Of a DNA stretch of 64,000 nt, positions 1-64,000 are shown piece after piece (position 1 is the stretch's first letter; every line of letters begins with the position of its first letter). The DNA comes from Armatimonadetes bacterium Uphvl-Ar1 (GTDB lineage: Bacteria; Armatimonadota; Fimbriimonadia; Fimbriimonadales; Fimbriimonadaceae): positions 2,480,001 to 2,544,000 of the forward strand of contig CP021423.1 of the NCBI GenBank assembly GCA_002162075.1. The letters are read 5' to 3'. A program made the position numbers and the translations under genes. The notes beneath the pieces were generated by a model. The model was given only the letters and a program-made list of their open reading frames with translations. It did no database searches and was not told the origin of the DNA.

Positions 1-583
1 GAATGCGGATTAAACCTTCGTTCCCGTAATTGTTGTGGTGAGCAATCAAATAGCGTACGTTAATTGGTGGCGAAGCGATTTCTGCCGCACGCGAGCCCAA
101 TTGTGCTTGAGCTTGTGTCACGACCGAAACAACTGATTGTTGACTTCGATTGTATGTGTATTCTCGGCCTGGGGTGAACCGATACCGCAAACTGAACCCG
201 TCCGGATTTCGGTTGATCAAACTCTCCGAGTTATCAAGCGTCACGTTAACGCTCGATCGGTTCAAAACCATCGGAGCACCTTGAGTATAGAAGTACAAAA
301 CTGCTTCCACAGTCAGTGGCCCATCCGCAAGCCTCCGCTCCTTCGTATTCAAATTGTAAACGTAGTCATCGCCCTCAACGTCCGGCACGACTGCTTCCAA
401 GAACTTCCCGTTCACCAAAATTCCAATGTATCCCCCTTCCGGAATACTGTTCTTGGGAATTCGAACCTTTACGGTCTCACGAACCTTTGAGCCATCAACT
501 GGGCGGCGGATTGTAAAGGTGCCCTGAGCCAATGCCCCCGCAACCAAGACGGTTGCCAACGCTGCTGCGAATAATCTGTTCAT
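1..583 (-). CDS. Secreted protein of unknown function (C-terminus outside window)
   Basis: The minus strand is open from an ATG at 583 to the window edge, giving 194 residues with no stop. The first 20 residues (MNRLFAAALATVLVAGALAQ) form a clear Sec signal peptide, so the product is exported. The mature part begins with a PVDGS motif and a beta-rich pattern (VKVRI, GYIGILVNGKFLEAV, LTVEAVLYF) like bacterial extracellular Ig-like domains; that resemblance is inference from pattern only. No catalytic motif is seen. It is transcribed divergently from pcrA across a 177-base gap in which I see no clear promoter. The 3' end is cut by the window, so the true length is unknown. Confidence 0.8.
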   Translation of the reverse strand, partial: MNRLFAAALATVLVAGALAQGTFTIRRPVDGSKVRETVKVRIPKNSIPEGGYIGILVNGKFLEAVVPDVEGDDYVYNLNTKERRLADGPLTVEAVLYFYTQGAPMVLNRSSVNVTLDNSESLINRNPDGFSLRYRFTPGREYTYNRSQQSVVSVVTQAQAQLGSRAAEIASPPINVRYLIAHHNNYGNEGLIRI

Positions 584-760
584 CAAGCAATCTCCGGTAC
601 GCAACGAGCCAACAATCACCGCGCGCACACGTTATCTTACGTCTCAGACGCAGGCCAAGTCCCCAGACGTTACAATCTGACCGACAAAAACTTCGCGTCC
701 CAAACGGGGAAAATTCTACCCCCGACCGCAACAAAAATCGAGCACAATCATAGGTGACCC

Positions 761-2974
761 ATGTCCACTATTTCCCTCGATCTCGAATCCCTCAACCCGC
801 AACAAAGAGAAGCCGTCGAACACCCCGGCGGCCCCCTCATGATCGTCGCCGGAGCTGGGTCAGGAAAAACAAGGGTCATCACATATAGAATCGCTCGACT
901 CATCGGCGAAGGTTGCCCACCGTACAGAATCCTCGCCGTAACGTTCACTAATAAGGCCGCAAAGGAAATGCGCGAGCGAATCGAGAACCTCGTCGGACCC
1001 AATGCCAAAGATATCTGGATGGGCACATTCCACGCCCTCTGCGCCCGAATCCTCCGCATGGACGGAACCGCCATCGGCATAGATCGCAATTTCGTCGTCT
1101 ACGACGATTCCGAACAACTCTCACTCATCAAAGACTTGATCAAATCACGGGGATTCGACGACAAAGCTATCCAGCCGCGAGGAGTACTTTCCGAAATCTC
1201 CCGCGCCAAAGAGCAAATGCTCACTCCCGAAAAATACGCGGACCGCGCTAGTTCATTCTTCGAACGAACCGTCGCCGGAATCTACAAAGACTACCAACGA
1301 CGACTTCAAAACGCCAACTCGTTGGACTTCGATGATCTCCTCTTCAAAGCCGTCCGCCTTCTCGAAGAATCCGAATCCGTCCGAGAAAAGTACCAAGAAA
1401 AGTTTCTCCACGTCCTCGTCGACGAGTACCAAGACGTCAACTTCACCCAATACCGCCTCGCCGATCTCCTTGCTGGCAAAAACAAAAACCTCACCGTCGT
1501 CGGCGACGACGACCAGTCCATTTACGCCTGGCGCGGGGCCGATGTCGGGCTCATGATGCGGTTCACCCTCGATCACCCGAAAGCCACATTGGTCACTCTC
1601 GACCAAAACTATCGTTCAACCCAAAACATCTTGAGCGGCGCATATTCCGTCGTCAAGCACAACCGGGGGCGCAATGACAAAAAGCTGTGGACCTCAAATG
1701 ACTCTGGCGAACTCATCCAAATTGGCGAAACCGGGACCGAGCACGACGAAGCCCGTCTTGTCGTCGACCGCATCAACCACGAAATCCGCACCGGGCGTCA
1801 CACCTACGGCGACTTCGCCATTCTTTATCGCACAAACGCCCAATCCCGAGTCATAGAAGAAGCCTTCCTCACCCACCAAATCCCCCACATCCTCGTTGGT
1901 GGACAGAGATTCTACGATCGCAAAGAAATCAAAGATATGATCGGTTACCTCCGCGTCGTCTGGAACCCCGCCGATGAAGTCTCCCTCCGCAGAACAATCA
2001 ACACCCCAACTCGAGGAATCGGACCGACCGCATTCCAAAAAGCCCAAGCCTTTGCCGATCACCACAACATCACACTTTACGAGGCGTTCACCAACCCGCA
2101 GTTTGAGCAAGAACTCCAGAAGAAACCCCTCCAAGGAATCCGGAACTACCGCAAGACAATCGAAGATGCTCGTGAAATGCTCGAAACCGGAGCAGTCACC
2201 CCCATCCTAAAACATGTGATGCAGCAAAGCGGATACCTTGATGAACTCCGCGCCGAAAGAACCGAGGATGCACAGAACCGCCTCGACAACCTTCAAGAAC
2301 TGATCAATGTCACCGCCCAGTTCGATAGTGATCCAAACCAAGATCACAATCTCGGGCAATTCCTAGAAACAGTGGCCCTCGTCAGCGATATCGACTCCAT
2401 GAAAGAAGATGGCGATGGCGTCAAACTCATGACCCTCCACTCCTCCAAAGGACTCGAATTCCCTGTCGTCTTCCTCATGGGGCTCGAAGAAGGCATCTTC
2501 CCACACTCCCGGGCACTAGGCAACGATACAGAACTCGAAGAAGAACGACGTCTGTGCTACGTGGGAATGACCCGCGCAAGAAAGGCCCTCTATCTCACCT
2601 ACGCGCGACGCCGATCACAGTACGGCCAAGCCAATTTCAACCCACGGTCGCGATTCATCGATGATCTTCCCCGTGAAATCATTGACCAGATGCCCGGAAC
2701 AACTATGGAAACGTCCATGTCCGTCGTCAGCTCCGCCCCCCGCCTCGAACCACTTCGATCAGGTGGATATGCAATTACAGAACAACCCAAAGCCACCCCA
2801 TCTTGGGATCCTCCTTTCCGAGTTGGCCAAAAAGTCAATCACCGAAAGTTCGGAATCGGCATCGTCGTGTCATGTGCCCCCCTCAAGAACGACGCCGAAG
2901 TCACCGTCGCATTCCCCGGTGCAGTCGGTATCAAAAAAATGGTTCAATCACTCGCAAAGCTGGAGGAAATCTGA
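761..2974 (+). CDS. pcrA: ATP-dependent DNA helicase PcrA/UvrD (superfamily 1A)
   Basis: This is a 737-residue SF1 3'-5' helicase acting in nucleotide excision repair, removal of RecA filaments and clearing of replication conflicts. The Walker A motif GAGSGKT lies near residue 31, the Walker B motif DEYQDVN near 221, and motif III QSIYAWRGAD near 253. Motifs V/VI follow (VKLMTLHSSKGLEFPVVF, then CYVGMTRAR). The C-terminus carries the PcrA-type Tudor-like RNA-polymerase-binding segment (VNHRKFGIGIVV), which argues for PcrA over Rep. The ATG at 761 has an AGGTGA ribosome binding site five bases upstream. Length is normal for the family. The next gene, a lipoprotein, overlaps its stop codon. Confidence 0.96.
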   Translation: MSTISLDLESLNPQQREAVEHPGGPLMIVAGAGSGKTRVITYRIARLIGEGCPPYRILAVTFTNKAAKEMRERIENLVGPNAKDIWMGTFHALCARILRMDGTAIGIDRNFVVYDDSEQLSLIKDLIKSRGFDDKAIQPRGVLSEISRAKEQMLTPEKYADRASSFFERTVAGIYKDYQRRLQNANSLDFDDLLFKAVRLLEESESVREKYQEKFLHVLVDEYQDVNFTQYRLADLLAGKNKNLTVVGDDDQSIYAWRGADVGLMMRFTLDHPKATLVTLDQNYRSTQNILSGAYSVVKHNRGRNDKKLWTSNDSGELIQIGETGTEHDEARLVVDRINHEIRTGRHTYGDFAILYRTNAQSRVIEEAFLTHQIPHILVGGQRFYDRKEIKDMIGYLRVVWNPADEVSLRRTINTPTRGIGPTAFQKAQAFADHHNITLYEAFTNPQFEQELQKKPLQGIRNYRKTIEDAREMLETGAVTPILKHVMQQSGYLDELRAERTEDAQNRLDNLQELINVTAQFDSDPNQDHNLGQFLETVALVSDIDSMKEDGDGVKLMTLHSSKGLEFPVVFLMGLEEGIFPHSRALGNDTELEEERRLCYVGMTRARKALYLTYARRRSQYGQANFNPRSRFIDDLPREIIDQMPGTTMETSMSVVSSAPRLEPLRSGGYAITEQPKATPSWDPPFRVGQKVNHRKFGIGIVVSCAPLKNDAEVTVAFPGAVGIKKMVQSLAKLEEI

Positions 2975-3537
2975 ACCGCTCACTGTTCTCATTAATAATT
3001 ATTTGCCTGCTCATGAGCGGATGCGCAAAAACCAATCAGCTCATGCCCCTGGAAGTCGGCAACACATGGACGTATCAAGTTTCCTCTGGCCTTTCCAAAA
3101 GAGTTGAGGAAATCAAAATCACCGAAAAAACTAACGTCGGTCGGAACACGGGCTATGTCCTCCTTTCCCCTGCCGGCACAACAACCCTCGCCTGGCAAGG
3201 AAATGAACTTGTCGCCGGCCGTTTTGCCAATTCAGAATTCTTCCCCCCCCTCCCCCTGTACTCACCTCTTCCCGACGGTCAAGAGCTGAAATGGAAAGGC
3301 ACAATCCGAACCGCCGGATCCTCGTCCAACGCTACTGCCACTCTCCGCTCGGCAAAATTAAAAGAAACAATTGACGGAACGGAATTTGAGCTTCAAGTCG
3401 GAGAACTCACACTTCAAACACAGGGGAAAAACCAATCCGTGAGTACATGGCTTCGTCCCCGTAAGGGCATCTATCGCCAGGAGCACCGGGTCAACGACCA
3501 ACTCGTGACCCGTGTGCAATACGTCAGCGGCCCCTAA
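2971..3537 (+). CDS. Predicted lipoprotein, translationally coupled to pcrA, CTG start
   Basis: No ATG, GTG or TTG gives a complete signal peptide in this frame. A CTG at 2971 sits four bases after GGAGGA and overlaps the pcrA stop as CTGA. From there the product is 188 residues and starts MNRSLFSLIIICLLMSGC, a lipoprotein signal with lipobox LMSGC, so Cys-18 would be lipidated. The mature part (LMPLEVGNTWTYQVSSG) resembles small beta-sheet lipoproteins that begin with the 'PLxVGNxWxY' pattern. Function is unknown. It ends four bases inside the convergent lexA gene. The start codon is inference; the only in-frame alternative ATG (3013) would cut the signal peptide. Confidence 0.75.
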   Translation: MNRSLFSLIIICLLMSGCAKTNQLMPLEVGNTWTYQVSSGLSKRVEEIKITEKTNVGRNTGYVLLSPAGTTTLAWQGNELVAGRFANSEFFPPLPLYSPLPDGQELKWKGTIRTAGSSSNATATLRSAKLKETIDGTEFELQVGELTLQTQGKNQSVSTWLRPRKGIYRQEHRVNDQLVTRVQYVSGP

Positions 3538-4166
3538 AAAGCCATGCCCTGATAATCACGCATTAAGCCAACAACTCGGCCAATCACCCGCGCATTATCC
3601 TCTGGCCCAATCGGGATGGGTTCGTAAGCCGGATTGCTCGGCATCAGTTTGATTTCACCACCAACCTTATGCATCCGCTTCACCGTCGCTTCATCGTCTA
3701 CCAAAACCGCAACCAACTCACCGTGTGACGCCGTTTCTTGAGGCTTGATTACGACCAGATCACGGGGATTGATTCCCTCCCCAGTCATTGAATCTCCCTT
3801 AACCCGAAGCACAAACGCATTCGCAATTGTCCGCACCATTTCACTCGGAACCGGAATCATATCCTCAACATACTGCTCTGCCAAGATCGGTGCCCCCGCC
3901 GCGATTGAGCCCAAAAGCGGCAACATCGTCACATTGACCGAATTCTGAAATGCCGGGTGAATCACCTTGATAGATCGAGGCGTATTCGCCCGCTCGATAT
4001 AACCCTTCTTCTCCAAGGCATCAAGGTGAACCGTCACTCCGCGCAAAGAGCCGATCCCAAACCGAGCCCCAATCTCCCGGATCGAAGGCGGATACCCATT
4101 CTCCGTTTGATAATCCACCACGTAACGCAGAATCTCTTCCTGCCGAGTCGTCAGTCCCTTTGCCAT
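3534..4166 (-). CDS. lexA: LexA repressor (SOS regulator)
   Basis: LexA represses DNA-repair genes and cleaves itself when RecA filaments form on damaged DNA. From the ATG at 4166 the protein is 210 residues. The winged HTH (LTTRQEEIL to GYIER) covers about residues 5-60. The self-cleavage Ala-Gly bond is in SIAAGAP, the serine nucleophile in KGDSM and the general-base lysine in VKRM. I chose 4166 because the protein then begins MAKGLTTRQ as in known LexA, AGGTGA precedes it, and the predicted transcription start (about 4207) excludes the ATG at 4208. An ATG at 4187 remains possible. It is divergent from the foldase gene at 4311. Confidence 0.95.
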   Translation of the reverse strand: MAKGLTTRQEEILRYVVDYQTENGYPPSIREIGARFGIGSLRGVTVHLDALEKKGYIERANTPRSIKVIHPAFQNSVNVTMLPLLGSIAAGAPILAEQYVEDMIPVPSEMVRTIANAFVLRVKGDSMTGEGINPRDLVVIKPQETASHGELVAVLVDDEATVKRMHKVGGEIKLMPSNPAYEPIPIGPEDNARVIGRVVGLMRDYQGMAF

Positions 4167-4194
4167 AAGTTTTTCACCTGCAGACATATCCTTC

Positions 4195-4207
4195 TGTCTG
4201 CCAGACA
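4195..4207 (-). promoter_or_regulatory. Candidate LexA operator, 6-1-6 palindrome
   Basis: TGTCTG-C-CAGACA is a perfect inverted repeat just downstream of the lexA -10 box and about 30 bases before the lexA start codon. A second CAGACA (4181-4186) forms a wider CAGACA-N8-TGTCTG pair with the TGTCTG half (4195-4200). Position over the transcription start fits autorepression. That it is the LexA site in this lineage is inference; it differs from the E. coli CTGT-N8-ACAG and the Bacillus GAAC-N4-GTTC boxes. Confidence 0.55.
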
Positions 4208-4213
4208 TTTCCT

Positions 4214-4242
4214 ATTATTCACATTATCTGTCTACATGTCAA
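4214..4242 (-). promoter_or_regulatory. lexA promoter (sigma-70 type)
   Basis: Read on the minus strand there is TTGACA (4242-4237), a 17-base spacer and AATAAT (4219-4214). The spacing is ideal, with six of six -35 bases and five of six -10 bases matching consensus. The start of transcription would fall near 4207, inside the palindromic operator. Confidence 0.65.
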
Positions 4243-4310
4243 GGCCCGAACCAGGGCCAGGAAACCAACAAGTGCCAAAATAGCGTTTCAAAAAGCAGGA
4301 GCCAATCAAG

Positions 4311-6017
4311 TTGTCCATCATATCAATCCGCCAAGCCATGGAAAAGAAAGGATGTCAAGCCGTCCTTGTCGTAATCGGTGCCGCCCTCGCAATTGGCATG
4401 GTCGCCTCCAGCCTGTCCCCTGCACCGCAAAATCCAAACGCCCCCGAAACCGCTATCGCCTTCTCAATCGGTGAAAAGGACATTACAGTCCAACAATTTA
4501 ACGACCGAGTCACCCAAATCGCCCAAAACCAGATGATGAGTTCCGGCACTCCGGCTGGCGATCTTGGGAACCATGTCACCGCAATCCAAGCAATCATCAA
4601 CGATGCCGCGACTTCCGCCCTTGCCGCAGAAAAAGGTGTCGCAATCACAGACACCAACATCGAAGCAACCGCAAAAGTCGCCGTACAGCAGTCATATGAG
4701 CAAGTCCGCGCTCAACTCATGATGAATGGATTGATCAAACCAGACGCTACAGAAGCCGAGGCAAACGAAATTGTCAAGCAACAACTCGGTGGCAAGTCAA
4801 TTGACGAAGCCGTTGCCGAACAAACCGCCGAAGTTGTTAAGCAATACAAAGACCCGGAAACCAAATCTAAAATCGTCTCCGCACTCACCCCGGAACTTCT
4901 CAAACAAAAGTACAACGAATCCGTTCAATACACCGAAGACGACCTCAAAGCCTCATTCAACGAATTTGCCTTCAGCGTCATCCGATTCGATGACCTTAAC
5001 CAAGATCTGACCGCCCGCGAAGACAAAGCCACCGAAGCTGCAGAAAAAGCCAAATCTGGTGCCGACTTCGCCGCTCTTCAAAAGGAGTACGCCCCGAATG
5101 CCGCAAATGAAGAGAAGTCAATCAATCTCACCGTCGGTCTCCTCGAATCGAGTCCCGAATTGGCAAGCCTCAAAAGTATGAAAGTCGGTGACGTCAGCGA
5201 CGTCGTGATGTACGGCGGATCCCCAACAGTTTATAAGCTGAATGCAGTCAAGCCCAACGTGCCACCAGAATTCGAAAAGAACAAGGCCCTTCTCCTCCAA
5301 AACGCTCGCCAAACCCGAGCAAACCAGCAATACCAAAAGGATATCGAAGCCAAAACCGAAGCTCTCAAACCAACTTTTGCGGATAAAGGACTCGAAATCG
5401 CCTTCAAGATTTTCACCGACATGAGCGATCAAGCCATGGTCAGTGATAAAGCAAAACTGACTGAATATCTCGAAGGCAAACTCGCTGAAATCCGATCCGG
5501 CGAAGTGGTCAGCAGCAACTATCCCGGTTTGATCGCTGCGACCGAATTCATCGTAGTCGAATCGCTCTACGGTCAAGCCGACGCCGAGAAGCAAAAAGAA
5601 CTCATCGACGATCGAATCGAGAGCGCAAACAACATGCTCCAGTTCTTTGAAGATAACGACTTCCGCTTGCGATTTGTCGAAGATCTCATCAAAGCGGATC
5701 GAAAGGAAGACGCTTACAACTACTTGCTGACAGCTGCCGAGAACAACGGAGATTACGAAGCAACGGGTGAAGCAATTAACGATCGAATCACAAAGCTCGT
5801 CGTCCAGGCAAAAGCCGAAAAAACTTGGCCCGAAGACGGTATCCAAGCCATCGAAAAAGAGCTTGAACGATGGCAAACCGAACGCAACCAAGCCATCGCC
5901 GACCAAAAGGCTTTTGAAGAAGAGCAAAAGAAGGCCGCTGCAGAGCTCGATAAAGAACTTGTCCCCGAAAATGACAAAGCTCCGGCTGACCCCAAGCCCG
6001 AATCCGGCGGAAACTAA
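4311..6017 (+). CDS. Membrane-anchored PpiC/SurA-type peptidyl-prolyl isomerase
   Basis: The 568-residue product has one N-terminal transmembrane anchor (about residues 17-34, AVLVVIGAALAIGMVASS). A SurA/PrsA-like N-terminal domain follows (SIGEKDITVQQFNDRV), then a parvulin-like domain around residues 220-330 (KSGADFAALQKEYA, VGDVSDVV). The family helps exported proteins fold in the periplasm. The C-terminal third is helical and charged, with a coiled-coil tail (KAFEEEQKKAAAELDKE). The parvulin domain looks divergent, so isomerase activity is uncertain and it may act only as a chaperone. Start is TTG at 4311 with AGGAG nine bases upstream. Stop is three bases before rsmI, suggesting one transcript. 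Confidence 0.8.
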   Translation: MSIISIRQAMEKKGCQAVLVVIGAALAIGMVASSLSPAPQNPNAPETAIAFSIGEKDITVQQFNDRVTQIAQNQMMSSGTPAGDLGNHVTAIQAIINDAATSALAAEKGVAITDTNIEATAKVAVQQSYEQVRAQLMMNGLIKPDATEAEANEIVKQQLGGKSIDEAVAEQTAEVVKQYKDPETKSKIVSALTPELLKQKYNESVQYTEDDLKASFNEFAFSVIRFDDLNQDLTAREDKATEAAEKAKSGADFAALQKEYAPNAANEEKSINLTVGLLESSPELASLKSMKVGDVSDVVMYGGSPTVYKLNAVKPNVPPEFEKNKALLLQNARQTRANQQYQKDIEAKTEALKPTFADKGLEIAFKIFTDMSDQAMVSDKAKLTEYLEGKLAEIRSGEVVSSNYPGLIAATEFIVVESLYGQADAEKQKELIDDRIESANNMLQFFEDNDFRLRFVEDLIKADRKEDAYNYLLTAAENNGDYEATGEAINDRITKLVVQAKAEKTWPEDGIQAIEKELERWQTERNQAIADQKAFEEEQKKAAAELDKELVPENDKAPADPKPESGGN

Positions 6018-6020
6018 AGC

Positions 6021-6713
6021 ATGAATGCCGGTCAGCTGTACGTCGTGGCTGGCCCCATCGGCAACCTCAATGACATCTCGCAACGCCTGCGAGATGTCAT
6101 TGCCGGATCAGACCTGATCCTAGCTGAAGACACCCGCATCACTGGCAAACTCCTCCAACGCCTTGAAATCTCAAAGCCCATGAGTACGCTCAACGAGCAC
6201 ACTCACGCCACAAAAATTGCTACCTTCCGAGACCGAGTCGCCGCCGGAGAAACCCTGGCAATTCTCACCGACGCCGGCACTCCCGCAATCTCCGATCCTG
6301 GCTCGATCCTCGTTGATCTGTGCTTGGATGCAGACCTCACCGTTACTCCGATTCCTGGCCCCAGTGCAGTAACTACCGCCCTTTCGGCTTCAGGATTCTT
6401 TGCCCAAAGATACGCGTTCCTCGGCTTCCTCCCCCGTAAACCCGGCCCCGTCAAAAAACTCCTAGAACCATTCGTAGACTCAAGCTTTACCCTGGTCTTC
6501 TTCGAAAGCCCCCACCGTTTCACCAAAACCCTCGCCCTCATCGCCGAAACTCTCGGCCCGCGTCGCTACGTCATAGCCCGAGAACTCACAAAACTCAACG
6601 AGCAAATCTACCGTCAAACGTTCCCCCACATCCCTACCGAAAAAGACGTCCCCGCCAAAGGCGAATTCACAATCGTGATTGAGGGCTCAAGAAAACACCG
6701 GGAACTGGAATAA
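6021..6713 (+). CDS. rsmI: 16S rRNA (cytidine(1402)-2'-O)-methyltransferase RsmI
   Basis: RsmI uses SAM to methylate the 2'-OH of C1402 at the ribosomal P site. Family motifs of the tetrapyrrole-methylase fold are present in order: LYVVAGPIGNLNDIS at residue 5, AEDTR near 36, TDAGTPAISDPG near 90, and PIPGPSAVTTAL near 113, followed by FLGFLPRK and FFESPHR. The product is 230 residues, shorter than the usual 270-290, so the C-terminal extension is missing; the sequence gives no sign of a frameshift. It starts three bases after the foldase stop and probably shares its transcript. Confidence 0.93.
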   Translation: MNAGQLYVVAGPIGNLNDISQRLRDVIAGSDLILAEDTRITGKLLQRLEISKPMSTLNEHTHATKIATFRDRVAAGETLAILTDAGTPAISDPGSILVDLCLDADLTVTPIPGPSAVTTALSASGFFAQRYAFLGFLPRKPGPVKKLLEPFVDSSFTLVFFESPHRFTKTLALIAETLGPRRYVIARELTKLNEQIYRQTFPHIPTEKDVPAKGEFTIVIEGSRKHRELE

Positions 6714-6749
6714 TTAAGCTATACTAAGCGGAATTCTGAGGAGAAATCC

Positions 6750-7691
6750 GTGATCAAGTTCACGCAAATGAAACGACTTCTAACCATCCTGATCGGAGTA
6801 ACTGCTATCGCTGCGGTTGCACCCTCCCAAATCAGTACCGAAACCTACCGTCTTCAACCCGAAGACGTGATTACTATTCAAGTCTATCGCGTTCAAGAAA
6901 TCAACGCCGTGGTTCCGGTCGGTCCGGACGGCAATATCTCTGCCCCGTTCCTCGGAGTCATCAAAGCGGGCGGCAAAACAATCAAAGAATTAGAAGCTGA
7001 CCTCACCGCGGCATATGTTGACCGCCTCAAGCTGAACGACCCCATCGTCTCGGTCACCATCCGAGAATATCGCCGACTCAAAGCCAGCGTGAACGGATTT
7101 GTCGGTCGGCCCGGAATTTACGATATTCGCCCCAACGACCGCGTCCTCGACCTCTTGAGCGCTGCAGGAGGTACGAGCACAGATGGACGAGCCGATCTAA
7201 GTAAAGCCTATTTGGTAAAAAAATCAAGTGGCGAGCGCATCCCGATCGACCTCCGCGCACTGCTAACTGGAGATGCAAGTCAAAACTATTCTGTGGAAGA
7301 CGGTGATCTTCTCCAAGTCCCCGAAGAAACTGACAGCCGCATCGTCGTTGCCGGTCGTGTCCGACAAGAAGGTCCTGTAACTTATCGGGAGCAAATGAAG
7401 CTAAGTGAGATCATAGCCACGGCGGGCAAGATTGAACGCCGATCCCGGCTCTCTAAAATTCAAGTTTTCCGACCTCTCCCCGGTCGTCCTTCCGACTTCC
7501 TTGTTATCGAAGCCAATCTCATCGATTTTGAAAGCGGTAAGGATCCCGCCCAAAACATCATCATGAAGCCCGGCGACCTTGTCTACGTTCCCGATTCTGG
7601 CAACGTCGATTTCGAAATCATCAACTCTATCGCCAACGTTTTCTTCATCTTCGACCGAATCGGTATTAACCCGTTCCGGACTGGAAACTAG
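6750..7691 (+). CDS. Polysaccharide export protein (Wza/KpsD family, SLBB domains)
   Basis: A 313-residue exported protein. The GTG start at 6750 is preceded by GAGGAG. Residues 1-26 form a signal peptide ending near PSQ; there is no lipobox. The Poly_export domain follows (YRLQPEDVITIQVYR to VSVTIREY, about residues 33-107). Two SLBB beta-grasp repeats come next (SVNGFVGRPGIYDI near 113 and VVAGRVRQEGPVTY near 198), and the end is GDLVYVPDSG plus a hydrophobic tail. Members form or gate the outer-membrane channel for exopolysaccharide. No polymerase, flippase or tyrosine kinase lies nearby, so the polymer is unknown. A terminator follows. Confidence 0.88.
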   Translation: MIKFTQMKRLLTILIGVTAIAAVAPSQISTETYRLQPEDVITIQVYRVQEINAVVPVGPDGNISAPFLGVIKAGGKTIKELEADLTAAYVDRLKLNDPIVSVTIREYRRLKASVNGFVGRPGIYDIRPNDRVLDLLSAAGGTSTDGRADLSKAYLVKKSSGERIPIDLRALLTGDASQNYSVEDGDLLQVPEETDSRIVVAGRVRQEGPVTYREQMKLSEIIATAGKIERRSRLSKIQVFRPLPGRPSDFLVIEANLIDFESGKDPAQNIIMKPGDLVYVPDSGNVDFEIINSIANVFFIFDRIGINPFRTGN

Positions 7692-7712
7692 AAATAGAGT
7701 AACACCAAATAG

Positions 7713-7748
7713 GCCTCCCCGGTAAACCCGAGGAGGCTCATTTTTTTT
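7713..7748 (+). terminator. Rho-independent terminator after the export gene
   Basis: GCCTCC (7713-7718) pairs with GGAGGC (7732-7737) around a short inner CGG/CCC stem, followed by a run of eight T from 7741. It lies just past the export gene stop and reaches the end of the convergent OsmC gene. Confidence 0.75.
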
Positions 7749-8157
7749 AATCAATCTCAAAAATCGATTCGACCTGTGGTGCAGCTCGCAACGTCGCAAT
7801 CACTGCGCAATACTTTTCATCACTGAGTTGAACCGATCGCGCTAGAGCCGCTTCGTCCAAATTCTCGCCCGAAACGATGTGCTTGATCGTGATCGACAAA
7901 AACGGCCGGGGCCATTCTCCCTCCGGAGCCCGCTCTCCGCTCACTTCAATTCGATAACTGTTCACCGTTTGCTGTTTCTTTCGCAGAATCGAAATCACAT
8001 CCATCGCTGAGCATGCCGCCGCCGCCGAAAGCAACGCTTCCACCGGAGAAACGCCAGAATCTTCTCCGCCATGTTCCGGATGAGCGTCCATCCGCAAAAT
8101 CTGACCGTTCTCTCCCTTCGACTCAAACGCCATTCCGCCTTTCCATTCAACTGTCAT
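7747..8157 (-). CDS. OsmC-family peroxiredoxin-like protein
   Basis: OsmC/Ohr proteins reduce organic hydroperoxides using two cysteines. The 136-residue product carries both expected cysteines: one in SAAAACSAMDVISIL near residue 55 and one in DEKYCAVIATL near 120. The spacing and the early Gly-rich strands fit the YhfA/OsmC-like branch rather than Ohr. I chose the ATG at 8157 (MTVEW) because AGAGGG lies at the right distance; the longer reading from 8196 adds residues without homology. The selenocysteine tRNA is upstream and divergent, but this protein uses ordinary Cys codons and has no in-frame TGA. Confidence 0.85.
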   Translation of the reverse strand: MTVEWKGGMAFESKGENGQILRMDAHPEHGGEDSGVSPVEALLSAAAACSAMDVISILRKKQQTVNSYRIEVSGERAPEGEWPRPFLSITIKHIVSGENLDEAALARSVQLSDEKYCAVIATLRAAPQVESIFEID

Positions 8158-8238
8158 CACTTTCCCTCTATTCAGCAGAAAGCATAACGCACACAAAAGG
8201 ATTCCCCAGTCCCAATCGGCTAAACTACAAGCTCCTTC

Positions 8239-8333
8239 GGGAGCGGATGGTTGCTGGTGTGGCCCCCGGTCTTCAAAACCGTGAGCGGCGTCTTAGGGCG
8301 CTGGGTGGGTTCGATTCCCACACGTTCCCGCCA
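8239..8333 (+). tRNA. selC: tRNA-Sec (anticodon TCA)
   Basis: A 95-base tRNA with encoded CCA (8331-8333) and discriminator G. Features specific to selenocysteine tRNA are present. The D arm has six base pairs closed by the four-base loop TGGT (8249-8264). The 3' side leaves eight acceptor bases after the GTGGG/CCCAC T-stem. The anticodon loop CTTCAAA holds TCA at 8273-8275, and there is a long variable arm (about 8283-8303). The T-loop reads TTCGATT. Seven of eight acceptor pairs form, one of them G-T. Length equals that of E. coli selC. It implies UGA decoding as selenocysteine elsewhere in this genome; selA, selB and selD are not in the window. Confidence 0.93.
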
Positions 8334-8337
8334 AAGT

Positions 8338-9309
8338 ATGAGCATGGCCGAAACAACCCAATTCCTCGGCGCAACGTTTGATCCAAAGGGCGGCATGACT
8401 GCATATGAGCCTCATGAGCCGCCTCCATCAAATGGGCTCACATGGATAGCATTATCAGATCCCACGGAACTATCAAATCCAATTTTTGAACCCGTATTAA
8501 ACCGATTCCCCCTCACACTCGCTGACTTCACTGAAAAGTACAATCGTATTGGCATCGAATCTCGACCAGAAGGATTAGCCCTCTTAACGACTCTACCGCA
8601 TTGCCGAGATGGAGTCGAATACCACCCGATCGCTATCTTCGCCATCCCAAATTGCATCATCACAGTTTCCAATTTAGAACTCTCCGAGATTAAAAGTCTG
8701 TTCAACCAATGGAAACAAGACCCTATCTCAATTGGAGCGACATCGGGAAGACTATTGCACGGAATCCTAGACCTCACTTTGGATACCTTCTTTCCTGCTG
8801 TTGACTACATTAACGACGAACTAGACTCGATAGAAGAGCAAATTTTCAGTAGCTCTTCGACTGATCTTTCACGACTCATTGGCATCAAACGAGAACTCCT
8901 ATTCCTCCGCAAGAACATCTCGCCTATTCGTGAAAACATTAACTCCCTGATTCGAAATGGACAACCTGTTGTTAGCCCATCCGAACTGCCCGAATTCCAA
9001 GACATCTATAATCACAGCCTTCGCCTTTCTGAAAACGTGGATCTCAGCCGCGATCTTGTAACCGGCTTGATGGATGTTCAATTGAGCGTCACCAGCAACC
9101 ACTTGAACGAGATCATGCGAACTCTCACCGTCATCAGTACCATCTTGATGGCCGCTGCCTTGATCGCTGGAATCTACGGCATGAACTTTCAATACATTCC
9201 AGAACTCAAATGGCTTTATGGATATCCGTTCGCTATCGGCTTAATGACATTCCTAGGAATCGGAATTTATTTCACCTTTCGCAAACTCAAATTCATCGGC
9301 AAAAAGTAA
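8338..9309 (+). CDS. corA: CorA-family magnesium/divalent cation transporter
   Basis: CorA forms a pentameric Mg2+ channel. The 323-residue product has the cytoplasmic alpha/beta domain first, then the long stalk helix (SIEEQIFSSSS to RENINSLI), then two C-terminal transmembrane helices. The first of these ends in the selectivity signature YGMNF near residue 282. The usual acidic loop after GMN is short here (QYIPELKW), and the tail is basic (FRKLKFIGKK). The start is uncertain: ATG at 8338 lies only five bases after the tRNA CCA end without a clear ribosome site, while ATG at 8395 follows AAAGGGCGG. The gene converges on the CDF transporter three bases downstream. Confidence 0.9.
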   Translation: MSMAETTQFLGATFDPKGGMTAYEPHEPPPSNGLTWIALSDPTELSNPIFEPVLNRFPLTLADFTEKYNRIGIESRPEGLALLTTLPHCRDGVEYHPIAIFAIPNCIITVSNLELSEIKSLFNQWKQDPISIGATSGRLLHGILDLTLDTFFPAVDYINDELDSIEEQIFSSSSTDLSRLIGIKRELLFLRKNISPIRENINSLIRNGQPVVSPSELPEFQDIYNHSLRLSENVDLSRDLVTGLMDVQLSVTSNHLNEIMRTLTVISTILMAAALIAGIYGMNFQYIPELKWLYGYPFAIGLMTFLGIGIYFTFRKLKFIGKK

Positions 9310-9312
9310 CCC

Positions 9313-10235
9313 TTATTCCTTCTCCCAATCCATCTGGAATCTGCCGAACTCATCCTCTGGCTCCACATGAACCATCACTTTTCGAACAAACGGCATGCGC
9401 TCTGTCACCGCGTCATGAACCCGATGCGCCAAGTCATGCCCCTCCCTCACACTCAAACCTCCATCCACCAGAATGTCCAAATCCACAAAATAGTCAAGCC
9501 CCAATTTGCGCACCCAGCACCGATGGGTTCCCTTGACCCCGGTAATCGAATAAGCCACCTCCCGAATCTCTTTCACCAAAGCCTCATCCGGGGCCGCGTC
9601 CGTCAGTTCTGCCAAAGCCGGGCGCATCAAATGCCACGCATTGAACGCCAAAACCCCCGCCGCAAGCAAAGCCGCCCAGTCATCTGCTGCTTCCCATCCC
9701 CGTCCCCCAATCAATGCAATTGAAATACCAACAAACGCCGCCGCCGAAGTGATCGCATCGCTCCGGTGGTGCCATGCGTCTGCCTCCACCGCCAAACTCC
9801 GCGACTCCTGACCCCGCCGCAAGGCAAATCGAAACAACCCTTCCTTCACCACCACAACTCCAACCAGTACCGCCAAAGTGAATGGTGCCGGAGCCAGATG
9901 CGGTGTCACGATCTCTCGTACACTGGAAATCACGATCGCAACCGCCGCTCCCAGCAAAGCCACCGCAACCACAAGCGCCGCCATCGGTTCCGCCCGGCCC
10001 CGCCCATAAGGGTGTTTCTCACTCGGTGCCTCTGACGCTACCTTGAGACCTGCAAAAACAATCAGCGAACTCAAAACATCGGAGCCAGATTCAACCGCAT
10101 CCGCGACCAGGGCTTGAGAATGCCCAAGAACTCCAGCAAGCCCCTTCACCAAGGCCAACACACCGTTCGTCACCACCCCCACCAAAACCGATTGCCGCGC
10201 TAACCGAACTGCCTCCCCCGCGACACACCGCCCAT
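9313..10235 (-). CDS. Cation diffusion facilitator transporter, frameshifted near the start
   Basis: CDF proteins export Zn2+, Fe2+, Mn2+ or Co2+ in exchange for protons. Helix II carries HSQALVADAVESGSD and helix V carries DAWHHRSDAITS, giving the expected HxxxD-type metal site. The C-terminal cytoplasmic domain (GVKGTHRCWVRKLG to VMVHVEPE) is complete. In the sequence as given the frame is open only from a TTG at 10185, which cuts helix I. If the C run at 10215-10219 had six bases instead of five, translation would start at the ATG at 10235 and read MGGVSRGEAVRLARQ, a normal N-terminus, giving 307 residues. I infer a missing base rather than a pseudogene. Confidence 0.85.
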
Positions 10236-10244
10236 GCCCAAATC

Positions 10245-10712
10245 TTAACCCATCTCGGTGTCGCCATACAGGGTTTGAATGTAATTCACCTGCCCCGTGT
10301 GATAACTCACATTTGAGTTATGGTAGTTCAATACTCTGACCATCTTCCAAGGATCTGGTCCCCAGAAAGTTATCTCACTCCCTAAATCAGAGTCAGGAAA
10401 CTCTCGAATCAATTCGCATACTTCGCGGGTCTTCTCCCGCAACATCCCAACTGCTTCTTCCAATCCCAAACCCGCTTTCATCGTTTCGTACTGCTCCATA
10501 AATTCCGGCGTGAATTCAGGCATCTTTCGATCTCGAATGACGTCCACCATCGATGCCCCAATCAATGCACATTCCGCAACCTGATCCCTCGCATCCCGCC
10601 CCAAATCGAGAGGACTCCAATCAGATTTTCCTTCCGGCATCTTGGTGACAGTGAGGATCAAATCATCCATGGCCCGCATCGTTTCGTCGGCAATAAAATC
10701 TTGAGCTCGCAT
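10245..10712 (-). CDS. DinB-like four-helix protein
   Basis: A 155-residue helical protein whose C-terminal segment NYHNSNVSYHTGQVNYIQTLYGD matches the last helix of DinB/YfiT-like proteins, which hold a metal through three histidines. Two of these are visible (in YHNSN and YHTGQ); the usual first histidine near the N-terminus is not obvious. Members include thiol-dependent enzymes and damage-inducible proteins of unknown role. Start is either ATG 10712 (MRAQDFI) or ATG 10730; neither has a strong ribosome site. It ends ten bases from the CDF gene, so the two may be cotranscribed. Confidence 0.7.
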   Translation of the reverse strand: MRAQDFIADETMRAMDDLILTVTKMPEGKSDWSPLDLGRDARDQVAECALIGASMVDVIRDRKMPEFTPEFMEQYETMKAGLGLEEAVGMLREKTREVCELIREFPDSDLGSEITFWGPDPWKMVRVLNYHNSNVSYHTGQVNYIQTLYGDTEMG

Positions 10713-10792
10713 GAACCAACCATACACCACACGTCTGCAATAAATTCTGTGAATACGTAATCATCAGCCAAAAAACATCGTAAACTCTTCTT

Positions 10793-13306
10793 ATGCGCAT
10801 GCCCTGCTTCGGTCTTATTGCCGTTCTCCTAACCCCAATACTTTCTGCCGATCCGCGCATCCCCAATCCCGCATTCCTCGACTCCCGAACCGAAATTCGC
10901 CTCGCCCTACCCACACCGAGCGAAACCGCCAAACCCGAAGACTACATTCTCAAAGTCGGCAAGCAAAGGATCACCCCGATCAAACTCGAAGTCACCGAAT
11001 ACGCCAAGAAGCCAACGTCCCCCGCCACCCCCGACAAAGTCGTCCTTCCCGGCACCATCGCCCCTGCTCTCGGCGGCAACTCATGGGATCCAAACGACGA
11101 CACCACCCGCATGACCCAAGTCAGCCCCGGAATCTACGAACTCAGCATCTTTATCCCCGGCGGAACTTACGAATTCAAAATCGCCCGCGGCGGCTCCTGG
11201 GCCGAAAACTACGGCTCTAACTTCACCAAAGACGGGCAAAACATCCGGCTTGTCGTCCCCGCTCCCGAGGCACCCGTCAAGTTCGTAGTCAACTTCAATG
11301 ACAACACTTTTTACGATTCCATCAACAACCCCGACCAAGTCAAGCCGCCCACAAACGCCCGCCGGGCCAACCAAGACCCCGATGGTGCAAAGCAAAAAAT
11401 CCGCACCATTGCTCTCACTCTCCCCCGGCCCCTAACCAACCAAGAACTCCTCCGGCCTCTCACCCTCGGCGACCACACCGTCGTCCTGCGCAATGTCCTC
11501 GTCGACCCCGCTTTCTATTACAGCAAAACCGATCTCGGCCCCACATACACTCGCGCCAGAACCACCTTCAAAGTCTGGTCACCGCCCAGCACTTCCGCCC
11601 AAATCGTCTTCCCAAGTCTCAAAAAGTCATTCCCCATGCGCCGGGGCACCGCCGGAGTCTGGTACATCGAAGTTCCTGGCGACCTCCACGGTCAAACTTA
11701 CTATTACGCTTTTCGTAGTTACGGTCAAACCCGTACCGCCGCCGACATCTATGCCCCCGCGGCAACCCAACTCAGCGGCCTCAGCATGGTTGTGGATATG
11801 CGCCGCACCGATCCGGTCGGTTGGTCCCGCCACCTCCCAAAACTCACTCGACCAAAAACCGAGAGCATCATCTACGAACTCCACGTCCGGGATTTCACTG
11901 TCGATCCGGCCAGCGGCATCAAACCCGAATGGCGAGGAAAGTACCTCGGATTCACCCAAACAGGTACGAAGAGCGGTTCCCTTCCCACCGGCATTGACTA
12001 CCTCAAATGGCTAGGCGTAACTGATATCCACATCCTCCCATTCCAAAACTTCAATCCCGATCACAGCCAAAACTACAACTGGGGATACGAAACCACCTTG
12101 TTCAATGTCCCCGAAGAACAATACAGCACCAACCCCGCTGACCCCATAACCACTATTCGCGAAACCAAACAGATGATCCACGCGCTTCATCAAGCAAACC
12201 TGCGCGTAGTCCTCGATGTCGTTTACAACCACACCGTCCCCACCAACGGTCCCCGCTCCGCATTTGACCAGACCGTTCCCTACTTCTGGTTCCGCACCAA
12301 CGATGCGGGCGAACTGCTCAACGAATCTGGAGTCGGAAACGCGCTGCACGACGAGCGGCCCATGGTGCGCAAGTATGTCCGCGAAAGCCTCATCTACTGG
12401 CTCCGTGAATACAAACTGGACGGCTATCGCTTTGACCTGATCGGGATGTTCACTCCGGATTCAGTTCGCGACTGGGCCGAAGCAATGAAAAAGGTTCGAC
12501 CCGACGCCGTCATCTATGGCGAACCCTGGACAGGTGGCGGACCAACGCGATTCGCCAAAGGAGCCCAGCGGGGAATGGGTGTGGCTGTCTTCAACGACAA
12601 TTTCCGCAACGCCATCCGTGGCGGACTCGACGGCCCCGATCTCGGTTTTATGACTGGTCAAGGCGACACGAATGCGATCCGTGAAGGAATCCAAGGTTCG
12701 ATCAACTCCTTCGCCCATGAGCCGATCGAAACCATCAACTACGTCTCTGCCCATGACAACCTCACCCTGCTAGACAAGATCACCCTTACCCTCCCTGGTG
12801 CCGACAAAGCACTCCAACACCGCGCCCTCACCCTTGCAACCGCGATTCCCCTGCTCAGCCAAGGCGTGCCTTTCTTGGAAGGTGGCCCAGAAATGGGGCG
12901 GACAAAAGGCGGAAACCACAACTCTTACAACGCGGGCGATGAAGCCAACCAGTTCGACTGGCAACGGATGGGAGAGTGGGAAAACACTGCCCGAACGGTC
13001 AAAGCCCTCATTGAACTTCGCCGAACTGAATCAGCCTTCCGCCACACCACCGCCGAAGCAGTCCGCAAAAATCTCACATTCATCCCGTCCCCCGAAGGCA
13101 CCGTCGCTTACAGGCTCAAATCTCAGGATGGCGACCTTATTGTCCTCCTCAACGGCACCCGTCAGGATCACCCGATGCCCCTGCCCGCCGGGAACTGGAG
13201 CCTCCGACTTGCCACCGATGGCGTCTTCACAATGCAAGCCTTCTGGAACAACCAATTCCCCGCTCCAGCGTTGACGGCCGTCGTTCTCAAAGAATCCCGA
13301 GAGTGA
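10793..13306 (+). CDS. Exported type I pullulanase (GH13)
   Basis: An 837-residue alpha-1,6-glucan debranching enzyme. Residues 1-19 form a signal peptide ending LSAD. An E-set/carbohydrate-binding-like domain lies near residues 90-150 and a CBM48-type domain near 250-335 (RTTFKVWSPPSTSAQIVF). The catalytic barrel shows the pullulanase YNWGY motif near 424, region I VVLDVVYNHT, nucleophile Asp in GYRFDLIG near 547, acid/base Glu in YGEPW near 577, and region IV VSAHDN near 650. It would attack pullulan, glycogen or starch in the periplasm or outside. The gene stands alone between divergent and unrelated neighbours. Confidence 0.92.
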   Translation: MRMPCFGLIAVLLTPILSADPRIPNPAFLDSRTEIRLALPTPSETAKPEDYILKVGKQRITPIKLEVTEYAKKPTSPATPDKVVLPGTIAPALGGNSWDPNDDTTRMTQVSPGIYELSIFIPGGTYEFKIARGGSWAENYGSNFTKDGQNIRLVVPAPEAPVKFVVNFNDNTFYDSINNPDQVKPPTNARRANQDPDGAKQKIRTIALTLPRPLTNQELLRPLTLGDHTVVLRNVLVDPAFYYSKTDLGPTYTRARTTFKVWSPPSTSAQIVFPSLKKSFPMRRGTAGVWYIEVPGDLHGQTYYYAFRSYGQTRTAADIYAPAATQLSGLSMVVDMRRTDPVGWSRHLPKLTRPKTESIIYELHVRDFTVDPASGIKPEWRGKYLGFTQTGTKSGSLPTGIDYLKWLGVTDIHILPFQNFNPDHSQNYNWGYETTLFNVPEEQYSTNPADPITTIRETKQMIHALHQANLRVVLDVVYNHTVPTNGPRSAFDQTVPYFWFRTNDAGELLNESGVGNALHDERPMVRKYVRESLIYWLREYKLDGYRFDLIGMFTPDSVRDWAEAMKKVRPDAVIYGEPWTGGGPTRFAKGAQRGMGVAVFNDNFRNAIRGGLDGPDLGFMTGQGDTNAIREGIQGSINSFAHEPIETINYVSAHDNLTLLDKITLTLPGADKALQHRALTLATAIPLLSQGVPFLEGGPEMGRTKGGNHNSYNAGDEANQFDWQRMGEWENTARTVKALIELRRTESAFRHTTAEAVRKNLTFIPSPEGTVAYRLKSQDGDLIVLLNGTRQDHPMPLPAGNWSLRLATDGVFTMQAFWNNQFPAPALTAVVLKESRE

Positions 13307-13417
13307 CAGTATTTTTGCCTGTTTTGGCGGATGGCTGAAATCAGAAGAAAAAAGCAGGAATACTAGAGATTCATTGGATCGAACGTAGTGTTCGCCCTGC
13401 TTTTCGGAGAAGACAAC

Positions 13418-14398
13418 ATGAAATTGATTTCATCAATGGGTGCCCTCACCCTCCTCGCGGCTCTCAGCTCAGCCCAAACCCTCTACAGCAACGACTTTGA
13501 TACCGACACCACGTCAAACTGGAATTTCTTTACGAACGTCACAGGTGATACGGCAGCGCAAGGTGATCAAGGTAATGCTGCAGACTTCTTTTTTGATTAC
13601 TCAACCGTCGGTATCAGCGCGGCACCCGGTTCTTCAACCACTCGAGGCTTAAGGCTTCAAGCGAACATCATCGGAACGCCAAACCCGACCGGTACTGCAC
13701 TCTACGGTGCAAGCGTTTCACCTCTGGGACTGACTTTGAATGGCGACTACCGTCTGAAATTCCATGCATGGCAGAATTACCATGGTCCGCTTGGTGCGGG
13801 TGGGAGCGGCTCAACCCATGTAACTATGGCTGGGATTGGCGTTTCAGGCACAACAATTCAAGTTCCTGGATCTGCTGTTAATGGAACCGCGTTCGGAATG
13901 ACCGGAGATGGTGGTTCGACCGTCGACTACCGGGTGTACAACGGGAGTGCATCAGTTGCTGCCACGTCCACTGGATTCTATGCCTCAGGAACCGCAGCTG
14001 GCTCCAACAATAGCAACAATGCTTATTGGACTGCACTTTACGGAGGGGCTTCCGCTCCCGCCGCTCAACTTGCGCTGTTCCCTGGTCAAACAGGAGCTAC
14101 GAGTGCTGGTGCAGCCGGCTTCGCGTGGCGTTCGTGGGAGATCCTCAAAGTTGGCAATACCGTAACTTGGTTTGTTGACGGCAATCTCCATGGGACGGTA
14201 ACGGGTGCAGCCCTCCCCGGCAACAACATCTTCTTTGCCCAAACCGATATCAATGCCGGTTCATCAACTGACAACAATAGCATTGCCCTTCAGTTCGGAC
14301 TCATCGACAACGTTCAAGTCGAAGCCGTTCCCGAACCCGCAACCATGACCGTCCTCGGACTTGCGGCCCTCGCCGCCCTCAAGCGACGAAAGAAGTAA
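13418..14398 (+). CDS. PEP-CTERM sorted exported protein
   Basis: A 326-residue protein with signal peptide MKLISSMGALTLLAALSSAQ and a C-terminal sorting tag: VPEPATM, a hydrophobic stretch (TVLGLAALAAL) and a basic end KRRKK. That layout is the PEP-CTERM signal recognised by exosortase in bacteria that make exopolysaccharide. The body is rich in Gly, Ser, Thr and Asn (TLYSNDFDTDTTSNWNFFTN) and looks like a lectin/LamG-type jelly roll, which is inference. Start ATG 13418 has GGAG at good spacing; the GTG-type start at 13388 is less likely. A strong hairpin follows the stop. Confidence 0.88.
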   Translation: MKLISSMGALTLLAALSSAQTLYSNDFDTDTTSNWNFFTNVTGDTAAQGDQGNAADFFFDYSTVGISAAPGSSTTRGLRLQANIIGTPNPTGTALYGASVSPLGLTLNGDYRLKFHAWQNYHGPLGAGGSGSTHVTMAGIGVSGTTIQVPGSAVNGTAFGMTGDGGSTVDYRVYNGSASVAATSTGFYASGTAAGSNNSNNAYWTALYGGASAPAAQLALFPGQTGATSAGAAGFAWRSWEILKVGNTVTWFVDGNLHGTVTGAALPGNNIFFAQTDINAGSSTDNNSIALQFGLIDNVQVEAVPEPATMTVLGLAALAALKRRKK

Positions 14399-14420
14399 GT
14401 TCAAAGCACAAAAACGAACA

Positions 14421-14452
14421 AGGACGCCCGGGCCACAACGCCCGGGCGTCCT
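14421..14452. terminator. Strong 13-bp hairpin after the PEP-CTERM gene
   Basis: AGGACGCCCGGGC and GCCCGGGCGTCCT are perfect complements around a six-base loop CACAAC. No T run follows on the + strand; the A-rich stretch before it (14411-14420) would give T residues only for minus-strand transcripts. It probably ends the PEP-CTERM transcript or protects its 3' end. Confidence 0.6.
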
Positions 14453-14478
14453 CGCGCCAACCCCGTAAACTATCAACC

Positions 14479-15981
14479 ATGAGCCAATTCGACACCGTCG
14501 TCACCAAACTTATTCCCAACCTTGCCGAATTCCAAGGCAGTGACCTCACCGTCACCACCCCCATCGATGGCTCAACTCTCGTCACCCTCCGATTCAACAC
14601 CCCCGAAGAAATCGAAGCTATCATCGCCAAATCTCAAGCCGCCTTCCTCGCTTGGCGCGAGGTCCCCGCCCCTCGCCGTGGTGAGCTCGTCCGACTCCTC
14701 GGCAACAAGCTCCGAGAATACAAAGAAGACCTCAGCCAACTCGTCACCCTCGAATGCGGCAAGATTATTGAAGAAGGGCGCGGCGAAGTCCAAGAAATGA
14801 TCGACATCTGTGACTTTGCCGTCGGTCTCAGCCGCCAACTCTACGGCCTGACCATCCAATCCGAACGCCCCAACCACACCATGCAAGAAAACTGGCTCCC
14901 GCTCGGGCCAGTCGGCATCATCAGCGCATTCAATTTTCCCGTCGCCGTCTGGTCATGGAACGCCGCCCTCGCCTTCGTCTGCGGCGACAGCACCATCTGG
15001 AAGCCCTCCGAAAAAACTCCCCTCACTGCCATTGCAGTTCAAAACATCCTCAACGAAGTCCTCAAAGATTTCCCCGAAGCCCCCGAGGGTCTGAGCCAAA
15101 TCTTCATTGGTGACGCAAAAGGCGGCAATCAAATGGTCGAAGACCACCGCATTCCCCTGATCTCCGCCACCGGCTCAACCCGAATGGGCAGCATCGTCGG
15201 CCCCAAAGTCGCCGCCCGATTTGGACGTTCACTCCTCGAACTCGGCGGCAACAACGCGATCATCGTCACCCCATCTGCCGACCTCGCCGTGGCCATCCCC
15301 AGCATCCTCTTCGGCAGCGTTGGCACCGCCGGGCAACGATGCACCACCACCCGCCGCGTTTTTGTCCACGAGTCAATCATCGACAAAGTCTTTGAAACTC
15401 TCAAATCTGCCTACCAGCAGATCGGATCATCCAAAGTCGGCAATCCGCTCGAAAGCACCACCCTCGTCGGCCCCGTCATCGATCAAGAAGCCTTCGACAA
15501 CATGCAATCCGCGATCGAACGCATTCGACCTCATGCCCAGGAAATCGTCGGAGGACAACAACTCCTCTCCGAATCCGGCGGATACTATGCCCACCCGTGC
15601 CTTGTTAGGCTCAGCGATCATCCCGAAGTCATCCACACCGAAACATTCGCGCCGCTCACCTACCTCATCCCCTATTCAGACCTCGCCCAGGCCATGGCCA
15701 TGCACAACTCCGTGCCCCAGGGCCTCAGCAGCGCGATCATGACCACCGACGTCCGCGAAGCCGAATTCTTCAAACGCCATAGCGACTGCGGCATCGCCAA
15801 CGTCAACATCGGCACCTCCGGTGCCGAAATCGGCGGTGCCTTCGGTGGCGAAAAAGAAACCGGCGGCGGCCGCGAATCCGGCTCCGACTCCTGGAAGTTC
15901 TACATGCGACGCCAAACTAGCACCACCTATTTTGGTCAAGACCGTCCCGCCCTCGCTCAAGGCATCACCTTTGATGTGTAG
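14479..15981 (+). CDS. ALDH7-type aldehyde dehydrogenase (piperideine-6-carboxylate dehydrogenase family)
   Basis: A 500-residue NAD-dependent aldehyde dehydrogenase. The general-base Glu lies in LLELGGNNA near 254 and the catalytic Cys in GTAGQRCTTTRR near 289. The antiquitin branch is marked by GGNNAI, the QRCTTTRR block and the tail ESGSDSWKFYMRR. That branch oxidises alpha-aminoadipate semialdehyde to alpha-aminoadipate in lysine breakdown, or serves betaine-aldehyde-like substrates. No other lysine-degradation gene is nearby, so the substrate is inference. The ATG at 14479 follows the hairpin by 26 bases. Confidence 0.9.
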   Translation: MSQFDTVVTKLIPNLAEFQGSDLTVTTPIDGSTLVTLRFNTPEEIEAIIAKSQAAFLAWREVPAPRRGELVRLLGNKLREYKEDLSQLVTLECGKIIEEGRGEVQEMIDICDFAVGLSRQLYGLTIQSERPNHTMQENWLPLGPVGIISAFNFPVAVWSWNAALAFVCGDSTIWKPSEKTPLTAIAVQNILNEVLKDFPEAPEGLSQIFIGDAKGGNQMVEDHRIPLISATGSTRMGSIVGPKVAARFGRSLLELGGNNAIIVTPSADLAVAIPSILFGSVGTAGQRCTTTRRVFVHESIIDKVFETLKSAYQQIGSSKVGNPLESTTLVGPVIDQEAFDNMQSAIERIRPHAQEIVGGQQLLSESGGYYAHPCLVRLSDHPEVIHTETFAPLTYLIPYSDLAQAMAMHNSVPQGLSSAIMTTDVREAEFFKRHSDCGIANVNIGTSGAEIGGAFGGEKETGGGRESGSDSWKFYMRRQTSTTYFGQDRPALAQGITFDV

Positions 15982-16070
15982 GCAAAACCTGGTGAACCTT
16001 GTCTCGTCTTCATATGCAAGATAAGGTTCATCTCGCCCAATTGGTTCAATTCCCCCCGCTTCCACATCCC

Positions 16071-16096
16071 GTCATTCCGGGCGTGACCCGGAATCC
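16071..16096. repeat. Dispersed repeat, family C copy 1
   Basis: GTCATTCCGGGCGTGACCCG continuing to GAATCC contains the short palindrome ATTCCGGG/CCCGGAAT. The same 25 bases recur exactly at 44871-44895 and in diverged form at 26217 and 26368. It sits in the 223-base gap between the dehydrogenase and the toxin-antitoxin pair. Confidence 0.75.
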
Positions 16097-16204
16097 AAGT
16101 CTAAGCACAGCTCTTTGGCTAAATCCGGTGCAAGATCACTTAGCTGCACCTGTAGCTCGAACCAATCATGCACAAAATTTACGGTTCAATCGTATAATCA
16201 CCGT

Positions 16205-16435
16205 ATGGCCTTTGACCGAATCACTCTCGACCCAACCATGATGAATGGTCAGCCGTGCATCAGAGGCATGAGGATCACCGTTCGCCGGGTTCTCGAGATC
16301 GTCGCAACATACCCCGACCGATCCGAGCTTTTCGCTGAATATCCCGACCTCACGGAAGACGATATTCAACAAGCCCTCGGCTACGCTGCGGCATCTCTCG
16401 CCGACGAAACGTACGAGACTCAATTCGCTTCCTAA
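16205..16435 (+). CDS. DUF433 antitoxin-like protein
   Basis: A 76-residue protein starting MAFDRITLDP and containing the DUF433 signature GQPCIRGMRITV, then VATYPDRSELFAEYPDLTEDDIQQAL. The fold is a small winged helix that binds DNA in VapB-like antitoxins. Its TAA stop overlaps the ATG of the DUF5615 gene (TAATG), so the two are translationally coupled. Family knowledge and context support a role as antitoxin and autoregulator. The reading upstream of 16205 has no homology, so I start at MAF. Confidence 0.87.
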   Translation: MAFDRITLDPTMMNGQPCIRGMRITVRRVLEIVATYPDRSELFAEYPDLTEDDIQQALGYAAASLADETYETQFAS

Positions 16436-16800
16436 TGCGAATTCTTCTTGACCAAGGAATCCCATTATCCCTATCGCAAATATTGAATGAGCACGGATTC
16501 CAAGCAACTCATACCTCTCAAGTCAATCTGCAAAGTGCTTCTGATAATGAAATCATTTCAAAAGCTATCGGAAAATTTGACGCAATAGTCACGTTTGATT
16601 CAGATTTTCATTCAATCCTGGCGCGAAATTCAATATCAAACATCACCATAATCCGTCTTCGCACTCAAGGTCAAAAGGCTCCGGAAATCGCAAAACTACT
16701 TGTGCCCGTCCTTCTCACCCATCAAGAAACAATCACCATGGGTTCAGCGATCTCGGTAACCGATCGCAGAGTTTCGATCCGGCGACTGCCAATCATATAG
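16435..16800 (+). CDS. DUF5615 PIN-like toxin
   Basis: A 121-residue PIN-fold protein. Acidic residues expected for a metal-dependent RNase site are present: Asp in MRILLDQGIP (residue 6), Asp in DAIVTFDSDFH (near 54-57) and the following strand ITIIRLRT. DUF5615 (Mut7-C-like) proteins pair with DUF433 antitoxins. The overlap with the antitoxin stop supports a type II toxin-antitoxin unit. RNase activity is inferred, not shown. Confidence 0.87.
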   Translation: MRILLDQGIPLSLSQILNEHGFQATHTSQVNLQSASDNEIISKAIGKFDAIVTFDSDFHSILARNSISNITIIRLRTQGQKAPEIAKLLVPVLLTHQETITMGSAISVTDRRVSIRRLPII

Positions 16801-16848
16801 TCCCAACCCCTTCCGAACAGTGAAACGTTTCGTTTCGTATTACAAACC

Positions 16849-17798
16849 ATGACCGACCGAATCCAAGGCATCCACCATGTCACTGCCATGTCCAGTGACC
16901 CCCAACGCAATGTCAATTTCTACTCCGGAATCCTCGGCCTCCGCCTCGTCAAAGTCACGATCAACTACGACGACCCCAGCACCTACCACCTTTATTACGG
17001 CGATCCGCAAGGCTCCCCCGGCACCCTGATCACCTTCTTCCCCTGGCCCCAAAGCCCCCAAGGAACCATTGGCCTCGGCCAAGCCACGTCCTTCTCATTT
17101 GCCATCCCCAAGAACGCATCCGCCTACTGGATCACCCGCCTTTCCGATGCCGGTGTCCCCTTCACCACCGAAGAACGCTTCGGCCTTCCCCTCCTGCGGT
17201 TCCAAGACCACGACGGCTTCCAAATCGAGCTCGTTGAGTCCATTGAAACCCCAAACCCTCAAGTCGCCTGGGACAACACCCCCGCCGAAGTCGCCATCCA
17301 CGGCTTCCACGGTGTCCAGCTCGCATCAGTGAGACCCGATAGCACCGAACGACTCCTCACCGAAACCATGGGCTATTTCTTAGTAGCCGAAGAAAACCAA
17401 ATCAAACTCTTCCGAAGCCCCGCCCCCCTCGCCAACACCGTCGAACTCACCCAATCCCAAGTCCAAATCGGTCGAATGGGAACCGGAATCGTCCACCACG
17501 TTGCTTTCCGAGCCGAAGACGACGCCGATCACGCCGCATGGCGCGAAAAATTCGTCACTGCCGGAATGCGACCCACGGAGTTCATTGACCGCAACTATTT
17601 CCACAGCATCTACTTCCGGGAACCCGGCGGAATCCTTTATGAAATCGCCACCGACCCCCAGGCATGACCTACAACGAACCCATCGAAACGCTCGGTACCC
17701 ACCTCGTCCTCCCCCCATGGCTCGAGGAAGACCGCGCAAACGTCATCAAAAACCTGCCCTCCTTCGAATCTTTCACCGGAGCAAAATTCCCGAACTGA
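16849..17798 (+). CDS. VOC-family ring-cleaving dioxygenase (MhqO/MhqA-like), frameshifted near the C-terminus
   Basis: A two-domain vicinal-oxygen-chelate protein. The first module starts IQGIHHVTAM with metal His near residue 9; the second has HGFHGVQLAS and GIVHHVAFRA; the Glu ligand is in GILYEIATD near 267. Relatives are the MhqO/MhqA ring-cleaving enzymes induced by quinones. The frame stops at 17667, but the missing C-terminus continues in another frame (GMTYNEPIETLGTHLVLPPW, ending with TGA at 17796-17798). One extra C in the run at 17655-17659 restores DPPGMTYNEP and a 316-residue protein. I infer a sequence error. The next gene begins two bases after the corrected stop. Confidence 0.86.
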
Positions 17799-17799
17799 C

Positions 17800-18411
17800 A
17801 TGAGCAATTTCCTTTACTTCCACTCCCCCGGCGATCCATTCAAGCCCATCGTCCTTGCCTTTCACGGCACTGGCGGCGACGAACATCAATTCACCGAACT
17901 CCTAAATGACCTCGCTCCTGGCGTTGGCATTTTTGGTGTCCGGGGAAAAGTCCAAGAACACGGGATGAACCGCTACTTTGCCCGGTTCGCCGAAGGTCAA
18001 CTCGATTTCGAAGACCTCGCCTTCCGCACCCAAGAACTCGCCGACTGGCTCAAGACTCGTCCCGAACTTGAAAACCGTGAGACCATCGCCCTCGGCTACA
18101 GCAACGGAGCTAACATCGCCGCCAACCTCCTCCTCACCAACACCTTTCCTCTCAACAAAGCCATCCTTCTCCGCCCGATGTACCTCCCCACTGCCATCGA
18201 AACTCTCGATCTCACTGGCACGACCATCCAAATCAACGCTGGGGAAGCCGACCCGATCTGCCCTCCCGAACAATCCCATCAACTCGCTGAAAAGTTCACC
18301 AGAGCAAACGCGACCGTCGACCTCAAAATGATCGGCGCGGGCCACAACCTCACCCAAGCTGACATGATCATAATCCAACAGATTGTCGGAGATGTGTTGA
18401 GAGAGGGGTGA
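17800..18411 (+). CDS. Carboxylesterase/phospholipase-like hydrolase (MhqD/YpfH type)
   Basis: A 203-residue alpha/beta hydrolase. The oxyanion region is AFHGTGGDEHQF, the Ser nucleophile sits in LGYSNGAN near residue 106, Asp in AGEADPICP near 151 and His in GAGHNLTQAD near 185. In Bacillus the MhqD esterase and MhqO dioxygenase are both induced by hydroquinones. Here the two genes are adjacent in the same order and almost touch, so a shared role in detoxifying aromatic or quinone compounds is likely. The stop lies inside a large hairpin. Confidence 0.88.
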   Translation: MSNFLYFHSPGDPFKPIVLAFHGTGGDEHQFTELLNDLAPGVGIFGVRGKVQEHGMNRYFARFAEGQLDFEDLAFRTQELADWLKTRPELENRETIALGYSNGANIAANLLLTNTFPLNKAILLRPMYLPTAIETLDLTGTTIQINAGEADPICPPEQSHQLAEKFTRANATVDLKMIGAGHNLTQADMIIIQQIVGDVLREG

Positions 18412-18473
18412 CGAGGCCCAAGGCCTAGCCCCCGGGTTCGACCAAGTCGAACCCTCCCGCCCCTCGTCACCCC
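18405..18473. terminator. Composite nested hairpin between convergent genes
   Basis: Outer arms GGGGTGACGAGG (18405-18416) and CCTCGTCACCCC (18462-18473) are perfect complements. Inside, GGGTTCGAC (18434-18442) pairs with GTCGAACCC (18446-18454) around CAA. It covers the stop of the esterase and touches the stop of the convergent methyltransferase. It lacks a T run, so it may be a bidirectional terminator or a mobile palindrome. Confidence 0.6.
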
Positions 18474-19573
18474 TAATCAATCCGCCGAACCAAAGCCGCG
18501 CAAACCTTCTGCCCCACCGGATACAAGACAAGCTGAACCGGACGCCCACCCCCCAGCTCCACCTGCCGAATCACCGTCGTCGGTTCAATCTGCACCCCCC
18601 GCTTCTTCACCGCATCCACCCGCCAATTCCCTTCCAAAAGCGCCTCCTTCACCATGCGGATCCGCCAAGGGCCACACCACAAAACTTCATATCCACGAAG
18701 CCAAGGCGATTCCACCCACTTGTCTCCCGTCAAATAACCATTGGAATCCCCCACCCCCGCCATCCCAAAAATCCCGAGCGCATGAGCCCGAATCAGGGCC
18801 GGATCAGCCTCAAACAAGTACCCCGAAGGCTCCTCGTCATTCCTCGGCAAAGGAGTTGCCAACGCCCGCTCCCCACTTTCAATATGGACCGCCGCAACCT
18901 GCCCTCCACCTGGGAAAATCATCAACGCCTCCCGGCACTCGCGGCCATAGCTCACAAACTCAATATCCCCTCCCAAACTCTGCAAAAACTCATCTCGAAG
19001 CATCGGCGAGAGCTTGATCACCGCCTTCTTGCACCCCCGAATAGAATCCACAACATCCCAAACTGGCGGCAGATAATCCTCCGGATTAATCACGCGCTGA
19101 GAATCATCTCGCCGACCCGGATCGCAATAAACATAATCCCACCCCTTAGCCAAAACCTCCAGCGCATCCCCTCGGGCAACTTTCCCGGCAAATCCAAAAA
19201 CTGTCAAATTAAATCGCGCACAGTCCAGATGCTCACGCTCCAAATCCACCCCGATGACCGGCCCCCGTGCCGCTAAAGCCACCAAGTCTGATCCAATCCC
19301 ACAAGTTGCGTCCAGAACCTCCGCCCCCACCGGGAAGAGCGAAGCATGGTAGGCCGCAATCCGTGAATGCGTCGCCATCTCCAGCCCTGCCCTGGTGAAC
19401 TGCATCGACATCCCTCGGGGGAATTTCTCCACCGACTTCCGACGCAACTCCCATTGTCCAAACGCCCACCGCGAGTACTCCGGCGAATACTTATCTCCTA
19501 GCTTTCCGATATTCTTCGCCGTCGTCGGCAGGTGTTCCGCCTCCGCCAGCACAGCAAGTTGACGTTCGTTCAA
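18473..19573 (-). CDS. Class I SAM methyltransferase with THUMP-like C-terminal domain
   Basis: A 366-residue protein. An N-terminal helical part (residues 1-60) is followed by a Rossmann methyltransferase core: SAM-binding motif I EVLDATCGIGSDLVALAA near 87, acidic end of strand 2 GVDLEREH near 111 and YCDPGRR near 149. The C-terminal 100 residues end WRVDAVKKRGVQ then LVLYPVGQKVCAALV, fitting the THUMP-like domain found in this family. The substrate is unknown, possibly RNA. It is divergent from pdxS and converges on the esterase. Confidence 0.82.
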   Translation of the reverse strand: MNERQLAVLAEAEHLPTTAKNIGKLGDKYSPEYSRWAFGQWELRRKSVEKFPRGMSMQFTRAGLEMATHSRIAAYHASLFPVGAEVLDATCGIGSDLVALAARGPVIGVDLEREHLDCARFNLTVFGFAGKVARGDALEVLAKGWDYVYCDPGRRDDSQRVINPEDYLPPVWDVVDSIRGCKKAVIKLSPMLRDEFLQSLGGDIEFVSYGRECREALMIFPGGGQVAAVHIESGERALATPLPRNDEEPSGYLFEADPALIRAHALGIFGMAGVGDSNGYLTGDKWVESPWLRGYEVLWCGPWRIRMVKEALLEGNWRVDAVKKRGVQIEPTTVIRQVELGGGRPVQLVLYPVGQKVCAALVRRID

Positions 19574-19688
19574 ATCAGTCCCATTATCCTGACATTTGCC
19601 CAGTCCTGACTCGTAGACTCAAGCAGATGTACACTAAAGATTCGGAAGATTTTTTCCGCTTCTTTCCCCTCAGTTGGACTCAAAAACA

Positions 19689-20600
19689 ATGAATAACAAC
19701 GGCAACACCACCCTCATCCCCACCACCAAAACCTGGCGAGAAAAAGTCGGCCTCGCCGAAATGCTCAAAGGTGGCGTCATCATGGATGTTGTCAACCCCG
19801 AACAAGCCCGCATCGCTGAAGATGCCGGAGCCGTCGCCGTCATGGCTCTCGAAAGAGTCCCCGCCGACATCCGCAAAGATGGCGGAGTCGCCCGCATGTC
19901 CGACCCCGAAATGATCCTCGGCATCAAAGAAACTGTTTCCATCCCCGTGATGGCCAAATGCCGCATCGGTCACTTCGTAGAAGCGCAAATCCTCGAAGCT
20001 CTGGAAATTGACTTTATTGACGAAAGCGAAGTCCTCACCCCTGCCGACCACGCCAACCACGTTGACAAGCACGCCTTCACTGTCCCCTTCGTTTGCGGAG
20101 CCCGAAACCTCGGTGAAGCCCTGCGCCGATGCGCTGAAGGTGCCGCAATGATCCGCACCAAAGGTGAAGCCGGAACCGGTGACGTCATCGAAGCCGTTCG
20201 CCATATGCGCACCATCCTCAGCGAAATCCGCACCGTCCAAAACGCGCGAGAAGATGAACTCTTCGTCCTGGCAAAAGATCACCAAGCCCCCCTCGACCTC
20301 ATTCAAGAAGTCCACCGCACCGGCAAACTCCCCGTCCCCAATTTCTCTGCTGGTGGCATCGCCACTCCGGCCGACGCCGCTCTCATGATGCAGCTCGGTG
20401 CCGAAACCGTCTTCGTTGGTAGCGGAATCTTCAAGAGCGGCGACCCCGCCAAGCGCGCCCGCGCAATTGTGGAATCGGTGCTGTTCTACAAAGAACCCAA
20501 GAAACTTGCCGAAATCAGCAAAAACCTCGGCGAAGCCATGGTCGGCATCAACTGCTCCACTCTCCCCGAATCCGAACAACTCGCCACCCGAGGTTGGTAA
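19689..20600 (+). CDS. pdxS: Pyridoxal 5'-phosphate synthase lyase subunit PdxS
   Basis: PdxS builds PLP from ribose 5-phosphate, glyceraldehyde 3-phosphate and ammonia. The 303-residue barrel shows the hallmark stretches [42 protein letters not shown], the Schiff-base lysine in [15 protein letters not shown] and the second lysine in [13 protein letters not shown]. The C-terminal GMQ-like part is intact. The glutaminase partner pdxT is not adjacent. Start ATG 19689 is preferred over TTG 19674. A weak promoter (TTGACG at 19559, 17-base gap, CATTAT) lies about 100 bases upstream. Confidence 0.95.
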
Positions 20601-20639
20601 TTAGGAACACCAAAATCGAATTGATCGTTCACCCCTAAC

Positions 20640-21014
20640 ATGGGAGGATCAAAAAGAGATGGAGGCCGCAAGGGAGTGGTCGTGATTCGATGGGTTGCCG
20701 TCGTACTGACTTGTCTTGCCTTGATATATTGGGGATACCGCTTCACATACTACAGCCCAAAGGAGCACCTATTACTTGAACTCGTTGGAATGAGTACGCG
20801 TGAGGTTGAGAAGAGTTTGGGCACTCCAAAAAGAATACTCACTAGCCAGGAATTCCACAAGCGAATCAGATCGAAGAATCTGGACTGGTACCCAAAACCA
20901 AGGAGCAATTACTCGGGCGACGTCGTTTGGTATTACGAGCTGGCTCCGAACAAATTCACTTTCATTCTCATTCAAGACAATATTGTCACCGACCTTTACG
21001 TCGGTTCGACCTAA
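20640..21014 (+). CDS. Small membrane-anchored protein, BamE/SmpA-like pattern
   Basis: A 124-residue protein with a basic N-terminus and one membrane segment near residues 15-33 (VIRWVAVVLTCLALIYWGY). The outer part has the order 'LVGMSTREVEKSLGTPKRI' then 'VVWYYELAPNKFTFILIQDN', which resembles the SmpA/OmlA fold of BamE (helix-turn with LGxP, then WxY and a strand). The similarity is pattern-level only. Composition is more AT-rich than the pdxS gene before it, and the regulator/NTase module follows. Confidence 0.6.
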   Translation: MGGSKRDGGRKGVVVIRWVAVVLTCLALIYWGYRFTYYSPKEHLLLELVGMSTREVEKSLGTPKRILTSQEFHKRIRSKNLDWYPKPRSNYSGDVVWYYELAPNKFTFILIQDNIVTDLYVGST

Positions 21015-21024
21015 ACCAAAAACT

Positions 21025-21066
21025 ATTCACTAATATTTAGTCATTACTAACTAAATTTTAGTGAAT
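21025..21066. promoter_or_regulatory. Near-perfect 17-bp inverted repeat, likely operator of the wHTH/NTase module
   Basis: Arm 21025-21041 and arm 21050-21066 match at 16 of 17 positions when one is reverse-complemented; each arm carries ATTCACTAA and TTTAGT elements. An eight-base centre CATTACTA separates them. It lies 20 bases before the GTG start of the winged-helix gene, where a repressor would cover the promoter. Confidence 0.65.
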
Positions 21067-21085
21067 ATCATGTCAGAATACACCT

Positions 21086-21442
21086 GTGAAGGCAAAGTCC
21101 AAACTCTCTGATCAGCCGGGAACCTCCATCTTCGGTGGACAATCAGCGACCGATCTCCTGTTACTGATCTATGTTCTCAAGACGACTTACAAAAGAGAGC
21201 TGGCTGAAATAACCAGCCTGGGATACACCACTGTCCTAAACCAAATAAAAAACTTCGAAGCCGATGGAGTAATCGTGCTCAAAACCGTCGGACGACAACG
21301 AATGATTGAATTCAATCCCAGATTTTTTGCACGAAATGAACTCGAACAGCTTCTTGAAAAGCTCCTTCTGTCTCGTCCAGATATCCTCCAATGTGCGGCG
21401 CAAAAGCGAAAACGTCCTCGTCGAACAGGCAAAAAACTTTGA
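21086..21442 (+). CDS. Winged-helix transcriptional regulator (putative antitoxin)
   Basis: A 118-residue protein with a winged HTH over about residues 20-80: LLLLIYVLKTTYKRELAEITSLGYTTVLNQIKNFE is helix-helix-recognition helix, and ADGVIVLKTVGRQRMIEFNP is the wing. The tail is very basic (KRKRPRRTGKK). It starts at GTG 21086 with only a poor ribosome site. Its TGA overlaps a TTG start for the nucleotidyltransferase gene. The large palindrome upstream suggests it represses its own operon. Gene order and domain type resemble AbiEi/AbiEii-like regulator-NTase pairs. Confidence 0.72.
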   Translation: MKAKSKLSDQPGTSIFGGQSATDLLLLIYVLKTTYKRELAEITSLGYTTVLNQIKNFEADGVIVLKTVGRQRMIEFNPRFFARNELEQLLEKLLLSRPDILQCAAQKRKRPRRTGKKL

Positions 21443-21999
21443 AGAAAATTACAAAAAACAGCACTCTTGAAGAAATTGCATTCATAGTGTGTTCGGAATT
21501 CAGCTCGATTGGCAAAACGATCGTTCTCACAGGCGGAAGTGCGGCCACTGTTTATGCTCCTGAGGCTTATCAGTCTCGCGATCTCGACTTCATGATCCGA
21601 TTCGCCAATACCGGATCAAGGAGTATTGAACTTCTGACCTCTATGGGCTACAAAGTTGGTCCCTCGGCAACGTACTTTCACAATGAGTCCCCAATCACCC
21701 TAGACTTTATCGCCGGCGAAATCATGGTGGGCGAGACACACATTGGCTCTTGGAACACATTGCAAAAAGGAGCACAACTGCTTCACATCCTGCATCCAGA
21801 AGACTCAGTTTGCGATCGACTCGCTTCGTATCTCTATTGGAACGATATCTCGGCACTTTCTGCAGCCGCAGGAATCATCCGCAATAACATTGTTGATCTC
21901 AAAAAAATCAAGAACTGGCTGGAAACTGAAGGTGCTCCAGTTGATCAAACAATGAAACGACTTGAATCTCTCACCCAAAACCCCCGCAAAAGCACCTAA
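21439..21999 (+). CDS. Nucleotidyltransferase-fold protein (AbiEii/MNT-like, putative toxin)
   Basis: The NTase signature is visible: LTGGSAATVY with the GGS motif near residue 34, then SRDLDFMI with the two-Asp motif. A later Asp follows in ITLDFIAGE and a helical region after that (HPEDSVCDRLASYLYW). From TTG 21439, which overlaps the stop of the wHTH gene, the product is 186 residues; an ATG at 21391 would add 16 residues and overlap more. The family includes NTase toxins and antibiotic nucleotidyltransferases. Coupling with a wHTH gene favours a toxin-antitoxin or abortive-infection module. Substrate is unknown. Confidence 0.7.
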   Translation: MKKITKNSTLEEIAFIVCSEFSSIGKTIVLTGGSAATVYAPEAYQSRDLDFMIRFANTGSRSIELLTSMGYKVGPSATYFHNESPITLDFIAGEIMVGETHIGSWNTLQKGAQLLHILHPEDSVCDRLASYLYWNDISALSAAAGIIRNNIVDLKKIKNWLETEGAPVDQTMKRLESLTQNPRKST

Positions 22000-22036
22000 C
22001 CCCCAAACTCAGAAACCCGGAACAACCCCCGTATCC

Positions 22037-22489
22037 ATGCGGGCAAAAAGCGGCTTCACCCTCATCGAATCCCTCATCACCATGAGCATCATCGGCATGC
22101 TCATGACTGTCGTTTGGCCCACCCTCCACAAAGCCCGAATCCAAACCCAAGAAGCCAAACTCCGCGCCGACCTCGAAGCCGTACGCCGTGCTTACCAAGC
22201 CTGCAAGAACGACACCGGAGGCATCGGCCCCCGCAGCCTCACCGATCTCACCAACGCAACCCCACCCTCCCATGGCTATCTCGATTTGGGAACCGGGCGC
22301 GGCTGGCCCCTAGTCCCAATCCCCGCCGGAACCTGGCGCGGCCCATACATCAACCAGATCCCAAACGACAACATCCATAACCGAGCATTCGCTTGGAACT
22401 CAGGAATCGCCAAAGCCACCAACGACTCCCCCATCTGGATCAACAGTTCGGCTCTCAGCTCCGACGGCACCCCATACAACACATGGTAA
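22037..22489 (+). CDS. Type II secretion/type IV pilin-like pseudopilin (GspG-like) 1
   Basis: A 150-residue protein with the prepilin signal KSGFTLIESLITMSIIGMLM: a short basic leader, Gly before the processed Phe, Glu at +5 and a hydrophobic helix. The globular part has GspG-like WRGPYIN and ends GTPYNTW. I start at ATG 22037, since the longer reading adds 25 residues before the leader and overlaps the NTase gene. The next gene is a close paralogue in tandem. Processing by prepilin peptidase and a role in a pseudopilus are inferred. Confidence 0.85.
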   Translation: MRAKSGFTLIESLITMSIIGMLMTVVWPTLHKARIQTQEAKLRADLEAVRRAYQACKNDTGGIGPRSLTDLTNATPPSHGYLDLGTGRGWPLVPIPAGTWRGPYINQIPNDNIHNRAFAWNSGIAKATNDSPIWINSSALSSDGTPYNTW

Positions 22490-22496
22490 CAATCCG

Positions 22497-22934
22497 ATGA
22501 AACGCCGCGCTTACACCCTCATCGAAACCCTGATCACTGTCAGCATCGTCGGCTCCGTCACCAGCGGCATCGTAATCAGCCTCGATCGAACCGCACTCAA
22601 AGCCCGCGAACGCGCCGCTCTTGCCGACATCACCGCCGTCCGCAAAGCCATGGAACTCATGTACCTCGACACCGGCCTTGTCCCCCTCACTCCAACCGAT
22701 CTCGCCAGTGCAACTCCCCCCGTCCAGGGCCGAATCCGCAACCAAATGGGCCAAGGCTGGCCCGAAGCCCCGCTCGACCCGACCAAGTGGCGCGGCCCGT
22801 ACATCGCCCGCGTCGGCCCCGATCCCATCTTCAAACAACCCTACGCCTACAACTCCTTCAACCAAGGCAAACACGCGATCTACATCAACAGTACCGAAAT
22901 CGGCTCCAACGGCACCGCTTACAATAAATGGTAG
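22497..22934 (+). CDS. Pseudopilin (GspG-like) 2, tandem paralogue
   Basis: A 145-residue prepilin-like protein, leader MKRRA then YTLIETLITVSIVGSV with Glu at the conserved place; the residue before the processed Tyr is Ala, not Gly. The body shares with its neighbour the pattern LTDLxxATPP, GxGWP, WRGPYI and ends GTAYNKW. It starts seven bases after the previous stop. The pair probably arose by tandem duplication and may act as two minor pseudopilins. No secretion ATPase or secretin gene is in the window. Confidence 0.85.
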   Translation: MKRRAYTLIETLITVSIVGSVTSGIVISLDRTALKARERAALADITAVRKAMELMYLDTGLVPLTPTDLASATPPVQGRIRNQMGQGWPEAPLDPTKWRGPYIARVGPDPIFKQPYAYNSFNQGKHAIYINSTEIGSNGTAYNKW

Positions 22935-22988
22935 TCACACTCAAACAAACCCAATCCACCCCTCCGCCGTAGTAAAACCAAGACTCCG

Positions 22989-23675
22989 GTGACCAAAGCC
23001 CAAAAACTCCTCCTCCTCGCCTCTGCCGCCAGCATCATCCTCTGGGCCGTCCCCGTCGTCCGCTATCTCACCATCCCCCTCACTTACCTCAACACCCACT
23101 TCCACGAACTCGCCCACGCACTCATGGCGGTCGCCACCGGAGGAATCGCCGACTACATCCACGTTTATGCCGATGGCAGCGGCGTGACCCCCGTCGCCGG
23201 AGGCAGCATCCTCCTCATCGCCAGCGCCGGATACCCCGGAACCGCTCTCCTCGGAGCCGCCCTCATCCTCGCCGGACGCACCGAAAAATCCGCTCAAACC
23301 GCCCTCAAAGCCCTCGCCATCGTTCTCGGACTCAGCCTCTTCCTCTTCATTCGCGGCGACGCCGTCGGAGTAATTTCAGCTATTCTCTGGATCCCCGCCC
23401 TTTGGCTCCTCGCCCTCAAAACCAAAGGCGACACTCTCAAAGTCGTCACCCAATTTCTCGGCGTCCAGATGTCCCTCACCGCTTTCCAAGCCCTCCTCAT
23501 CCTCCTCAACATCTCCGCCACATCGGACACCCACTCCGACGCCCAAATCCTCCAACAAACCACATTCATCCCCGACATAGTCTGGGCCACCCTCTGGACA
23601 GTTTTTTCCCTAATTGCTGTCGGTATCAGCCTCAAAACCGCATGGAGCCCCGTCCGTACGTCAAGAGAACGTTAA
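22989..23675 (+). CDS. Peptidase M50B-like integral membrane metalloprotease
   Basis: A 228-residue protein with several membrane spans and the zinc motif HELAH in THFHELAHALMAVATGG near residue 38. The pattern fits the M50B-like group. A Gly-rich segment GGSILLIASAGYPGTALLG follows, as in site-2-protease relatives. The start is GTG at 22989. It sits three bases before the M42 aminopeptidase and likely shares a transcript. Substrate unknown. Confidence 0.82.
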   Translation: MTKAQKLLLLASAASIILWAVPVVRYLTIPLTYLNTHFHELAHALMAVATGGIADYIHVYADGSGVTPVAGGSILLIASAGYPGTALLGAALILAGRTEKSAQTALKALAIVLGLSLFLFIRGDAVGVISAILWIPALWLLALKTKGDTLKVVTQFLGVQMSLTAFQALLILLNISATSDTHSDAQILQQTTFIPDIVWATLWTVFSLIAVGISLKTAWSPVRTSRER

Positions 23676-23678
23676 ACC

Positions 23679-24752
23679 ATGCGCCCCGAATCCCTCGAAT
23701 TCCTCCAAACCCTCTGCAACACCCCCTCCCCCTCTGGCTACGAAGAGCGCGCCGCTCAGGTCTATCGCGACTACGCCAAACCCTTCGCCGACGAAATCCG
23801 CACTGATACGCACGGCAACGTTTACGCCATCCTCAACCCCCAAGCCGAGCACAAAATCATGCTCGCCGGCCACATGGACGAAATCGGCTTCCAAATCCAT
23901 TACATCGACGACAAAGGTTTCCTTTATTTTCGGGGCATCGGCGGACACGACACTATGGTTCCCCTCGGCAACCGGGTGTTCGTCCACGGCACTGAACGCA
24001 TCCCCGGAGTCATCGGACGAAAACCAATCCACCTCCTCGAAAACGGTGAAAAAGACAAACGCCCGGATATGTCCGATATGTACATAGACATCGGTGCATC
24101 TTCAAAAGAAGAAGCCATGAAATACGTCGGTATCGGCGACGTTGCCACTTACCAATGGGAGTTCCAAGCCCTCCTCGGCGACCGTGCCGTCGCCCGCGGA
24201 TTCGATAACCGCGTCGGCTCATTTTGCGTCGTCGAAGCCCTCCGCCAACTCAAAGAATCCGGTCGGCTCCACAAAGACGTCGGTGTCTATGCCGTCGCAA
24301 CTGTCCAAGAAGAGATCGGCCTCCGCGGTGCCCGCACCGCCGCCCAGTCCCTCGGCGCCCAATCCGGTCTCGCCATCGACGTTGATTTTGCCATCGACCA
24401 CCCCGGCCTCAGCCAAACCAAGTACGGCGCAACCGATATCGGCAAAGGGCCATCAATAACCCGAGGCGCAAATATCAACCCGATCGTCTTCCAAATGCTC
24501 AGAGAAACCGGTGACGAGGAGAAGATTCCCTACCAAATCGCCGCCGAGCCCGGTGGAACCGGCACCGATGCCAACGCAATGCAGATCGCCGGATCAGGAA
24601 TGGCCACTGGCCTGATCGGAGTCCCCCTTCGCTACATGCACACCCCTTGCGAACTCCTGAGCCTCACCGATGTCGAACACTGCGCCCAAATCATGGCCGG
24701 CTACTGCGCTCGCGTAACCCCCGAAACGGACTTCACCCCTCGTATCAATTGA
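23679..24752 (+). CDS. M42-family metal-dependent aminopeptidase
   Basis: A 357-residue co-catalytic zinc peptidase of the FrvX/TET type. Metal and catalytic residues are seen in order: AGHMDEIGF (His, Asp) near residue 66, GFDNRVGS (bridging Asp) near 172, VQEEIGLRGA (Glu-Glu) near 211, IDVDFAIDHPG (Asp) near 236 and RYMHTPCE (His) near 320. The N-terminal TPSPSGYEERA is typical. The family trims peptides in the cytosol. The stop codon abuts a dispersed palindromic repeat. Confidence 0.93.
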   Translation: MRPESLEFLQTLCNTPSPSGYEERAAQVYRDYAKPFADEIRTDTHGNVYAILNPQAEHKIMLAGHMDEIGFQIHYIDDKGFLYFRGIGGHDTMVPLGNRVFVHGTERIPGVIGRKPIHLLENGEKDKRPDMSDMYIDIGASSKEEAMKYVGIGDVATYQWEFQALLGDRAVARGFDNRVGSFCVVEALRQLKESGRLHKDVGVYAVATVQEEIGLRGARTAAQSLGAQSGLAIDVDFAIDHPGLSQTKYGATDIGKGPSITRGANINPIVFQMLRETGDEEKIPYQIAAEPGGTGTDANAMQIAGSGMATGLIGVPLRYMHTPCELLSLTDVEHCAQIMAGYCARVTPETDFTPRIN

Positions 24753-24807
24753 AAGCCTCCCCCTCCCTAAATTCTTTTAGGGAGGGGGAGGTTGGAGGGG
24801 GTGGGTC
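24753..24807. repeat. Dispersed palindromic repeat, family A copy 1
   Basis: AAGCCTCCCCCTCCCTAAA and TTTTAGGGAGGGGGAGGTT form a long stem, followed by GGAGGGGGTGGGTCA. The element lies directly after the M42 stop. Very similar copies are at 26143-26198 and 44919-44974. Confidence 0.85.
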
Positions 24808-24876
24808 AAACAAAGCCAACTATCCCACTATCGAAGACGTTATAATATCCATCAATACCCCCAAACGGAAATTGAC

Positions 24877-25395
24877 ATGATCACAACCACCGCCCTCGCC
24901 CTCGTGCTCCTCGGCACTCAAGACTCCATGACCCCACCCTTCCCCAAAGCCGAACTTGATGCGATCAAGTTCCTCACCGGGAACTACCGAGGAAAAGGCA
25001 CCAGCCACGACCAAGCAGGCAACATTGTTAAGACCACTGGCTCGTCGCAAGGCCGCATGGAATTCGGACATTGGCTCAGCATGAATGCCGACTACACCAT
25101 GCCCGGCACCCCAAAAATGAACGGCCGATTCATGCTCACCTACAATACGATGAGCCAAAAGTATGAAGGAGCGTGGTTCGACAACATGACCCAACAACCG
25201 CTCAACTGCAAAGGGAAATTCGAAGGCGAATACCTCGTCCTGTGGAGTGATCCGATGACCATCGCCCCCGGTGTACCGCCAGCAATTTTCAAAATCGTAT
25301 ACCGAAAATCCGGCGCTCGCTCTTATGACTTCCGACTCCGCATCAAGATGGCTGATCAATGGTCGCCCGTCATGGATATGTCCTACACCCGATAA
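24877..25395 (+). CDS. DUF1579-like protein
   Basis: A 172-residue protein with a weak N-terminal hydrophobic segment (ITTTALALVLLGT) that could be a signal peptide. The body has the DUF1579 order: LDAIKFLTGNYRGKG, SSQGRMEFGHWLSM, YNTMSQKYEGAWFDN and KMADQWSPVMDMSY. The fold is a beta barrel of unknown function. A second, separate gene with a similar order is at 56478. The ATG at 24877 is the only sensible start. Confidence 0.7.
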   Translation: MITTTALALVLLGTQDSMTPPFPKAELDAIKFLTGNYRGKGTSHDQAGNIVKTTGSSQGRMEFGHWLSMNADYTMPGTPKMNGRFMLTYNTMSQKYEGAWFDNMTQQPLNCKGKFEGEYLVLWSDPMTIAPGVPPAIFKIVYRKSGARSYDFRLRIKMADQWSPVMDMSYTR

Positions 25396-25412
25396 CAATT
25401 CAATGCACCAAA

Positions 25413-25435
25413 GCCGCTTGTCATGACAAGCGGGC
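25413..25435. terminator. Hairpin after the DUF1579-like gene
   Basis: CCGCTTGTC-AT-GACAAGCGG is a nine-base-pair inverted repeat located 18 bases past the stop. No T run follows, so termination is uncertain. Confidence 0.4.
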
Positions 25436-25464
25436 CCAATTCTTCAATTCAAGCGTAAACTAAA

Positions 25465-26136
25465 GTGCGCGTGCAAAAATCCGCCTTCACTCTCATCGAA
25501 CTTCTTGTGGTTATCGCCATCATAGCGATCCTTGCCGCAATCCTGTTCCCTGTGTTCGCCCGCGCGAAAGAATCTGCCAAAAAAACAACCTGCACGTCCA
25601 ATCTTCGTCAAATCGGCATGGCATTCACCCTCTACGTCGGCGATTATGACGACCACCTTCCCGACCGACGCGACCTCAAATCCACCAGCGAAGGCGGCTA
25701 CCGCCCATGGACAAACTGGCCCCCATCGGATCCCCGTGGCGGTTGGATCAACGAACCCTTGAGTCCCTACAAAGCCAAGGGCACATTCACCTGCCCCAGC
25801 ACCGAGGGTCTATTCAAAGCCGATCCCCAGATCACCCAAAACGGCGTCAATTACTGGTTTTGGCGATTCGATCAAATCGCTGACCCCGTCCCCCTCGACA
25901 ACGGTTGGGGTAAATCCCCCGAACAACTCGTCGCCGACCTCCAAACTGCGGCCAGCCCCTTCATCGGCATCCCCGAAGGCCAAAGCGATGTCGAACTCGC
26001 CGTTGACCCCTATTTCCCCCGCACTGTCCCCTCCATCCCCGCCGCCAAACGCGGAAAAGCCATCCACTTCGGCGGCCGCAACCGCCTCTTCCTGGACACC
26101 CACGTCAAATTCTTCCGCGACCCCCGAACCGAATAG
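25465..26136 (+). CDS. Prepilin-type protein of the Armatimonadota/Planctomycete class (DUF1559-like)
   Basis: A 223-residue protein whose start [20 protein letters not shown] is a classic type III prepilin signal, followed by [27 protein letters not shown]. This N-terminus is a common marker of large pseudopilin families in Armatimonadota and Planctomycetes. The C-terminal block [20 protein letters not shown] corresponds to the H-X9-DG-type motif, with Asp present but Gly replaced by Thr. GTG 25465 is the start. It stands alone and is followed by a repeat cluster. Confidence 0.87.
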
Positions 26137-26142
26137 TTTAGG

Positions 26143-26198
26143 AAAGCCTCCCCCTCACTAGTGCCACTATGGAGGGGGAGGTTGGTGGGGATAGGTCA
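26143..26198. repeat. Dispersed palindromic repeat, family A copy 2
   Basis: AAAGCCTCCCCCTCACTAG and CTATGGAGGGGGAGGTTGG form a stem with a GTGCCA loop and the family tail GGGGATAGGTCA. It differs from copy 3 at 44919 by only a few bases. Confidence 0.85.
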
Positions 26199-26367
26199 TT
26201 CAAACTGCTTCAATCCAGGCATGACCCGGAATCTCAGTTCGGGTTGCACTGTCTTCTCACCAGAGCATATCTCCATTCCACGCACCACCTCAAAATTCTC
26301 GCTTCGTCTTTCCCGCGCAGGCGGGAACCCAGTCCCAAATCCAAAAGGCCGGAGGCACCAAATCATC

Positions 26368-26394
26368 GTCATTCGGGGCGCGACCCAGAATCCC
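26368..26394. repeat. Dispersed repeat, family C diverged copy
   Basis: GTCATTCGGGGCGCGACCCA continuing GAATCC differs from the exact copies at 16071 and 44871 at three positions. Confidence 0.6.
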
Positions 26395-26410
26395 GACTTT
26401 GGTGCCAATT

Positions 26411-26445
26411 CCCTCCCCAAGTTTGGGGAGGGTAGGGTGGGGTTG
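26411..26445. repeat. Dispersed palindromic repeat, family B copy 1
   Basis: CCCTCCCCAA and TTGGGGAGGG form a ten-base stem around GT, followed by TAGGGTGGGGTTG. The same stem and tail recur at 45875-45934. Confidence 0.8.
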
Positions 26446-26592
26446 TAACCAACACAGGAATCCGGCACTCCAAGCGTCACCCAGAAGATCAACTCGGGTG
26501 GCACTGGTTTCTAACCAGTGCACAGTCTCTCCACTAGACATACAGGTCAAAAAGGAAACTCTCACAACCAAAACTTCAGTAATAATTCACCC

Positions 26593-26988
26593 ATGACATC
26601 CCCCGCCCACCAGGCCATCATCGACAAAATCGACCCCCAAAAACGCCAAGAAATCCAGCAACTCCACGACCTCATCACGAGCATCGTCCCCGACTGGGAA
26701 CAGTGGGAAACCAAAGGCATCATGGGTTGGGGCCGCTACTCCTACCAAGGCTCATCCAAAGCCTGCTCCGGCGAATGGTTCCACATCGGCCTCTCCGCCA
26801 ACAAAACCGGACTCAGCGTGTACATCATCCCTAGCGACGAAAATGGGATGCTCCCCGAACAAGCCAAGGACAAACTCGGCGTCGCCTCCATCGGCAAAAG
26901 CTGTATCCGCACCAAATCCATCACCAAACTCAACCTCCCCGAACTTGAAAAGCTCCTCAAGCAAGCCAAGTCGATCATAGATTCTTAA
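26593..26988 (+). CDS. DUF1801 domain protein
   Basis: A 131-residue protein starting MTSPAHQAIIDKID. It shows the DUF1801 order: VPDWEQWETKGIMGWGRYSY, then GLSANKTGLSVYI, and GKSCIRTKSITKLNLPELEKLLKQA. The family (YdhG-like, related to the frataxin-fold iron-chaperone Fra/YdhG group) has no firm function. I start at ATG 26593 because sequence upstream is repeat-derived. The preceding 456 bases hold only repeats. Confidence 0.78.
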   Translation: MTSPAHQAIIDKIDPQKRQEIQQLHDLITSIVPDWEQWETKGIMGWGRYSYQGSSKACSGEWFHIGLSANKTGLSVYIIPSDENGMLPEQAKDKLGVASIGKSCIRTKSITKLNLPELEKLLKQAKSIIDS

Positions 26989-27008
26989 GCGGAGTTCACC
27001 AAAAATCC

Positions 27009-27824
27009 ATGTCCGACGAATTTTGCCGAATATCTGGTGTCATCGCCCGCAAAGCAAATTCAGCCGTCATTTTTCGACGCGGCCCCAGCCGATATTGCCA
27101 AATGCTACTTTGGGATTTAACCAACGACCATATCGAAGAAGGTCAATGGTTAAGAGCAAAGGTCGAAACGGACACAATCGTCGTTTCCGACGACGCGAGA
27201 TACATCGCATATGAAGCGTACGATTACAAGCGAGCTTCTCGTAGAGCCGAAAAAAACATGAATCGGTGGATTGCTGTCTCCAAACCACCATTCTTCACTG
27301 CAATCGGATTGTGGCATTCAACAGGTTACATTTGGGAGCCTCTTGCCAAACCCGAAACAAACCTGAAAGTAAACAAACTACCACCTGAAGTGCTTGAACT
27401 CGCAAATCGAATCACTCATGACCGCTATCAAGCTGCTCTCGCTGCCCAAGGATGGCACCTGACATTTGACGCTTCAGAAACTGATTGGAAATCTCGATAT
27501 CGCGCCGGCAAGTCAACAGTTTCACTTCAAAAAGCCTTTGGAGTTGCAACCGCACAATATCAGATATTTATGAGCAAATCTCACCAAATGGTAAGAACAG
27601 TTACGCTAGTAGATTCACTGACTAACCCGATTTTGACACTAAACCCTGGCCCGGACAAGCCTATTTGGATCGACGTCGACAACTCCGGACGCCTCGTCTA
27701 TGCGGATAAAGGCTGCCTCTTCGCTTGGCGAGACTTTCCAAACGGTAAGCCCCAACTCATCGCCGATCTCAACCCAAACATATTCGAAAACATCCCACCT
27801 CCTGATTGGGCTCTCGGGCCCTGA
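27009..27824 (+). CDS. Unknown protein, tandem paralogue 1
   Basis: A 271-residue soluble protein I do not recognise; there is no signal peptide or membrane segment. It shares the framework CRI, VxxxANxAxxxRxGP, QMLxWD, GQW, WIxVSxPPxFxAxxxW with the next gene. The C-terminal 45 residues (DNSGRLVYADKGCLFAWRDF onward) are nearly identical in the two. The repeated DDARYIAYEA and DNSGRLVYAD motifs look like beta-propeller blade strands, which is inference. The gene is less GC-rich than its surroundings. Confidence 0.7.
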   Translation: MSDEFCRISGVIARKANSAVIFRRGPSRYCQMLLWDLTNDHIEEGQWLRAKVETDTIVVSDDARYIAYEAYDYKRASRRAEKNMNRWIAVSKPPFFTAIGLWHSTGYIWEPLAKPETNLKVNKLPPEVLELANRITHDRYQAALAAQGWHLTFDASETDWKSRYRAGKSTVSLQKAFGVATAQYQIFMSKSHQMVRTVTLVDSLTNPILTLNPGPDKPIWIDVDNSGRLVYADKGCLFAWRDFPNGKPQLIADLNPNIFENIPPPDWALGP

Positions 27825-27887
27825 TCAAAGTAACACTTGTGAAACCGCGATCACCATCAAGTGGTCATGGAAGTAAACTCCTACTAA

Positions 27888-28682
27888 GTGGTCACTTCTC
27901 ATTGTCGAATTGATGCCCTCACTGCAGTCAAAGCAAACAAAGCCATAGTCATCCGGAAAGGTCCACGCGATCATACTCAAATGCTCATCTGGGACTTCGA
28001 TACCGATGTCATCACCCCAGGTCAGTGGATGAAAGCCGACATTAGCCCTCAATGCTGTGATGTTACCGATGATGGACAATTTGTGATAATTTCTGCGAGT
28101 GATTTTTCACCACTCGGGGATTCAAGATCAAAACACAATAAATCGATAGGAATGCCGATGTGGATTTCCGTGTCGCGTCCACCTTATTTTTCGGCATTGG
28201 CGACTTGGGAGACATATTTTCATGGGACATTTACAATCAGTTCAACCAATGCTTCTATGATGCATCAAATCGAATGGATCATTCCAGATGAAGTTGTTGA
28301 TCTAGCAGATAATGCCAGGTTATTAAATTTTGATCGAAGATTTTTACGCAGAGGTTGGGGCCGTGTAGACCGTCACAGCGACAGTTGGGATTACACCTAT
28401 TTAAAAATTTGTCAAATAGGCCAAATTTGGTTCGAGCGCTCAAATTTAACGGTCAATGCACATGTTAAAGACCATCTGGGTCAAATAAAGCTTGAAATAG
28501 GACCGAGACCCGGTGGGTTCAACTTCATTGACATCGACAACTCCGGCCGCCTCGTCTATGAGGATAAAGGCTGCCTCTACGCTTGGCGAGACTTCCCAAA
28601 CGGTAAGCCCCAACTCATCGCCGACCTCAACCCCAACAAATTTGAAAACATCCCACCTCCTGATTGGGCTCTCGGGCCCTGA
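27888..28682 (+). CDS. Unknown protein, tandem paralogue 2
   Basis: A 264-residue paralogue of the preceding gene, about one-third identical over the body by eye but almost identical over the last 45 residues and at the DNA level across 150 bases. The start is uncertain: GTG 27888 follows an in-frame TAA directly, and no good ribosome site is present. The middle of the gene (28200-28500) is markedly AT-rich. No catalytic motif is seen. It converges on lipA with 46 bases between the stops. Confidence 0.68.
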   Translation: MVTSHCRIDALTAVKANKAIVIRKGPRDHTQMLIWDFDTDVITPGQWMKADISPQCCDVTDDGQFVIISASDFSPLGDSRSKHNKSIGMPMWISVSRPPYFSALATWETYFHGTFTISSTNASMMHQIEWIIPDEVVDLADNARLLNFDRRFLRRGWGRVDRHSDSWDYTYLKICQIGQIWFERSNLTVNAHVKDHLGQIKLEIGPRPGGFNFIDIDNSGRLVYEDKGCLYAWRDFPNGKPQLIADLNPNKFENIPPPDWALGP

Positions 28683-28728
28683 TCAAGGGAGCAGGAGTGG
28701 GGTTGAATACAGCTCTCGCATCAATAAA

Positions 28729-29652
28729 CTACTGCAAAACCCGCAAACCACCCGAAGCCGAAGGCGCAACATAACCCGCCCGCGCCAAACGCTCACCCAT
28801 CACCTTCTCACTAAACGCAATCGCGTTATAAGAACTCCGAATAAACGGACCGCTCGCCACAAATGCAAATCCCATCTCCTCGCCAATCACCTCATACTCC
28901 TTAAAAACGTCCGGGTGAATGTACTCATGCACCGGCAAGTGCTTCATCGTTGGTCGCAGATACTGACCAATCGTGATCGCGTCCACCCCAATCCGCCGCA
29001 AATCCTCCAACGTCCGCACAACCTCGTCCTTGGTCTCCCCAAGCCCCAGCATCAACCCCGATTTCGTATAAATCTTGGGGTCAATCTCCTTCACCATCTC
29101 CAAAACCCGCATCGTCCGGGGATACTTCGCCTGAGGCCGGACAATCGTGTGCAACCGCTCCACTGTCTCAATGTTGTGGTTATAAATCTCTGGCTCTGCC
29201 GCACAAACTGTTCGAATGCACTCCTCGTTCCCCTTAAAGTCCGGCGTCAAAATCTCAACAATCACATCCGGCAATTCCCGGTGTAATGCGGAAATCGTTT
29301 TCGCAAACTGCCCTGCCCCCTGATCCTTCAAGTCATCCCGCGCAACACTCGTGACCACAACGTGCTTCAGCCCGAGTTCTTTGGTCGCCTTCGCCACGTT
29401 CAACGGCTCAAACGGATCAACTTCCAACCCTTTCCCAACCTTGATCGCGCAGAACCCACAACTCCGCGTACAGGTATCCCCCAAGATCATAAACGTCGCC
29501 GTCTTCTTGCTCCAACATTCCGGCAAATTCGGACACCGCGCACTCTCGCACACCGTGTGCAAGTTCTTCCCCCGCATCATCGCCTGCACTTCATTGATCG
29601 TGTCAGGACGCGGCAATCGGATTGTTAACCACTCAGGAAGGCGCTGGGCCAT
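28729..29652 (-). CDS. lipA: Lipoyl synthase
   Basis: LipA inserts two sulfurs into octanoyl groups on lipoyl domains using radical SAM chemistry. The 307-residue protein has both iron-sulfur sites: the auxiliary cluster motif CESARCPNLPEC near residue 35, and the radical SAM motif CTRSCGFCAI near 61. It also has the C-terminal GPFIRSSYNA with the conserved RSSY serine. Length is normal. lipB is not in the window. A dispersed repeat lies upstream of the start. Confidence 0.97.
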   Translation of the reverse strand: MAQRLPEWLTIRLPRPDTINEVQAMMRGKNLHTVCESARCPNLPECWSKKTATFMILGDTCTRSCGFCAIKVGKGLEVDPFEPLNVAKATKELGLKHVVVTSVARDDLKDQGAGQFAKTISALHRELPDVIVEILTPDFKGNEECIRTVCAAEPEIYNHNIETVERLHTIVRPQAKYPRTMRVLEMVKEIDPKIYTKSGLMLGLGETKDEVVRTLEDLRRIGVDAITIGQYLRPTMKHLPVHEYIHPDVFKEYEVIGEEMGFAFVASGPFIRSSYNAIAFSEKVMGERLARAGYVAPSASGGLRVLQ

Positions 29653-29695
29653 AAGCTCAATTCTATCCTACGCCACCCCCGGGACCCGAGAAGCC

Positions 29696-29739
29696 AAGTC
29701 CCCTCTCCGTTTTAATGGAGAGGGGGTTGGGGGTGAGGC
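29696..29739. repeat. Dispersed palindromic repeat, family B-like copy
   Basis: CCCCTCTCC (29700-29708) pairs with GGAGAGGGG (29717-29725), followed by GTTGGGGGTGAGG. The stem differs from family B but the layout (C-rich stem, then G-rich tail) is the same. The 227-base gap upstream of lipA otherwise holds nothing I can identify. Confidence 0.65.
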
Positions 29740-29879
29740 AACCCATAAAAACTCGATCAAATCTCTGTCCAACTAAAACTCATCAGTTCACCAAAAAACT
29801 TGACCAAATCGCTCATCAGATCCACCGTTCCGTCGTACGGATCTTTATTCCGTTTCGAACGCGAACCCTTTCAAATTTC

Positions 29880-30821
29880 CTACTTCCCCAAATGCTCCGC
29901 AAAAAACTTCACGATCTCACTCGTCGCATCAACTTGCGTCACGTCCGGCCCCATGATCGATTCCGGAAGCTCATCCTTCTTGCCGCCCGGCCAGGCATGA
30001 CCATGACCCAAACACTCCCAAACCCAAACAACGTTCCCGTACCGATACTCTCTCACTCCTTGCTTACCCTCGCTCCGAGCGACTTCGCCAGCAAAACCAT
30101 TCCATTTCGCCCATTCCGCCGCAGTCTCCAAAACCGGTCGGTTCTCCTTTTCCGTCCCCCAAACTTCCATCTTCGTCGTTCCCCCCGCAAACGGCGTCAA
30201 AGGATCCTTCTCGCCCACGATCCAAAGGGTCGGGATCGGCTTCTTGCCAGGTTCACCGGTAGTGGTGTGCAAATTCCCACTCATCATCCCCATCGCCGTC
30301 ACTTTATCCGGCCACTCCCGCGCAACTCGGAAACTCATGCCTGCCCCGTTCGAATGACCCGTTAGAAAAAGCGGAACATCCCCCAACTCTGCCTGGCACC
30401 GACTCAATATCTGCTCCAATGCCGCAAGGTCATCGATCTTCGTTCTGGGAGATCTCGAATTCAATTGCCCTGAATTCCAGACTTGAGGATTGGTTCGAAA
30501 ATTCCCTGGCAACGCCGGTCGGGACGGTAACCCCGTCGGCAACACAACCGCAAATCCCGCCGCCGTCGCCTTCTGACTCCATTGCGCACTCTCATCAAAC
30601 TGCGGCCCCGATCCGCCCCCACCATGCATCGCAAGAATCAATCCCTTTGCTTTCCCATCAGGTTTCGAAAAAACATAGCTCCACCGATTACCCTCAACCT
30701 CGATCGACTGAACATTTGCTGGAACGGATCCGACCTGATTGACCAAGACCATCCCGAAAAGCAATGCGAGCGTCGTCATACCTAGCACAACGCATCCCAC
30801 AATCAATGGTTTTGTCTTCAT
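29880..30821 (-). CDS. Exported esterase of the PHB depolymerase/LpqC family
   Basis: A 313-residue alpha/beta hydrolase. Residues 1-30 form a membrane anchor or signal peptide (PLIVGCVVLGMTTLALLFGM). The catalytic layout is HGGGGSGPQFDES (oxyanion loop), Ser in LTGHSNGAGMSF near 152, Asp in VGEKDPLTPF near 205 and His in GHGHAWPGG near 277. Relatives cleave polyhydroxybutyrate, feruloyl or acetyl-xylan esters. I start at ATG 30821 because the longer reading from 30917 lacks homology and precedes the signal peptide. It is divergent from ribF. Confidence 0.85.
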   Translation of the reverse strand: MKTKPLIVGCVVLGMTTLALLFGMVLVNQVGSVPANVQSIEVEGNRWSYVFSKPDGKAKGLILAMHGGGGSGPQFDESAQWSQKATAAGFAVVLPTGLPSRPALPGNFRTNPQVWNSGQLNSRSPRTKIDDLAALEQILSRCQAELGDVPLFLTGHSNGAGMSFRVAREWPDKVTAMGMMSGNLHTTTGEPGKKPIPTLWIVGEKDPLTPFAGGTTKMEVWGTEKENRPVLETAAEWAKWNGFAGEVARSEGKQGVREYRYGNVVWVWECLGHGHAWPGGKKDELPESIMGPDVTQVDATSEIVKFFAEHLGK

Positions 30822-31001
30822 AATAAAATTCGTACGGCCTCTACTCAACTTTCGGTTCACAAAGATCATCATGACATTCGCAATGATTAGTGTCTCGTGA
30901 CAGATACGGGCATTCATGAATTAACGCCCAGATGTTCCTCGTTTATCCGAGTGACCTCAACCTACCCGCGTCAGGTTCATCCTAGTACAATCAACGACGC
31001 A

Positions 31002-31925
31002 ATGCTCATTCACTTCGGTGCCGACCACATCCACCCGGAATGGCCCGCCGCAGTTGTCTGCATCGGCACATTTGACGGTGTCCATCTCGGTCACCAGGCC
31101 CTGATCAAGCAAACCGTTGCCCTCGCCCAATCCCGGAATCTTCCAAGCGTTGTCCTGACTTTCGACCGACACCCCGCCGAGATTCTTGCCCCCAATCACG
31201 CCCCACCTGCCATCAATACTCTCGACCAAAACCTCGAACTCATCAAAACACTCGGCGTATCACTGACCGTTATTCTCCCGTTCGATAAACATCTTGCGAA
31301 CTGCCCCGCCGAACAGTTTTATCAAACGATCCTCAAAAACACTCTGCACGCCGAAGCCATGGTCATCGGGCACGATTTCGCTTTCGGACACCAGCGACAA
31401 GGCACTCCCGAATGGCTTCAAGCCAGAATTGAAACTCATGTTCTCCCTCCGGTTACAGTTAACGAAACGCGTGTCAGTTCATCTCAGATCCGCCAGGCTA
31501 TTCAATCCGGGAATTGTGAACTCGCTCACTCCCTCCTTGGTCGACCCTTCCAAATCAAAGCCCCCATAGTCGGCGGGCAGCAGCTCGGTCGAACCCTCGG
31601 CTATCCCACCGCCAATCTCGCCCGCTCTGCCCAACTTTGCTCGCTTCCGCATGGTATCTACGCCTGCCGGGCCCATACTCCGTTCGGCACTTTCGTTGCT
31701 GCTACAAGCATCGGAACCCGCCCCACCGTCCAAGGAACTCATCCCACGATTGAAGCCTTCCTCCTCGACTACCCCGGCGATTCCCTCTACGGACAAGTGA
31801 TCGAGCTTGATTTCCACCATCGCCTCCGCGACGAGCTCAAATTCGACTCTCTCGATGCCCTCAAAGCTCAAATGGCTCTCGATGTCAAACAAACGATCGG
31901 CATCTTGAACAATATTAATAAATAG
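31002..31925 (+). CDS. ribF: Bifunctional riboflavin kinase/FAD synthetase
   Basis: RibF turns riboflavin into FMN and then FAD. The 307-residue protein has the N-terminal nucleotidyltransferase domain with VCIGTFDGVHLGHQALI near residue 15 and the VNETRVSSSQIR motif near 155. The C-terminal riboflavin kinase domain has GRTLGYPTANL near 188, GTRPTV and IEAFLLDYPGDLYG-like motifs. I start at ATG 31002 (MLIHFG); the reading upstream lacks homology. I see no FMN riboswitch in the 180-base divergent region. Confidence 0.95.
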   Translation: MLIHFGADHIHPEWPAAVVCIGTFDGVHLGHQALIKQTVALAQSRNLPSVVLTFDRHPAEILAPNHAPPAINTLDQNLELIKTLGVSLTVILPFDKHLANCPAEQFYQTILKNTLHAEAMVIGHDFAFGHQRQGTPEWLQARIETHVLPPVTVNETRVSSSQIRQAIQSGNCELAHSLLGRPFQIKAPIVGGQQLGRTLGYPTANLARSAQLCSLPHGIYACRAHTPFGTFVAATSIGTRPTVQGTHPTIEAFLLDYPGDSLYGQVIELDFHHRLRDELKFDSLDALKAQMALDVKQTIGILNNINK

Positions 31926-32014
31926 TCCGGTTCTCTTCTCATCCGATCTGTAGGGCGATAGGGTGACCAAAAGGAAACTTAAACAAACATCCCATTACAA
32001 ACGTATCTAATCCC

Positions 32015-32473
32015 ATGAAGAAGGCTCTCCTCGCCCTCCCGATTCTCGCCTTGATCAGCCTCCTCGTCAGCGGATACCTTCTCGCCCCCAAAGATCAAGA
32101 CCTCATCACCGCCGCTCTTCGCGACTCCACCGCCGCCGCCGCGAAAGGTGAACCGAGCGACGTCCTTCGCTATCTCAGCAAATCTTTTACATACGGCGGC
32201 GAAGCAACCAGCACCTACGACATTTCCAAAGTCATTCACAACGCCAAACCAAAAATCACAATCATCGAAACCAAAGCCAATATCAAAGGCGAAACTGCTA
32301 CCGTCCAAACCCCGGTCGATGTCCAACTCAATTACATGGGACTTGACATCAATCAAACCATTCCCAAAGTCACCATTGAACTCAAAAAAGAGACCGGATT
32401 CAAATGGCTTTTTGTCCCCGAACCACGTTGGAGAGTTGTGTCTGTCTCCGCCGAATCGCTCCCAAACTACTGA
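32015..32473 (+). CDS. Small membrane-anchored or secreted protein, unknown
   Basis: A 152-residue protein with an N-terminal hydrophobic segment (LLALPILALISLLVSGYLL) serving as signal anchor. The rest reads like a small cystatin/NTF2-type cone domain: a helix (LITAALRDSTAAAAKGEPSD), then strands including KITIIETKANI and WRVVSVSAE at the end. Function is unknown. It is followed after 85 bases by another anchored protein, and the two may form an operon. Confidence 0.65.
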   Translation: MKKALLALPILALISLLVSGYLLAPKDQDLITAALRDSTAAAAKGEPSDVLRYLSKSFTYGGEATSTYDISKVIHNAKPKITIIETKANIKGETATVQTPVDVQLNYMGLDINQTIPKVTIELKKETGFKWLFVPEPRWRVVSVSAESLPNY

Positions 32474-32558
32474 AAGCCTTAGGCTCAAAACCCTAAAGAA
32501 TCCCCGCCAATCTCCCAAAAATTCACCTGGGATCGAGCATCCCAAGGCAGATCATCAC

Positions 32559-33887
32559 GTGTGGAGCAACAAACGAGGCATTGTCATTGGCATCTATGTC
32601 CTCACGTCAATCCCCATTCTTGCCGTAGCTGGATTTGCTTACTGGCTCTACACCGATCTCTATCAAACAAGCGCCCAATTTGAATCCAAAATCGAACAGG
32701 GCCAAGGCATCGACATTCCCGTCACCCCATCCGATTTCGCCCGATTTGTTGAGCTCAAAAAATCGGACGACGCGACTATTCCGTTTCTTGCCGTCGCCAA
32801 AGAATGGGAGGCTCTCCCCGAATCTGACCGTAATCTCATAGTTGCCCAGGTCCGCCTCTTCGCGACATCGGTCGAAGGAAACGACCCAAAGCAAGCCCAG
32901 GCCTTTGTCAAAGCCCAGCCGTTTCTCGCCAAGCTCCGCAATGTTGCCGCTTGCAAAGATAGTCACTTTGAGCGGGACTGGACGGGCAACACCGAGCTCA
33001 TCGAACCGCACTATCATACGACCATTCAGTTTGGACGCCTCTTATGTGCCGCGGCTCTCGCGGAGGCAAGAATCAACAACATTGACGTAGCATTTCAACA
33101 CCTGGAAACACTGCGAAAATTGGCCGCCCACATCTCCCGCGACGCTGGCCTCGATGGCACAGTAACCCACGTCAATCTCGAAACCCAAGCTCTCACCGCC
33201 GCCCAAGAAATTCTCTACCGATTCGGACGACGCACAGACGCTTATTCAAAATACCACTCCTTCATCGCCAACCGGAAAACTCAACCCAATATCATCCGTA
33301 ATCTGGAAGGCGAAGCCATGAGAACAACCTACGTTCTCAGCCAAGCAAACTCGTTCAAAGATCGCATGTTTAGCGGTACAAAGCTCTCAATCAAGAACGA
33401 AACATTCCAGCGCGCCGCCACTATCCGGATGTCCGAATTCTGGACAAATGCCATATCTGAAGCCGAAGCCAGCTACCCCGACACCATCGCAATCCGCGAT
33501 GCCTACGTCGAAACCCTTTCCGCTTTCAGCGGTCAAAGGAGCCCGAGTCGGGTAATCCCTTCCGCCATTGCCGAATGGAATGTTGACCGAATCAACCTCG
33601 CTGCCGCACTTGAAGTTCGATACGCTCTTGCCAAACCCGTTGGTGAAGTGATCGCTCACTTCCATCTCACCGGGAACTTCCCCAAATCACTCAGCGAAAT
33701 CAATTTCCAAGATTCCGATCCTTACACTCGCGATGTATTCATCTATCAGCGCATGGAAAAAGGATTTCGCATCTACTCCACTGGTGCAGATCGCATTGAC
33801 GACGGCGGAGATTTCGCCGATCAAAACCAAGTCACTGATATTGTCACAACTTTTGACGGGGAACTTTTCAAAATCGAAGGGATATAA
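32559..33887 (+). CDS. Membrane-anchored protein of unknown function
   Basis: A 442-residue protein with one N-terminal transmembrane helix (GIVIGIYVLTSIPILAVAGF) and a large outer part that is mostly helical, with short TPR-like patterns (AEARINNIDVAFQHLETLRK). The C-terminus, PKSLSEINFQDSDPYTRDVF then FRIYSTGADRIDDGGDF, resembles the end of pseudopilin-like or 'secretion system protein G' domains common in Planctomycetes. The frame is open from 32148, but that part overlaps the previous gene; GTG 32559 with AAGG upstream is the likely start. Confidence 0.65.
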   Translation: MWSNKRGIVIGIYVLTSIPILAVAGFAYWLYTDLYQTSAQFESKIEQGQGIDIPVTPSDFARFVELKKSDDATIPFLAVAKEWEALPESDRNLIVAQVRLFATSVEGNDPKQAQAFVKAQPFLAKLRNVAACKDSHFERDWTGNTELIEPHYHTTIQFGRLLCAAALAEARINNIDVAFQHLETLRKLAAHISRDAGLDGTVTHVNLETQALTAAQEILYRFGRRTDAYSKYHSFIANRKTQPNIIRNLEGEAMRTTYVLSQANSFKDRMFSGTKLSIKNETFQRAATIRMSEFWTNAISEAEASYPDTIAIRDAYVETLSAFSGQRSPSRVIPSAIAEWNVDRINLAAALEVRYALAKPVGEVIAHFHLTGNFPKSLSEINFQDSDPYTRDVFIYQRMEKGFRIYSTGADRIDDGGDFADQNQVTDIVTTFDGELFKIEGI

Positions 33888-33896
33888 AATACTGGA

Positions 33897-34439
33897 GTGA
33901 GCTTCCTAGAACCTGGTCAGCGCATCGCTATTCGAGGCCTCAGCGGAAGCGGCAAAACAACCCTCGCCACCACTCTATCAGAACTCCTTCAGATTCCTCA
34001 CACGGAGCTCGATGAGCTTTTTTGGCGACCCAATTGGCAAGAGTCCACCGACGAAGAATTTCTCTCTAAAGTTGCAGTCGTCGCTCAAAACCCCAACTGG
34101 ATAATTTGTGGCAACTATTCCCGATGTCGCCATCTCATCGACCCCAGTGCCGATACAATCATCTGGCTCGACTACCCCTTTTGGTTAACATACCGAAGAC
34201 AGATCAGCCGGACATTTCGCCGATGCCTCCAAAAAAACATTCTCTGGGGTCACAGCACCGAGACATTTCGCCAAGCATTTTTCGCCAAGAACGCTCTCGT
34301 CTTCTGGAACTTTCGCGTACACCGCCGCCACCGCCAACAAATGCTCAACCTATTCCAAAATCCAGACCCCTCCAAAATTTATCTTCATTTCCCTCACCCA
34401 CAAGAAACCGAAGCTTGGCTCCACCAACTCAAAAGGTAA
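33897..34439 (+). CDS. P-loop kinase-like protein (FlaR/'DNA topology modulation' family)
   Basis: A 180-residue nucleoside-kinase-like protein. The P-loop is IRGLSGSGKTTLA near residue 13. Family marks follow: HTELDELFWRPNW, ICGNYSR, TIIWLDYPFW, and the basic RRCLQKNILWGHSTETF. Relatives are annotated as adenylate-kinase-like or topology-modulation proteins; substrate is unproven. The start is GTG 33897. A small gene begins four bases after the stop. Confidence 0.82.
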   Translation: MSFLEPGQRIAIRGLSGSGKTTLATTLSELLQIPHTELDELFWRPNWQESTDEEFLSKVAVVAQNPNWIICGNYSRCRHLIDPSADTIIWLDYPFWLTYRRQISRTFRRCLQKNILWGHSTETFRQAFFAKNALVFWNFRVHRRHRQQMLNLFQNPDPSKIYLHFPHPQETEAWLHQLKR

Positions 34440-34442
34440 AAT

Positions 34443-34649
34443 GTGGGTGTGGAAAAGCGAGCAAAAGTTGTCACCCCCGAAGAAGCTCACCAAGAATTCC
34501 TCCGAATGAACGCCGCAAGAACCCCCAATGAGCGAGTCGAAGCCCTCCAAGCCCTCAGAAATGCCTTCATCCCTCCCGATCAACGAAGACTTGACAAAAC
34601 TTGTCGCTACGTTAAACTTCCAGATACTGACGAAGGTTCCAACTCCTAA
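34443..34649 (+). CDS. Small hypothetical protein (68 aa)
   Basis: A short frame with GTG start preceded by AAAGGT, so translation is plausible. The product is helical and charged (TPEEAHQEFLRMNAARTPNERVE), with no membrane segment or known motif. It begins right after the kinase-like gene and its stop overlaps the convergent pheA stop by four bases. It could be a real member of the same transcript or a chance frame; the compact fit between two genes argues for real. Confidence 0.5.
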   Translation: MGVEKRAKVVTPEEAHQEFLRMNAARTPNERVEALQALRNAFIPPDQRRLDKTCRYVKLPDTDEGSNS

Positions 34650-35740
34650 ATCGTCTGAATCCCCGGATCGTAACTCGGGTAGCTCCCCAAAATCACCGTC
34701 TCAATCGCGACGCTTCGCAAGTCGTTGATCGCCCGCATCACGTTCTGCTCGGTTCTGTGACCATCCATATCCATGTAAAACACATACTGGAACGTGTCCC
34801 GTGGATCGGGCCGCGATTCAATCATCGTCAAGTTGACTTCATTTTCAACAAAACAACCCAATACTCTGTACAACTCTCCGCGCCTATTCTTTAACTTAAA
34901 CATCAAAGACGTCTTGTCATTCCCGCTCGGAGCTGGCTCATTAAATCCAAGAACAACAAACCGGGTCCGATTGTTTGCATGATCCTGAATGTGCTCAGCC
35001 AACGCCCTCAATCCGTATAACTCCAACGACACCGCATTAACGATAGCTGCCCCGCGAGGATCTGCAGCCGCTTTTTTCGCTGCTTCGGCGGTCGGAACGG
35101 TATCCACAATCTCCACCTGCGGCAAATGATCGCGGAGCCAATCGCGGCACTGCGCCGAGGGCTGTGGCCCTGCATAAACCCGCTCAATCTCCGCAAGAGA
35201 ACCCGCTATCGATCCTAAGTGATGATGAATATCCAAAAACGTCTCGCTAACAATCTTCACCGCACTTTGAGCGAACATATCAAGAGTCTCTGGAACAACC
35301 CCTGCAACCGAATTTTCAATCGGAACAACCCCATAATCCGCCTGCTCTCGCTCAACTGCCTGAAACACTTCGCGGATATTGAATACCGGAACCTGAGCCA
35401 CACTCCGTCCAAAAGCCGCAATCGCCGCTTGGTGACTAAACGTTCCTTCTGGACCCCAAAAAGCAACTTGCAAAGGCTTTTCCGCCGCCCTAGCCGCAGA
35501 AATAACTTCCCGAAATATCGCGATGAGCTGTTGCCCTGTCAGGTGCTGACCACCCCGCGCCTCTAACCTGTCATAGATTTGTCGTTCTCGCTCCGGGGTA
35601 AAGAAGGGACGATTGTCCATCCCTTTAATCGCTCCAACTTCTCGGGCCAAAGTGACGCGACGCTCCAAAAGTCCAATGAGCTCGGCATCAACTTGATCAA
35701 TGTCTCTGCGGACATCGTCCAAACTCCTCTCCTTCGCCAT
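34646..35740 (-). CDS. pheA: Bifunctional chorismate mutase/prephenate dehydratase
   Basis: PheA makes phenylpyruvate for phenylalanine. The 364-residue protein has an AroQ chorismate mutase domain (about residues 1-75, RRDIDQVDAELIGLLERR), a prephenate dehydratase domain (AFWGPEGTFSHQAA to NNRTRFVVLG) and a C-terminal ACT domain. The ACT domain has the ESRP Phe-binding motif (LTMIESRPDPRD), so feedback inhibition by phenylalanine is expected. The dehydratase TRF threonine is present. Start ATG 35740 follows GAAGAG; ATG 35779 is an alternative. The divergent cdaA gene begins 80 bases away. Confidence 0.93.
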   Translation of the reverse strand: MAKERSLDDVRRDIDQVDAELIGLLERRVTLAREVGAIKGMDNRPFFTPERERQIYDRLEARGGQHLTGQQLIAIFREVISAARAAEKPLQVAFWGPEGTFSHQAAIAAFGRSVAQVPVFNIREVFQAVEREQADYGVVPIENSVAGVVPETLDMFAQSAVKIVSETFLDIHHHLGSIAGSLAEIERVYAGPQPSAQCRDWLRDHLPQVEIVDTVPTAEAAKKAAADPRGAAIVNAVSLELYGLRALAEHIQDHANNRTRFVVLGFNEPAPSGNDKTSLMFKLKNRRGELYRVLGCFVENEVNLTMIESRPDPRDTFQYVFYMDMDGHRTEQNVMRAINDLRSVAIETVILGSYPSYDPGIQTI

Positions 35741-35819
35741 CTCTTCGTCCACAGATTCATTTTGACCCCAAATAAACATTCAATTCGGGCCAACTCGGTG
35801 TTAAACTCATAGACACCCC

Positions 35820-36671
35820 GTGGACGTCATTTTCAGCCGCCTGGGCATCCTGCTCGACCCTTCTTGGCGCGGATTAGTGCACGTGATCGATATCCTCCTC
35901 GTCACGTATCTCACTTACCGCTTGCTAAAACTTGTGCGCGGCACCCGTGCATGGCGAGTCATCCTGGGACTGGGCGTATTTGTTGCTGCATTGGCGCTCA
36001 GCGAGTACCTCGGTCTTCGGACGCTGCATTGGATTCTTGACAAAGCAACCGTTCTCGCCCCAGTTGCTCTCGTGATCCTTTTCCTTCCCGAACTCCGCCA
36101 GGCAATTGATGGGTTTGCGCGTCTCGGACTGTGGTCTGGTCGGCTGATCGGCGGTGAAACATCACTTGAAGAGCAAGTCATTGACCAAATCGCCGAAGCC
36201 GCCGGAGAAATGGCGGACGACCGCACGGGAGCCCTCATAGTTATCGAACGCAGCAACCGGCTCGATGACATTGCCGCCAATGGAGTTCCCGTTCACGCTG
36301 ATGTCACCGCTCCGCTCCTCGGAGCAATTTTCTATGAAGGAAATCCCCTTCATGACGGAGCCGTTATTGTCCGCAATAAAGAAGTGCTCGCTGCCGCCTG
36401 CCGCCTCCCGATGAGTGAATCGATCACAATCGGCGACAAGTATCACATGAGGCACCGTGCCGGAATCGGAGTCTCCGAACAATCAGACGCCGTTGTCGTC
36501 ATCGTCTCCGAAGAACGCGGCACGGTCCAACTCGCTATTGATGGCGAGCTCGTCCTACTCGCTGATCAAGAAGACCTCGCCGCCCGTCTCCGTCAAGAAC
36601 TCATCGTCCAAAAACCTGATCGAACCAAGTTTCTCCGCAAGAAAGCGACAACTCAGGAGGAAGCATCTTGA
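35820..36671 (+). CDS. cdaA: Diadenylate cyclase CdaA (DisA_N domain)
   Basis: CdaA makes the second messenger c-di-AMP from two ATP. The 283-residue protein has three N-terminal membrane helices (residues 15-85) and a cytoplasmic DAC domain with the signatures GNPLHDGAVIV (DGA) near 178 and KYHMRHRAGIG (RHR) near 213. Start is GTG 35820. The next gene, cdaR, overlaps its stop, as in the conserved cdaA-cdaR operon of Firmicutes. c-di-AMP usually controls potassium and osmotic balance and cell-wall stress. Confidence 0.95.
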   Translation: MDVIFSRLGILLDPSWRGLVHVIDILLVTYLTYRLLKLVRGTRAWRVILGLGVFVAALALSEYLGLRTLHWILDKATVLAPVALVILFLPELRQAIDGFARLGLWSGRLIGGETSLEEQVIDQIAEAAGEMADDRTGALIVIERSNRLDDIAANGVPVHADVTAPLLGAIFYEGNPLHDGAVIVRNKEVLAAACRLPMSESITIGDKYHMRHRAGIGVSEQSDAVVVIVSEERGTVQLAIDGELVLLADQEDLAARLRQELIVQKPDRTKFLRKKATTQEEAS

Positions 36672-37579
36672 ACAAAGAAGACATCAAGCTCCTTCTCGCG
36701 AGCTTTGTAATCGCCGTTGTGCTCTGGTTCCAAGTTCAACCGATGTTCGAACCGGGTCGCGAACGCGAATTCATCATCCCTCTCAGAGTCGAAGGGAAGT
36801 CTGAAGAGCTGGCAATCTTCCCCTCCACCGATAACATTACAATCGTCGCCTCCGGTGCGCTGATCGACCTCGATAAACTCGACACAACCAAAGTTGAAGC
36901 ATTCCTGAATGCCGAGAATGCGAAACCTGGGCAATTTAACCTTCCCGTCCTTTTGCGCGCGCCTGCTGACCTTAATCTTGAATTCCGACCGCGAACCACC
37001 ACAATCCGCGTGACCTGTGAACGAGTCCTTCGACAAAATGGGCGGGTTGAGATCCTCACCACCGGCACCCCTCGCAATGATCTTGTCCTCGGCGAAACAA
37101 TTGCCACCCCTAGCGAAGTAGAAGTCTTTGGACCCGAGAGTTATATCAAACAAGTTTCCAAACTCCGAGTCACAGTCGATCTCACCCGACTTCAACCAGG
37201 ACAATCCATTTCAGTTCCCGTCGAAATTCTCGACAAAAACAACAAGCCCGTCCCCAGTACCCTGTCCGACCCAACCCGTGTCTCCGTTGCCGCTTCATTC
37301 TCCGCCGCCGCCGCTACCCGTGAAGTCCCCGTCATCGTCGACTGGATTGGTTCACCTGCTCCTGGATACAAAGTTGAAGAAATTACGGTAAAACCATCCC
37401 GAATCAGGATCACAGGAGAATCGGAACAAATTTCAACTATGACAACGATCGAAACAGAGGAACTCAAAGTGAACAACTTGAAAGCTACCAAAACGTTCAC
37501 CCTTCGACTCACTGCTCCGGCAGGGATCACTCTTGATACCCAGCAGGTCGAAGTCACTGTAAATCTTTCTCCTCGATAA
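36668..37579 (+). CDS. cdaR: CdaR-like regulator with YbbR repeats
   Basis: A 303-residue exported protein with one N-terminal transmembrane helix (LLLASFVIAVVLWFQVQ) and two to three YbbR repeats, each marked by strand-Gly patterns such as GPESYIKQVSKLRVTVDL and the final ITLDTQQVEVTVN. In Firmicutes CdaR binds and tunes CdaA. TTG 36668 overlaps the cdaA TGA and is preceded by AGGAGGA, giving tight coupling. glmM, the usual third gene, is absent here; a GNAT gene follows. Confidence 0.88.
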   Translation: MNKEDIKLLLASFVIAVVLWFQVQPMFEPGREREFIIPLRVEGKSEELAIFPSTDNITIVASGALIDLDKLDTTKVEAFLNAENAKPGQFNLPVLLRAPADLNLEFRPRTTTIRVTCERVLRQNGRVEILTTGTPRNDLVLGETIATPSEVEVFGPESYIKQVSKLRVTVDLTRLQPGQSISVPVEILDKNNKPVPSTLSDPTRVSVAASFSAAAATREVPVIVDWIGSPAPGYKVEEITVKPSRIRITGESEQISTMTTIETEELKVNNLKATKTFTLRLTAPAGITLDTQQVEVTVNLSPR

Positions 37580-37587
37580 TCTAGTCC

Positions 37588-38361
37588 ATGATTGAAGTCC
37601 GTTGCATCACCGAAGGCGAAGCCCCTCAATTCCTACAGCTTTTGTGCGAAATCTTTGAACTTGATCACTCCCGAGCATCAACCGTCTTCTATAGCGAACC
37701 ATTCTTTGATCTCCGCCGAAAGTGGGCCCTTTACGAAAATGGTCAGATGGTTTCCATTCTTACAACAACCCCTCTTCAATTCGGATTTGGTAACGCGATC
37801 GGAATCGCCGGAGTCGGAACCAAAAAATCCCACCAGAATCGTGGCCACGGTCAAAAACTTCTCGAAGCTGTACTTGACCACGCCGACCGTCATGGCGAAC
37901 CCCATGCCATCCTTTTCGCCCACCACGCCACCCTCTATTCCCGGTGTGGCTTCCAGATCGTAGATCACGTGATCAAGGGCCCGATCAACTCTCCCTGCCA
38001 ATTACCTTATACTCCAACTCTCTCAAGTGTTCAATTAGAGCAACTTTATGCCGCATGGGCTAATCAAAATCGCATGAGACTGCTCCGCGATTCCCGCCGA
38101 TGGCGGTATTGGCAATTCGTCTACCGAGAGTCATATCCCGCCCCAGGAGGCTACATCGCCAGCGAAACAAATCTCTGTCGAGAGGCGATATTCTCTGAAA
38201 AACCCGAATCCTGGCCCCTCATGCCCGGCGGTGAGTGGTACGGCCTCCGGTCAATGACAAAACTCCTCGGCATCCCTCTCAAATCCGAATCCCAAGAGCT
38301 ACTCGTAATGACCCGCAACTTCCCCGATGTCCCCCAAATGTTCATGTCCGATCAGTTCTAA
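37588..38361 (+). CDS. GNAT-family N-acetyltransferase (Eis-like N-terminal part)
   Basis: A 257-residue protein. The acetyl-CoA motif A reads IGIAGVGTKKSHQNRGHGQKLLEAVLDHA near residue 70, with QNRGHG as the Q/RxxGxG/A loop. The following HAILFAHHATLYSRCGF is the motif B region. The layout and the early EAPQFLQLLCEIF resemble the first domain of Eis-type proteins, but the second and third domains are mostly missing. It follows cdaR by eight bases and may be cotranscribed. Substrate unknown. Confidence 0.8.
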   Translation: MIEVRCITEGEAPQFLQLLCEIFELDHSRASTVFYSEPFFDLRRKWALYENGQMVSILTTTPLQFGFGNAIGIAGVGTKKSHQNRGHGQKLLEAVLDHADRHGEPHAILFAHHATLYSRCGFQIVDHVIKGPINSPCQLPYTPTLSSVQLEQLYAAWANQNRMRLLRDSRRWRYWQFVYRESYPAPGGYIASETNLCREAIFSEKPESWPLMPGGEWYGLRSMTKLLGIPLKSESQELLVMTRNFPDVPQMFMSDQF

Positions 38362-38418
38362 CGTGAAATTTGAACTCAAATATAGACAAACCTTCTTAAC
38401 ATCGTCTAAAGTAGCAAA

Positions 38419-39054
38419 GTGAAACTAACTTCAATCGGCTCTCTCGCTGCGTCACTTGTGGCAATCACCATTGCCGCTTCCCAAGCAACGCCCCAGATCA
38501 AAACCTACGAGCCCAAGGAAGCCGAAGCTCATCGAAAAACCATCGAAGCCAACTACAAAGTCCTTCACAAAGCCATTTATGAAGAGGATGCAAGTCCCGC
38601 AATCGATATCCTTCACGAGCAGTTTTCTTTCATCAACGCTATAAGCCTTCCCGCCGATCCATCAACCGATGATTTCGGCAACTTTGACTCTTATTTAGAT
38701 GAAATTGGTGCTGGCGAAACAATTGGTGGGTTCAGCAAAAGCAACCACCCTGCATCATCAAAAATCGAAGGCAAAATCACCGAGTTCATTTCCGGCCGAC
38801 GTCTCTCCATCGCACGATTCGTCGAAACTCTCAAAGACACATTCGTCGATGAAGAAGGCCAGCTTGGCGAAAAAGGCAAAACCATCAACCTCGAAAGCAC
38901 ATCCATCTATACCGACCACTGGTATTTCGATGTCAACGGCGAAGATGGCAACGCCTGGCAACTCTATGACCGCGAATTGACTTCACTCGAAATCAAGATC
39001 AATGGCAAACCAATGAACCTGAACAGCGACGGCACCCCTCAGCTAAACCGCTAG
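38419..39054 (+). CDS. Secreted protein of unknown function
   Basis: A 211-residue protein with a signal peptide (LTSIGSLAASLVAITIAASQATP), start GTG 38419. The mature part is acidic with a helix (EAEAHRKTIEANYKVLHKAIYEED) followed by a beta-rich half, like the NTF2/SnoaL cone layout. No motif points to a reaction. It stands alone and a 12-bp hairpin follows its stop. Confidence 0.65.
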   Translation: MKLTSIGSLAASLVAITIAASQATPQIKTYEPKEAEAHRKTIEANYKVLHKAIYEEDASPAIDILHEQFSFINAISLPADPSTDDFGNFDSYLDEIGAGETIGGFSKSNHPASSKIEGKITEFISGRRLSIARFVETLKDTFVDEEGQLGEKGKTINLESTSIYTDHWYFDVNGEDGNAWQLYDRELTSLEIKINGKPMNLNSDGTPQLNR

Positions 39055-39076
39055 AAGAGGAACCACCAAATAATCA

Positions 39077-39106
39077 ATTCCGGAAGAGCAAGAACTCTTC
39101 CGGAAT
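39077..39106. terminator. Perfect 12-bp hairpin between convergent genes
   Basis: ATTCCGGAAGAG and CTCTTCCGGAAT flank the loop CAAGAA. On the minus strand it is followed by TTGATTATTT, so it probably ends the esterase gene and, less clearly, the gene at 38419. Confidence 0.65.
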
Positions 39107-39122
39107 AAGATTTAACCAAGAA

Positions 39123-40030
39123 TCACGAACACCGAGATCGGCGTCGTGCAATTACGAGAGCCAAAACCCCAAAACCCACCATCGAAACTGGCTCCGGAAC
39201 CGCCTCCGTCGCCGACTGACGCAAAATCTCATGCACCGCCGCCGTAGGGTGGATGTCGTCAAAGAACATATAGTCGTTCACGTTCCCACCCGCATCCAAA
39301 AACCCTTGCGTCACATTGCTGAATCCATAAGTCGCCGGATTCAGCCGCACTTCATCAAAAAGACCAGCAACATCGATTTCAAAACCTTCGCCCCTGGTCG
39401 AGCACGTAAATCCGCCGCATGACCAGCGAGGGCAGTGTTAAACGTCACCGTTCGAGCGTTAAAGACAGCCTCGTTCGCCGTTCCAACATACCGAGGAATG
39501 TATCCCAGCATCGGCAGATTCGGCAAAACAAAGTTGCGCGCCCCCAATCCGTAGAGCGTGTTCATGTGGGTCGCCATGTTCGCCGCCACTCCCAAGGGGT
39601 TAGTCGAATTCGCCGTCACAAAATCATTTCCTCCAGCCCAAAGAACCACCAAATCCGTCGCACTGAATGTATTGCCCGCTGCTTGCCACAAACCAATTTG
39701 TGTCCCCACGTTAGGTACCAAAAGCGTCGAGAGGGCTGATCCCGTATTGGCCTCGGCTCCGCCGTACGCATAGTTGGTTCCCCCGAGCCGATGGGCTACC
39801 GCCGCACCGCCAATATCCGCCGAAAATCCTTCGACCCAAACCGGCCCGTTGCTGAACCGACCATTCCAATACGGAGGACCACCCGCAAGGCCAAATGATG
39901 CGTTAAACGTATTCCCTGTATCGCTCAGGCTGTCCCCAAACGTAAACACTCGGTCAAGCGCCGAAGCCGCGACGGCAACTGAAGCTACCCCCAGAACCAA
40001 AACCATCCGCAAATTCAAAGCACTGTTCAT
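39123..40030 (-). CDS. GDSL/SGNH esterase with PEP-CTERM tag, frameshifted
   Basis: A secreted SGNH hydrolase. The signal peptide (MVLVLGVASVAVAASA) precedes block I FTFGDSLSDTGN (Ser), then SNGPVWVEG (Gly block), LWAGGNDF (Asn block) and, in another frame, FDDIHPTAAVH (Asp and His). The C-terminus VPEPVSMVGFGVLALVIARR is a PEP-CTERM sorting signal. The frame breaks near the A4 run at 39381-39384; one more base there gives AKVFEIDVAGLFDEVRLNP and joins both parts into 302 residues. All catalytic blocks survive, so a sequence error is more likely than a dead gene. Confidence 0.87.
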
Positions 40031-40112
40031 CACTTGTTAACAATACACCCCAACCTGTCACAAATACATAACAAGTTCCTCTTCCTCGCAGACTTACCTG
40101 GTCAAAGAACCA

Positions 40113-40685
40113 CTAGCCCCCGTCACCAGATTTCTTGCCTTCTTCTTTCGGCTCCGCTTTAACCATATCCTTCATAACTCCCACTCTGGAATAGTCAATG
40201 GAGTAGGGAATCACTTGGAAAGTGGCCGCTTGACCTTTGGTCAGCGGGGATTGGCTCACGAAATCGCGCACAAACTGACCCTGAACAATCGAGAGCAGCC
40301 CCGGCTCATCTCCCCCAATCGCACCATCCATCAAAACCCCCAGATCAGCTCCCCGCTCTTTCACAAACTGCTTGTGCGCCGAAACCACCGATTGGGTGTT
40401 CCGAGCATTCAAAACTGGAAGCCAACGTACCAAGTAAACCTGCCCCTTGACCAATTCAACAGTTGATCCAGTAGCGATTGAGGATGCTGATTGACCCCCG
40501 CTCGCACCCCCTGAAGCAGATGCTCCACCCGAAGCCGATGCAGACGCTGTGGCCTTCGCCGAACTCGAACCAGACCCGGACTGACTCTGGCTTGTTGAGG
40601 TTTTCGAAGTCTGGGCGATCGCCAACGCCGCACCTAAACCCACCACGCCAACTGCAATCATCAAAGAAAATCGGGATCGTTTCAT
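40113..40685 (-). CDS. Secreted protein with Ser/Gly/Ala-rich low-complexity region
   Basis: A 190-residue protein with a signal peptide ending AIAQ (residue 25). Then come about 45 residues of almost only Ser, Gly, Ala, Thr and Gln with repeated SASGGASASGG. The rest is a conserved-looking domain (VELVKGQVYLVRWLPVLNAR to YSIDYSRVGVM) and a Lys/Glu tail. Phrases such as RGADLGVLMDGAIG suggest a folded domain; I do not recognise it. An AAGG site precedes the ATG. The next gene upstream is another small exported protein. Confidence 0.68.
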   Translation of the reverse strand: MKRSRFSLMIAVGVVGLGAALAIAQTSKTSTSQSQSGSGSSSAKATASASASGGASASGGASGGQSASSIATGSTVELVKGQVYLVRWLPVLNARNTQSVVSAHKQFVKERGADLGVLMDGAIGGDEPGLLSIVQGQFVRDFVSQSPLTKGQAATFQVIPYSIDYSRVGVMKDMVKAEPKEEGKKSGDGG

Positions 40686-40746
40686 CAGTCAAACCTTCGC
40701 TCAAAAGGTTAGACTCATCAATCGACCCCGATCGTTCCGCTGTTTC

Positions 40747-41211
40747 TTACAACTTCAAGTCAACAATGCCGCTGACCCCGACACCATCCACTGCTTTCAG
40801 ATTCTTGGCATCCGTCGGGTTATCCGTTGCAACCGGGATCAATGCCCGAACGCGAATCTCGTCACCAAACAGACCAGTTTCCGGCGAAGCCACCGACTTC
40901 ACCTTATCAACGTTCTTCTTAGCTCCCATCACCTGAGCTGCACCAATTGCCCCCCGAGTGTTGATCCCAATCGTAATGATCGGAACAACTTTCGTGTAAG
41001 ACTGATCCGTATCCTTGTGACTGGTCAAACCATTGATGGCTCTGTTGATGTCGGGCCCGAACTGCTTCACTGCCGCACCAACCCCTAAAATCTTGATAAT
41101 CTCCTTAACTTGACCAAAGCCGAGGCCGACCAATCCAAGCATCGCCCCCGCAACCAAGAGCACCCGAAAGTTGGGGCGCACACTCATTCGCCGTGATCGA
41201 ACTTGTTTCAT
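40747..41211 (-). CDS. Small secreted protein of unknown function
   Basis: A 154-residue protein with a signal peptide (FRVLLVAGAMLGLVGLGFGQ). The mature part begins VKEIIKILGVGAAVKQFGPDINRAINGL, an amphipathic helical stretch, followed by strands (VVPIITIGINTRGAIGAAQVMG). It may be a small lipid-binding or envelope protein, but that is a guess. I choose ATG 41211 because AGGG lies seven bases upstream; ATG 41217 is possible. It lies downstream of the porin, past a strong terminator. Confidence 0.65.
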   Translation of the reverse strand: MKQVRSRRMSVRPNFRVLLVAGAMLGLVGLGFGQVKEIIKILGVGAAVKQFGPDINRAINGLTSHKDTDQSYTKVVPIITIGINTRGAIGAAQVMGAKKNVDKVKSVASPETGLFGDEIRVRALIPVATDNPTDAKNLKAVDGVGVSGIVDLKL

Positions 41212-41257
41212 TTCCATACCCTGTATCTATAAGGACGATCAATGATCGTCAGAGTGA

Positions 41258-41295
41258 CAAAAAAATCGCCCCGATCCGAAGATCGAGGCGATTTT
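41258..41295 (-). terminator. Rho-independent terminator of the SLH porin
   Basis: On the minus strand AAAATCGCCTCGATC and GATCGGGGCGATTTT pair around a TTCG tetraloop, and the second arm runs into seven T. It sits 22 bases past the porin stop. Confidence 0.85.
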
Positions 41296-41316
41296 CAAGT
41301 TCAACTGAAGTCCAGC

Positions 41317-43218
41317 TTAGAAGCTGATCTTGAGTTGGGTGCCGAAGAGGCCACCTTGGAACTTGCCGTTGCCCGGCATGCCCGGCAGAGCAATGCCCTT
41401 GCCGTCTACATCGCTGTAGCTGTAGGTGAACATCAACTTGCTGTTGCTGCTGAGGTTGTAACCGAGCATCAACGTGTACCAGCGTTGGAACGGATCGTTA
41501 CCAACACCGTTGAAGTCCCACTTCACGTCTTCGTAGCTGAGGCCGAGGTCAAGGAAGCTGTTGAGCTTGTAGTCAACACCAATCTTGAGGCTCGTCACGT
41601 CGTCGTTCGTGTTCAACACGCCGCCGCCGTTTTGGTTGCCTTCAAGTTGCTCGTAGTTAGCGTGGATCTTAAGATCGCTGCTCGGCGTGAAGTAAACCAT
41701 GGCGTTGAAGCCTTCGACGTTGGTCGGGTTGTACCAGGTACCGATGCGACCCCAGTCACCAGCAGCAATGAAGTTTTGCTCGATGGTCTTGTATCCAGCC
41801 TTGACACCAAAGTTGGAACCAGTGTAGCCGAGCGAGACATCCCATGCGGTGTTGTCATCGTCGAGTGCGCTGGTGGTGTTTTCACCCAACACGGATTGCG
41901 AGAACGCACCGTAGAACTGGATGTTGCCGAACTTGAGGTCAGCATTTGCACCGTAGACGTTCAATCGGTTTGCCGGTTGGTTGCCTGCTTGAGCTGCATT
42001 TGCGTCAGCGATCAAAGTATCGCTGTCGTGCCACAGGTAAGCAAGGTTGATTCCACCCATGTCGTTGAGCGGGAATGCCAACTGAACACCGAGGGTTCGG
42101 TCAACGGTTCCGTTGCCAAAGGCAATCGGGTTGATGTCAGCGTTTGCACCAGTGAGGTTCAAGTTGCGGTTGCTGTTGCGACCACCGAAAACGGTGAGTT
42201 CAACGTTGCCGAACATGAAATCGAGGATTCCACCATCAAAGATGAACTCGCCATTGTCGCGCCATGCTTGTTGGTAGTAGTCCTTGGTGAAGCTCGTTCG
42301 TTGGAACAAGTACGGGCTGATCTTGTGACCAACGCGACCGATTTCAGCTTTGAAGCCTTGACCAGCCAATGCGCTGTTGAAAGTCACTGCGAATCGACCG
42401 AAACCAATTGCGGTGTCGGTGTTATCGTTGAAGTTGGTTCCACCAGCGTTACCGTTCAAACCGCCAAGACCTTCGAAAAGGTTGCCGACGAGAAGAACTG
42501 CGTCCCACTTCGGTTCGCCATCTTTGCCGCCTTCGAGGGTGACATAAGCTTCGTGGAAGATATCAAGATCCTTGTCGATTCCAACCGGTGCACCAGCATA
42601 GGAACCAGCACCTTGACCAACGACGCGACCGTCTCGGGTCACACCGAAGTTGCCATCTTTGCTGTGGCCGCCAAGAACGAGCAAGTTGACTTCTGCGCCA
42701 ATCTTGATCGCGGTGGTCTTGTTTTCCAACGCGGTCAATCGCTCTTCCATGTCGGACATTTGGCCCTTCATTGCATTAACGTCAACGCCGAGTTGCTTCA
42801 ATTGCGGCTCGAATTCAGCCGTTAACTTCTTCATGTCGTTGATTGCGCTGCCCCAATTCTTCATTGCATCAACATCCTTTCGGAGATCAGCAACTTGCTT
42901 GGCGAGGCCAGCATCGGAGCCACCTTGACCGATCTTTGCTTCAACAGCAGCGATCTTTGAGTTGACGCCATCGAATTGAGCCATCATGAGCTTCCACATC
43001 TTGTCGAGGGCAACTGCCAACTCGTAGCGGGAGGTCATGCGCGGACCGCGGAAGAATCCATCCGGGTAACCGAAAAGAACCTTGTCTTTCAAGTTAACCA
43101 AGGCTTGGTACGCCCAATGGTTTTCCGGAACATCCGGAAATTGATCTTGTGCAAGCGCTGGGGTTACCATCGCCACGCCCAAGACTGCGCTCATTGCGAG
43201 CTTCAGTGTTTTATTCAT
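41317..43218 (-). CDS. Outer-membrane porin with S-layer-homology domain
   Basis: A 633-residue exported protein. The signal peptide is MNKTLKLAMSAVLGVAMVTPALAQ. One SLH domain follows (FPDVPENHWAYQALVNLKDK to RYELAVALDKMW, about 27-75), then a coiled coil (75-160, IAAVEAKI, MSDMEERLTALE) and a long beta-barrel ending in Phe (GTQLKISF). This matches the SLH-coiled-coil-porin class that tethers the outer membrane to the cell wall in Cyanobacteria, Deinococcus, Negativicutes and related groups. Codon use is strongly biased and the + strand C excess vanishes here, suggesting very high expression. The 257 bases upstream hold no gene. Confidence 0.92.
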   Translation of the reverse strand: MNKTLKLAMSAVLGVAMVTPALAQDQFPDVPENHWAYQALVNLKDKVLFGYPDGFFRGPRMTSRYELAVALDKMWKLMMAQFDGVNSKIAAVEAKIGQGGSDAGLAKQVADLRKDVDAMKNWGSAINDMKKLTAEFEPQLKQLGVDVNAMKGQMSDMEERLTALENKTTAIKIGAEVNLLVLGGHSKDGNFGVTRDGRVVGQGAGSYAGAPVGIDKDLDIFHEAYVTLEGGKDGEPKWDAVLLVGNLFEGLGGLNGNAGGTNFNDNTDTAIGFGRFAVTFNSALAGQGFKAEIGRVGHKISPYLFQRTSFTKDYYQQAWRDNGEFIFDGGILDFMFGNVELTVFGGRNSNRNLNLTGANADINPIAFGNGTVDRTLGVQLAFPLNDMGGINLAYLWHDSDTLIADANAAQAGNQPANRLNVYGANADLKFGNIQFYGAFSQSVLGENTTSALDDDNTAWDVSLGYTGSNFGVKAGYKTIEQNFIAAGDWGRIGTWYNPTNVEGFNAMVYFTPSSDLKIHANYEQLEGNQNGGGVLNTNDDVTSLKIGVDYKLNSFLDLGLSYEDVKWDFNGVGNDPFQRWYTLMLGYNLSSNSKLMFTYSYSDVDGKGIALPGMPGNGKFQGGLFGTQLKISF

Positions 43219-43475
43219 GGTTTTTTGTTTCTCCATTAACACGAGATTCAAATCAAAAGAGCCACTCAATCAGTCAGGCGTTGAGCTTATTCTCACAACT
43301 TTCCTTAAGTTCCCTGTGAGAACCAAGCCTCTTTGCCCTCAGCTTGGCGACGCGTCCAATTTGCGTCTCATGTTGGCAGAGGCAAGCTCTACCAACTGCA
43401 ATTATGACCCCCACCAAACGCAAGCCGAGGGCCCCTGTCAAGATTACTAGGCAAAAGGACCCGAAAATCGCCCAT

Positions 43476-44830
43476 TTAAGCGCGAATCAGACTCAAAAGC
43501 TCCGCCGTCTTCGCTTCCATCAAGCCCCGATCACCCCGAGTCTCGACGTTCAACCGGATCACCGGCTCAGTATTACTGCCCCTTAGATTGAACCGCCACT
43601 CCGGATATTCAATACTCAATCCATCCGTCCGGTCAATCTCACCCCCGGATAGGCCGCCTCAACCCGCGCCAACACGTCCGGCACACTTGCCACCTTGCTA
43701 TTCACTTCACCCGAGCAAGGGAATTTCTCAATCATCGCCCCGACAAGCTCGCCCAACGTCTTGCCCGTCTTCTTCATCAATTTCAAAACGAGAAGCATCG
43801 GGATCATCCCGCTGTCGCAATACCAATGATCGCGGAAGTAATGGTGTGCACTCATCTCGCCACCATAGACGGCATTCTCGGCTCGCATCCGTTCCTTAAT
43901 AAAAGCGTGACCACTCTTGCACATCACCGCCTTCCCGCCCGAAGCCGCCACGATCTCCTGCGTGTTCCACATCAATCGAGGGTCATAAATAATCGTCGCC
44001 CCCGGATTGTCCACCAAAATCGCTTGCGCCAAAAGCCCAACAATATAGTAACCCTCAATAAACATCCCGTTTTCATCCAAAAGAAAACAGCGATCATAAT
44101 CGCCATCCCAGGCAATCCCCAGATCATATTTGTTCCGCCGCATCTCCTCTTCCACCGGAGCCCGCGATTCTTCCAAAATCGGATTAGGAACCCCGTTCGG
44201 AAATTCTCCATCCGGCTCAAACATCATCCGCGTCACGTTCAACGGCAAGTGAGGCATCAGTGCTTCCATGGCAATCCCTGCCGCACCATTCCCCGGACTC
44301 GCCAAAACCTTGAAGTCGCGCAATTCTTCCGCAGGACAAACCTTCAGCAAATGCTGAACAAAATCTGCATAGCAGTCCAGCTTCCGAACCGAACCGCCCC
44401 CCGCTCCGTTCTCGTGCTGACCATCCAAAAACTCCTGAGTCAACCGCTCAATATCATTTAGCCCCGTATCCCCGCTAATCGGTCGGCTTTCTTGCCGCAC
44501 CATTTTCATTCCATTATATTCCGGCGGGTTGTGGCTTGCCGTAATCATCACACCTCCGTCATAACCGTAGTGGGCGGTCGCAAAATAAACCATCTCCGTA
44601 CCCACCATCCCAAGATCAATCACGTCACACCCCTCTTCGTTCAGCCCCTTCGCCAACGCGTCCCCAAGTTCTGGCCCGCTTAGTCGAATGTCATAACCCA
44701 CACAGACGGACTTCGCTCCGGTGTATCGCCCGTAAGCCCGACCAATAGCGTACGCCACATCCGGGTTCAATTCATCCGGCACAATCCCCCGCACGTCGTA
44801 TGCCTTAAAGCAAGCCAATAATTCGCCCAT
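43476..44830 (-). CDS. manB: Phosphomannomutase (ManB/CpsG type), frameshifted near the C-terminus
   Basis: It interconverts mannose 6-phosphate and mannose 1-phosphate for GDP-mannose and polysaccharide synthesis. Motifs: FKAYDVRG at the start, phosphoserine loop [14 protein letters not shown] near residue 100, metal loop AWDGDYDRC near 241 and sugar loop [10 protein letters not shown] near 322. As given the frame ends at 43616, losing the phosphate-binding domain. That domain follows in another frame ([20 protein letters not shown]) to TAA at 43476-43478. One more C in the run at 43642-43646 restores GGEIDRTDG and 451 residues. ATG 44830 has GGAGGTGAG directly upstream. Confidence 0.9.
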
Positions 44831-44870
44831 CTCACCTCCCATCTTACCGTTTCAACATCTCTCTCAAATC

Positions 44871-44895
44871 GTCATTCCGGGCGTGACCCGGAATC
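44871..44895. repeat. Dispersed repeat, family C copy 2
   Basis: Identical over 25 bases to the copy at 16071-16095 (GTCATTCCGGGCGTGACCCG then GAATC). It is followed within 25 bases by a family A copy. Confidence 0.8.
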
Positions 44896-44918
44896 TCCCC
44901 AATCAAGAGATCGATCAA

Positions 44919-44974
44919 AAAGCCTCCCCCTCCCTAGTGCCACTAGGGAGGGGGAGGTTGGTGGGGGTGGGTCG
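44919..44974. repeat. Dispersed palindromic repeat, family A copy 3
   Basis: CCTCCCCCTCCCTAGTG and CACTAGGGAGGGGGAGG form a perfect 17-base stem with loop C-free centre CC, followed by TTGGTGGGGGTGGGTC. It is the most symmetric copy of the family. Confidence 0.88.
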
Positions 44975-45003
44975 AAACCGCATTCGCTTAAAATAGGAAG
45001 GCA

Positions 45004-45806
45004 ATGGCCATACGCCTCTCTCTCTTTCCAGAATCCACAAACGCAAATCTCTACCTCATTCATGGTGGCCCTGGCGCCCAAGGCTCGCTTCATGGTCTAA
45101 ACAACTCCCTCCCTGAACACCTCAATTCTCGCGAAATTCTCCAGCGGTACTCAGGTGAAGTCCCCTTAGCGTCGACCAGCACATCGCCGACATGCGCGAA
45201 ATTATTTCAGAGCCCGCAAACATCCTCGGTCATTCATGGGGAGCCATGCTCACTTTGTCGTTCGCCGCAAGCTACCCGCACCTTTGCCGCCAACTCATTC
45301 TTGTCGGCTGCGGAACCTACTCCTTGGAGTCTCGCCAAGAATACGAACGACGGATCGCCCTCCGCATTGATCCCCAAATGAAAGCCCTGCTCAAGCAAGC
45401 AATTCAAGAGGCTAAAACTCCCGACGAACATGAGTTAGCTTTCCGAAATTATGGCGAATACGCCACGAAGATCCAAGCGTACGACCCGATTCCCGACCCC
45501 TTTCCAGATCACATCACCAAGTGGGATCCAATTGGCCACTCCGAAACCTGGAGTGATGTCATGCGCCTCCAACAAGAAAAGATAGAACCCAACCGATTTA
45601 CCGCAATCACTTGCCCTGTCACTCTCATTCAAGGTGCTCAAGACCCTCATCCGGGCGAATCAATCCGCGACGACCTTCTCCCCTATATTCCCCAGCTCAA
45701 GTATATTGAACTCGACCAATGCGGGCACGAACCCTGGCTGGAACTCCACACTAGAACACCTGTCCTCAAACTCATTGAAACAATTTGCTCACCGTTCCCT
45801 ACCTGA
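45004..45806 (+). CDS. Alpha/beta hydrolase, proline iminopeptidase-like, frameshifted
   Basis: The oxyanion motif YLIHGGPGAQG near residue 17 is typical of the prolyl aminopeptidase/haloperoxidase branch. The Ser nucleophile is in ILGHSWGAM, Asp in QGAQDPHPG and His in DQCGHEPWLE. The first part runs from ATG 45004 (AGGAAGG upstream) and the second is in another frame starting SVDQHIADMREI. One extra C in the run at 45162-45165 joins them as GEVPLSVDQHIADM, giving 267 residues. All catalytic residues are intact, so I infer a sequence error. Confidence 0.83.
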
Positions 45807-45874
45807 CTTCTGTTAGGGAGAGAATCCGGGGGGTGCAGGTCATTTGTTCCACGTGTAAACTCATGTGCCGCAAT

Positions 45875-45934
45875 CCCCTCCCCAAGTCTTGTCCTCGCTA
45901 CGGCGGGGATTGGGGAGGGGCAGGGGTGGGGTTG
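45875..45934. repeat. Dispersed palindromic repeat, family B copy 2
   Basis: CCCCTCCCCA (45875-45884) pairs with TGGGGAGGGG (45911-45920); an inner CCTCGC/GGCGGGG stem extends it. The tail CAGGGGTGGGGTTG matches copy 1 at 26411. It lies in the 171-base gap before nfo. Confidence 0.8.
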
Positions 45935-45977
45935 ACAAACCAACTCACATCAAGCGTACAACACAAGGACAAAAACG

Positions 45978-46844
45978 ATGCCCGCAACCCTCATCGGCGC
46001 CCACATGCCCACCGGAAAAAGCCTCCCCGATGCCATCCGCCGGGGCAAAGCCATCGGGTGCACCGCAATCCAAGTCTTCACATCCTCTCCCCAGCAGTGG
46101 CAATCCAAACCCCTTGCCGAAGACGCCCCTGAACAACTCCAGGCGGCCATCCAGGAAACCGACCTTAACCCCCAAGCTCTCGTCAGCCACGACAGCTACC
46201 TCATCAATCTATGCGCGCCCGAACCCGAGAAAGCCGCAATGTCCCGAGAAGCCCTCACCCGGGAACTCACCCGCTGTGCCACCCTCGGCATCCCGTTTGT
46301 GGTCAGCCACATGGGAGCCCACATGAAACAAGGCGAAGAAATCGGAATCCAAAAAGTCGCCCAGCAAACCAAAGAACTCCTCCAAGAAATCCCCGCTGGC
46401 GTCACCCTTCTCATGGAAACCACCGCCGGACAAGGCTCATCTCTGAATTACAAATTCGAGCATCTCGCCCAAATCCTCGAACTCACAGGCAACCCCGGAA
46501 ACCTCGCGATCTGCCTTGATACCTGCCACGTATTCGCCGCCGGCTACGACATTCGCACTCCCGAAACCTACGAAGCCACCTTCGCCGAATTCGACCGCCT
46601 CATCGGGTGCGATCGCATCAAAGTCATCCACTGCAATGACAGCAAGAAGGCTCTCGGCACCCGGGTTGATCGCCACAACCACCTCGGCGAAGGCGAAATC
46701 GGCGAAACCGCCTTCCGGTGCCTCGTCCACGACTCAAGATTCACAAACACTCCCATCATTGTCGAAACCCCCGACGCCAACGAAATGCACGAAACCAACG
46801 TCCAACGCCTCTGGAATTGGGGGGAACAACCGAAGCCGAACTAA
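45978..46844 (+). CDS. nfo: Endonuclease IV (AP endonuclease)
   Basis: Nfo cuts DNA 5' to abasic sites with three zinc ions in base excision repair. The 288-residue TIM barrel has the family signatures LVSHDSYLINL near residue 73, HMGAH near 114, LLMETTAGQG (Glu) near 143, ICLDTCHVFAAGYD near 176 and KVIHCNDSKKALGTRVDRHNHLGEG, ending IIVETP. All nine usual metal ligands appear to be in place. Its stop overlaps the convergent hydrolase by four bases. Confidence 0.96.
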   Translation: MPATLIGAHMPTGKSLPDAIRRGKAIGCTAIQVFTSSPQQWQSKPLAEDAPEQLQAAIQETDLNPQALVSHDSYLINLCAPEPEKAAMSREALTRELTRCATLGIPFVVSHMGAHMKQGEEIGIQKVAQQTKELLQEIPAGVTLLMETTAGQGSSLNYKFEHLAQILELTGNPGNLAICLDTCHVFAAGYDIRTPETYEATFAEFDRLIGCDRIKVIHCNDSKKALGTRVDRHNHLGEGEIGETAFRCLVHDSRFTNTPIIVETPDANEMHETNVQRLWNWGEQPKPN

Positions 46845-47689
46845 TCTCCGAAAAGTGCCTGCTCACAAGCAGCATGGTTAAACATCTGCTCGTGATCATG
46901 TCCAACGTCTGGAGCCTCAACTATCCGCCACTTAAAATCCCAACCGCGCTCGGCAGCCAACTTTTTTCCGTATTCAAACGACGCCTTGTTGCGTTGATAC
47001 CGGCCTCCACCCTGCTTCATTGCTTCTTCGCTATCATCAAAATACTCGTCCGGCTTATTGTCCGCTGTTCCAACATAAAGAGTAAGCGGAGCGGCGAGAT
47101 ACCGTCGGATTTGCTCATCTGAACTCAGCGACTCGGGTAATTTCCCAAATCCATAACCGAAAGGAGCATCCCGGTGGGCAAAAAGCTGCGAGCCAGCATT
47201 CGCCGCGACAATGCGCTCCGCACCTGTGTTCTGAAATGCGGCCGCCCGAACCAAAAATTGACCGCCCGCTGAATGACCAATCAACCAATGCTTCATCGCC
47301 GCTTGACCTTCCATTTGCTTGATTACTTCCGCAATCTTCGGGATAAAAGCATAAGTCCACGCCTCCGAACTTGCCAATTTTCCTTCGGCATCCAGCAAGC
47401 CGCCGCGCTGGTACCTCCAAGTTGGGAATCGTTCACTGTCAAACCTCGGCGCAACAATCAGCGCCCCAAACCGATCACCCATTGCCACGGAATGATCGCG
47501 GTAATCCTCGGCATTCCGGAGAGTGCCGTGACAAACAATAATCATCCGATCACCACCAAAATCCTTTGGTTTATATACAAATACATCGAGGCTGGTTTCA
47601 TTAATCGTGAGAACCACTTTAGATTTGCCTACATCAATTTTCGGCATCTGATCCAAGAGAAACCCCAATCCAAGGAAAGCCGAGACCAT
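46841..47689 (-). CDS. Alpha/beta hydrolase, exported esterase-like
   Basis: A 282-residue hydrolase with a hydrophobic N-terminus (MVSAFLGLGFLLDQM) that may be a signal or weak anchor. HGTLRNAEDY is the oxyanion region, Ser is in WLIGHSAGGQFLV near 139, an Asp candidate is in VGTADNKPDE and His in APDVGHDHEQM. The pattern fits the esterase/PHB-depolymerase-like branch. It lies 23 bases downstream of csrA on the same strand, so it could be read from the flagellar transcript, but nothing ties it to motility. Confidence 0.78.
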   Translation of the reverse strand: MVSAFLGLGFLLDQMPKIDVGKSKVVLTINETSLDVFVYKPKDFGGDRMIIVCHGTLRNAEDYRDHSVAMGDRFGALIVAPRFDSERFPTWRYQRGGLLDAEGKLASSEAWTYAFIPKIAEVIKQMEGQAAMKHWLIGHSAGGQFLVRAAAFQNTGAERIVAANAGSQLFAHRDAPFGYGFGKLPESLSSDEQIRRYLAAPLTLYVGTADNKPDEYFDDSEEAMKQGGGRYQRNKASFEYGKKLAAERGWDFKWRIVEAPDVGHDHEQMFNHAACEQALFGD

Positions 47690-47712
47690 CGCTCAATATA
47701 CCGACAAAACTC

Positions 47713-47919
47713 TTAGTCCGGAACATCCCCAACGTCCGTCCCCGAAGCCGAAACGTTCTCTTCCTGAATCTGCTCGTAAATCTCTTTCCGGTGAACCGCC
47801 ACATCCCGAGGCGCCTTGATCCCAATCCGAACCTGTTCACCTCGAACCTCAAGTACCACGACCTCGACTCCGTCGCCGATCACGATACTTTGGTTGACTT
47901 TTCGTGTCAATACCAGCAT
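47713..47919 (-). CDS. csrA: Carbon storage/translation regulator CsrA
   Basis: A 68-residue RNA-binding homodimer that blocks or alters translation at GGA-containing leaders. The sequence starts [17 protein letters not shown] and has the RNA-contact motif [22 protein letters not shown], all canonical. It is directly downstream of fliW. FliW binds CsrA and relieves repression of flagellin in other bacteria, so the pair likely couples filament assembly to flagellin synthesis here too. Confidence 0.97.
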
Positions 47920-47951
47920 AGTTGCCCTCCTTGGCGCTGGCCGCGTATCAA

Positions 47952-48416
47952 CTACGCAGCCGGTTGCCCCTGCTTCGATTCCTCAAAAACCTTGTATCGA
48001 ATCGGGTAACGATGATCTTCCACCACCACCTGCTTCGCCATACGGTTGTCCAAGTTCACCAAAAGCGGACCCGCCAAATTCAGCGTCATCCCCTCGGGGT
48101 CACCCTTTGGAATCGTAACGATAGTATAGACGAGTCGGGCCGAATCTTCGCTCAGTTCCAATTCTGATGCCACTTCACTTGGCATCTCTGGCGCATAAGT
48201 CGGGACATAGTGCGCCGGATCAATGACCAAAAAGGCCAAGTCCCCCAGCTGCACACTCTGCAGCCAGCAAAAAGGACTCCCTTCCTTATGCTGAAGAACA
48301 ATGAAACGCTCTGCATCCGGGAAGCCAAGCAACCCACCGCGGAAACTGACGACATCCTGAACGTCAAATTCCACCGATCCAAAGCGCGTTGTCTCAATCG
48401 CGTTACTGGTCATCAT
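47952..48416 (-). CDS. fliW: Flagellar assembly factor FliW
   Basis: FliW binds flagellin and CsrA, forming the switch that frees flagellin translation when secretion proceeds. The 154-residue protein shows family marks [30 protein letters not shown], the [18 protein letters not shown] block and the later [19 protein letters not shown]. It overlaps flgL by four bases (ATGA-type junction) and is followed by csrA, the usual order. A flagellin gene is not in the window. Confidence 0.96.
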
Positions 48417-49297
48417 CTCATAAAGTCCATCAAGCTCAGGCGCATGCCCTGGCTTGCAATTTGCATCGCCGCTGTATAAGCCGTCTCAGACTGCTGATAC
48501 CGCACAAACGCCTCCGCCAAATCCACATCCTCGTGGTCAGAAATTTCCTTCGAAAAGTCGTCAATCCTCCGTGTATTCTCCGCGCTCAAACTCTCAATCG
48601 TCTGCATCCGAGATCCAACTTCGGCACGCAAACCCGTAATCTGATCGCGCAAACTCTTGATGTCCGCCAAGCTCTCATCACTGATCGCAACAACATTCTG
48701 GTTTTGAATGTTCGTTTTCAGCGTCTCAAGCTTGTCGTAAATATCGGTGAAAACCGTGGAAACCCCAGGGAGATTAATCGGCATATACTCACCACTCCGC
48801 ACCTCAGCCCGGATCACATTGGCGTCACCTGCATAGCTCATCACGCCGCCCAATGCCGTGAAGGGCAAAGTTTCCGACTGATGTCCCGCAAAAATATACT
48901 GCCCCTGCGACCCTTGCATGTTCGCCGATCGAACCAACTTTTCCTGCAATGAAGCAACTTGCTGAGCCAAGCTTTGTGCCGCATTCGCATCAATCGAGCT
49001 CGACGCTCCTTGGATCGCCAAGACATTCGCCTTGCTCAGCAAATCACCAATCTCCGTGAGCCCTCGCTCACTATTCCCCATGTAATCCTTGGCCCCCCGC
49101 AAGTTCTTCTCAAACTGGTCAAAACGAGCCTTCAAATGCCGAGAATTGATGGTCAGCTTCGTCGCCAATGGATCTTCATGCGCAGACTCAAATCGTTTCC
49201 CGCTCGAAATCTGCTTCTGAACCTTAAAGTAAGCTTCTTGCGCCGTCCGAATTGAACCAGTGTAAGTGTCGAATTGATAACCAGTGCTAATCCTCAT
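48413..49297 (-). CDS. flgL: Flagellar hook-filament junction protein FlgL (HAP3)
   Basis: A 294-residue flagellin-like protein. The N-terminal D0/D1 helices (MRISTGYQFDTYTGSIRTAQEAYFKVQKQISSG, abbreviated) and the C-terminal helix ([25 protein letters not shown]) are typical of FlgL. It caps the hook and connects to flagellin. GAGGATTAA precedes the ATG. It follows flgK by 14 bases in the expected order. Confidence 0.93.
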   Translation of the reverse strand: MRISTGYQFDTYTGSIRTAQEAYFKVQKQISSGKRFESAHEDPLATKLTINSRHLKARFDQFEKNLRGAKDYMGNSERGLTEIGDLLSKANVLAIQGASSSIDANAAQSLAQQVASLQEKLVRSANMQGSQGQYIFAGHQSETLPFTALGGVMSYAGDANVIRAEVRSGEYMPINLPGVSTVFTDIYDKLETLKTNIQNQNVVAISDESLADIKSLRDQITGLRAEVGSRMQTIESLSAENTRRIDDFSKEISDHEDVDLAEAFVRYQQSETAYTAAMQIASQGMRLSLMDFMR

Positions 49298-49311
49298 TGC
49301 TTAATCCTCCA

Positions 49312-50694
49312 TCACCGACCCAGATTGATCAGATCCTGACTGACCTCGTTAAAAATGGACATCGCCCGCGCCGCCGCTTGATAAGACCGCTGCATCTTCA
49401 GCAAATTCGCCATTTCATCATCAATGCTCACCCCGCTCACCGCCTGCATTTGCTGTTCGATCTGCCCCAAAACCGCTGTTTCTGTGTCGGCTGCATTCAT
49501 CGCGTAGTTCGCATCCGAAGCAACCCTTGTCACAACATCAGAGAAAAAGCCTCGGAACGACTTACCGCCCAAGTTCGTAACCGCCAAATCTCGCATTTCT
49601 CCGAGTTGCTGAGCAATCGAGCCATCACCCGCCGCGCCAGTCAATCCTGAAACAATCGCATCCGCACTCGCCAAAACTTCATCGCTCAATCGAAAATCAA
49701 CCGCCCCCGTCTGGGGAGGTACCAAAACATCCTGGAAGAAATTAATCCCCGTGTTGCCTTGCTTATTGATCCCACTTGCATGAAGCGTATTAACCTGGGT
49801 CCGAAGCTCATTCGCAAGCGAATTCAAGTTAGCCATTTGATTGCGGGTCTCGTTCAAACCGGATAAGTGACCAGCAAGCTCCCCACCCCGGATCGGATAA
49901 GAAATGACGCCATCTGTGACCGAACCCGTTGTCGCATCAAAAGTTGTCGGAAATGGTCGTACTGCATCTCCTTGAACCAGAGTGTGCCCGGCCGCATAAA
50001 CCGCATACGATCCATCTGGAAACGTCTCTTTCCGAACGTTAACTAGCTTGCTCAGGTCAGCAACTGCCAAATCTCGCTGATCCATCAAGTCGTTCGGCAT
50101 CCCGTTGCTCGCGACCGCTTGTGTGATCTGCGCATTCAGCGAAGCAATCTGATCCGCCAACCCGTTGATCCGGTCAATCGTCCCCGTGATTTGCTGAGTC
50201 TGGGTCGCTTCAAGCTGCTGAAAGTCGTTAAACCGATTCCGAACGCGATCAGTCAAAACCTGACCACTTAGTCGCACTTCGAGCCGCGCCGCAGCGTCAT
50301 TCGGATTCGACCCTAGCCCCGACCACGAATTGAAAAACCGATCAAGGGCTTGGTTAATCCCTTTGTCACTCGGCTCGCCATAGATCGCGTCTATCCGCTT
50401 CAGATTCATTGCCGTCGCCGAATATTTTCCTTGCTGGCTCAGAGCATTTCCCTGGCTCACATCAAGGTATCCGTCCCGAATCCGATTGATCGAACTCAAA
50501 ACCGCACCTTGACCAACTGACTTCCACCCTTTTGTATAGAAGTTCAAAGGTTGGAGCGTCGAGAAGTCCACCGTCTGACGCGAATACCCACGAGTATTCA
50601 CATTCGCGATGTTGTGCCCAATCGTGTCCATCGCCCGCTGATAGTTTCTCAGTGAGAGCGACGACATATTCATACCAAGGAATGGACCGGCCAT
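49312..50694 (-). CDS. flgK: Flagellar hook-associated protein FlgK (HAP1)
   Basis: A 460-residue hook-filament junction protein. The N-terminus (SLSLRNYQRAMDTIGHNIANVNTRGYSR) holds the rod-class NTxGYSRQ signature and the C-terminus (ANLLKMQRSYQAAARAMSIF, then LINLGR) the matching D0 helix. The middle has the typical RDLAVADLSKLVNV segment. It follows the flgN-like gene in the operon, fitting FlgN as its export chaperone. Confidence 0.95.
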   Translation of the reverse strand: MAGPFLGMNMSSLSLRNYQRAMDTIGHNIANVNTRGYSRQTVDFSTLQPLNFYTKGWKSVGQGAVLSSINRIRDGYLDVSQGNALSQQGKYSATAMNLKRIDAIYGEPSDKGINQALDRFFNSWSGLGSNPNDAAARLEVRLSGQVLTDRVRNRFNDFQQLEATQTQQITGTIDRINGLADQIASLNAQITQAVASNGMPNDLMDQRDLAVADLSKLVNVRKETFPDGSYAVYAAGHTLVQGDAVRPFPTTFDATTGSVTDGVISYPIRGGELAGHLSGLNETRNQMANLNSLANELRTQVNTLHASGINKQGNTGINFFQDVLVPPQTGAVDFRLSDEVLASADAIVSGLTGAAGDGSIAQQLGEMRDLAVTNLGGKSFRGFFSDVVTRVASDANYAMNAADTETAVLGQIEQQMQAVSGVSIDDEMANLLKMQRSYQAAARAMSIFNEVSQDLINLGR

Positions 50695-50721
50695 TTTTAT
50701 CTCCTAGTAGAATTGTCGGTA

Positions 50722-51204
50722 TCAGGCTGCCTGATTCATCAGTACATTTGCCTGGGAACGTCGCGGAGAATAGGGGCCATCCGCCTTCTGAGTTTCCGAA
50801 ACGATCACCGTGAGAGTGCCATTGACATATTCCAGCTCGTTTTCAATCAAAGCCTTGTTCTTGTCAATCACCCGCTGGATGTTTCGTCCCGCCACGATGA
50901 CTTTGTTGGCAAGGGCTTGAACGCGTTGCGCATCGGCTTTTTCAAGCACGGTCACCAGACTTCGAAGATTCGGTTCACAACCATATTCTTCGGCCAGCCC
51001 TTTGGCGCACGTCGCCGCATTCGTATCAATGATCGTCATCTCGTCCATCTGCCGATCAAGTTCAGGTTGCAATTCTTCTAGCCGTTCAACCTGACGCATC
51101 GTCAAAGCTGCCGTTTGCTGGTGGAGCAAAGCGACAACCTCATCTGACTTCACCAGCCAGGCGTTCCAAAGTTTCTCGAGTTGTTTAGTGTCTGTTTTGG
51201 TCAT
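50722..51204 (-). CDS. flgN: FlgN-type flagellar export chaperone
   Basis: A 160-residue all-helical protein with long coiled-coil helices (LTMRQVERLEELQPELDRQMDEM) and a C-terminal amphipathic stretch with NGTLTVIVSETQKADGPYSP, as in FlgN proteins that guard FlgK and FlgL before secretion. Identity rests on length, helical pattern, the C-terminal motif and position just upstream of flgK. Confidence 0.82.
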   Translation of the reverse strand: MTKTDTKQLEKLWNAWLVKSDEVVALLHQQTAALTMRQVERLEELQPELDRQMDEMTIIDTNAATCAKGLAEEYGCEPNLRSLVTVLEKADAQRVQALANKVIVAGRNIQRVIDKNKALIENELEYVNGTLTVIVSETQKADGPYSPRRSQANVLMNQAA

Positions 51205-51235
51205 GGATTTTTTCCCAGTTCATTTCATGTCAATG

Positions 51236-51667
51236 TCATTGCTTCGGAACGGCTGCGTTCTCCTGAACGACCCGCACCGCCTGCGATAAGAAAACTTGTC
51301 GTGCAATTCCCAAACTCCCCTGCCCCCGAGCCGTCTCATCTGCCACGGCTTGATCCATCGTATCTTTGGCGAACTCCATCATCTGATCTTTCTCCGGAGC
51401 AAAACTTGTCGCCCGCATCTGGGTCAGCAACTTCTTCACAAAGAACGACTCAAACTGCTCGCTCGCCTTTTCTAATTTCTTCAGTTCTGCTCGAGCATCG
51501 TCCGGCAGCTTCGCAACGTCAAACTTGCCGTCCGTCATCAAGCCGTCATAAACTTTCTCCAGCCGAGCCCGAATCTCACTTCCTCGCGGACCCAGTTTGT
51601 GGTTCATCTGGTTCTGCAAGTCACGGACAAAATCTGCCTGAATCGGCTTCACACCCGCTGGCATCAT
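51236..51667 (-). CDS. flgJ: Rod-binding protein FlgJ (N-terminal domain only)
   Basis: A 143-residue protein corresponding to the rod-cap half of FlgJ: LEKASEQFESFFVKKLLTQMRAT then MMEFAKDTMDQAVADETARGQGSLGIARQVF. The muramidase half present in gammaproteobacterial FlgJ is absent, as in many phyla, so another enzyme must open the cell wall. It overlaps flgI by four bases. Confidence 0.9.
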   Translation of the reverse strand: MMPAGVKPIQADFVRDLQNQMNHKLGPRGSEIRARLEKVYDGLMTDGKFDVAKLPDDARAELKKLEKASEQFESFFVKKLLTQMRATSFAPEKDQMMEFAKDTMDQAVADETARGQGSLGIARQVFLSQAVRVVQENAAVPKQ

Positions 51668-52887
51668 TGAATCTTCACCCGTGCCTTCAAAGCTCCTTGC
51701 TGACTCAACGCCTGAATAATCGCAATAATGTCCCGAGCGCTCACATCCATCGCTTGGAAGATCTTCGCGAGGTCATCCAACGTTGCATTCGGTGCAACGA
51801 CGACGACTTGCGGAGGTGCCTCGCCTGCATTGGTCTGAGTTACTGGCGTCACGGTCGTTGAACCTTGACTGAGCGGCAACGGCTGACTCGTCACGAACTC
51901 ACTATCAATCGTTACCCTCAGGGCACCGTGGGCAATCAGAGCCGGTCCGAGCCGCACATTGCCACCCACCACGATCGTCCCCGTCCGTTCATTGATGATG
52001 ACCGTCGGCTCCGTGTTCGCAAAAACTTCCAACTTCTGAACTTGGCTAATCACATCCACCGCCAAATCAGGACTCGGCATCTGGATCGCAATCGTCACCG
52101 CATCAATCGCCGTTACGCCCAAACTCGGGAAACTCTTCGCAATCGCATCCCGCACCCGCTGAGCTGTCGTAAAGTCGGGCTGATCCAAGTCCAAATAGAT
52201 CACCCCTTCCCCAAAAACGAATTGGGTATCAACCCCACGCTGAATGTCGCCACCGTTCGGAACGCGACCAACTGTTGGGTGGTTCATCCGCACAGAACTT
52301 CCAGAGTTGCCTGCATTGAATCCGCCGATGCTGACCGATCCACTCGCAATCGCAAACGCAATTGTTGAATCCACCATCGTCCCAAGAGGAGTGGGCAACA
52401 AAACACCCCCCTCCAAGCTCTTAGCATCTCCAATGCTTTGAACCGTAATGTCAATTTTCCGACCCGGAGCAGCGAATGGCGGCAACTCAGCTGTAACTGA
52501 GACAATCGCAATGTTCTTTGCCGTAAACTTTGTCGGATCAACCAGCGTTCCCCATCGGGTCAAAGCATTCGCCAAAGCTGTAGTGGTCGCTGGAACCTGC
52601 TTTGAATCGCCCGTTCCATTCAATCCCACAACCAGTCCATAGCCCAAAATCGTATTCGAGCGCGCCCCTCGGAATCCACCAATCGCCGCGATCTCCACCG
52701 GAATACCGTTCGTCTCTGCATTCCGAATCGCAAGCTCTCGACGCTTCTGTGCCTCTTCTTGCTGTTTCCGCTGAGCAATCGCCGCCGCTTCGTTCTCGGG
52801 AACTGCACCGCCTGTCTGAGCATGGGCCAAACCCCATACTCCCAGCAACAATCCGACCGCCAATACTTTCCATGCTACCGTTTTCAT
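51664..52887 (-). CDS. flgI: Flagellar P-ring protein FlgI
   Basis: A 407-residue periplasmic ring subunit with signal peptide (KVLAVGLLLGVWGLAHAQ). Family marks include IAAIGGFRGARSNTILGYGLVVGLNGTGDS, NIAIVSVTAELPPFAAPGRKIDITV and the C-terminal LDDLAKIFQAMDVSARDIIAIIQAL. I start at ATG 52887, which overlaps the flgH stop as TAATG. Presence of a P ring shows a peptidoglycan layer crossed by a diderm-type flagellum. Confidence 0.95.
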   Translation of the reverse strand: MKTVAWKVLAVGLLLGVWGLAHAQTGGAVPENEAAAIAQRKQQEEAQKRRELAIRNAETNGIPVEIAAIGGFRGARSNTILGYGLVVGLNGTGDSKQVPATTTALANALTRWGTLVDPTKFTAKNIAIVSVTAELPPFAAPGRKIDITVQSIGDAKSLEGGVLLPTPLGTMVDSTIAFAIASGSVSIGGFNAGNSGSSVRMNHPTVGRVPNGGDIQRGVDTQFVFGEGVIYLDLDQPDFTTAQRVRDAIAKSFPSLGVTAIDAVTIAIQMPSPDLAVDVISQVQKLEVFANTEPTVIINERTGTIVVGGNVRLGPALIAHGALRVTIDSEFVTSQPLPLSQGSTTVTPVTQTNAGEAPPQVVVVAPNATLDDLAKIFQAMDVSARDIIAIIQALSQQGALKARVKIQ

Positions 52888-53504
52888 TAGAACAACCAAT
52901 CCAAAATCGTCGTGAGAATTCCCTTGCGCTGCCGCTCGCTAATCTGACCCTTTCCTTCCATCTTGATCTCCGCCTCGGCAATCTTTGAACTCTCAATCGT
53001 GTTGTCCGGCATGATGTCCCGCTGCCGAATCGCCCCGCTCAACACAAAAGTCTGGGTGTCTTTGTTGGTCACGAGAGTCCGCCGGCCCTCAATAATCAGC
53101 GTCCCATTCGGCAAAACCTCCTTCACAACCGCACTCATCTTCGCCGTCATCCGCGAATTCTGATTTGTCGATCCGTTCCCACTTGTCGTGCTTGAAGAAC
53201 TATTGCTCAGTGGCCCCAAAAGCTGGGTTAAGAACCCCGTCAAGATATTTGGCTCCACCGACGTGCTATCCGCTTTCGCCGTTGTCGTATTCGCGGACAG
53301 ACTGCTTACCGCCTGCTCATCAATAACGATCATCAAAATGTCTCCCTTGGCCCGAGCAACATCATCAATGTAGGGATTCTTAAGCGATCCTTCATAAATC
53401 GAACCTGCATTCTCCTTCCCATTTCCGTTCTTGCTTTGATCAGCTTCTGCCCCAAAGGACCAACTCATCAATGCGAGCGCAATCACTAAACTCCAATTTC
53501 TCAT
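52887..53504 (-). CDS. flgH: Flagellar L-ring protein FlgH without lipoprotein cysteine
   Basis: A 205-residue outer-membrane ring subunit. The core has DVARAKGDILMIVIDEQAVSSLSA, the ser/Asn-rich linker, then KMSAVVKEVLPNGTLIIEGRRTL and VLSGAIRQRDIMPDNTI, which are typical. The signal peptide (MRNWSLVIALALMSWSFGAEAD) has no lipobox Cys, although most FlgH proteins are lipoproteins. The start is fixed by overlap with the flgA stop, so a missed upstream Cys is unlikely. Confidence 0.92.
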   Translation of the reverse strand: MRNWSLVIALALMSWSFGAEADQSKNGNGKENAGSIYEGSLKNPYIDDVARAKGDILMIVIDEQAVSSLSANTTTAKADSTSVEPNILTGFLTQLLGPLSNSSSSTTSGNGSTNQNSRMTAKMSAVVKEVLPNGTLIIEGRRTLVTNKDTQTFVLSGAIRQRDIMPDNTIESSKIAEAEIKMEGKGQISERQRKGILTTILDWLF

Positions 53505-54739
53505 AGTCGAACCTCAATCTTTCCTTGCTTGTTCAGCGTCCCCACAACCTGCTTCCCCGTCGATATTTGAACTGTCACTTCACCCTTCACTCGATCCACC
53601 TTCTTGATTTGCCCTGTCGTTTCAATCACAACCGCACCACTTAAAAAAGACACCGAAACCGTATCTCCAACCGCCAAACTCAAAGGCACAACACTGTTTG
53701 TAAAAGTGAGATTCCGAGAGTTGATTCGCTTACCATCCACAAACGCCGCTACCGTGACCATCAATGTCGAACCCGACTTCGCAACCCGCTCGGCAACAAG
53801 CTGTATTTCGCCAACTGGAACATCCAAGTCCGGCACCGGTTTTGTCGATTCAGGTTCAAAGCCGGGATACTGCGTTGCAATTTCTCGAACCGCCGCATCT
53901 ACAAACATCTGCTGAGTGATTGACTGCCCAACCCGCTTAATGGTGAGTCGTACTGGCCCGACAACTCGAACCGTAGCTGGTGCAAATCCTGCCGCCTTGA
54001 GCCGACCCAAAATCCAAGTCCGATCAATCTGCCTCGGAACGCCAAATACTGGAGAGTTACCAAGATCAACTGCCGCCAAACGCACCTTCAAGTCCGGTGC
54101 ACAGAAGATATCTGCCACATCTCCAAGGGTCATGAAGTTGCCACTCACTTCTGATTCATCAGGAAAAGCAATCTCAATTCCCCCCGTTGCAATCCATTCA
54201 GAATCACCAACGTGATCAGTCTTCTGACTCCGCTGAATCGCCACCACAGAATCTTCTCTACTCTTCACCGGAACTTCAACTTCCGTCTCATAAACTTTAA
54301 TAAAACTGCGCTCTGGCTCTGGAGTCGAAGAGATAGACCCCGTCCAAGGTCGAATCACCCCCGCAAGGCCCTCACCCGGTTCCTTCAACTCTGCATCGCC
54401 AAAAATCTTCAGATAGCGACCACTCTCAACTGGTCGAACATCATCAGGGAAAAGTGCCAATACTAGACGACCAGCTTCAATAACCTCATTGGAATAACCA
54501 AGCAGAACTCGGCCCCGCAGATCCACTTCGATCGACTTCGGCTCGCTTTCCGCCTTGATCTTCGGCCAAACCGGATCACCGTCCTGACTCACGATCAAAC
54601 CTTCGCGCCATTCGAGCGATACATGCTTGGCATAAATGACCGAGCCATCTTTGGCAAATCTCAGATAGCCTTCGCCGTCGACCTGGATAGCCGATGGAGC
54701 CGACAACCCAATCAAGAGAGTGCAGAGCAATGAAATCAT
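53501..54739 (-). CDS. flgA: P-ring assembly chaperone FlgA with an extra FlgG-like N-terminal domain
   Basis: A 412-residue exported protein. The C-terminal half is FlgA: a SAF-type domain (MTLGDVADIFCAPDLKVRLAAV near residue 200) and the end with LAVGDTVSVSFLSGAVVIETTGQI and KQVVGTLNKQGKIEVRL. Residues 19-125 look instead like the D1 domain of rod protein FlgG: VDGEGYLRFAKDGSV, GLIVSQDGDPVWP, SIEVDLRGRVLLG, AGRLVLALFP and LKIFGDAELKEPGEG. Usual FlgA is 220-330 residues. The fusion reading is inference by pattern. It lies between flgG and flgH. Confidence 0.88.
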   Translation of the reverse strand: MISLLCTLLIGLSAPSAIQVDGEGYLRFAKDGSVIYAKHVSLEWREGLIVSQDGDPVWPKIKAESEPKSIEVDLRGRVLLGYSNEVIEAGRLVLALFPDDVRPVESGRYLKIFGDAELKEPGEGLAGVIRPWTGSISSTPEPERSFIKVYETEVEVPVKSREDSVVAIQRSQKTDHVGDSEWIATGGIEIAFPDESEVSGNFMTLGDVADIFCAPDLKVRLAAVDLGNSPVFGVPRQIDRTWILGRLKAAGFAPATVRVVGPVRLTIKRVGQSITQQMFVDAAVREIATQYPGFEPESTKPVPDLDVPVGEIQLVAERVAKSGSTLMVTVAAFVDGKRINSRNLTFTNSVVPLSLAVGDTVSVSFLSGAVVIETTGQIKKVDRVKGEVTVQISTGKQVVGTLNKQGKIEVRL

Positions 54740-54745
54740 CAGGAA

Positions 54746-55534
54746 TTACCTCTTCAAGTTGTTCAAAATCGACAGCATGTCGTCCGATGTCTGAATTGCC
54801 TTAGAGTTGATTTCATAGGCCCGCTGAGCCGTAATCATCTTGACCATCTCCTCGACAATCTGCACGTTCGAACCCTCCAAGAAGTTCTGCTGCAAAGTCC
54901 CCGTACCTTCTTGACCCGGAGTGACAATCTGCGGCTCACCGCTCGCGCCTCCTGCCAAGTAGAGGTTTTGACCCGCCCGTGTCAAGCCCGCCGCGTTCGT
55001 AAACGTCGCAAGCTGAATCTGTCCCAATTCCGTCGGATCGTTATTTCCTGGCAAAATCGCACTGACAAAGCCTTCCGGCGAAATCGTGAGTGCCCGCGCC
55101 CCCGGCGGAACCGTCATGTTGGGGATCAACTGGTAACCATCGCTCGTAACGATCAAACCGTTTGCATCAGTTTTAAAGCTGCCATCACGGGTATAAGCCG
55201 TTTCGCCACCCGGCATCTGAATCTGGAAGAAACCGCCTCCGTTAATCGCAACGTCAGTCACCCCTCCGGTTGCCAAAAGCGAACCCATCACAAAATTGGT
55301 CGCCGAGGCCGAAAATCGCGAACCCAAACCGATCTGAGAGGACTGAGGCAATCGAGTATCACCACCCGTCGCCGCTCCCGATGCCCGCATGTTCTGGTAC
55401 ATCAAGTCTTGGAACTCGGCCCGCTGGCTCTTAAAAGCCGTGGTATTCACGTTTGCCAAGTTGTTGGCAATGACGTCCAAGTTCATTTGTTGCGATACCA
55501 TTCCGGTACCTGCTGTATTTAGTGCTCTCATCAT
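54746..55534 (-). CDS. flgG: Flagellar distal rod protein FlgG
   Basis: A 262-residue rod protein. The N-terminal D0 helix and rod signature (MNLDVIANNLANVNTTAFKSQRAEF) and the C-terminal VQIVEEMVKMITAQRAYEINSKAI are diagnostic of FlgG. The central D1 domain has INGGGFFQIQMPGGETAYTRDG. The first Met codons at 55534 and 55531 are both possible. It follows flgF after a 122-base gap. Confidence 0.96.
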   Translation of the reverse strand: MMRALNTAGTGMVSQQMNLDVIANNLANVNTTAFKSQRAEFQDLMYQNMRASGAATGGDTRLPQSSQIGLGSRFSASATNFVMGSLLATGGVTDVAINGGGFFQIQMPGGETAYTRDGSFKTDANGLIVTSDGYQLIPNMTVPPGARALTISPEGFVSAILPGNNDPTELGQIQLATFTNAAGLTRAGQNLYLAGGASGEPQIVTPGQEGTGTLQQNFLEGSNVQIVEEMVKMITAQRAYEINSKAIQTSDDMLSILNNLKR

Positions 55535-55656
55535 AAGGGCGGTGTGCTTTCCTGTCTGTTGTCAGTGGTTCACCGTCGCCTTCCATTGCCATGCCCAGCT
55601 CAATTCATGAGCCAAGCTCCACTTCAACCCAACATCATGTCGGGCTGTCCAGTGTC

Positions 55657-56388
55657 TTAGCGGCCTTGGAGGATTCCGATTAACCGTTCCGTCGATTCGT
55701 CTTGGCTTTGTGCCGATTTCTGAGCCATCTCAAACGCTCGGTTGAGCTTGATCATCGAGATCATCTCTTGGACCGTGTTGACATTGCTCGTTTCAATAAA
55801 TCCTTGTCGAATGCGCACTTGGCTTGGGTCAAGCTCGGTCGCATCATTTGCCTCAAACATCCCATCCCCAACCTTCTTAAACTCCCCGGTGTAAATGCCG
55901 ATCTGGGCAATACGTCGCCCATCAACCGCTACCGTTCCATCCTGAGCAATGCTCAACTCACCCGGAGGAACAATGATCGGTACGCCTGATCGATCCAACA
56001 CAACCCCACCACCTGAATTCACAAGCTCCGAATTGGGGCCAAGTGCCAAAACCCCTGTGCGACTAAAGAGCTCTCCTCGCGGCGTAATCACTTTGAATGC
56101 CGCTTGATCGTTTTCAATTGCAAAATCGAACAGGTTCCCCGTTGGGCTCAGTTGCCCCGCACTCCAGTCGGTGTAAAAGCCTGCCTCTGCCGGACCGGCA
56201 CCGAGTCCGCCCACTTTTTCACTCGAATTCCCGGGCTGAGTCATCATCCGCTCCATACCTTCTTGAAAAATAAGAGAATCTCGCTTAAATGCCGTTGTCG
56301 ATGCGTTTGCCAAGTTATTACTGATCGTGGACATCCACTTGTCGGCAATCACCATTCCGGCAGCCGCTGAATAAAGACCTCTTTGCAT
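55657..56388 (-). CDS. flgF: Flagellar proximal rod protein FlgF
   Basis: A 243-residue rod protein: QRGLYSAAAGMVIADKWMSTISNNLANASTTAFKRDSLIFQ at the start and ETSNVNTVQEMISMIKLNRAFEMAQKSAQ at the end. Shorter central region and position before flgG support FlgF rather than a second FlgG. It is the first gene of the flagellar run in this window. A candidate -24/-12 promoter lies just upstream. Confidence 0.9.
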   Translation of the reverse strand: MQRGLYSAAAGMVIADKWMSTISNNLANASTTAFKRDSLIFQEGMERMMTQPGNSSEKVGGLGAGPAEAGFYTDWSAGQLSPTGNLFDFAIENDQAAFKVITPRGELFSRTGVLALGPNSELVNSGGGVVLDRSGVPIIVPPGELSIAQDGTVAVDGRRIAQIGIYTGEFKKVGDGMFEANDATELDPSQVRIRQGFIETSNVNTVQEMISMIKLNRAFEMAQKSAQSQDESTERLIGILQGR

Positions 56389-56415
56389 CCTGATATGGTC
56401 TTCGGTACATTTACC

Positions 56416-56432
56416 AGCAACCCAAGGGCCAA
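56416..56432 (-). promoter_or_regulatory. Candidate sigma-54 (-24/-12) promoter of the flagellar operon
   Basis: On the minus strand TTGGCCC-TTGGG-TTGCT has the invariant GG and GC exactly 12 bases apart, as in the TGGCAC-N5-TTGCW consensus, with one mismatch in TGGCAC. Transcription would start near 56405, about 17 bases before the flgF ATG. Sigma-54 control of rod and hook genes is common in other phyla; here it is inferred. Confidence 0.4.
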
Positions 56433-56462
56433 AACCTCACAATAAACTTCAGGTTTTGACCC
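56426..56462. terminator. Hairpin between the 56478 gene and flgF
   Basis: GGGCCAAAACCT and AGGTTTTGACCC pair with one mismatch around a 13-base loop. It lies past the stop of the minus-strand gene at 56478, which it may terminate, and its far arm overlaps the -24 element before flgF. Confidence 0.45.
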
Positions 56463-56477
56463 GCTTAGGTTCAAATT

Positions 56478-56948
56478 TTAAGCCCGAGAATAGATCGCTT
56501 CAACCGCCCACTCTTTTTCCCCGCCCGGAGTGACATTCTCCATCCGCATCTTCAACTGCTGACCCGCATCCACAATCTCAATTGTCCAACCCCATTCTGG
56601 CTCCCCTTCTCCCACAAAATACTTGCCAAACCCGCCAACCGAATCGTCTTTCAATTCCCCCTCAAACCGCATCAAATCGTAGTTCATATGCCAAGCATCA
56701 ACCCACCCTAAAAAGCACTTCTTTCGCTTTTCGTCGCATACCACGGTCATGACGCCCTCTTGCTTCTTTCCCTCATAAGTCCACCAATAAGTAACAGTTG
56801 CAAACGCCCCGGACTCGTCCAAATCAACGTGTAACTCGCTTGGCCCTTTCTGCACCCGTCTAGTTTCGTCTTCCAGCCAACTCAAATGGAGCTTCGATTC
56901 ACCTGCCCAGTGACCAAGTGCTCCCTTTAAAAACTTGTTCGCCGCCAT
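56478..56948 (-). CDS. DUF1579-like beta-barrel protein
   Basis: A 156-residue soluble protein: FLKGALGHWAGESKLHLSW at the start, TVTYWWTYEGKKQEGVMTVV in the middle, then WTIEIVDAGQQLKMRMENVT and a final EWAVEAIYSRA. The order of strands resembles DUF1579 and related lipocalin-like barrels of unknown function. It has no signal peptide, unlike the relative at 24877. It is divergent from metK. Confidence 0.68.
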   Translation of the reverse strand: MAANKFLKGALGHWAGESKLHLSWLEDETRRVQKGPSELHVDLDESGAFATVTYWWTYEGKKQEGVMTVVCDEKRKKCFLGWVDAWHMNYDLMRFEGELKDDSVGGFGKYFVGEGEPEWGWTIEIVDAGQQLKMRMENVTPGGEKEWAVEAIYSRA

Positions 56949-57043
56949 TTCTCACAGATACCGCATAACCGTCATGAAACGCGACTCAATTTGGGGACCC
57001 CCACCACCTCACCCCCTGTTGGTATCCTCACTTCACCCCAAAA

Positions 57044-58177
57044 ATGGCATACCGTCACATCTACACGTCCGAAAGTGTCAGCGAAGGCCATCCCGATAAG
57101 CTCGCCGACCAAATTTCTGACACCATTCTCGACGCGGTTCTCGAACAAGACAGCATGGCGCGAGTCGCGATCGAAACGCTGGTTGGTCACGGATTTGCCG
57201 TCATTAGCGGAGAACTTTCAACTCACAAAGCTTATGTAGATGTTGCTCAACTTGTCCGCAAAACAATCAAAGACGTCGGCTACAACAACACCGCCGTTGG
57301 TATCGATGGCGGAGCATGCGGCGTTATGGTCGCCATCCACGAACAATCCCGCGACATCGCCCAAGGCGTTGATACCGGTGGTGCCGGTGACCAAGGAATG
57401 ATGTTCGGCATGGCGTGCACCGAAACGCCAGAATTGATGCCCCTCCCAATTTCCCTTGCTCACGCATTGACCCGTCAATCCGCCGAAGTTCGCCGCGCTC
57501 ACCCAAGCCTCGGCCTGAGACCCGATGCAAAGAGCCAAGTCTCAGTTGTATACGAAGACAATAAACCACTGAAAATCGACACCGTCGTACTGAGCCAGCA
57601 ACACAGTCCAGAAATCGAACACGAAATCAACGAAATTGTCAAACGAGAAATCATCACGCCGGTCCTTGACAAATTCACCCAATACACCCCCGACGAAATC
57701 ACCTACCACATTAACCCAACCGGACGGTTCGTTACGGGTGGCCCAGATGGCGACACCGGTCTTACCGGGCGGAAAATCATTGTCGATACTTACGGCGGTA
57801 TGTGCCCACACGGCGGCGGAGCCTTCTCCGGTAAAGACCCCACCAAAGTTGACCGATCTGCCGCCTACATGGCTCGCCATATTGCCAAATGTGTTGTTGC
57901 CGCTGGACTCGCAGACCGAGTGGTCATCGGCCTCGCCTATGCAATTGGCGTCGCTCAACCCGTCAGCATCAATATCGAAACGTTTGGGACAGAAACCGAA
58001 GACCTTGAAATCATCGCCAAACGCATCCGAGACACTTTTGATATGTCCCCCCAAGGCATTATCAAGCACCTCGATCTGCGCCGACCGATCTACTTACCAA
58101 CCGCTAAAAACGGCCACTTCGGAAACCCCGACTTCGCTTGGGAATCAACCGCTCCGGCCGATGCTCTCAAAAAGTAA
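57044..58177 (+). CDS. metK: S-adenosylmethionine synthase
   Basis: MetK makes SAM from methionine and ATP. The 377-residue protein contains the ATP motif [19 protein letters not shown] at the start, the flexible-loop region [13 protein letters not shown] with its GxGDQG signature, [21 protein letters not shown] and the phosphate loop [16 protein letters not shown]. All are intact and length is standard. I see no SAM riboswitch in the 95 bases upstream. Confidence 0.97.
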
Positions 58178-58234
58178 AAAAAGTTGGAACTTCAAGCAAC
58201 TTCTCCGAGTTGTGATAAGATAAATGAGGCAACT

Positions 58235-58525
58235 ATGAAGAAATTCCTTGCTCCCGCCATTGCTGCTGTCGCCCTCGTGGGCCTCGCTATTGCTGCTAGT
58301 TCGATGACCGCTCCCAACGTGACTTCTGATTTGAAAGAGGGAACTTTGGTGTCCACTGCTGACAGAAAGGAAGACTGTGGATCTTGCCCCGATAAGAAGG
58401 CAATGGCCGTAGCGAAAGAAGATTGCGGTTCATGCCCCGAAAGCAAAGCAATGGCTGCTTCCGAAAAGGAAGATTGTGGCGGATGCCCGAGCAAGAAGGG
58501 CAACGACGCAGCTGTCGTCCTCTAA
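58235..58525 (+). CDS. Small exported protein with three KEDCG(S/G)CP repeats
   Basis: A 96-residue protein. Residues 1-22 form a signal peptide or anchor (FLAPAIAAVALVGLAIAASS). The mature part holds three near-identical units, KEDCGSCP at 45-52, KEDCGSCP at 61-68 and KEDCGGCP at 78-85, linked by KKAMAVA- and SKAMAAS-like spacers. This makes six cysteines in CxxC pairs. Metal binding or redox chemistry is suggested, but I know no matching family. GAGGC precedes the ATG at 58235, and a very strong terminator follows, which supports a real, separately ended gene. Confidence 0.8.
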   Translation: MKKFLAPAIAAVALVGLAIAASSMTAPNVTSDLKEGTLVSTADRKEDCGSCPDKKAMAVAKEDCGSCPESKAMAASEKEDCGGCPSKKGNDAAVVL

Positions 58526-58547
58526 ACCAATCTAAACGCACTTACAA

Positions 58548-58582
58548 AAATAAGCCCCTTGCTCCGAGCAAGGGGCTTATTT
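58548..58582. terminator. Strong bidirectional Rho-independent terminator
   Basis: AAATAAGCCCCTTGCT and AGCAAGGGGCTTATTT form a perfect 16-base-pair stem around CCG, with T-rich ends in both directions. It lies between the Cys-repeat gene and the convergent TPR gene. Confidence 0.9.
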
Positions 58583-58596
58583 GATTTCAGATCGTC

Positions 58597-59022
58597 TCAA
58601 TGAACCCGCAGGCTTGTCATCGAACCAGAGCTCTGCCCTAATCCCGCAAACTCACCATACCGAGCAACCGACGCCGGCTCTTCCGCAAGCCAAAGCTCCA
58701 CTGCATCCAACGCACAGGAAACCTGTGCCCGGAACGCAGGATTGGAACTCTGGGCAAAAGCCATGCGCAAATCGTCTGCCGATCGACGGAGCTGACCCAT
58801 CGAGAGATAAGCCATCCCGCGGGTGTACCGATATCCCGGCTCGTGCGGATTCAAGCGTAAAAGGTGATTCGTCGTGTGAATCACTTCCTTATAATGACCA
58901 CCAAGCCATTGTGCTTTTGCAAGCATCTCCAAGGCACCCAAGTGGTCAGGGTCATCCCGGAGCATCTCGTTGCAGACCTCCAAGGTTCCCTCCCAATCAA
59001 AAGATTGAATCATTGCTGTCAT
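58597..59022 (-). CDS. Tetratricopeptide-repeat protein
   Basis: A 141-residue soluble protein with two to three TPR units: WEGTLEVCNEMLRDDPDHLGALEMLAKAQWLGG, YKEVIHTTNHLLRLNPHEPGYRYTRGMAYLSMG and LRRSADDLRMAF (given here in parts of one helix pair each). TPR folds bind partner proteins. ATG 59022 follows GAGGT; the longer reading from 59136 is Arg-rich and lacks homology. No membrane segment. Confidence 0.75.
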   Translation of the reverse strand: MTAMIQSFDWEGTLEVCNEMLRDDPDHLGALEMLAKAQWLGGHYKEVIHTTNHLLRLNPHEPGYRYTRGMAYLSMGQLRRSADDLRMAFAQSSNPAFRAQVSCALDAVELWLAEEPASVARYGEFAGLGQSSGSMTSLRVH

Positions 59023-59200
59023 AGACCTCTCTTGCCCAATCAGATCACGGGCGATAGTTCGTCCCGCACGTCCAGCCGGTAATTCACACGATGACCTCAC
59101 CAAACACCCCCACACCGTGGGTGAACGGGAGACCATCGTTGATCTACTTTAACCCAACTTGCCCCCCCTCTGGTGCTGGCAATCATGCCAAAGTTCAGTT

Positions 59201-61114
59201 TCAAGCCGCACTCTCCTGAGAAACCTGGGGTTTTTGCGGGGAGAACGGCGCGACTTTCGCCCGTATCATCAAGCCCAATTTGTGCCGACCGTCCGGTGTT
59301 CGCAATTCCAATCCGTTCAAGGTCGCCGCCGTTTCATTAGCCCATTTCTGAGCCGCATCATCGGTCTGCCCCGAAAGGTACGCCACAAAATCGCCTTCGT
59401 CACGACGGCACATTCCCCCTGCACTCGGCAATTTGCTCCGCAACCGATGGGTCAATTTCCGCATTGCTGCATCCACCGCCGGACGACCAAACTCCTTCGC
59501 CACAACTTCCCGACCCGGCAAATCAAAGTAAACAAAGTGTCCGGCTCCTCCTTTACGAACCATTCCGAAAAACTCCGCTGGCGTCATCACTCCGAGAGGC
59601 TTTTCATGAGTCAAATCTTGTCGAACAATCGCCTGACTCAACTCAGCTACCACAGCCCGCAATGTCTCCAATCGCGCCCGATCAACCCCTCCAACCCGGT
59701 GAGTCGTCGCCGTAACAAATCCAAGTGCCTTGTCTCCATCCAAGATCGGCAACAGAGCCAAACTCCCAACTCGATTCTTCAGCGCCGCCGCACGATCAAT
59801 CCGATCATCATCCAGAGCATCCGGAATGATCACTTCTGGGTGCCCCGTCATCGTCCACCCGCTCATCCCTGGCCCGTACGCAAACGAAAGGTGCTCCATG
59901 ATGCGGTGACTTGCTCCAACCGTTGTCACCACCTGAGCATCTTCCCCATCCACCATATAAGCCGCCAAATGGTCAAGCTGGATCACTTCGCCAATCTCCC
60001 GCACTACTCGCGAAATCAGATTCTGCTGACTCTCCGCCCCAATCGTCACTGAAGCAACCCCATAAAGCACTTCCGCCTCACGGAGACGTCGAACCTCGTC
60101 GTCTTTCTTGACTGCCTGGTGAACCAATCCCCCCATGTAATCCATCACTGGCTTGGTATTCAAAACCGCCTCATTCACCGCCAAACCTTGCATATCGAAT
60201 AGCGCCAAGCAGCCCGTCGGCTTTCCTTCATGCTTAATAACTAATGCACGAGCCTTGACCGCTCGTTCCGGGTCGCGAAGTTCCATAAGCTGTCGCTCCA
60301 GACGGTCAATGATCTGCGCCTCACTCAGGCCTTTGCCAATCATCAAAGCCGAGTCCCGAATTTTCTCCGGCACTTTGCCACTCACGGCACTGACGACAAA
60401 CCGCCGATCAGGTCCGTCCAGCGTATAGATTGCCACTCCCTCCAAAGCAGAATCATCCTTAATCTTCCCTGCCATCGCAAGAATCGGTGATTCTTGTCCA
60501 TTATTCGCCGCCGCCCAAAGCTTCATCCCCAGCCGCTCTCGCTTGGTTGACTGCTCAAGCTCCGCAATATGAGATTTTAATGAGTTGTAACTTTCCTTCA
60601 TCCGGATCGACTCCTCACTCTCCACCAATATCTCTTTAGAAACCTCAATCTCTACTTCTTTCTCCCTTACAACCACTTTCGCCTGATTTGTCAAAAGCCC
60701 AACGACTAAGATTCCAATCGTATGAAGCATTACGGGCAGAGTAAAACCCGCACCGCCAAAGAAATTCGAACACACCATCACCGTTGCCGCAACCAAAGGC
60801 GCCATAGCTGCCGCATCCGATGAATAACGACCCGTCGCCCACATCATGGGTGCCAAAACCAAAAACCCGTACCGATCCAGCTGACCCAACGAACTCAAAA
60901 TCACCGCGATAAAAACCGCATCAAACACCGCCACAAACCCTGCGATCCCGGAGTTGCGCCGTTTCAAACCGTCCAGAACATAAATCCCAAACGCAACCGC
61001 TGCATAGGTCACCCCGGCCTGCCACCCGAGATCCCCGGCTGGCATCTTCAATGCCAGTCCCGTAACTGTGACCGTAGCCGCCAGCAAAAGCCGTACAACA
61101 AGCTCAACCATCAT
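59201..61114 (-). CDS. Membrane sensor with GAF domains and a degenerate GGDEF domain
   Basis: A 637-residue protein. About five N-terminal membrane helices (residues 1-150) lead to a coiled coil (VVREKEVEIEVSKEILVESEES), one GAF-like domain near 200-330 and a second GAF domain near 355-495 (ESQQNLISRVVREIGEVIQLDHLAAYMVDG). The C-terminal 120 residues have the GGDEF-domain layout, but the active-site loop reads CRRDEGDFVAYL near 572 in place of GGDEF. It probably cannot make c-di-GMP and may act as a sensor or effector only. It stands alone and divergent from the nucleotidase gene. Confidence 0.78.
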   Translation of the reverse strand: MMVELVVRLLLAATVTVTGLALKMPAGDLGWQAGVTYAAVAFGIYVLDGLKRRNSGIAGFVAVFDAVFIAVILSSLGQLDRYGFLVLAPMMWATGRYSSDAAAMAPLVAATVMVCSNFFGGAGFTLPVMLHTIGILVVGLLTNQAKVVVREKEVEIEVSKEILVESEESIRMKESYNSLKSHIAELEQSTKRERLGMKLWAAANNGQESPILAMAGKIKDDSALEGVAIYTLDGPDRRFVVSAVSGKVPEKIRDSALMIGKGLSEAQIIDRLERQLMELRDPERAVKARALVIKHEGKPTGCLALFDMQGLAVNEAVLNTKPVMDYMGGLVHQAVKKDDEVRRLREAEVLYGVASVTIGAESQQNLISRVVREIGEVIQLDHLAAYMVDGEDAQVVTTVGASHRIMEHLSFAYGPGMSGWTMTGHPEVIIPDALDDDRIDRAAALKNRVGSLALLPILDGDKALGFVTATTHRVGGVDRARLETLRAVVAELSQAIVRQDLTHEKPLGVMTPAEFFGMVRKGGAGHFVYFDLPGREVVAKEFGRPAVDAAMRKLTHRLRSKLPSAGGMCRRDEGDFVAYLSGQTDDAAQKWANETAATLNGLELRTPDGRHKLGLMIRAKVAPFSPQKPQVSQESAA

Positions 61115-61212
61115 GATCTACTTCAACTTTTCGGGCTAAAAACCTGAAACTAAAGGGCAAATCCTGCGAATTTCACCCGCCCATAAAATTACGCGGGTAT
61201 ACCAACCTCATC

Positions 61213-63826
<2,614 letters not shown>

Positions 63827-63827
63827 A

Positions 63828-64000
63828 TCACTTCACAAAAACCGGCAAAACCTTATCCAAAACCCGGCCCACCATGCACCCCTCGATCACCTCAAAGTTG
63901 CTCACAAATCGGTAGTAAATCGGCCCCCAAACCAAATCAATCAAGAGCTCAAAATCCGCATCGCCCGCGATCTCGCCTCGCTCCACCGCCTCTGCGAAAA
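63828..64000 (-). CDS. TetR-family regulator, C-terminal end only
   Basis: The minus strand is open from the window edge to TGA at 63828-63830, giving 56 residues. The pattern AVERGEIAGDADFELLIDLVWGPIYYRF is the typical end of TetR regulators (ARG-E-x-D-x-D-xxL-xDLxxGPxYYR). The HTH part lies outside the window. It converges on the oxidoreductase with one base between stops; control of that gene is possible but not shown. Confidence 0.75.
   Translation of the reverse strand, partial: FAEAVERGEIAGDADFELLIDLVWGPIYYRFVSNFEVIEGCMVGRVLDKVLPVFVK

Follow-up and report, generated by a model that had tools for sequence, protein, structure and literature searches.

The flagellar locus and the fused flgA gene

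The window, i.e., the whole stretch of 64,000 nucleotides that was analysed, carries on its minus strand a flagellar locus with the gene order flgF, flgG, flgA, flgH, and flgI, and the same order was found in the relatives whose flanks were compared. The flgG gene lies directly upstream of flgA, which starts 6 bases past the end of flgG and overlaps flgH by 4 bases. The fused flgA is encoded together with flgH and flgI, as for FlgA chaperone genes, and FlgI is the expected client of its product. The genes and the parts of the fused protein are listed in Table 1. A hydrophobic N-terminus ahead of the D1 domain was also seen by eye in most of the aligned relatives.

Table 1. Genes of the locus and parts of the fused FlgA protein, in positions of the window.
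Feature	Position	Strand	Length or basis
flgA with N-terminal FlgG-type D1 domain	53501..54739	minus	412 aa (53504-54739 plus stop)
Putative signal peptide, residues ~1-16 (MISLLCTLLIGLSAPS)	54692..54739	minus	assigned by eye; no lipobox cysteine
FlgG-type D1 domain, residues ~17-132	54344..54691	minus	profile, model, pLDDT about 96
Variable linker, residues ~133-180	54200..54343	minus	predicted disordered; pLDDT <50 at 137-169
FlgA proper, residues ~181-412	53504..54199	minus	structure match to 3vjp, TIGR03170 in relatives
flgG	54746..55534	minus	PF22692 5e-25 and both rod-helix families
flgH (L ring)	52887..53504	minus	PF02107 1e-45
flgI (P ring)	51664..52899	minus	PF02119 7e-105

Identity of the N-terminal domain

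When searched alone, the window protein matched the FlgG family TIGR02488 at 2.2e-5 and the Pfam D1 family of FlgE/F/G at an E value of 1.6e-4, which is below Pfam's cut-off. TIGR02488 was matched by 34 of 40 relatives (E 0.01 or better), and the profile of these 40 relatives found the solved FlgG chains, both crystal and cryo-EM, with E = 5e-15 over the whole D1 domain (Salmonella residues 92-224). The AlphaFold model of the fused FlgA, which was built with 40 natural sequences, had a pLDDT of about 96 in the D1 domain and mostly >90 in the FlgA part. Residues 14-138 of the model were aligned with the D1 domain of crystal FlgG (6jf2) with a Z of 16.6 over 125 residues at 2.5 Å, and the top structural matches of the model (Foldseek, VIA) were the D1 domains of FlgG and FlgE.

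On FlgG D1 domains, taken from the window's order and from foreign genomes, the profile of the N-terminal domain had a median score of 59 bits, and on shuffled FlgG D1 domains (n=1,060) it scored no more than 4.7 bits. As the same profile reached 12-25 bits on the D1 domains of FlgF, an origin from FlgF was rejected; an origin from FlgE was likewise set aside, since only a partial domain match of 1.6e-7 or weaker was obtained. A Pfam search found the helix families Flg_bb_rod and Flg_bbr_C in the adjoining FlgG and in no part of the fused FlgA.

We conclude with near certainty that the N-terminal domain is a complete FlgG-type D1 domain fused to a true FlgA. The profiles, the model, and the shuffle control thus bear out the sequence-only reading, which had described a FlgG-like D1 domain fused to FlgA; the span of residues 19-125 that it gave does lie within the FlgG D1 domain and is slightly short, as residues 14-138 align in the predicted structure. 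The check by AlphaFold that it had proposed for the N-terminal part returned a FlgG D1 fold, which refutes a SAF or an unrelated fold. Although the single window protein falls under Pfam's cut-off for the FlgE/F/G D1 domain, a convergent or chance likeness, with the domain being a normal SAF fold or some unrelated beta fold, has a negligible probability in view of the profile E value of 5e-15, the full-length structural alignment of D1, and the shuffle control.

The fused domain shares the whole fold of FlgG D1 (6jf2, 7cbm; PF22692, TIGR02488) and the core motifs G-G-Y/F, G--L-P-I, DG-V, G-L-LA-F, and PG---G. It differs from FlgG in having a putative signal peptide in front and no D0 helices, in the loss of RDG and NP-GL, and in a charge nearer neutral.

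The FlgA part

Residues 353-412 of the model were superimposed on the D3 domain of Salmonella FlgA (3vjp) with a Z of 9.5, and the profile of the 40 relatives matched FlgA 3tee with an E value of 4e-7. TIGR03170 (flgA_cterm) was matched by 31 of the 40 relatives (E 0.01 or better) and PF13144 by 28, while the match of the window protein alone to PF13144 was weak (E 0.11). Residues 353-412 correspond to the D3 domain by which Salmonella FlgA binds FlgI. A weak Pfam match of residues 354-396 to a phage tail-sheath domain was set aside, as it overlaps FlgA D3. At one locus of the survey (L207 in G225, 1334-2297), FlgA has an insertion of about 65 residues ahead of the C-terminal D3, and the match is split similarly in several FlgAs of other families or phyla.

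Salmonella FlgA (3tee/3vjp; domains D1-D3), a periplasmic P-ring chaperone that binds FlgI and is required for assembly of the P ring (PMC4895218), has in common with the window protein the FlgA core with its FlgI-binding C-terminal D3; its N-terminal signal peptide has a putative counterpart in the window protein, recognised by eye. Unlike the window FlgA, it starts directly at its own D1 domain, with no FlgG-type domain and no long linker. The FlgA of Thermotoga maritima (3frn) also has an additional N-terminal domain, D0 (residues 17-84); in the structural alignment, its stretch 17-283 falls on residues 187-412 of our model and not on the FlgG-type domain, which at an rmsd of 9.5 is indicative only, and 3frn was absent from the sequence matches of the 40-relative profile. 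No description of a FlgA with a rod domain was found in the literature searched, most subscription journals lying outside it, in agreement with the earlier remark, whose author knew of no described FlgA of this kind. We judge the FlgA with a FlgG-type D1 domain to be an undescribed FlgA variant.

Distribution of the fusion

In the survey of the phylum, an intact fused frame was found in three related families, in 76 of their 79 genomes with FlgA, the window's own genome included. Of the genomes with FlgA, 70 of 72 in the window's family (f1), the single one in f3, and five of six in f5 carry the fusion, as tallied from the match table. Among the matches listed, the fused frame was not found in f2, f4, or the phylum's other sampled families. 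Samples from four other phyla (247, 297, 45, and 199 genomes) yielded no fusion; they were reached by a contig scan with a fragment of the FlgI consensus, as the FlgA alignment had no sufficiently conserved stretch. The sample of Pseudomonadota (398 genomes) gave no match at the threshold used in a survey that had no positive control, and it carries no weight as a negative; a fusion may exist in phyla beyond the samples, such as Planctomycetota.

Elsewhere in the phylum, as well as in several other phyla, the joined matches from D1 to FlgA contain stop codons, flgG and flgA being simply neighbouring genes there. At two loci (G037:C3 and L206 in G122), flgG and flgA share a reading frame with one stop codon between them, a layout that could be a starting point for fusion. 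Seven near-complete genomes of genus g20 in f1 (G129, G130, G137, G139, G141, G142, and G144) gave no FlgA match, while other g20 genomes have FlgA; flagella may have been lost in the former.

Gain, loss, and probable source of the domain

In the tree of FlgG, FlgH, and FlgI together, f3, f5, and f1 form a clade with a support of 98, and f2 and f4 lie outside. The fewest state changes of the fusion on this tree are three, and the pattern agrees with a single gain before f1, f3, and f5 diverged and with two later losses. In f5, one genome (G046) is domain-less. Two other genomes, G126 and G127, have kept flgF, flgG, flgH, and flgI together with a domain-less FlgA of about 260 residues, while their sister G013 has the fusion. 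These losses of the D1 domain look real.

The FlgA copies form a single group in the D1 tree, with a weak support of 43 on 131 columns, and therefore the exact FlgG lineage that served as the donor cannot be told. We infer that part of the adjoining flgG was duplicated and came to lie directly after the stretch for the FlgA signal peptide, a duplication of this neighbour being the simplest source.

Selection and residue changes

The D1 domain is under purifying selection in the one unsaturated gene pair, the window gene and that of G006, more distant pairs being near saturation at silent sites. Its dN/dS was 0.042, compared with 0.028 for the FlgA part, and the linker had the highest value of the three mature segments, 0.098.

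The FlgA copies retain a core of FlgG residues (G22, G24, Y36, P59, G76, G90, P121, and G127), and they have lost the motifs YTRDG, NP-GL, and G-NL, which show no or almost no variation in the FlgGs of the same genomes. Two arginines were gained, R27 (Q104 in FlgG) in 93% and R91 (Q172 in FlgG) in 87% of the copies, and basic residues were gained at the equivalents of FlgG positions 111, 200, and 215 in 63-77%. Like R27 and R91, the acid at D21 is newly conserved (about 30 genomes). With the rod helices and the YTRDG and NP-GL motifs gone, the fused D1 domain is not a rod subunit, and its packing in the lattice of the rod is improbable.

Charge of the domain and the rod-facing surface of FlgI

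In Salmonella, residues D109, D154, and E203 of FlgG lie on the rod surface, which faces the rings, and K63 and K95 of FlgI line the inner surface of the P ring, whose assembly needs both lysines (PMC8298488). The equivalent of FlgG position 109 is D or E in 22 of 30 FlgA copies and that of position 154 in 20 of 30, while the equivalent of E203 is L, I, or V in 27 of 30. The window copy has a non-acidic residue, R75, at the equivalent of position 154. The acids at 109 and 154 adjoin glycine in turns and may be retained for the fold alone. The FlgI equivalents of K63 and K95 are mostly conserved in genomes with and without the domain, and the rod-facing lysines of FlgI are identical in the lineages that lost the D1 domain of FlgA.

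The mean net charge is -0.3 for the FlgA D1 domains versus -6.2 for the FlgG D1 domains of the same genomes, and it is less negative in all of the 30 genomes, which are related and not independent. The difference is small in the window genome (-5 versus -6). Patches 106-112 and 200-205, which are negative in FlgG, have become about neutral or positive in the FlgA copies, while the turn at 152-156 is more acidic than in FlgG. Contact with the acidic rod would account for the reduced negative charge as well as, or better than, contact with the basic FlgI. The earlier suggestion that the chaperone could sense or mimic the rod therefore stands in part: the rod D1 fold, the acids usually kept at 109 and 154, and the conserved lysines of FlgI agree with it, whereas the charge and the residues in place of E203 do not.

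Possible role of the D1 domain

As an explanation of the whole, we propose that the gained FlgG-type D1 domain is a putative rod-like second contact that aids FlgA in holding FlgI, and we give this reading a probability of roughly 0.4. The domain would be exported with FlgA by the Sec route and, lacking D0 and the motifs invariant in FlgG, would be unable to polymerise as a rod subunit. It would help FlgA to hold FlgI by the side that later faces the rod, while the flexible linker would allow FlgA's own D3 to bind FlgI simultaneously; FlgI would then be handed to the real FlgG rod at P-ring formation. As the D3 domain of Salmonella FlgA binds FlgI with micromolar affinity (PMC4895218), an extra contact could help. 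The domain would be an aid and not a requirement, because two lineages have dropped it with FlgG, FlgH, and FlgI kept. A bolder form of the proposal, which we offer tentatively, is that a Sec-exported copy of the ring-facing rod domain fills the inside of the P-ring protein ahead of the rod itself, so that the fused FlgA would act as a place-holder chaperone. We know of no flagellar chaperone with such a rod-mimicking mechanism.

Alternatively, the domain may serve as an adaptor that docks on the rod. Being less negative and more basic than its FlgG counterpart, it would stick to the acidic nascent FlgG rod and carry the FlgA-FlgI complex to the site of P-ring assembly. The charge difference seen in 30 of 30 genomes and the basic gains at R27, R91, and the 111, 200, and 215 equivalents are consistent with such docking, and a pilot role, with FlgA guiding FlgI to the rod, has been proposed (PMC4895218). 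However, the lost motifs YTRDG, NP-GL, and G-NL might serve D1-D1 packing, attachment to the surface of the rod could bring the domain into competition with FlgI, and the acids at 109 and 154 are kept in most copies; we regard docking as somewhat unlikely. We lean slightly towards mimicry of FlgI's future partner, because the known role of FlgA is holding FlgI through D3 and because the termini of the domain would leave the ring-facing side free. Judging from the FlgG fold, where the termini lead back to the rod core, this side would indeed be accessible.

Still less probable is a spacer or stabiliser without a specific partner in P-ring assembly, which acts as a shield from proteolysis or a stand-off from the peptidoglycan and owes its retention mostly to constraints of folding. 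Such a role would agree with the two losses in genomes that kept flgG, flgH, and flgI, with a charge and surface that have drifted far from FlgG, and with the possible sensitivity of Salmonella FlgA to periplasmic proteases (PMC4895218). It is opposed by the dN/dS of the close pair, 0.04 and near the 0.03 of the FlgA part, and by the newly conserved R27, R91, and acid at D21, which suggest a specific surface.

With the second contact to FlgI as the preferred reading, a piece of the shaft protein carried by the P-ring chaperone suggests a putative way to bind the ring subunit or to find the shaft. The fused FlgA and the close domain-less lineages give a direct handle on how FlgI is delivered to the distal rod and how misassembly is avoided. 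As a free protein, the D1 domain is expected to be small and folded, and its binding to FlgI or FlgG should be measurable.

Observations on FlgH and FlgI

By eye, no lipobox cysteine stands behind the signal peptide of the window FlgH, and many relatives are alike; FlgH of Salmonella is a lipoprotein. A link between the domain and a basic residue at position 34 of FlgI was rejected, as it is confounded by ancestry and the domain-less G046 keeps the basic residue. FlgI also has an N-terminal extension at the junction of signal peptide and core, helix-like by eye, of ~23-54 residues in f1 and shorter in f2-f5. A link of this extension with the domain was likewise rejected, since the extension is long mainly in one family and persists in two domain-less genomes.
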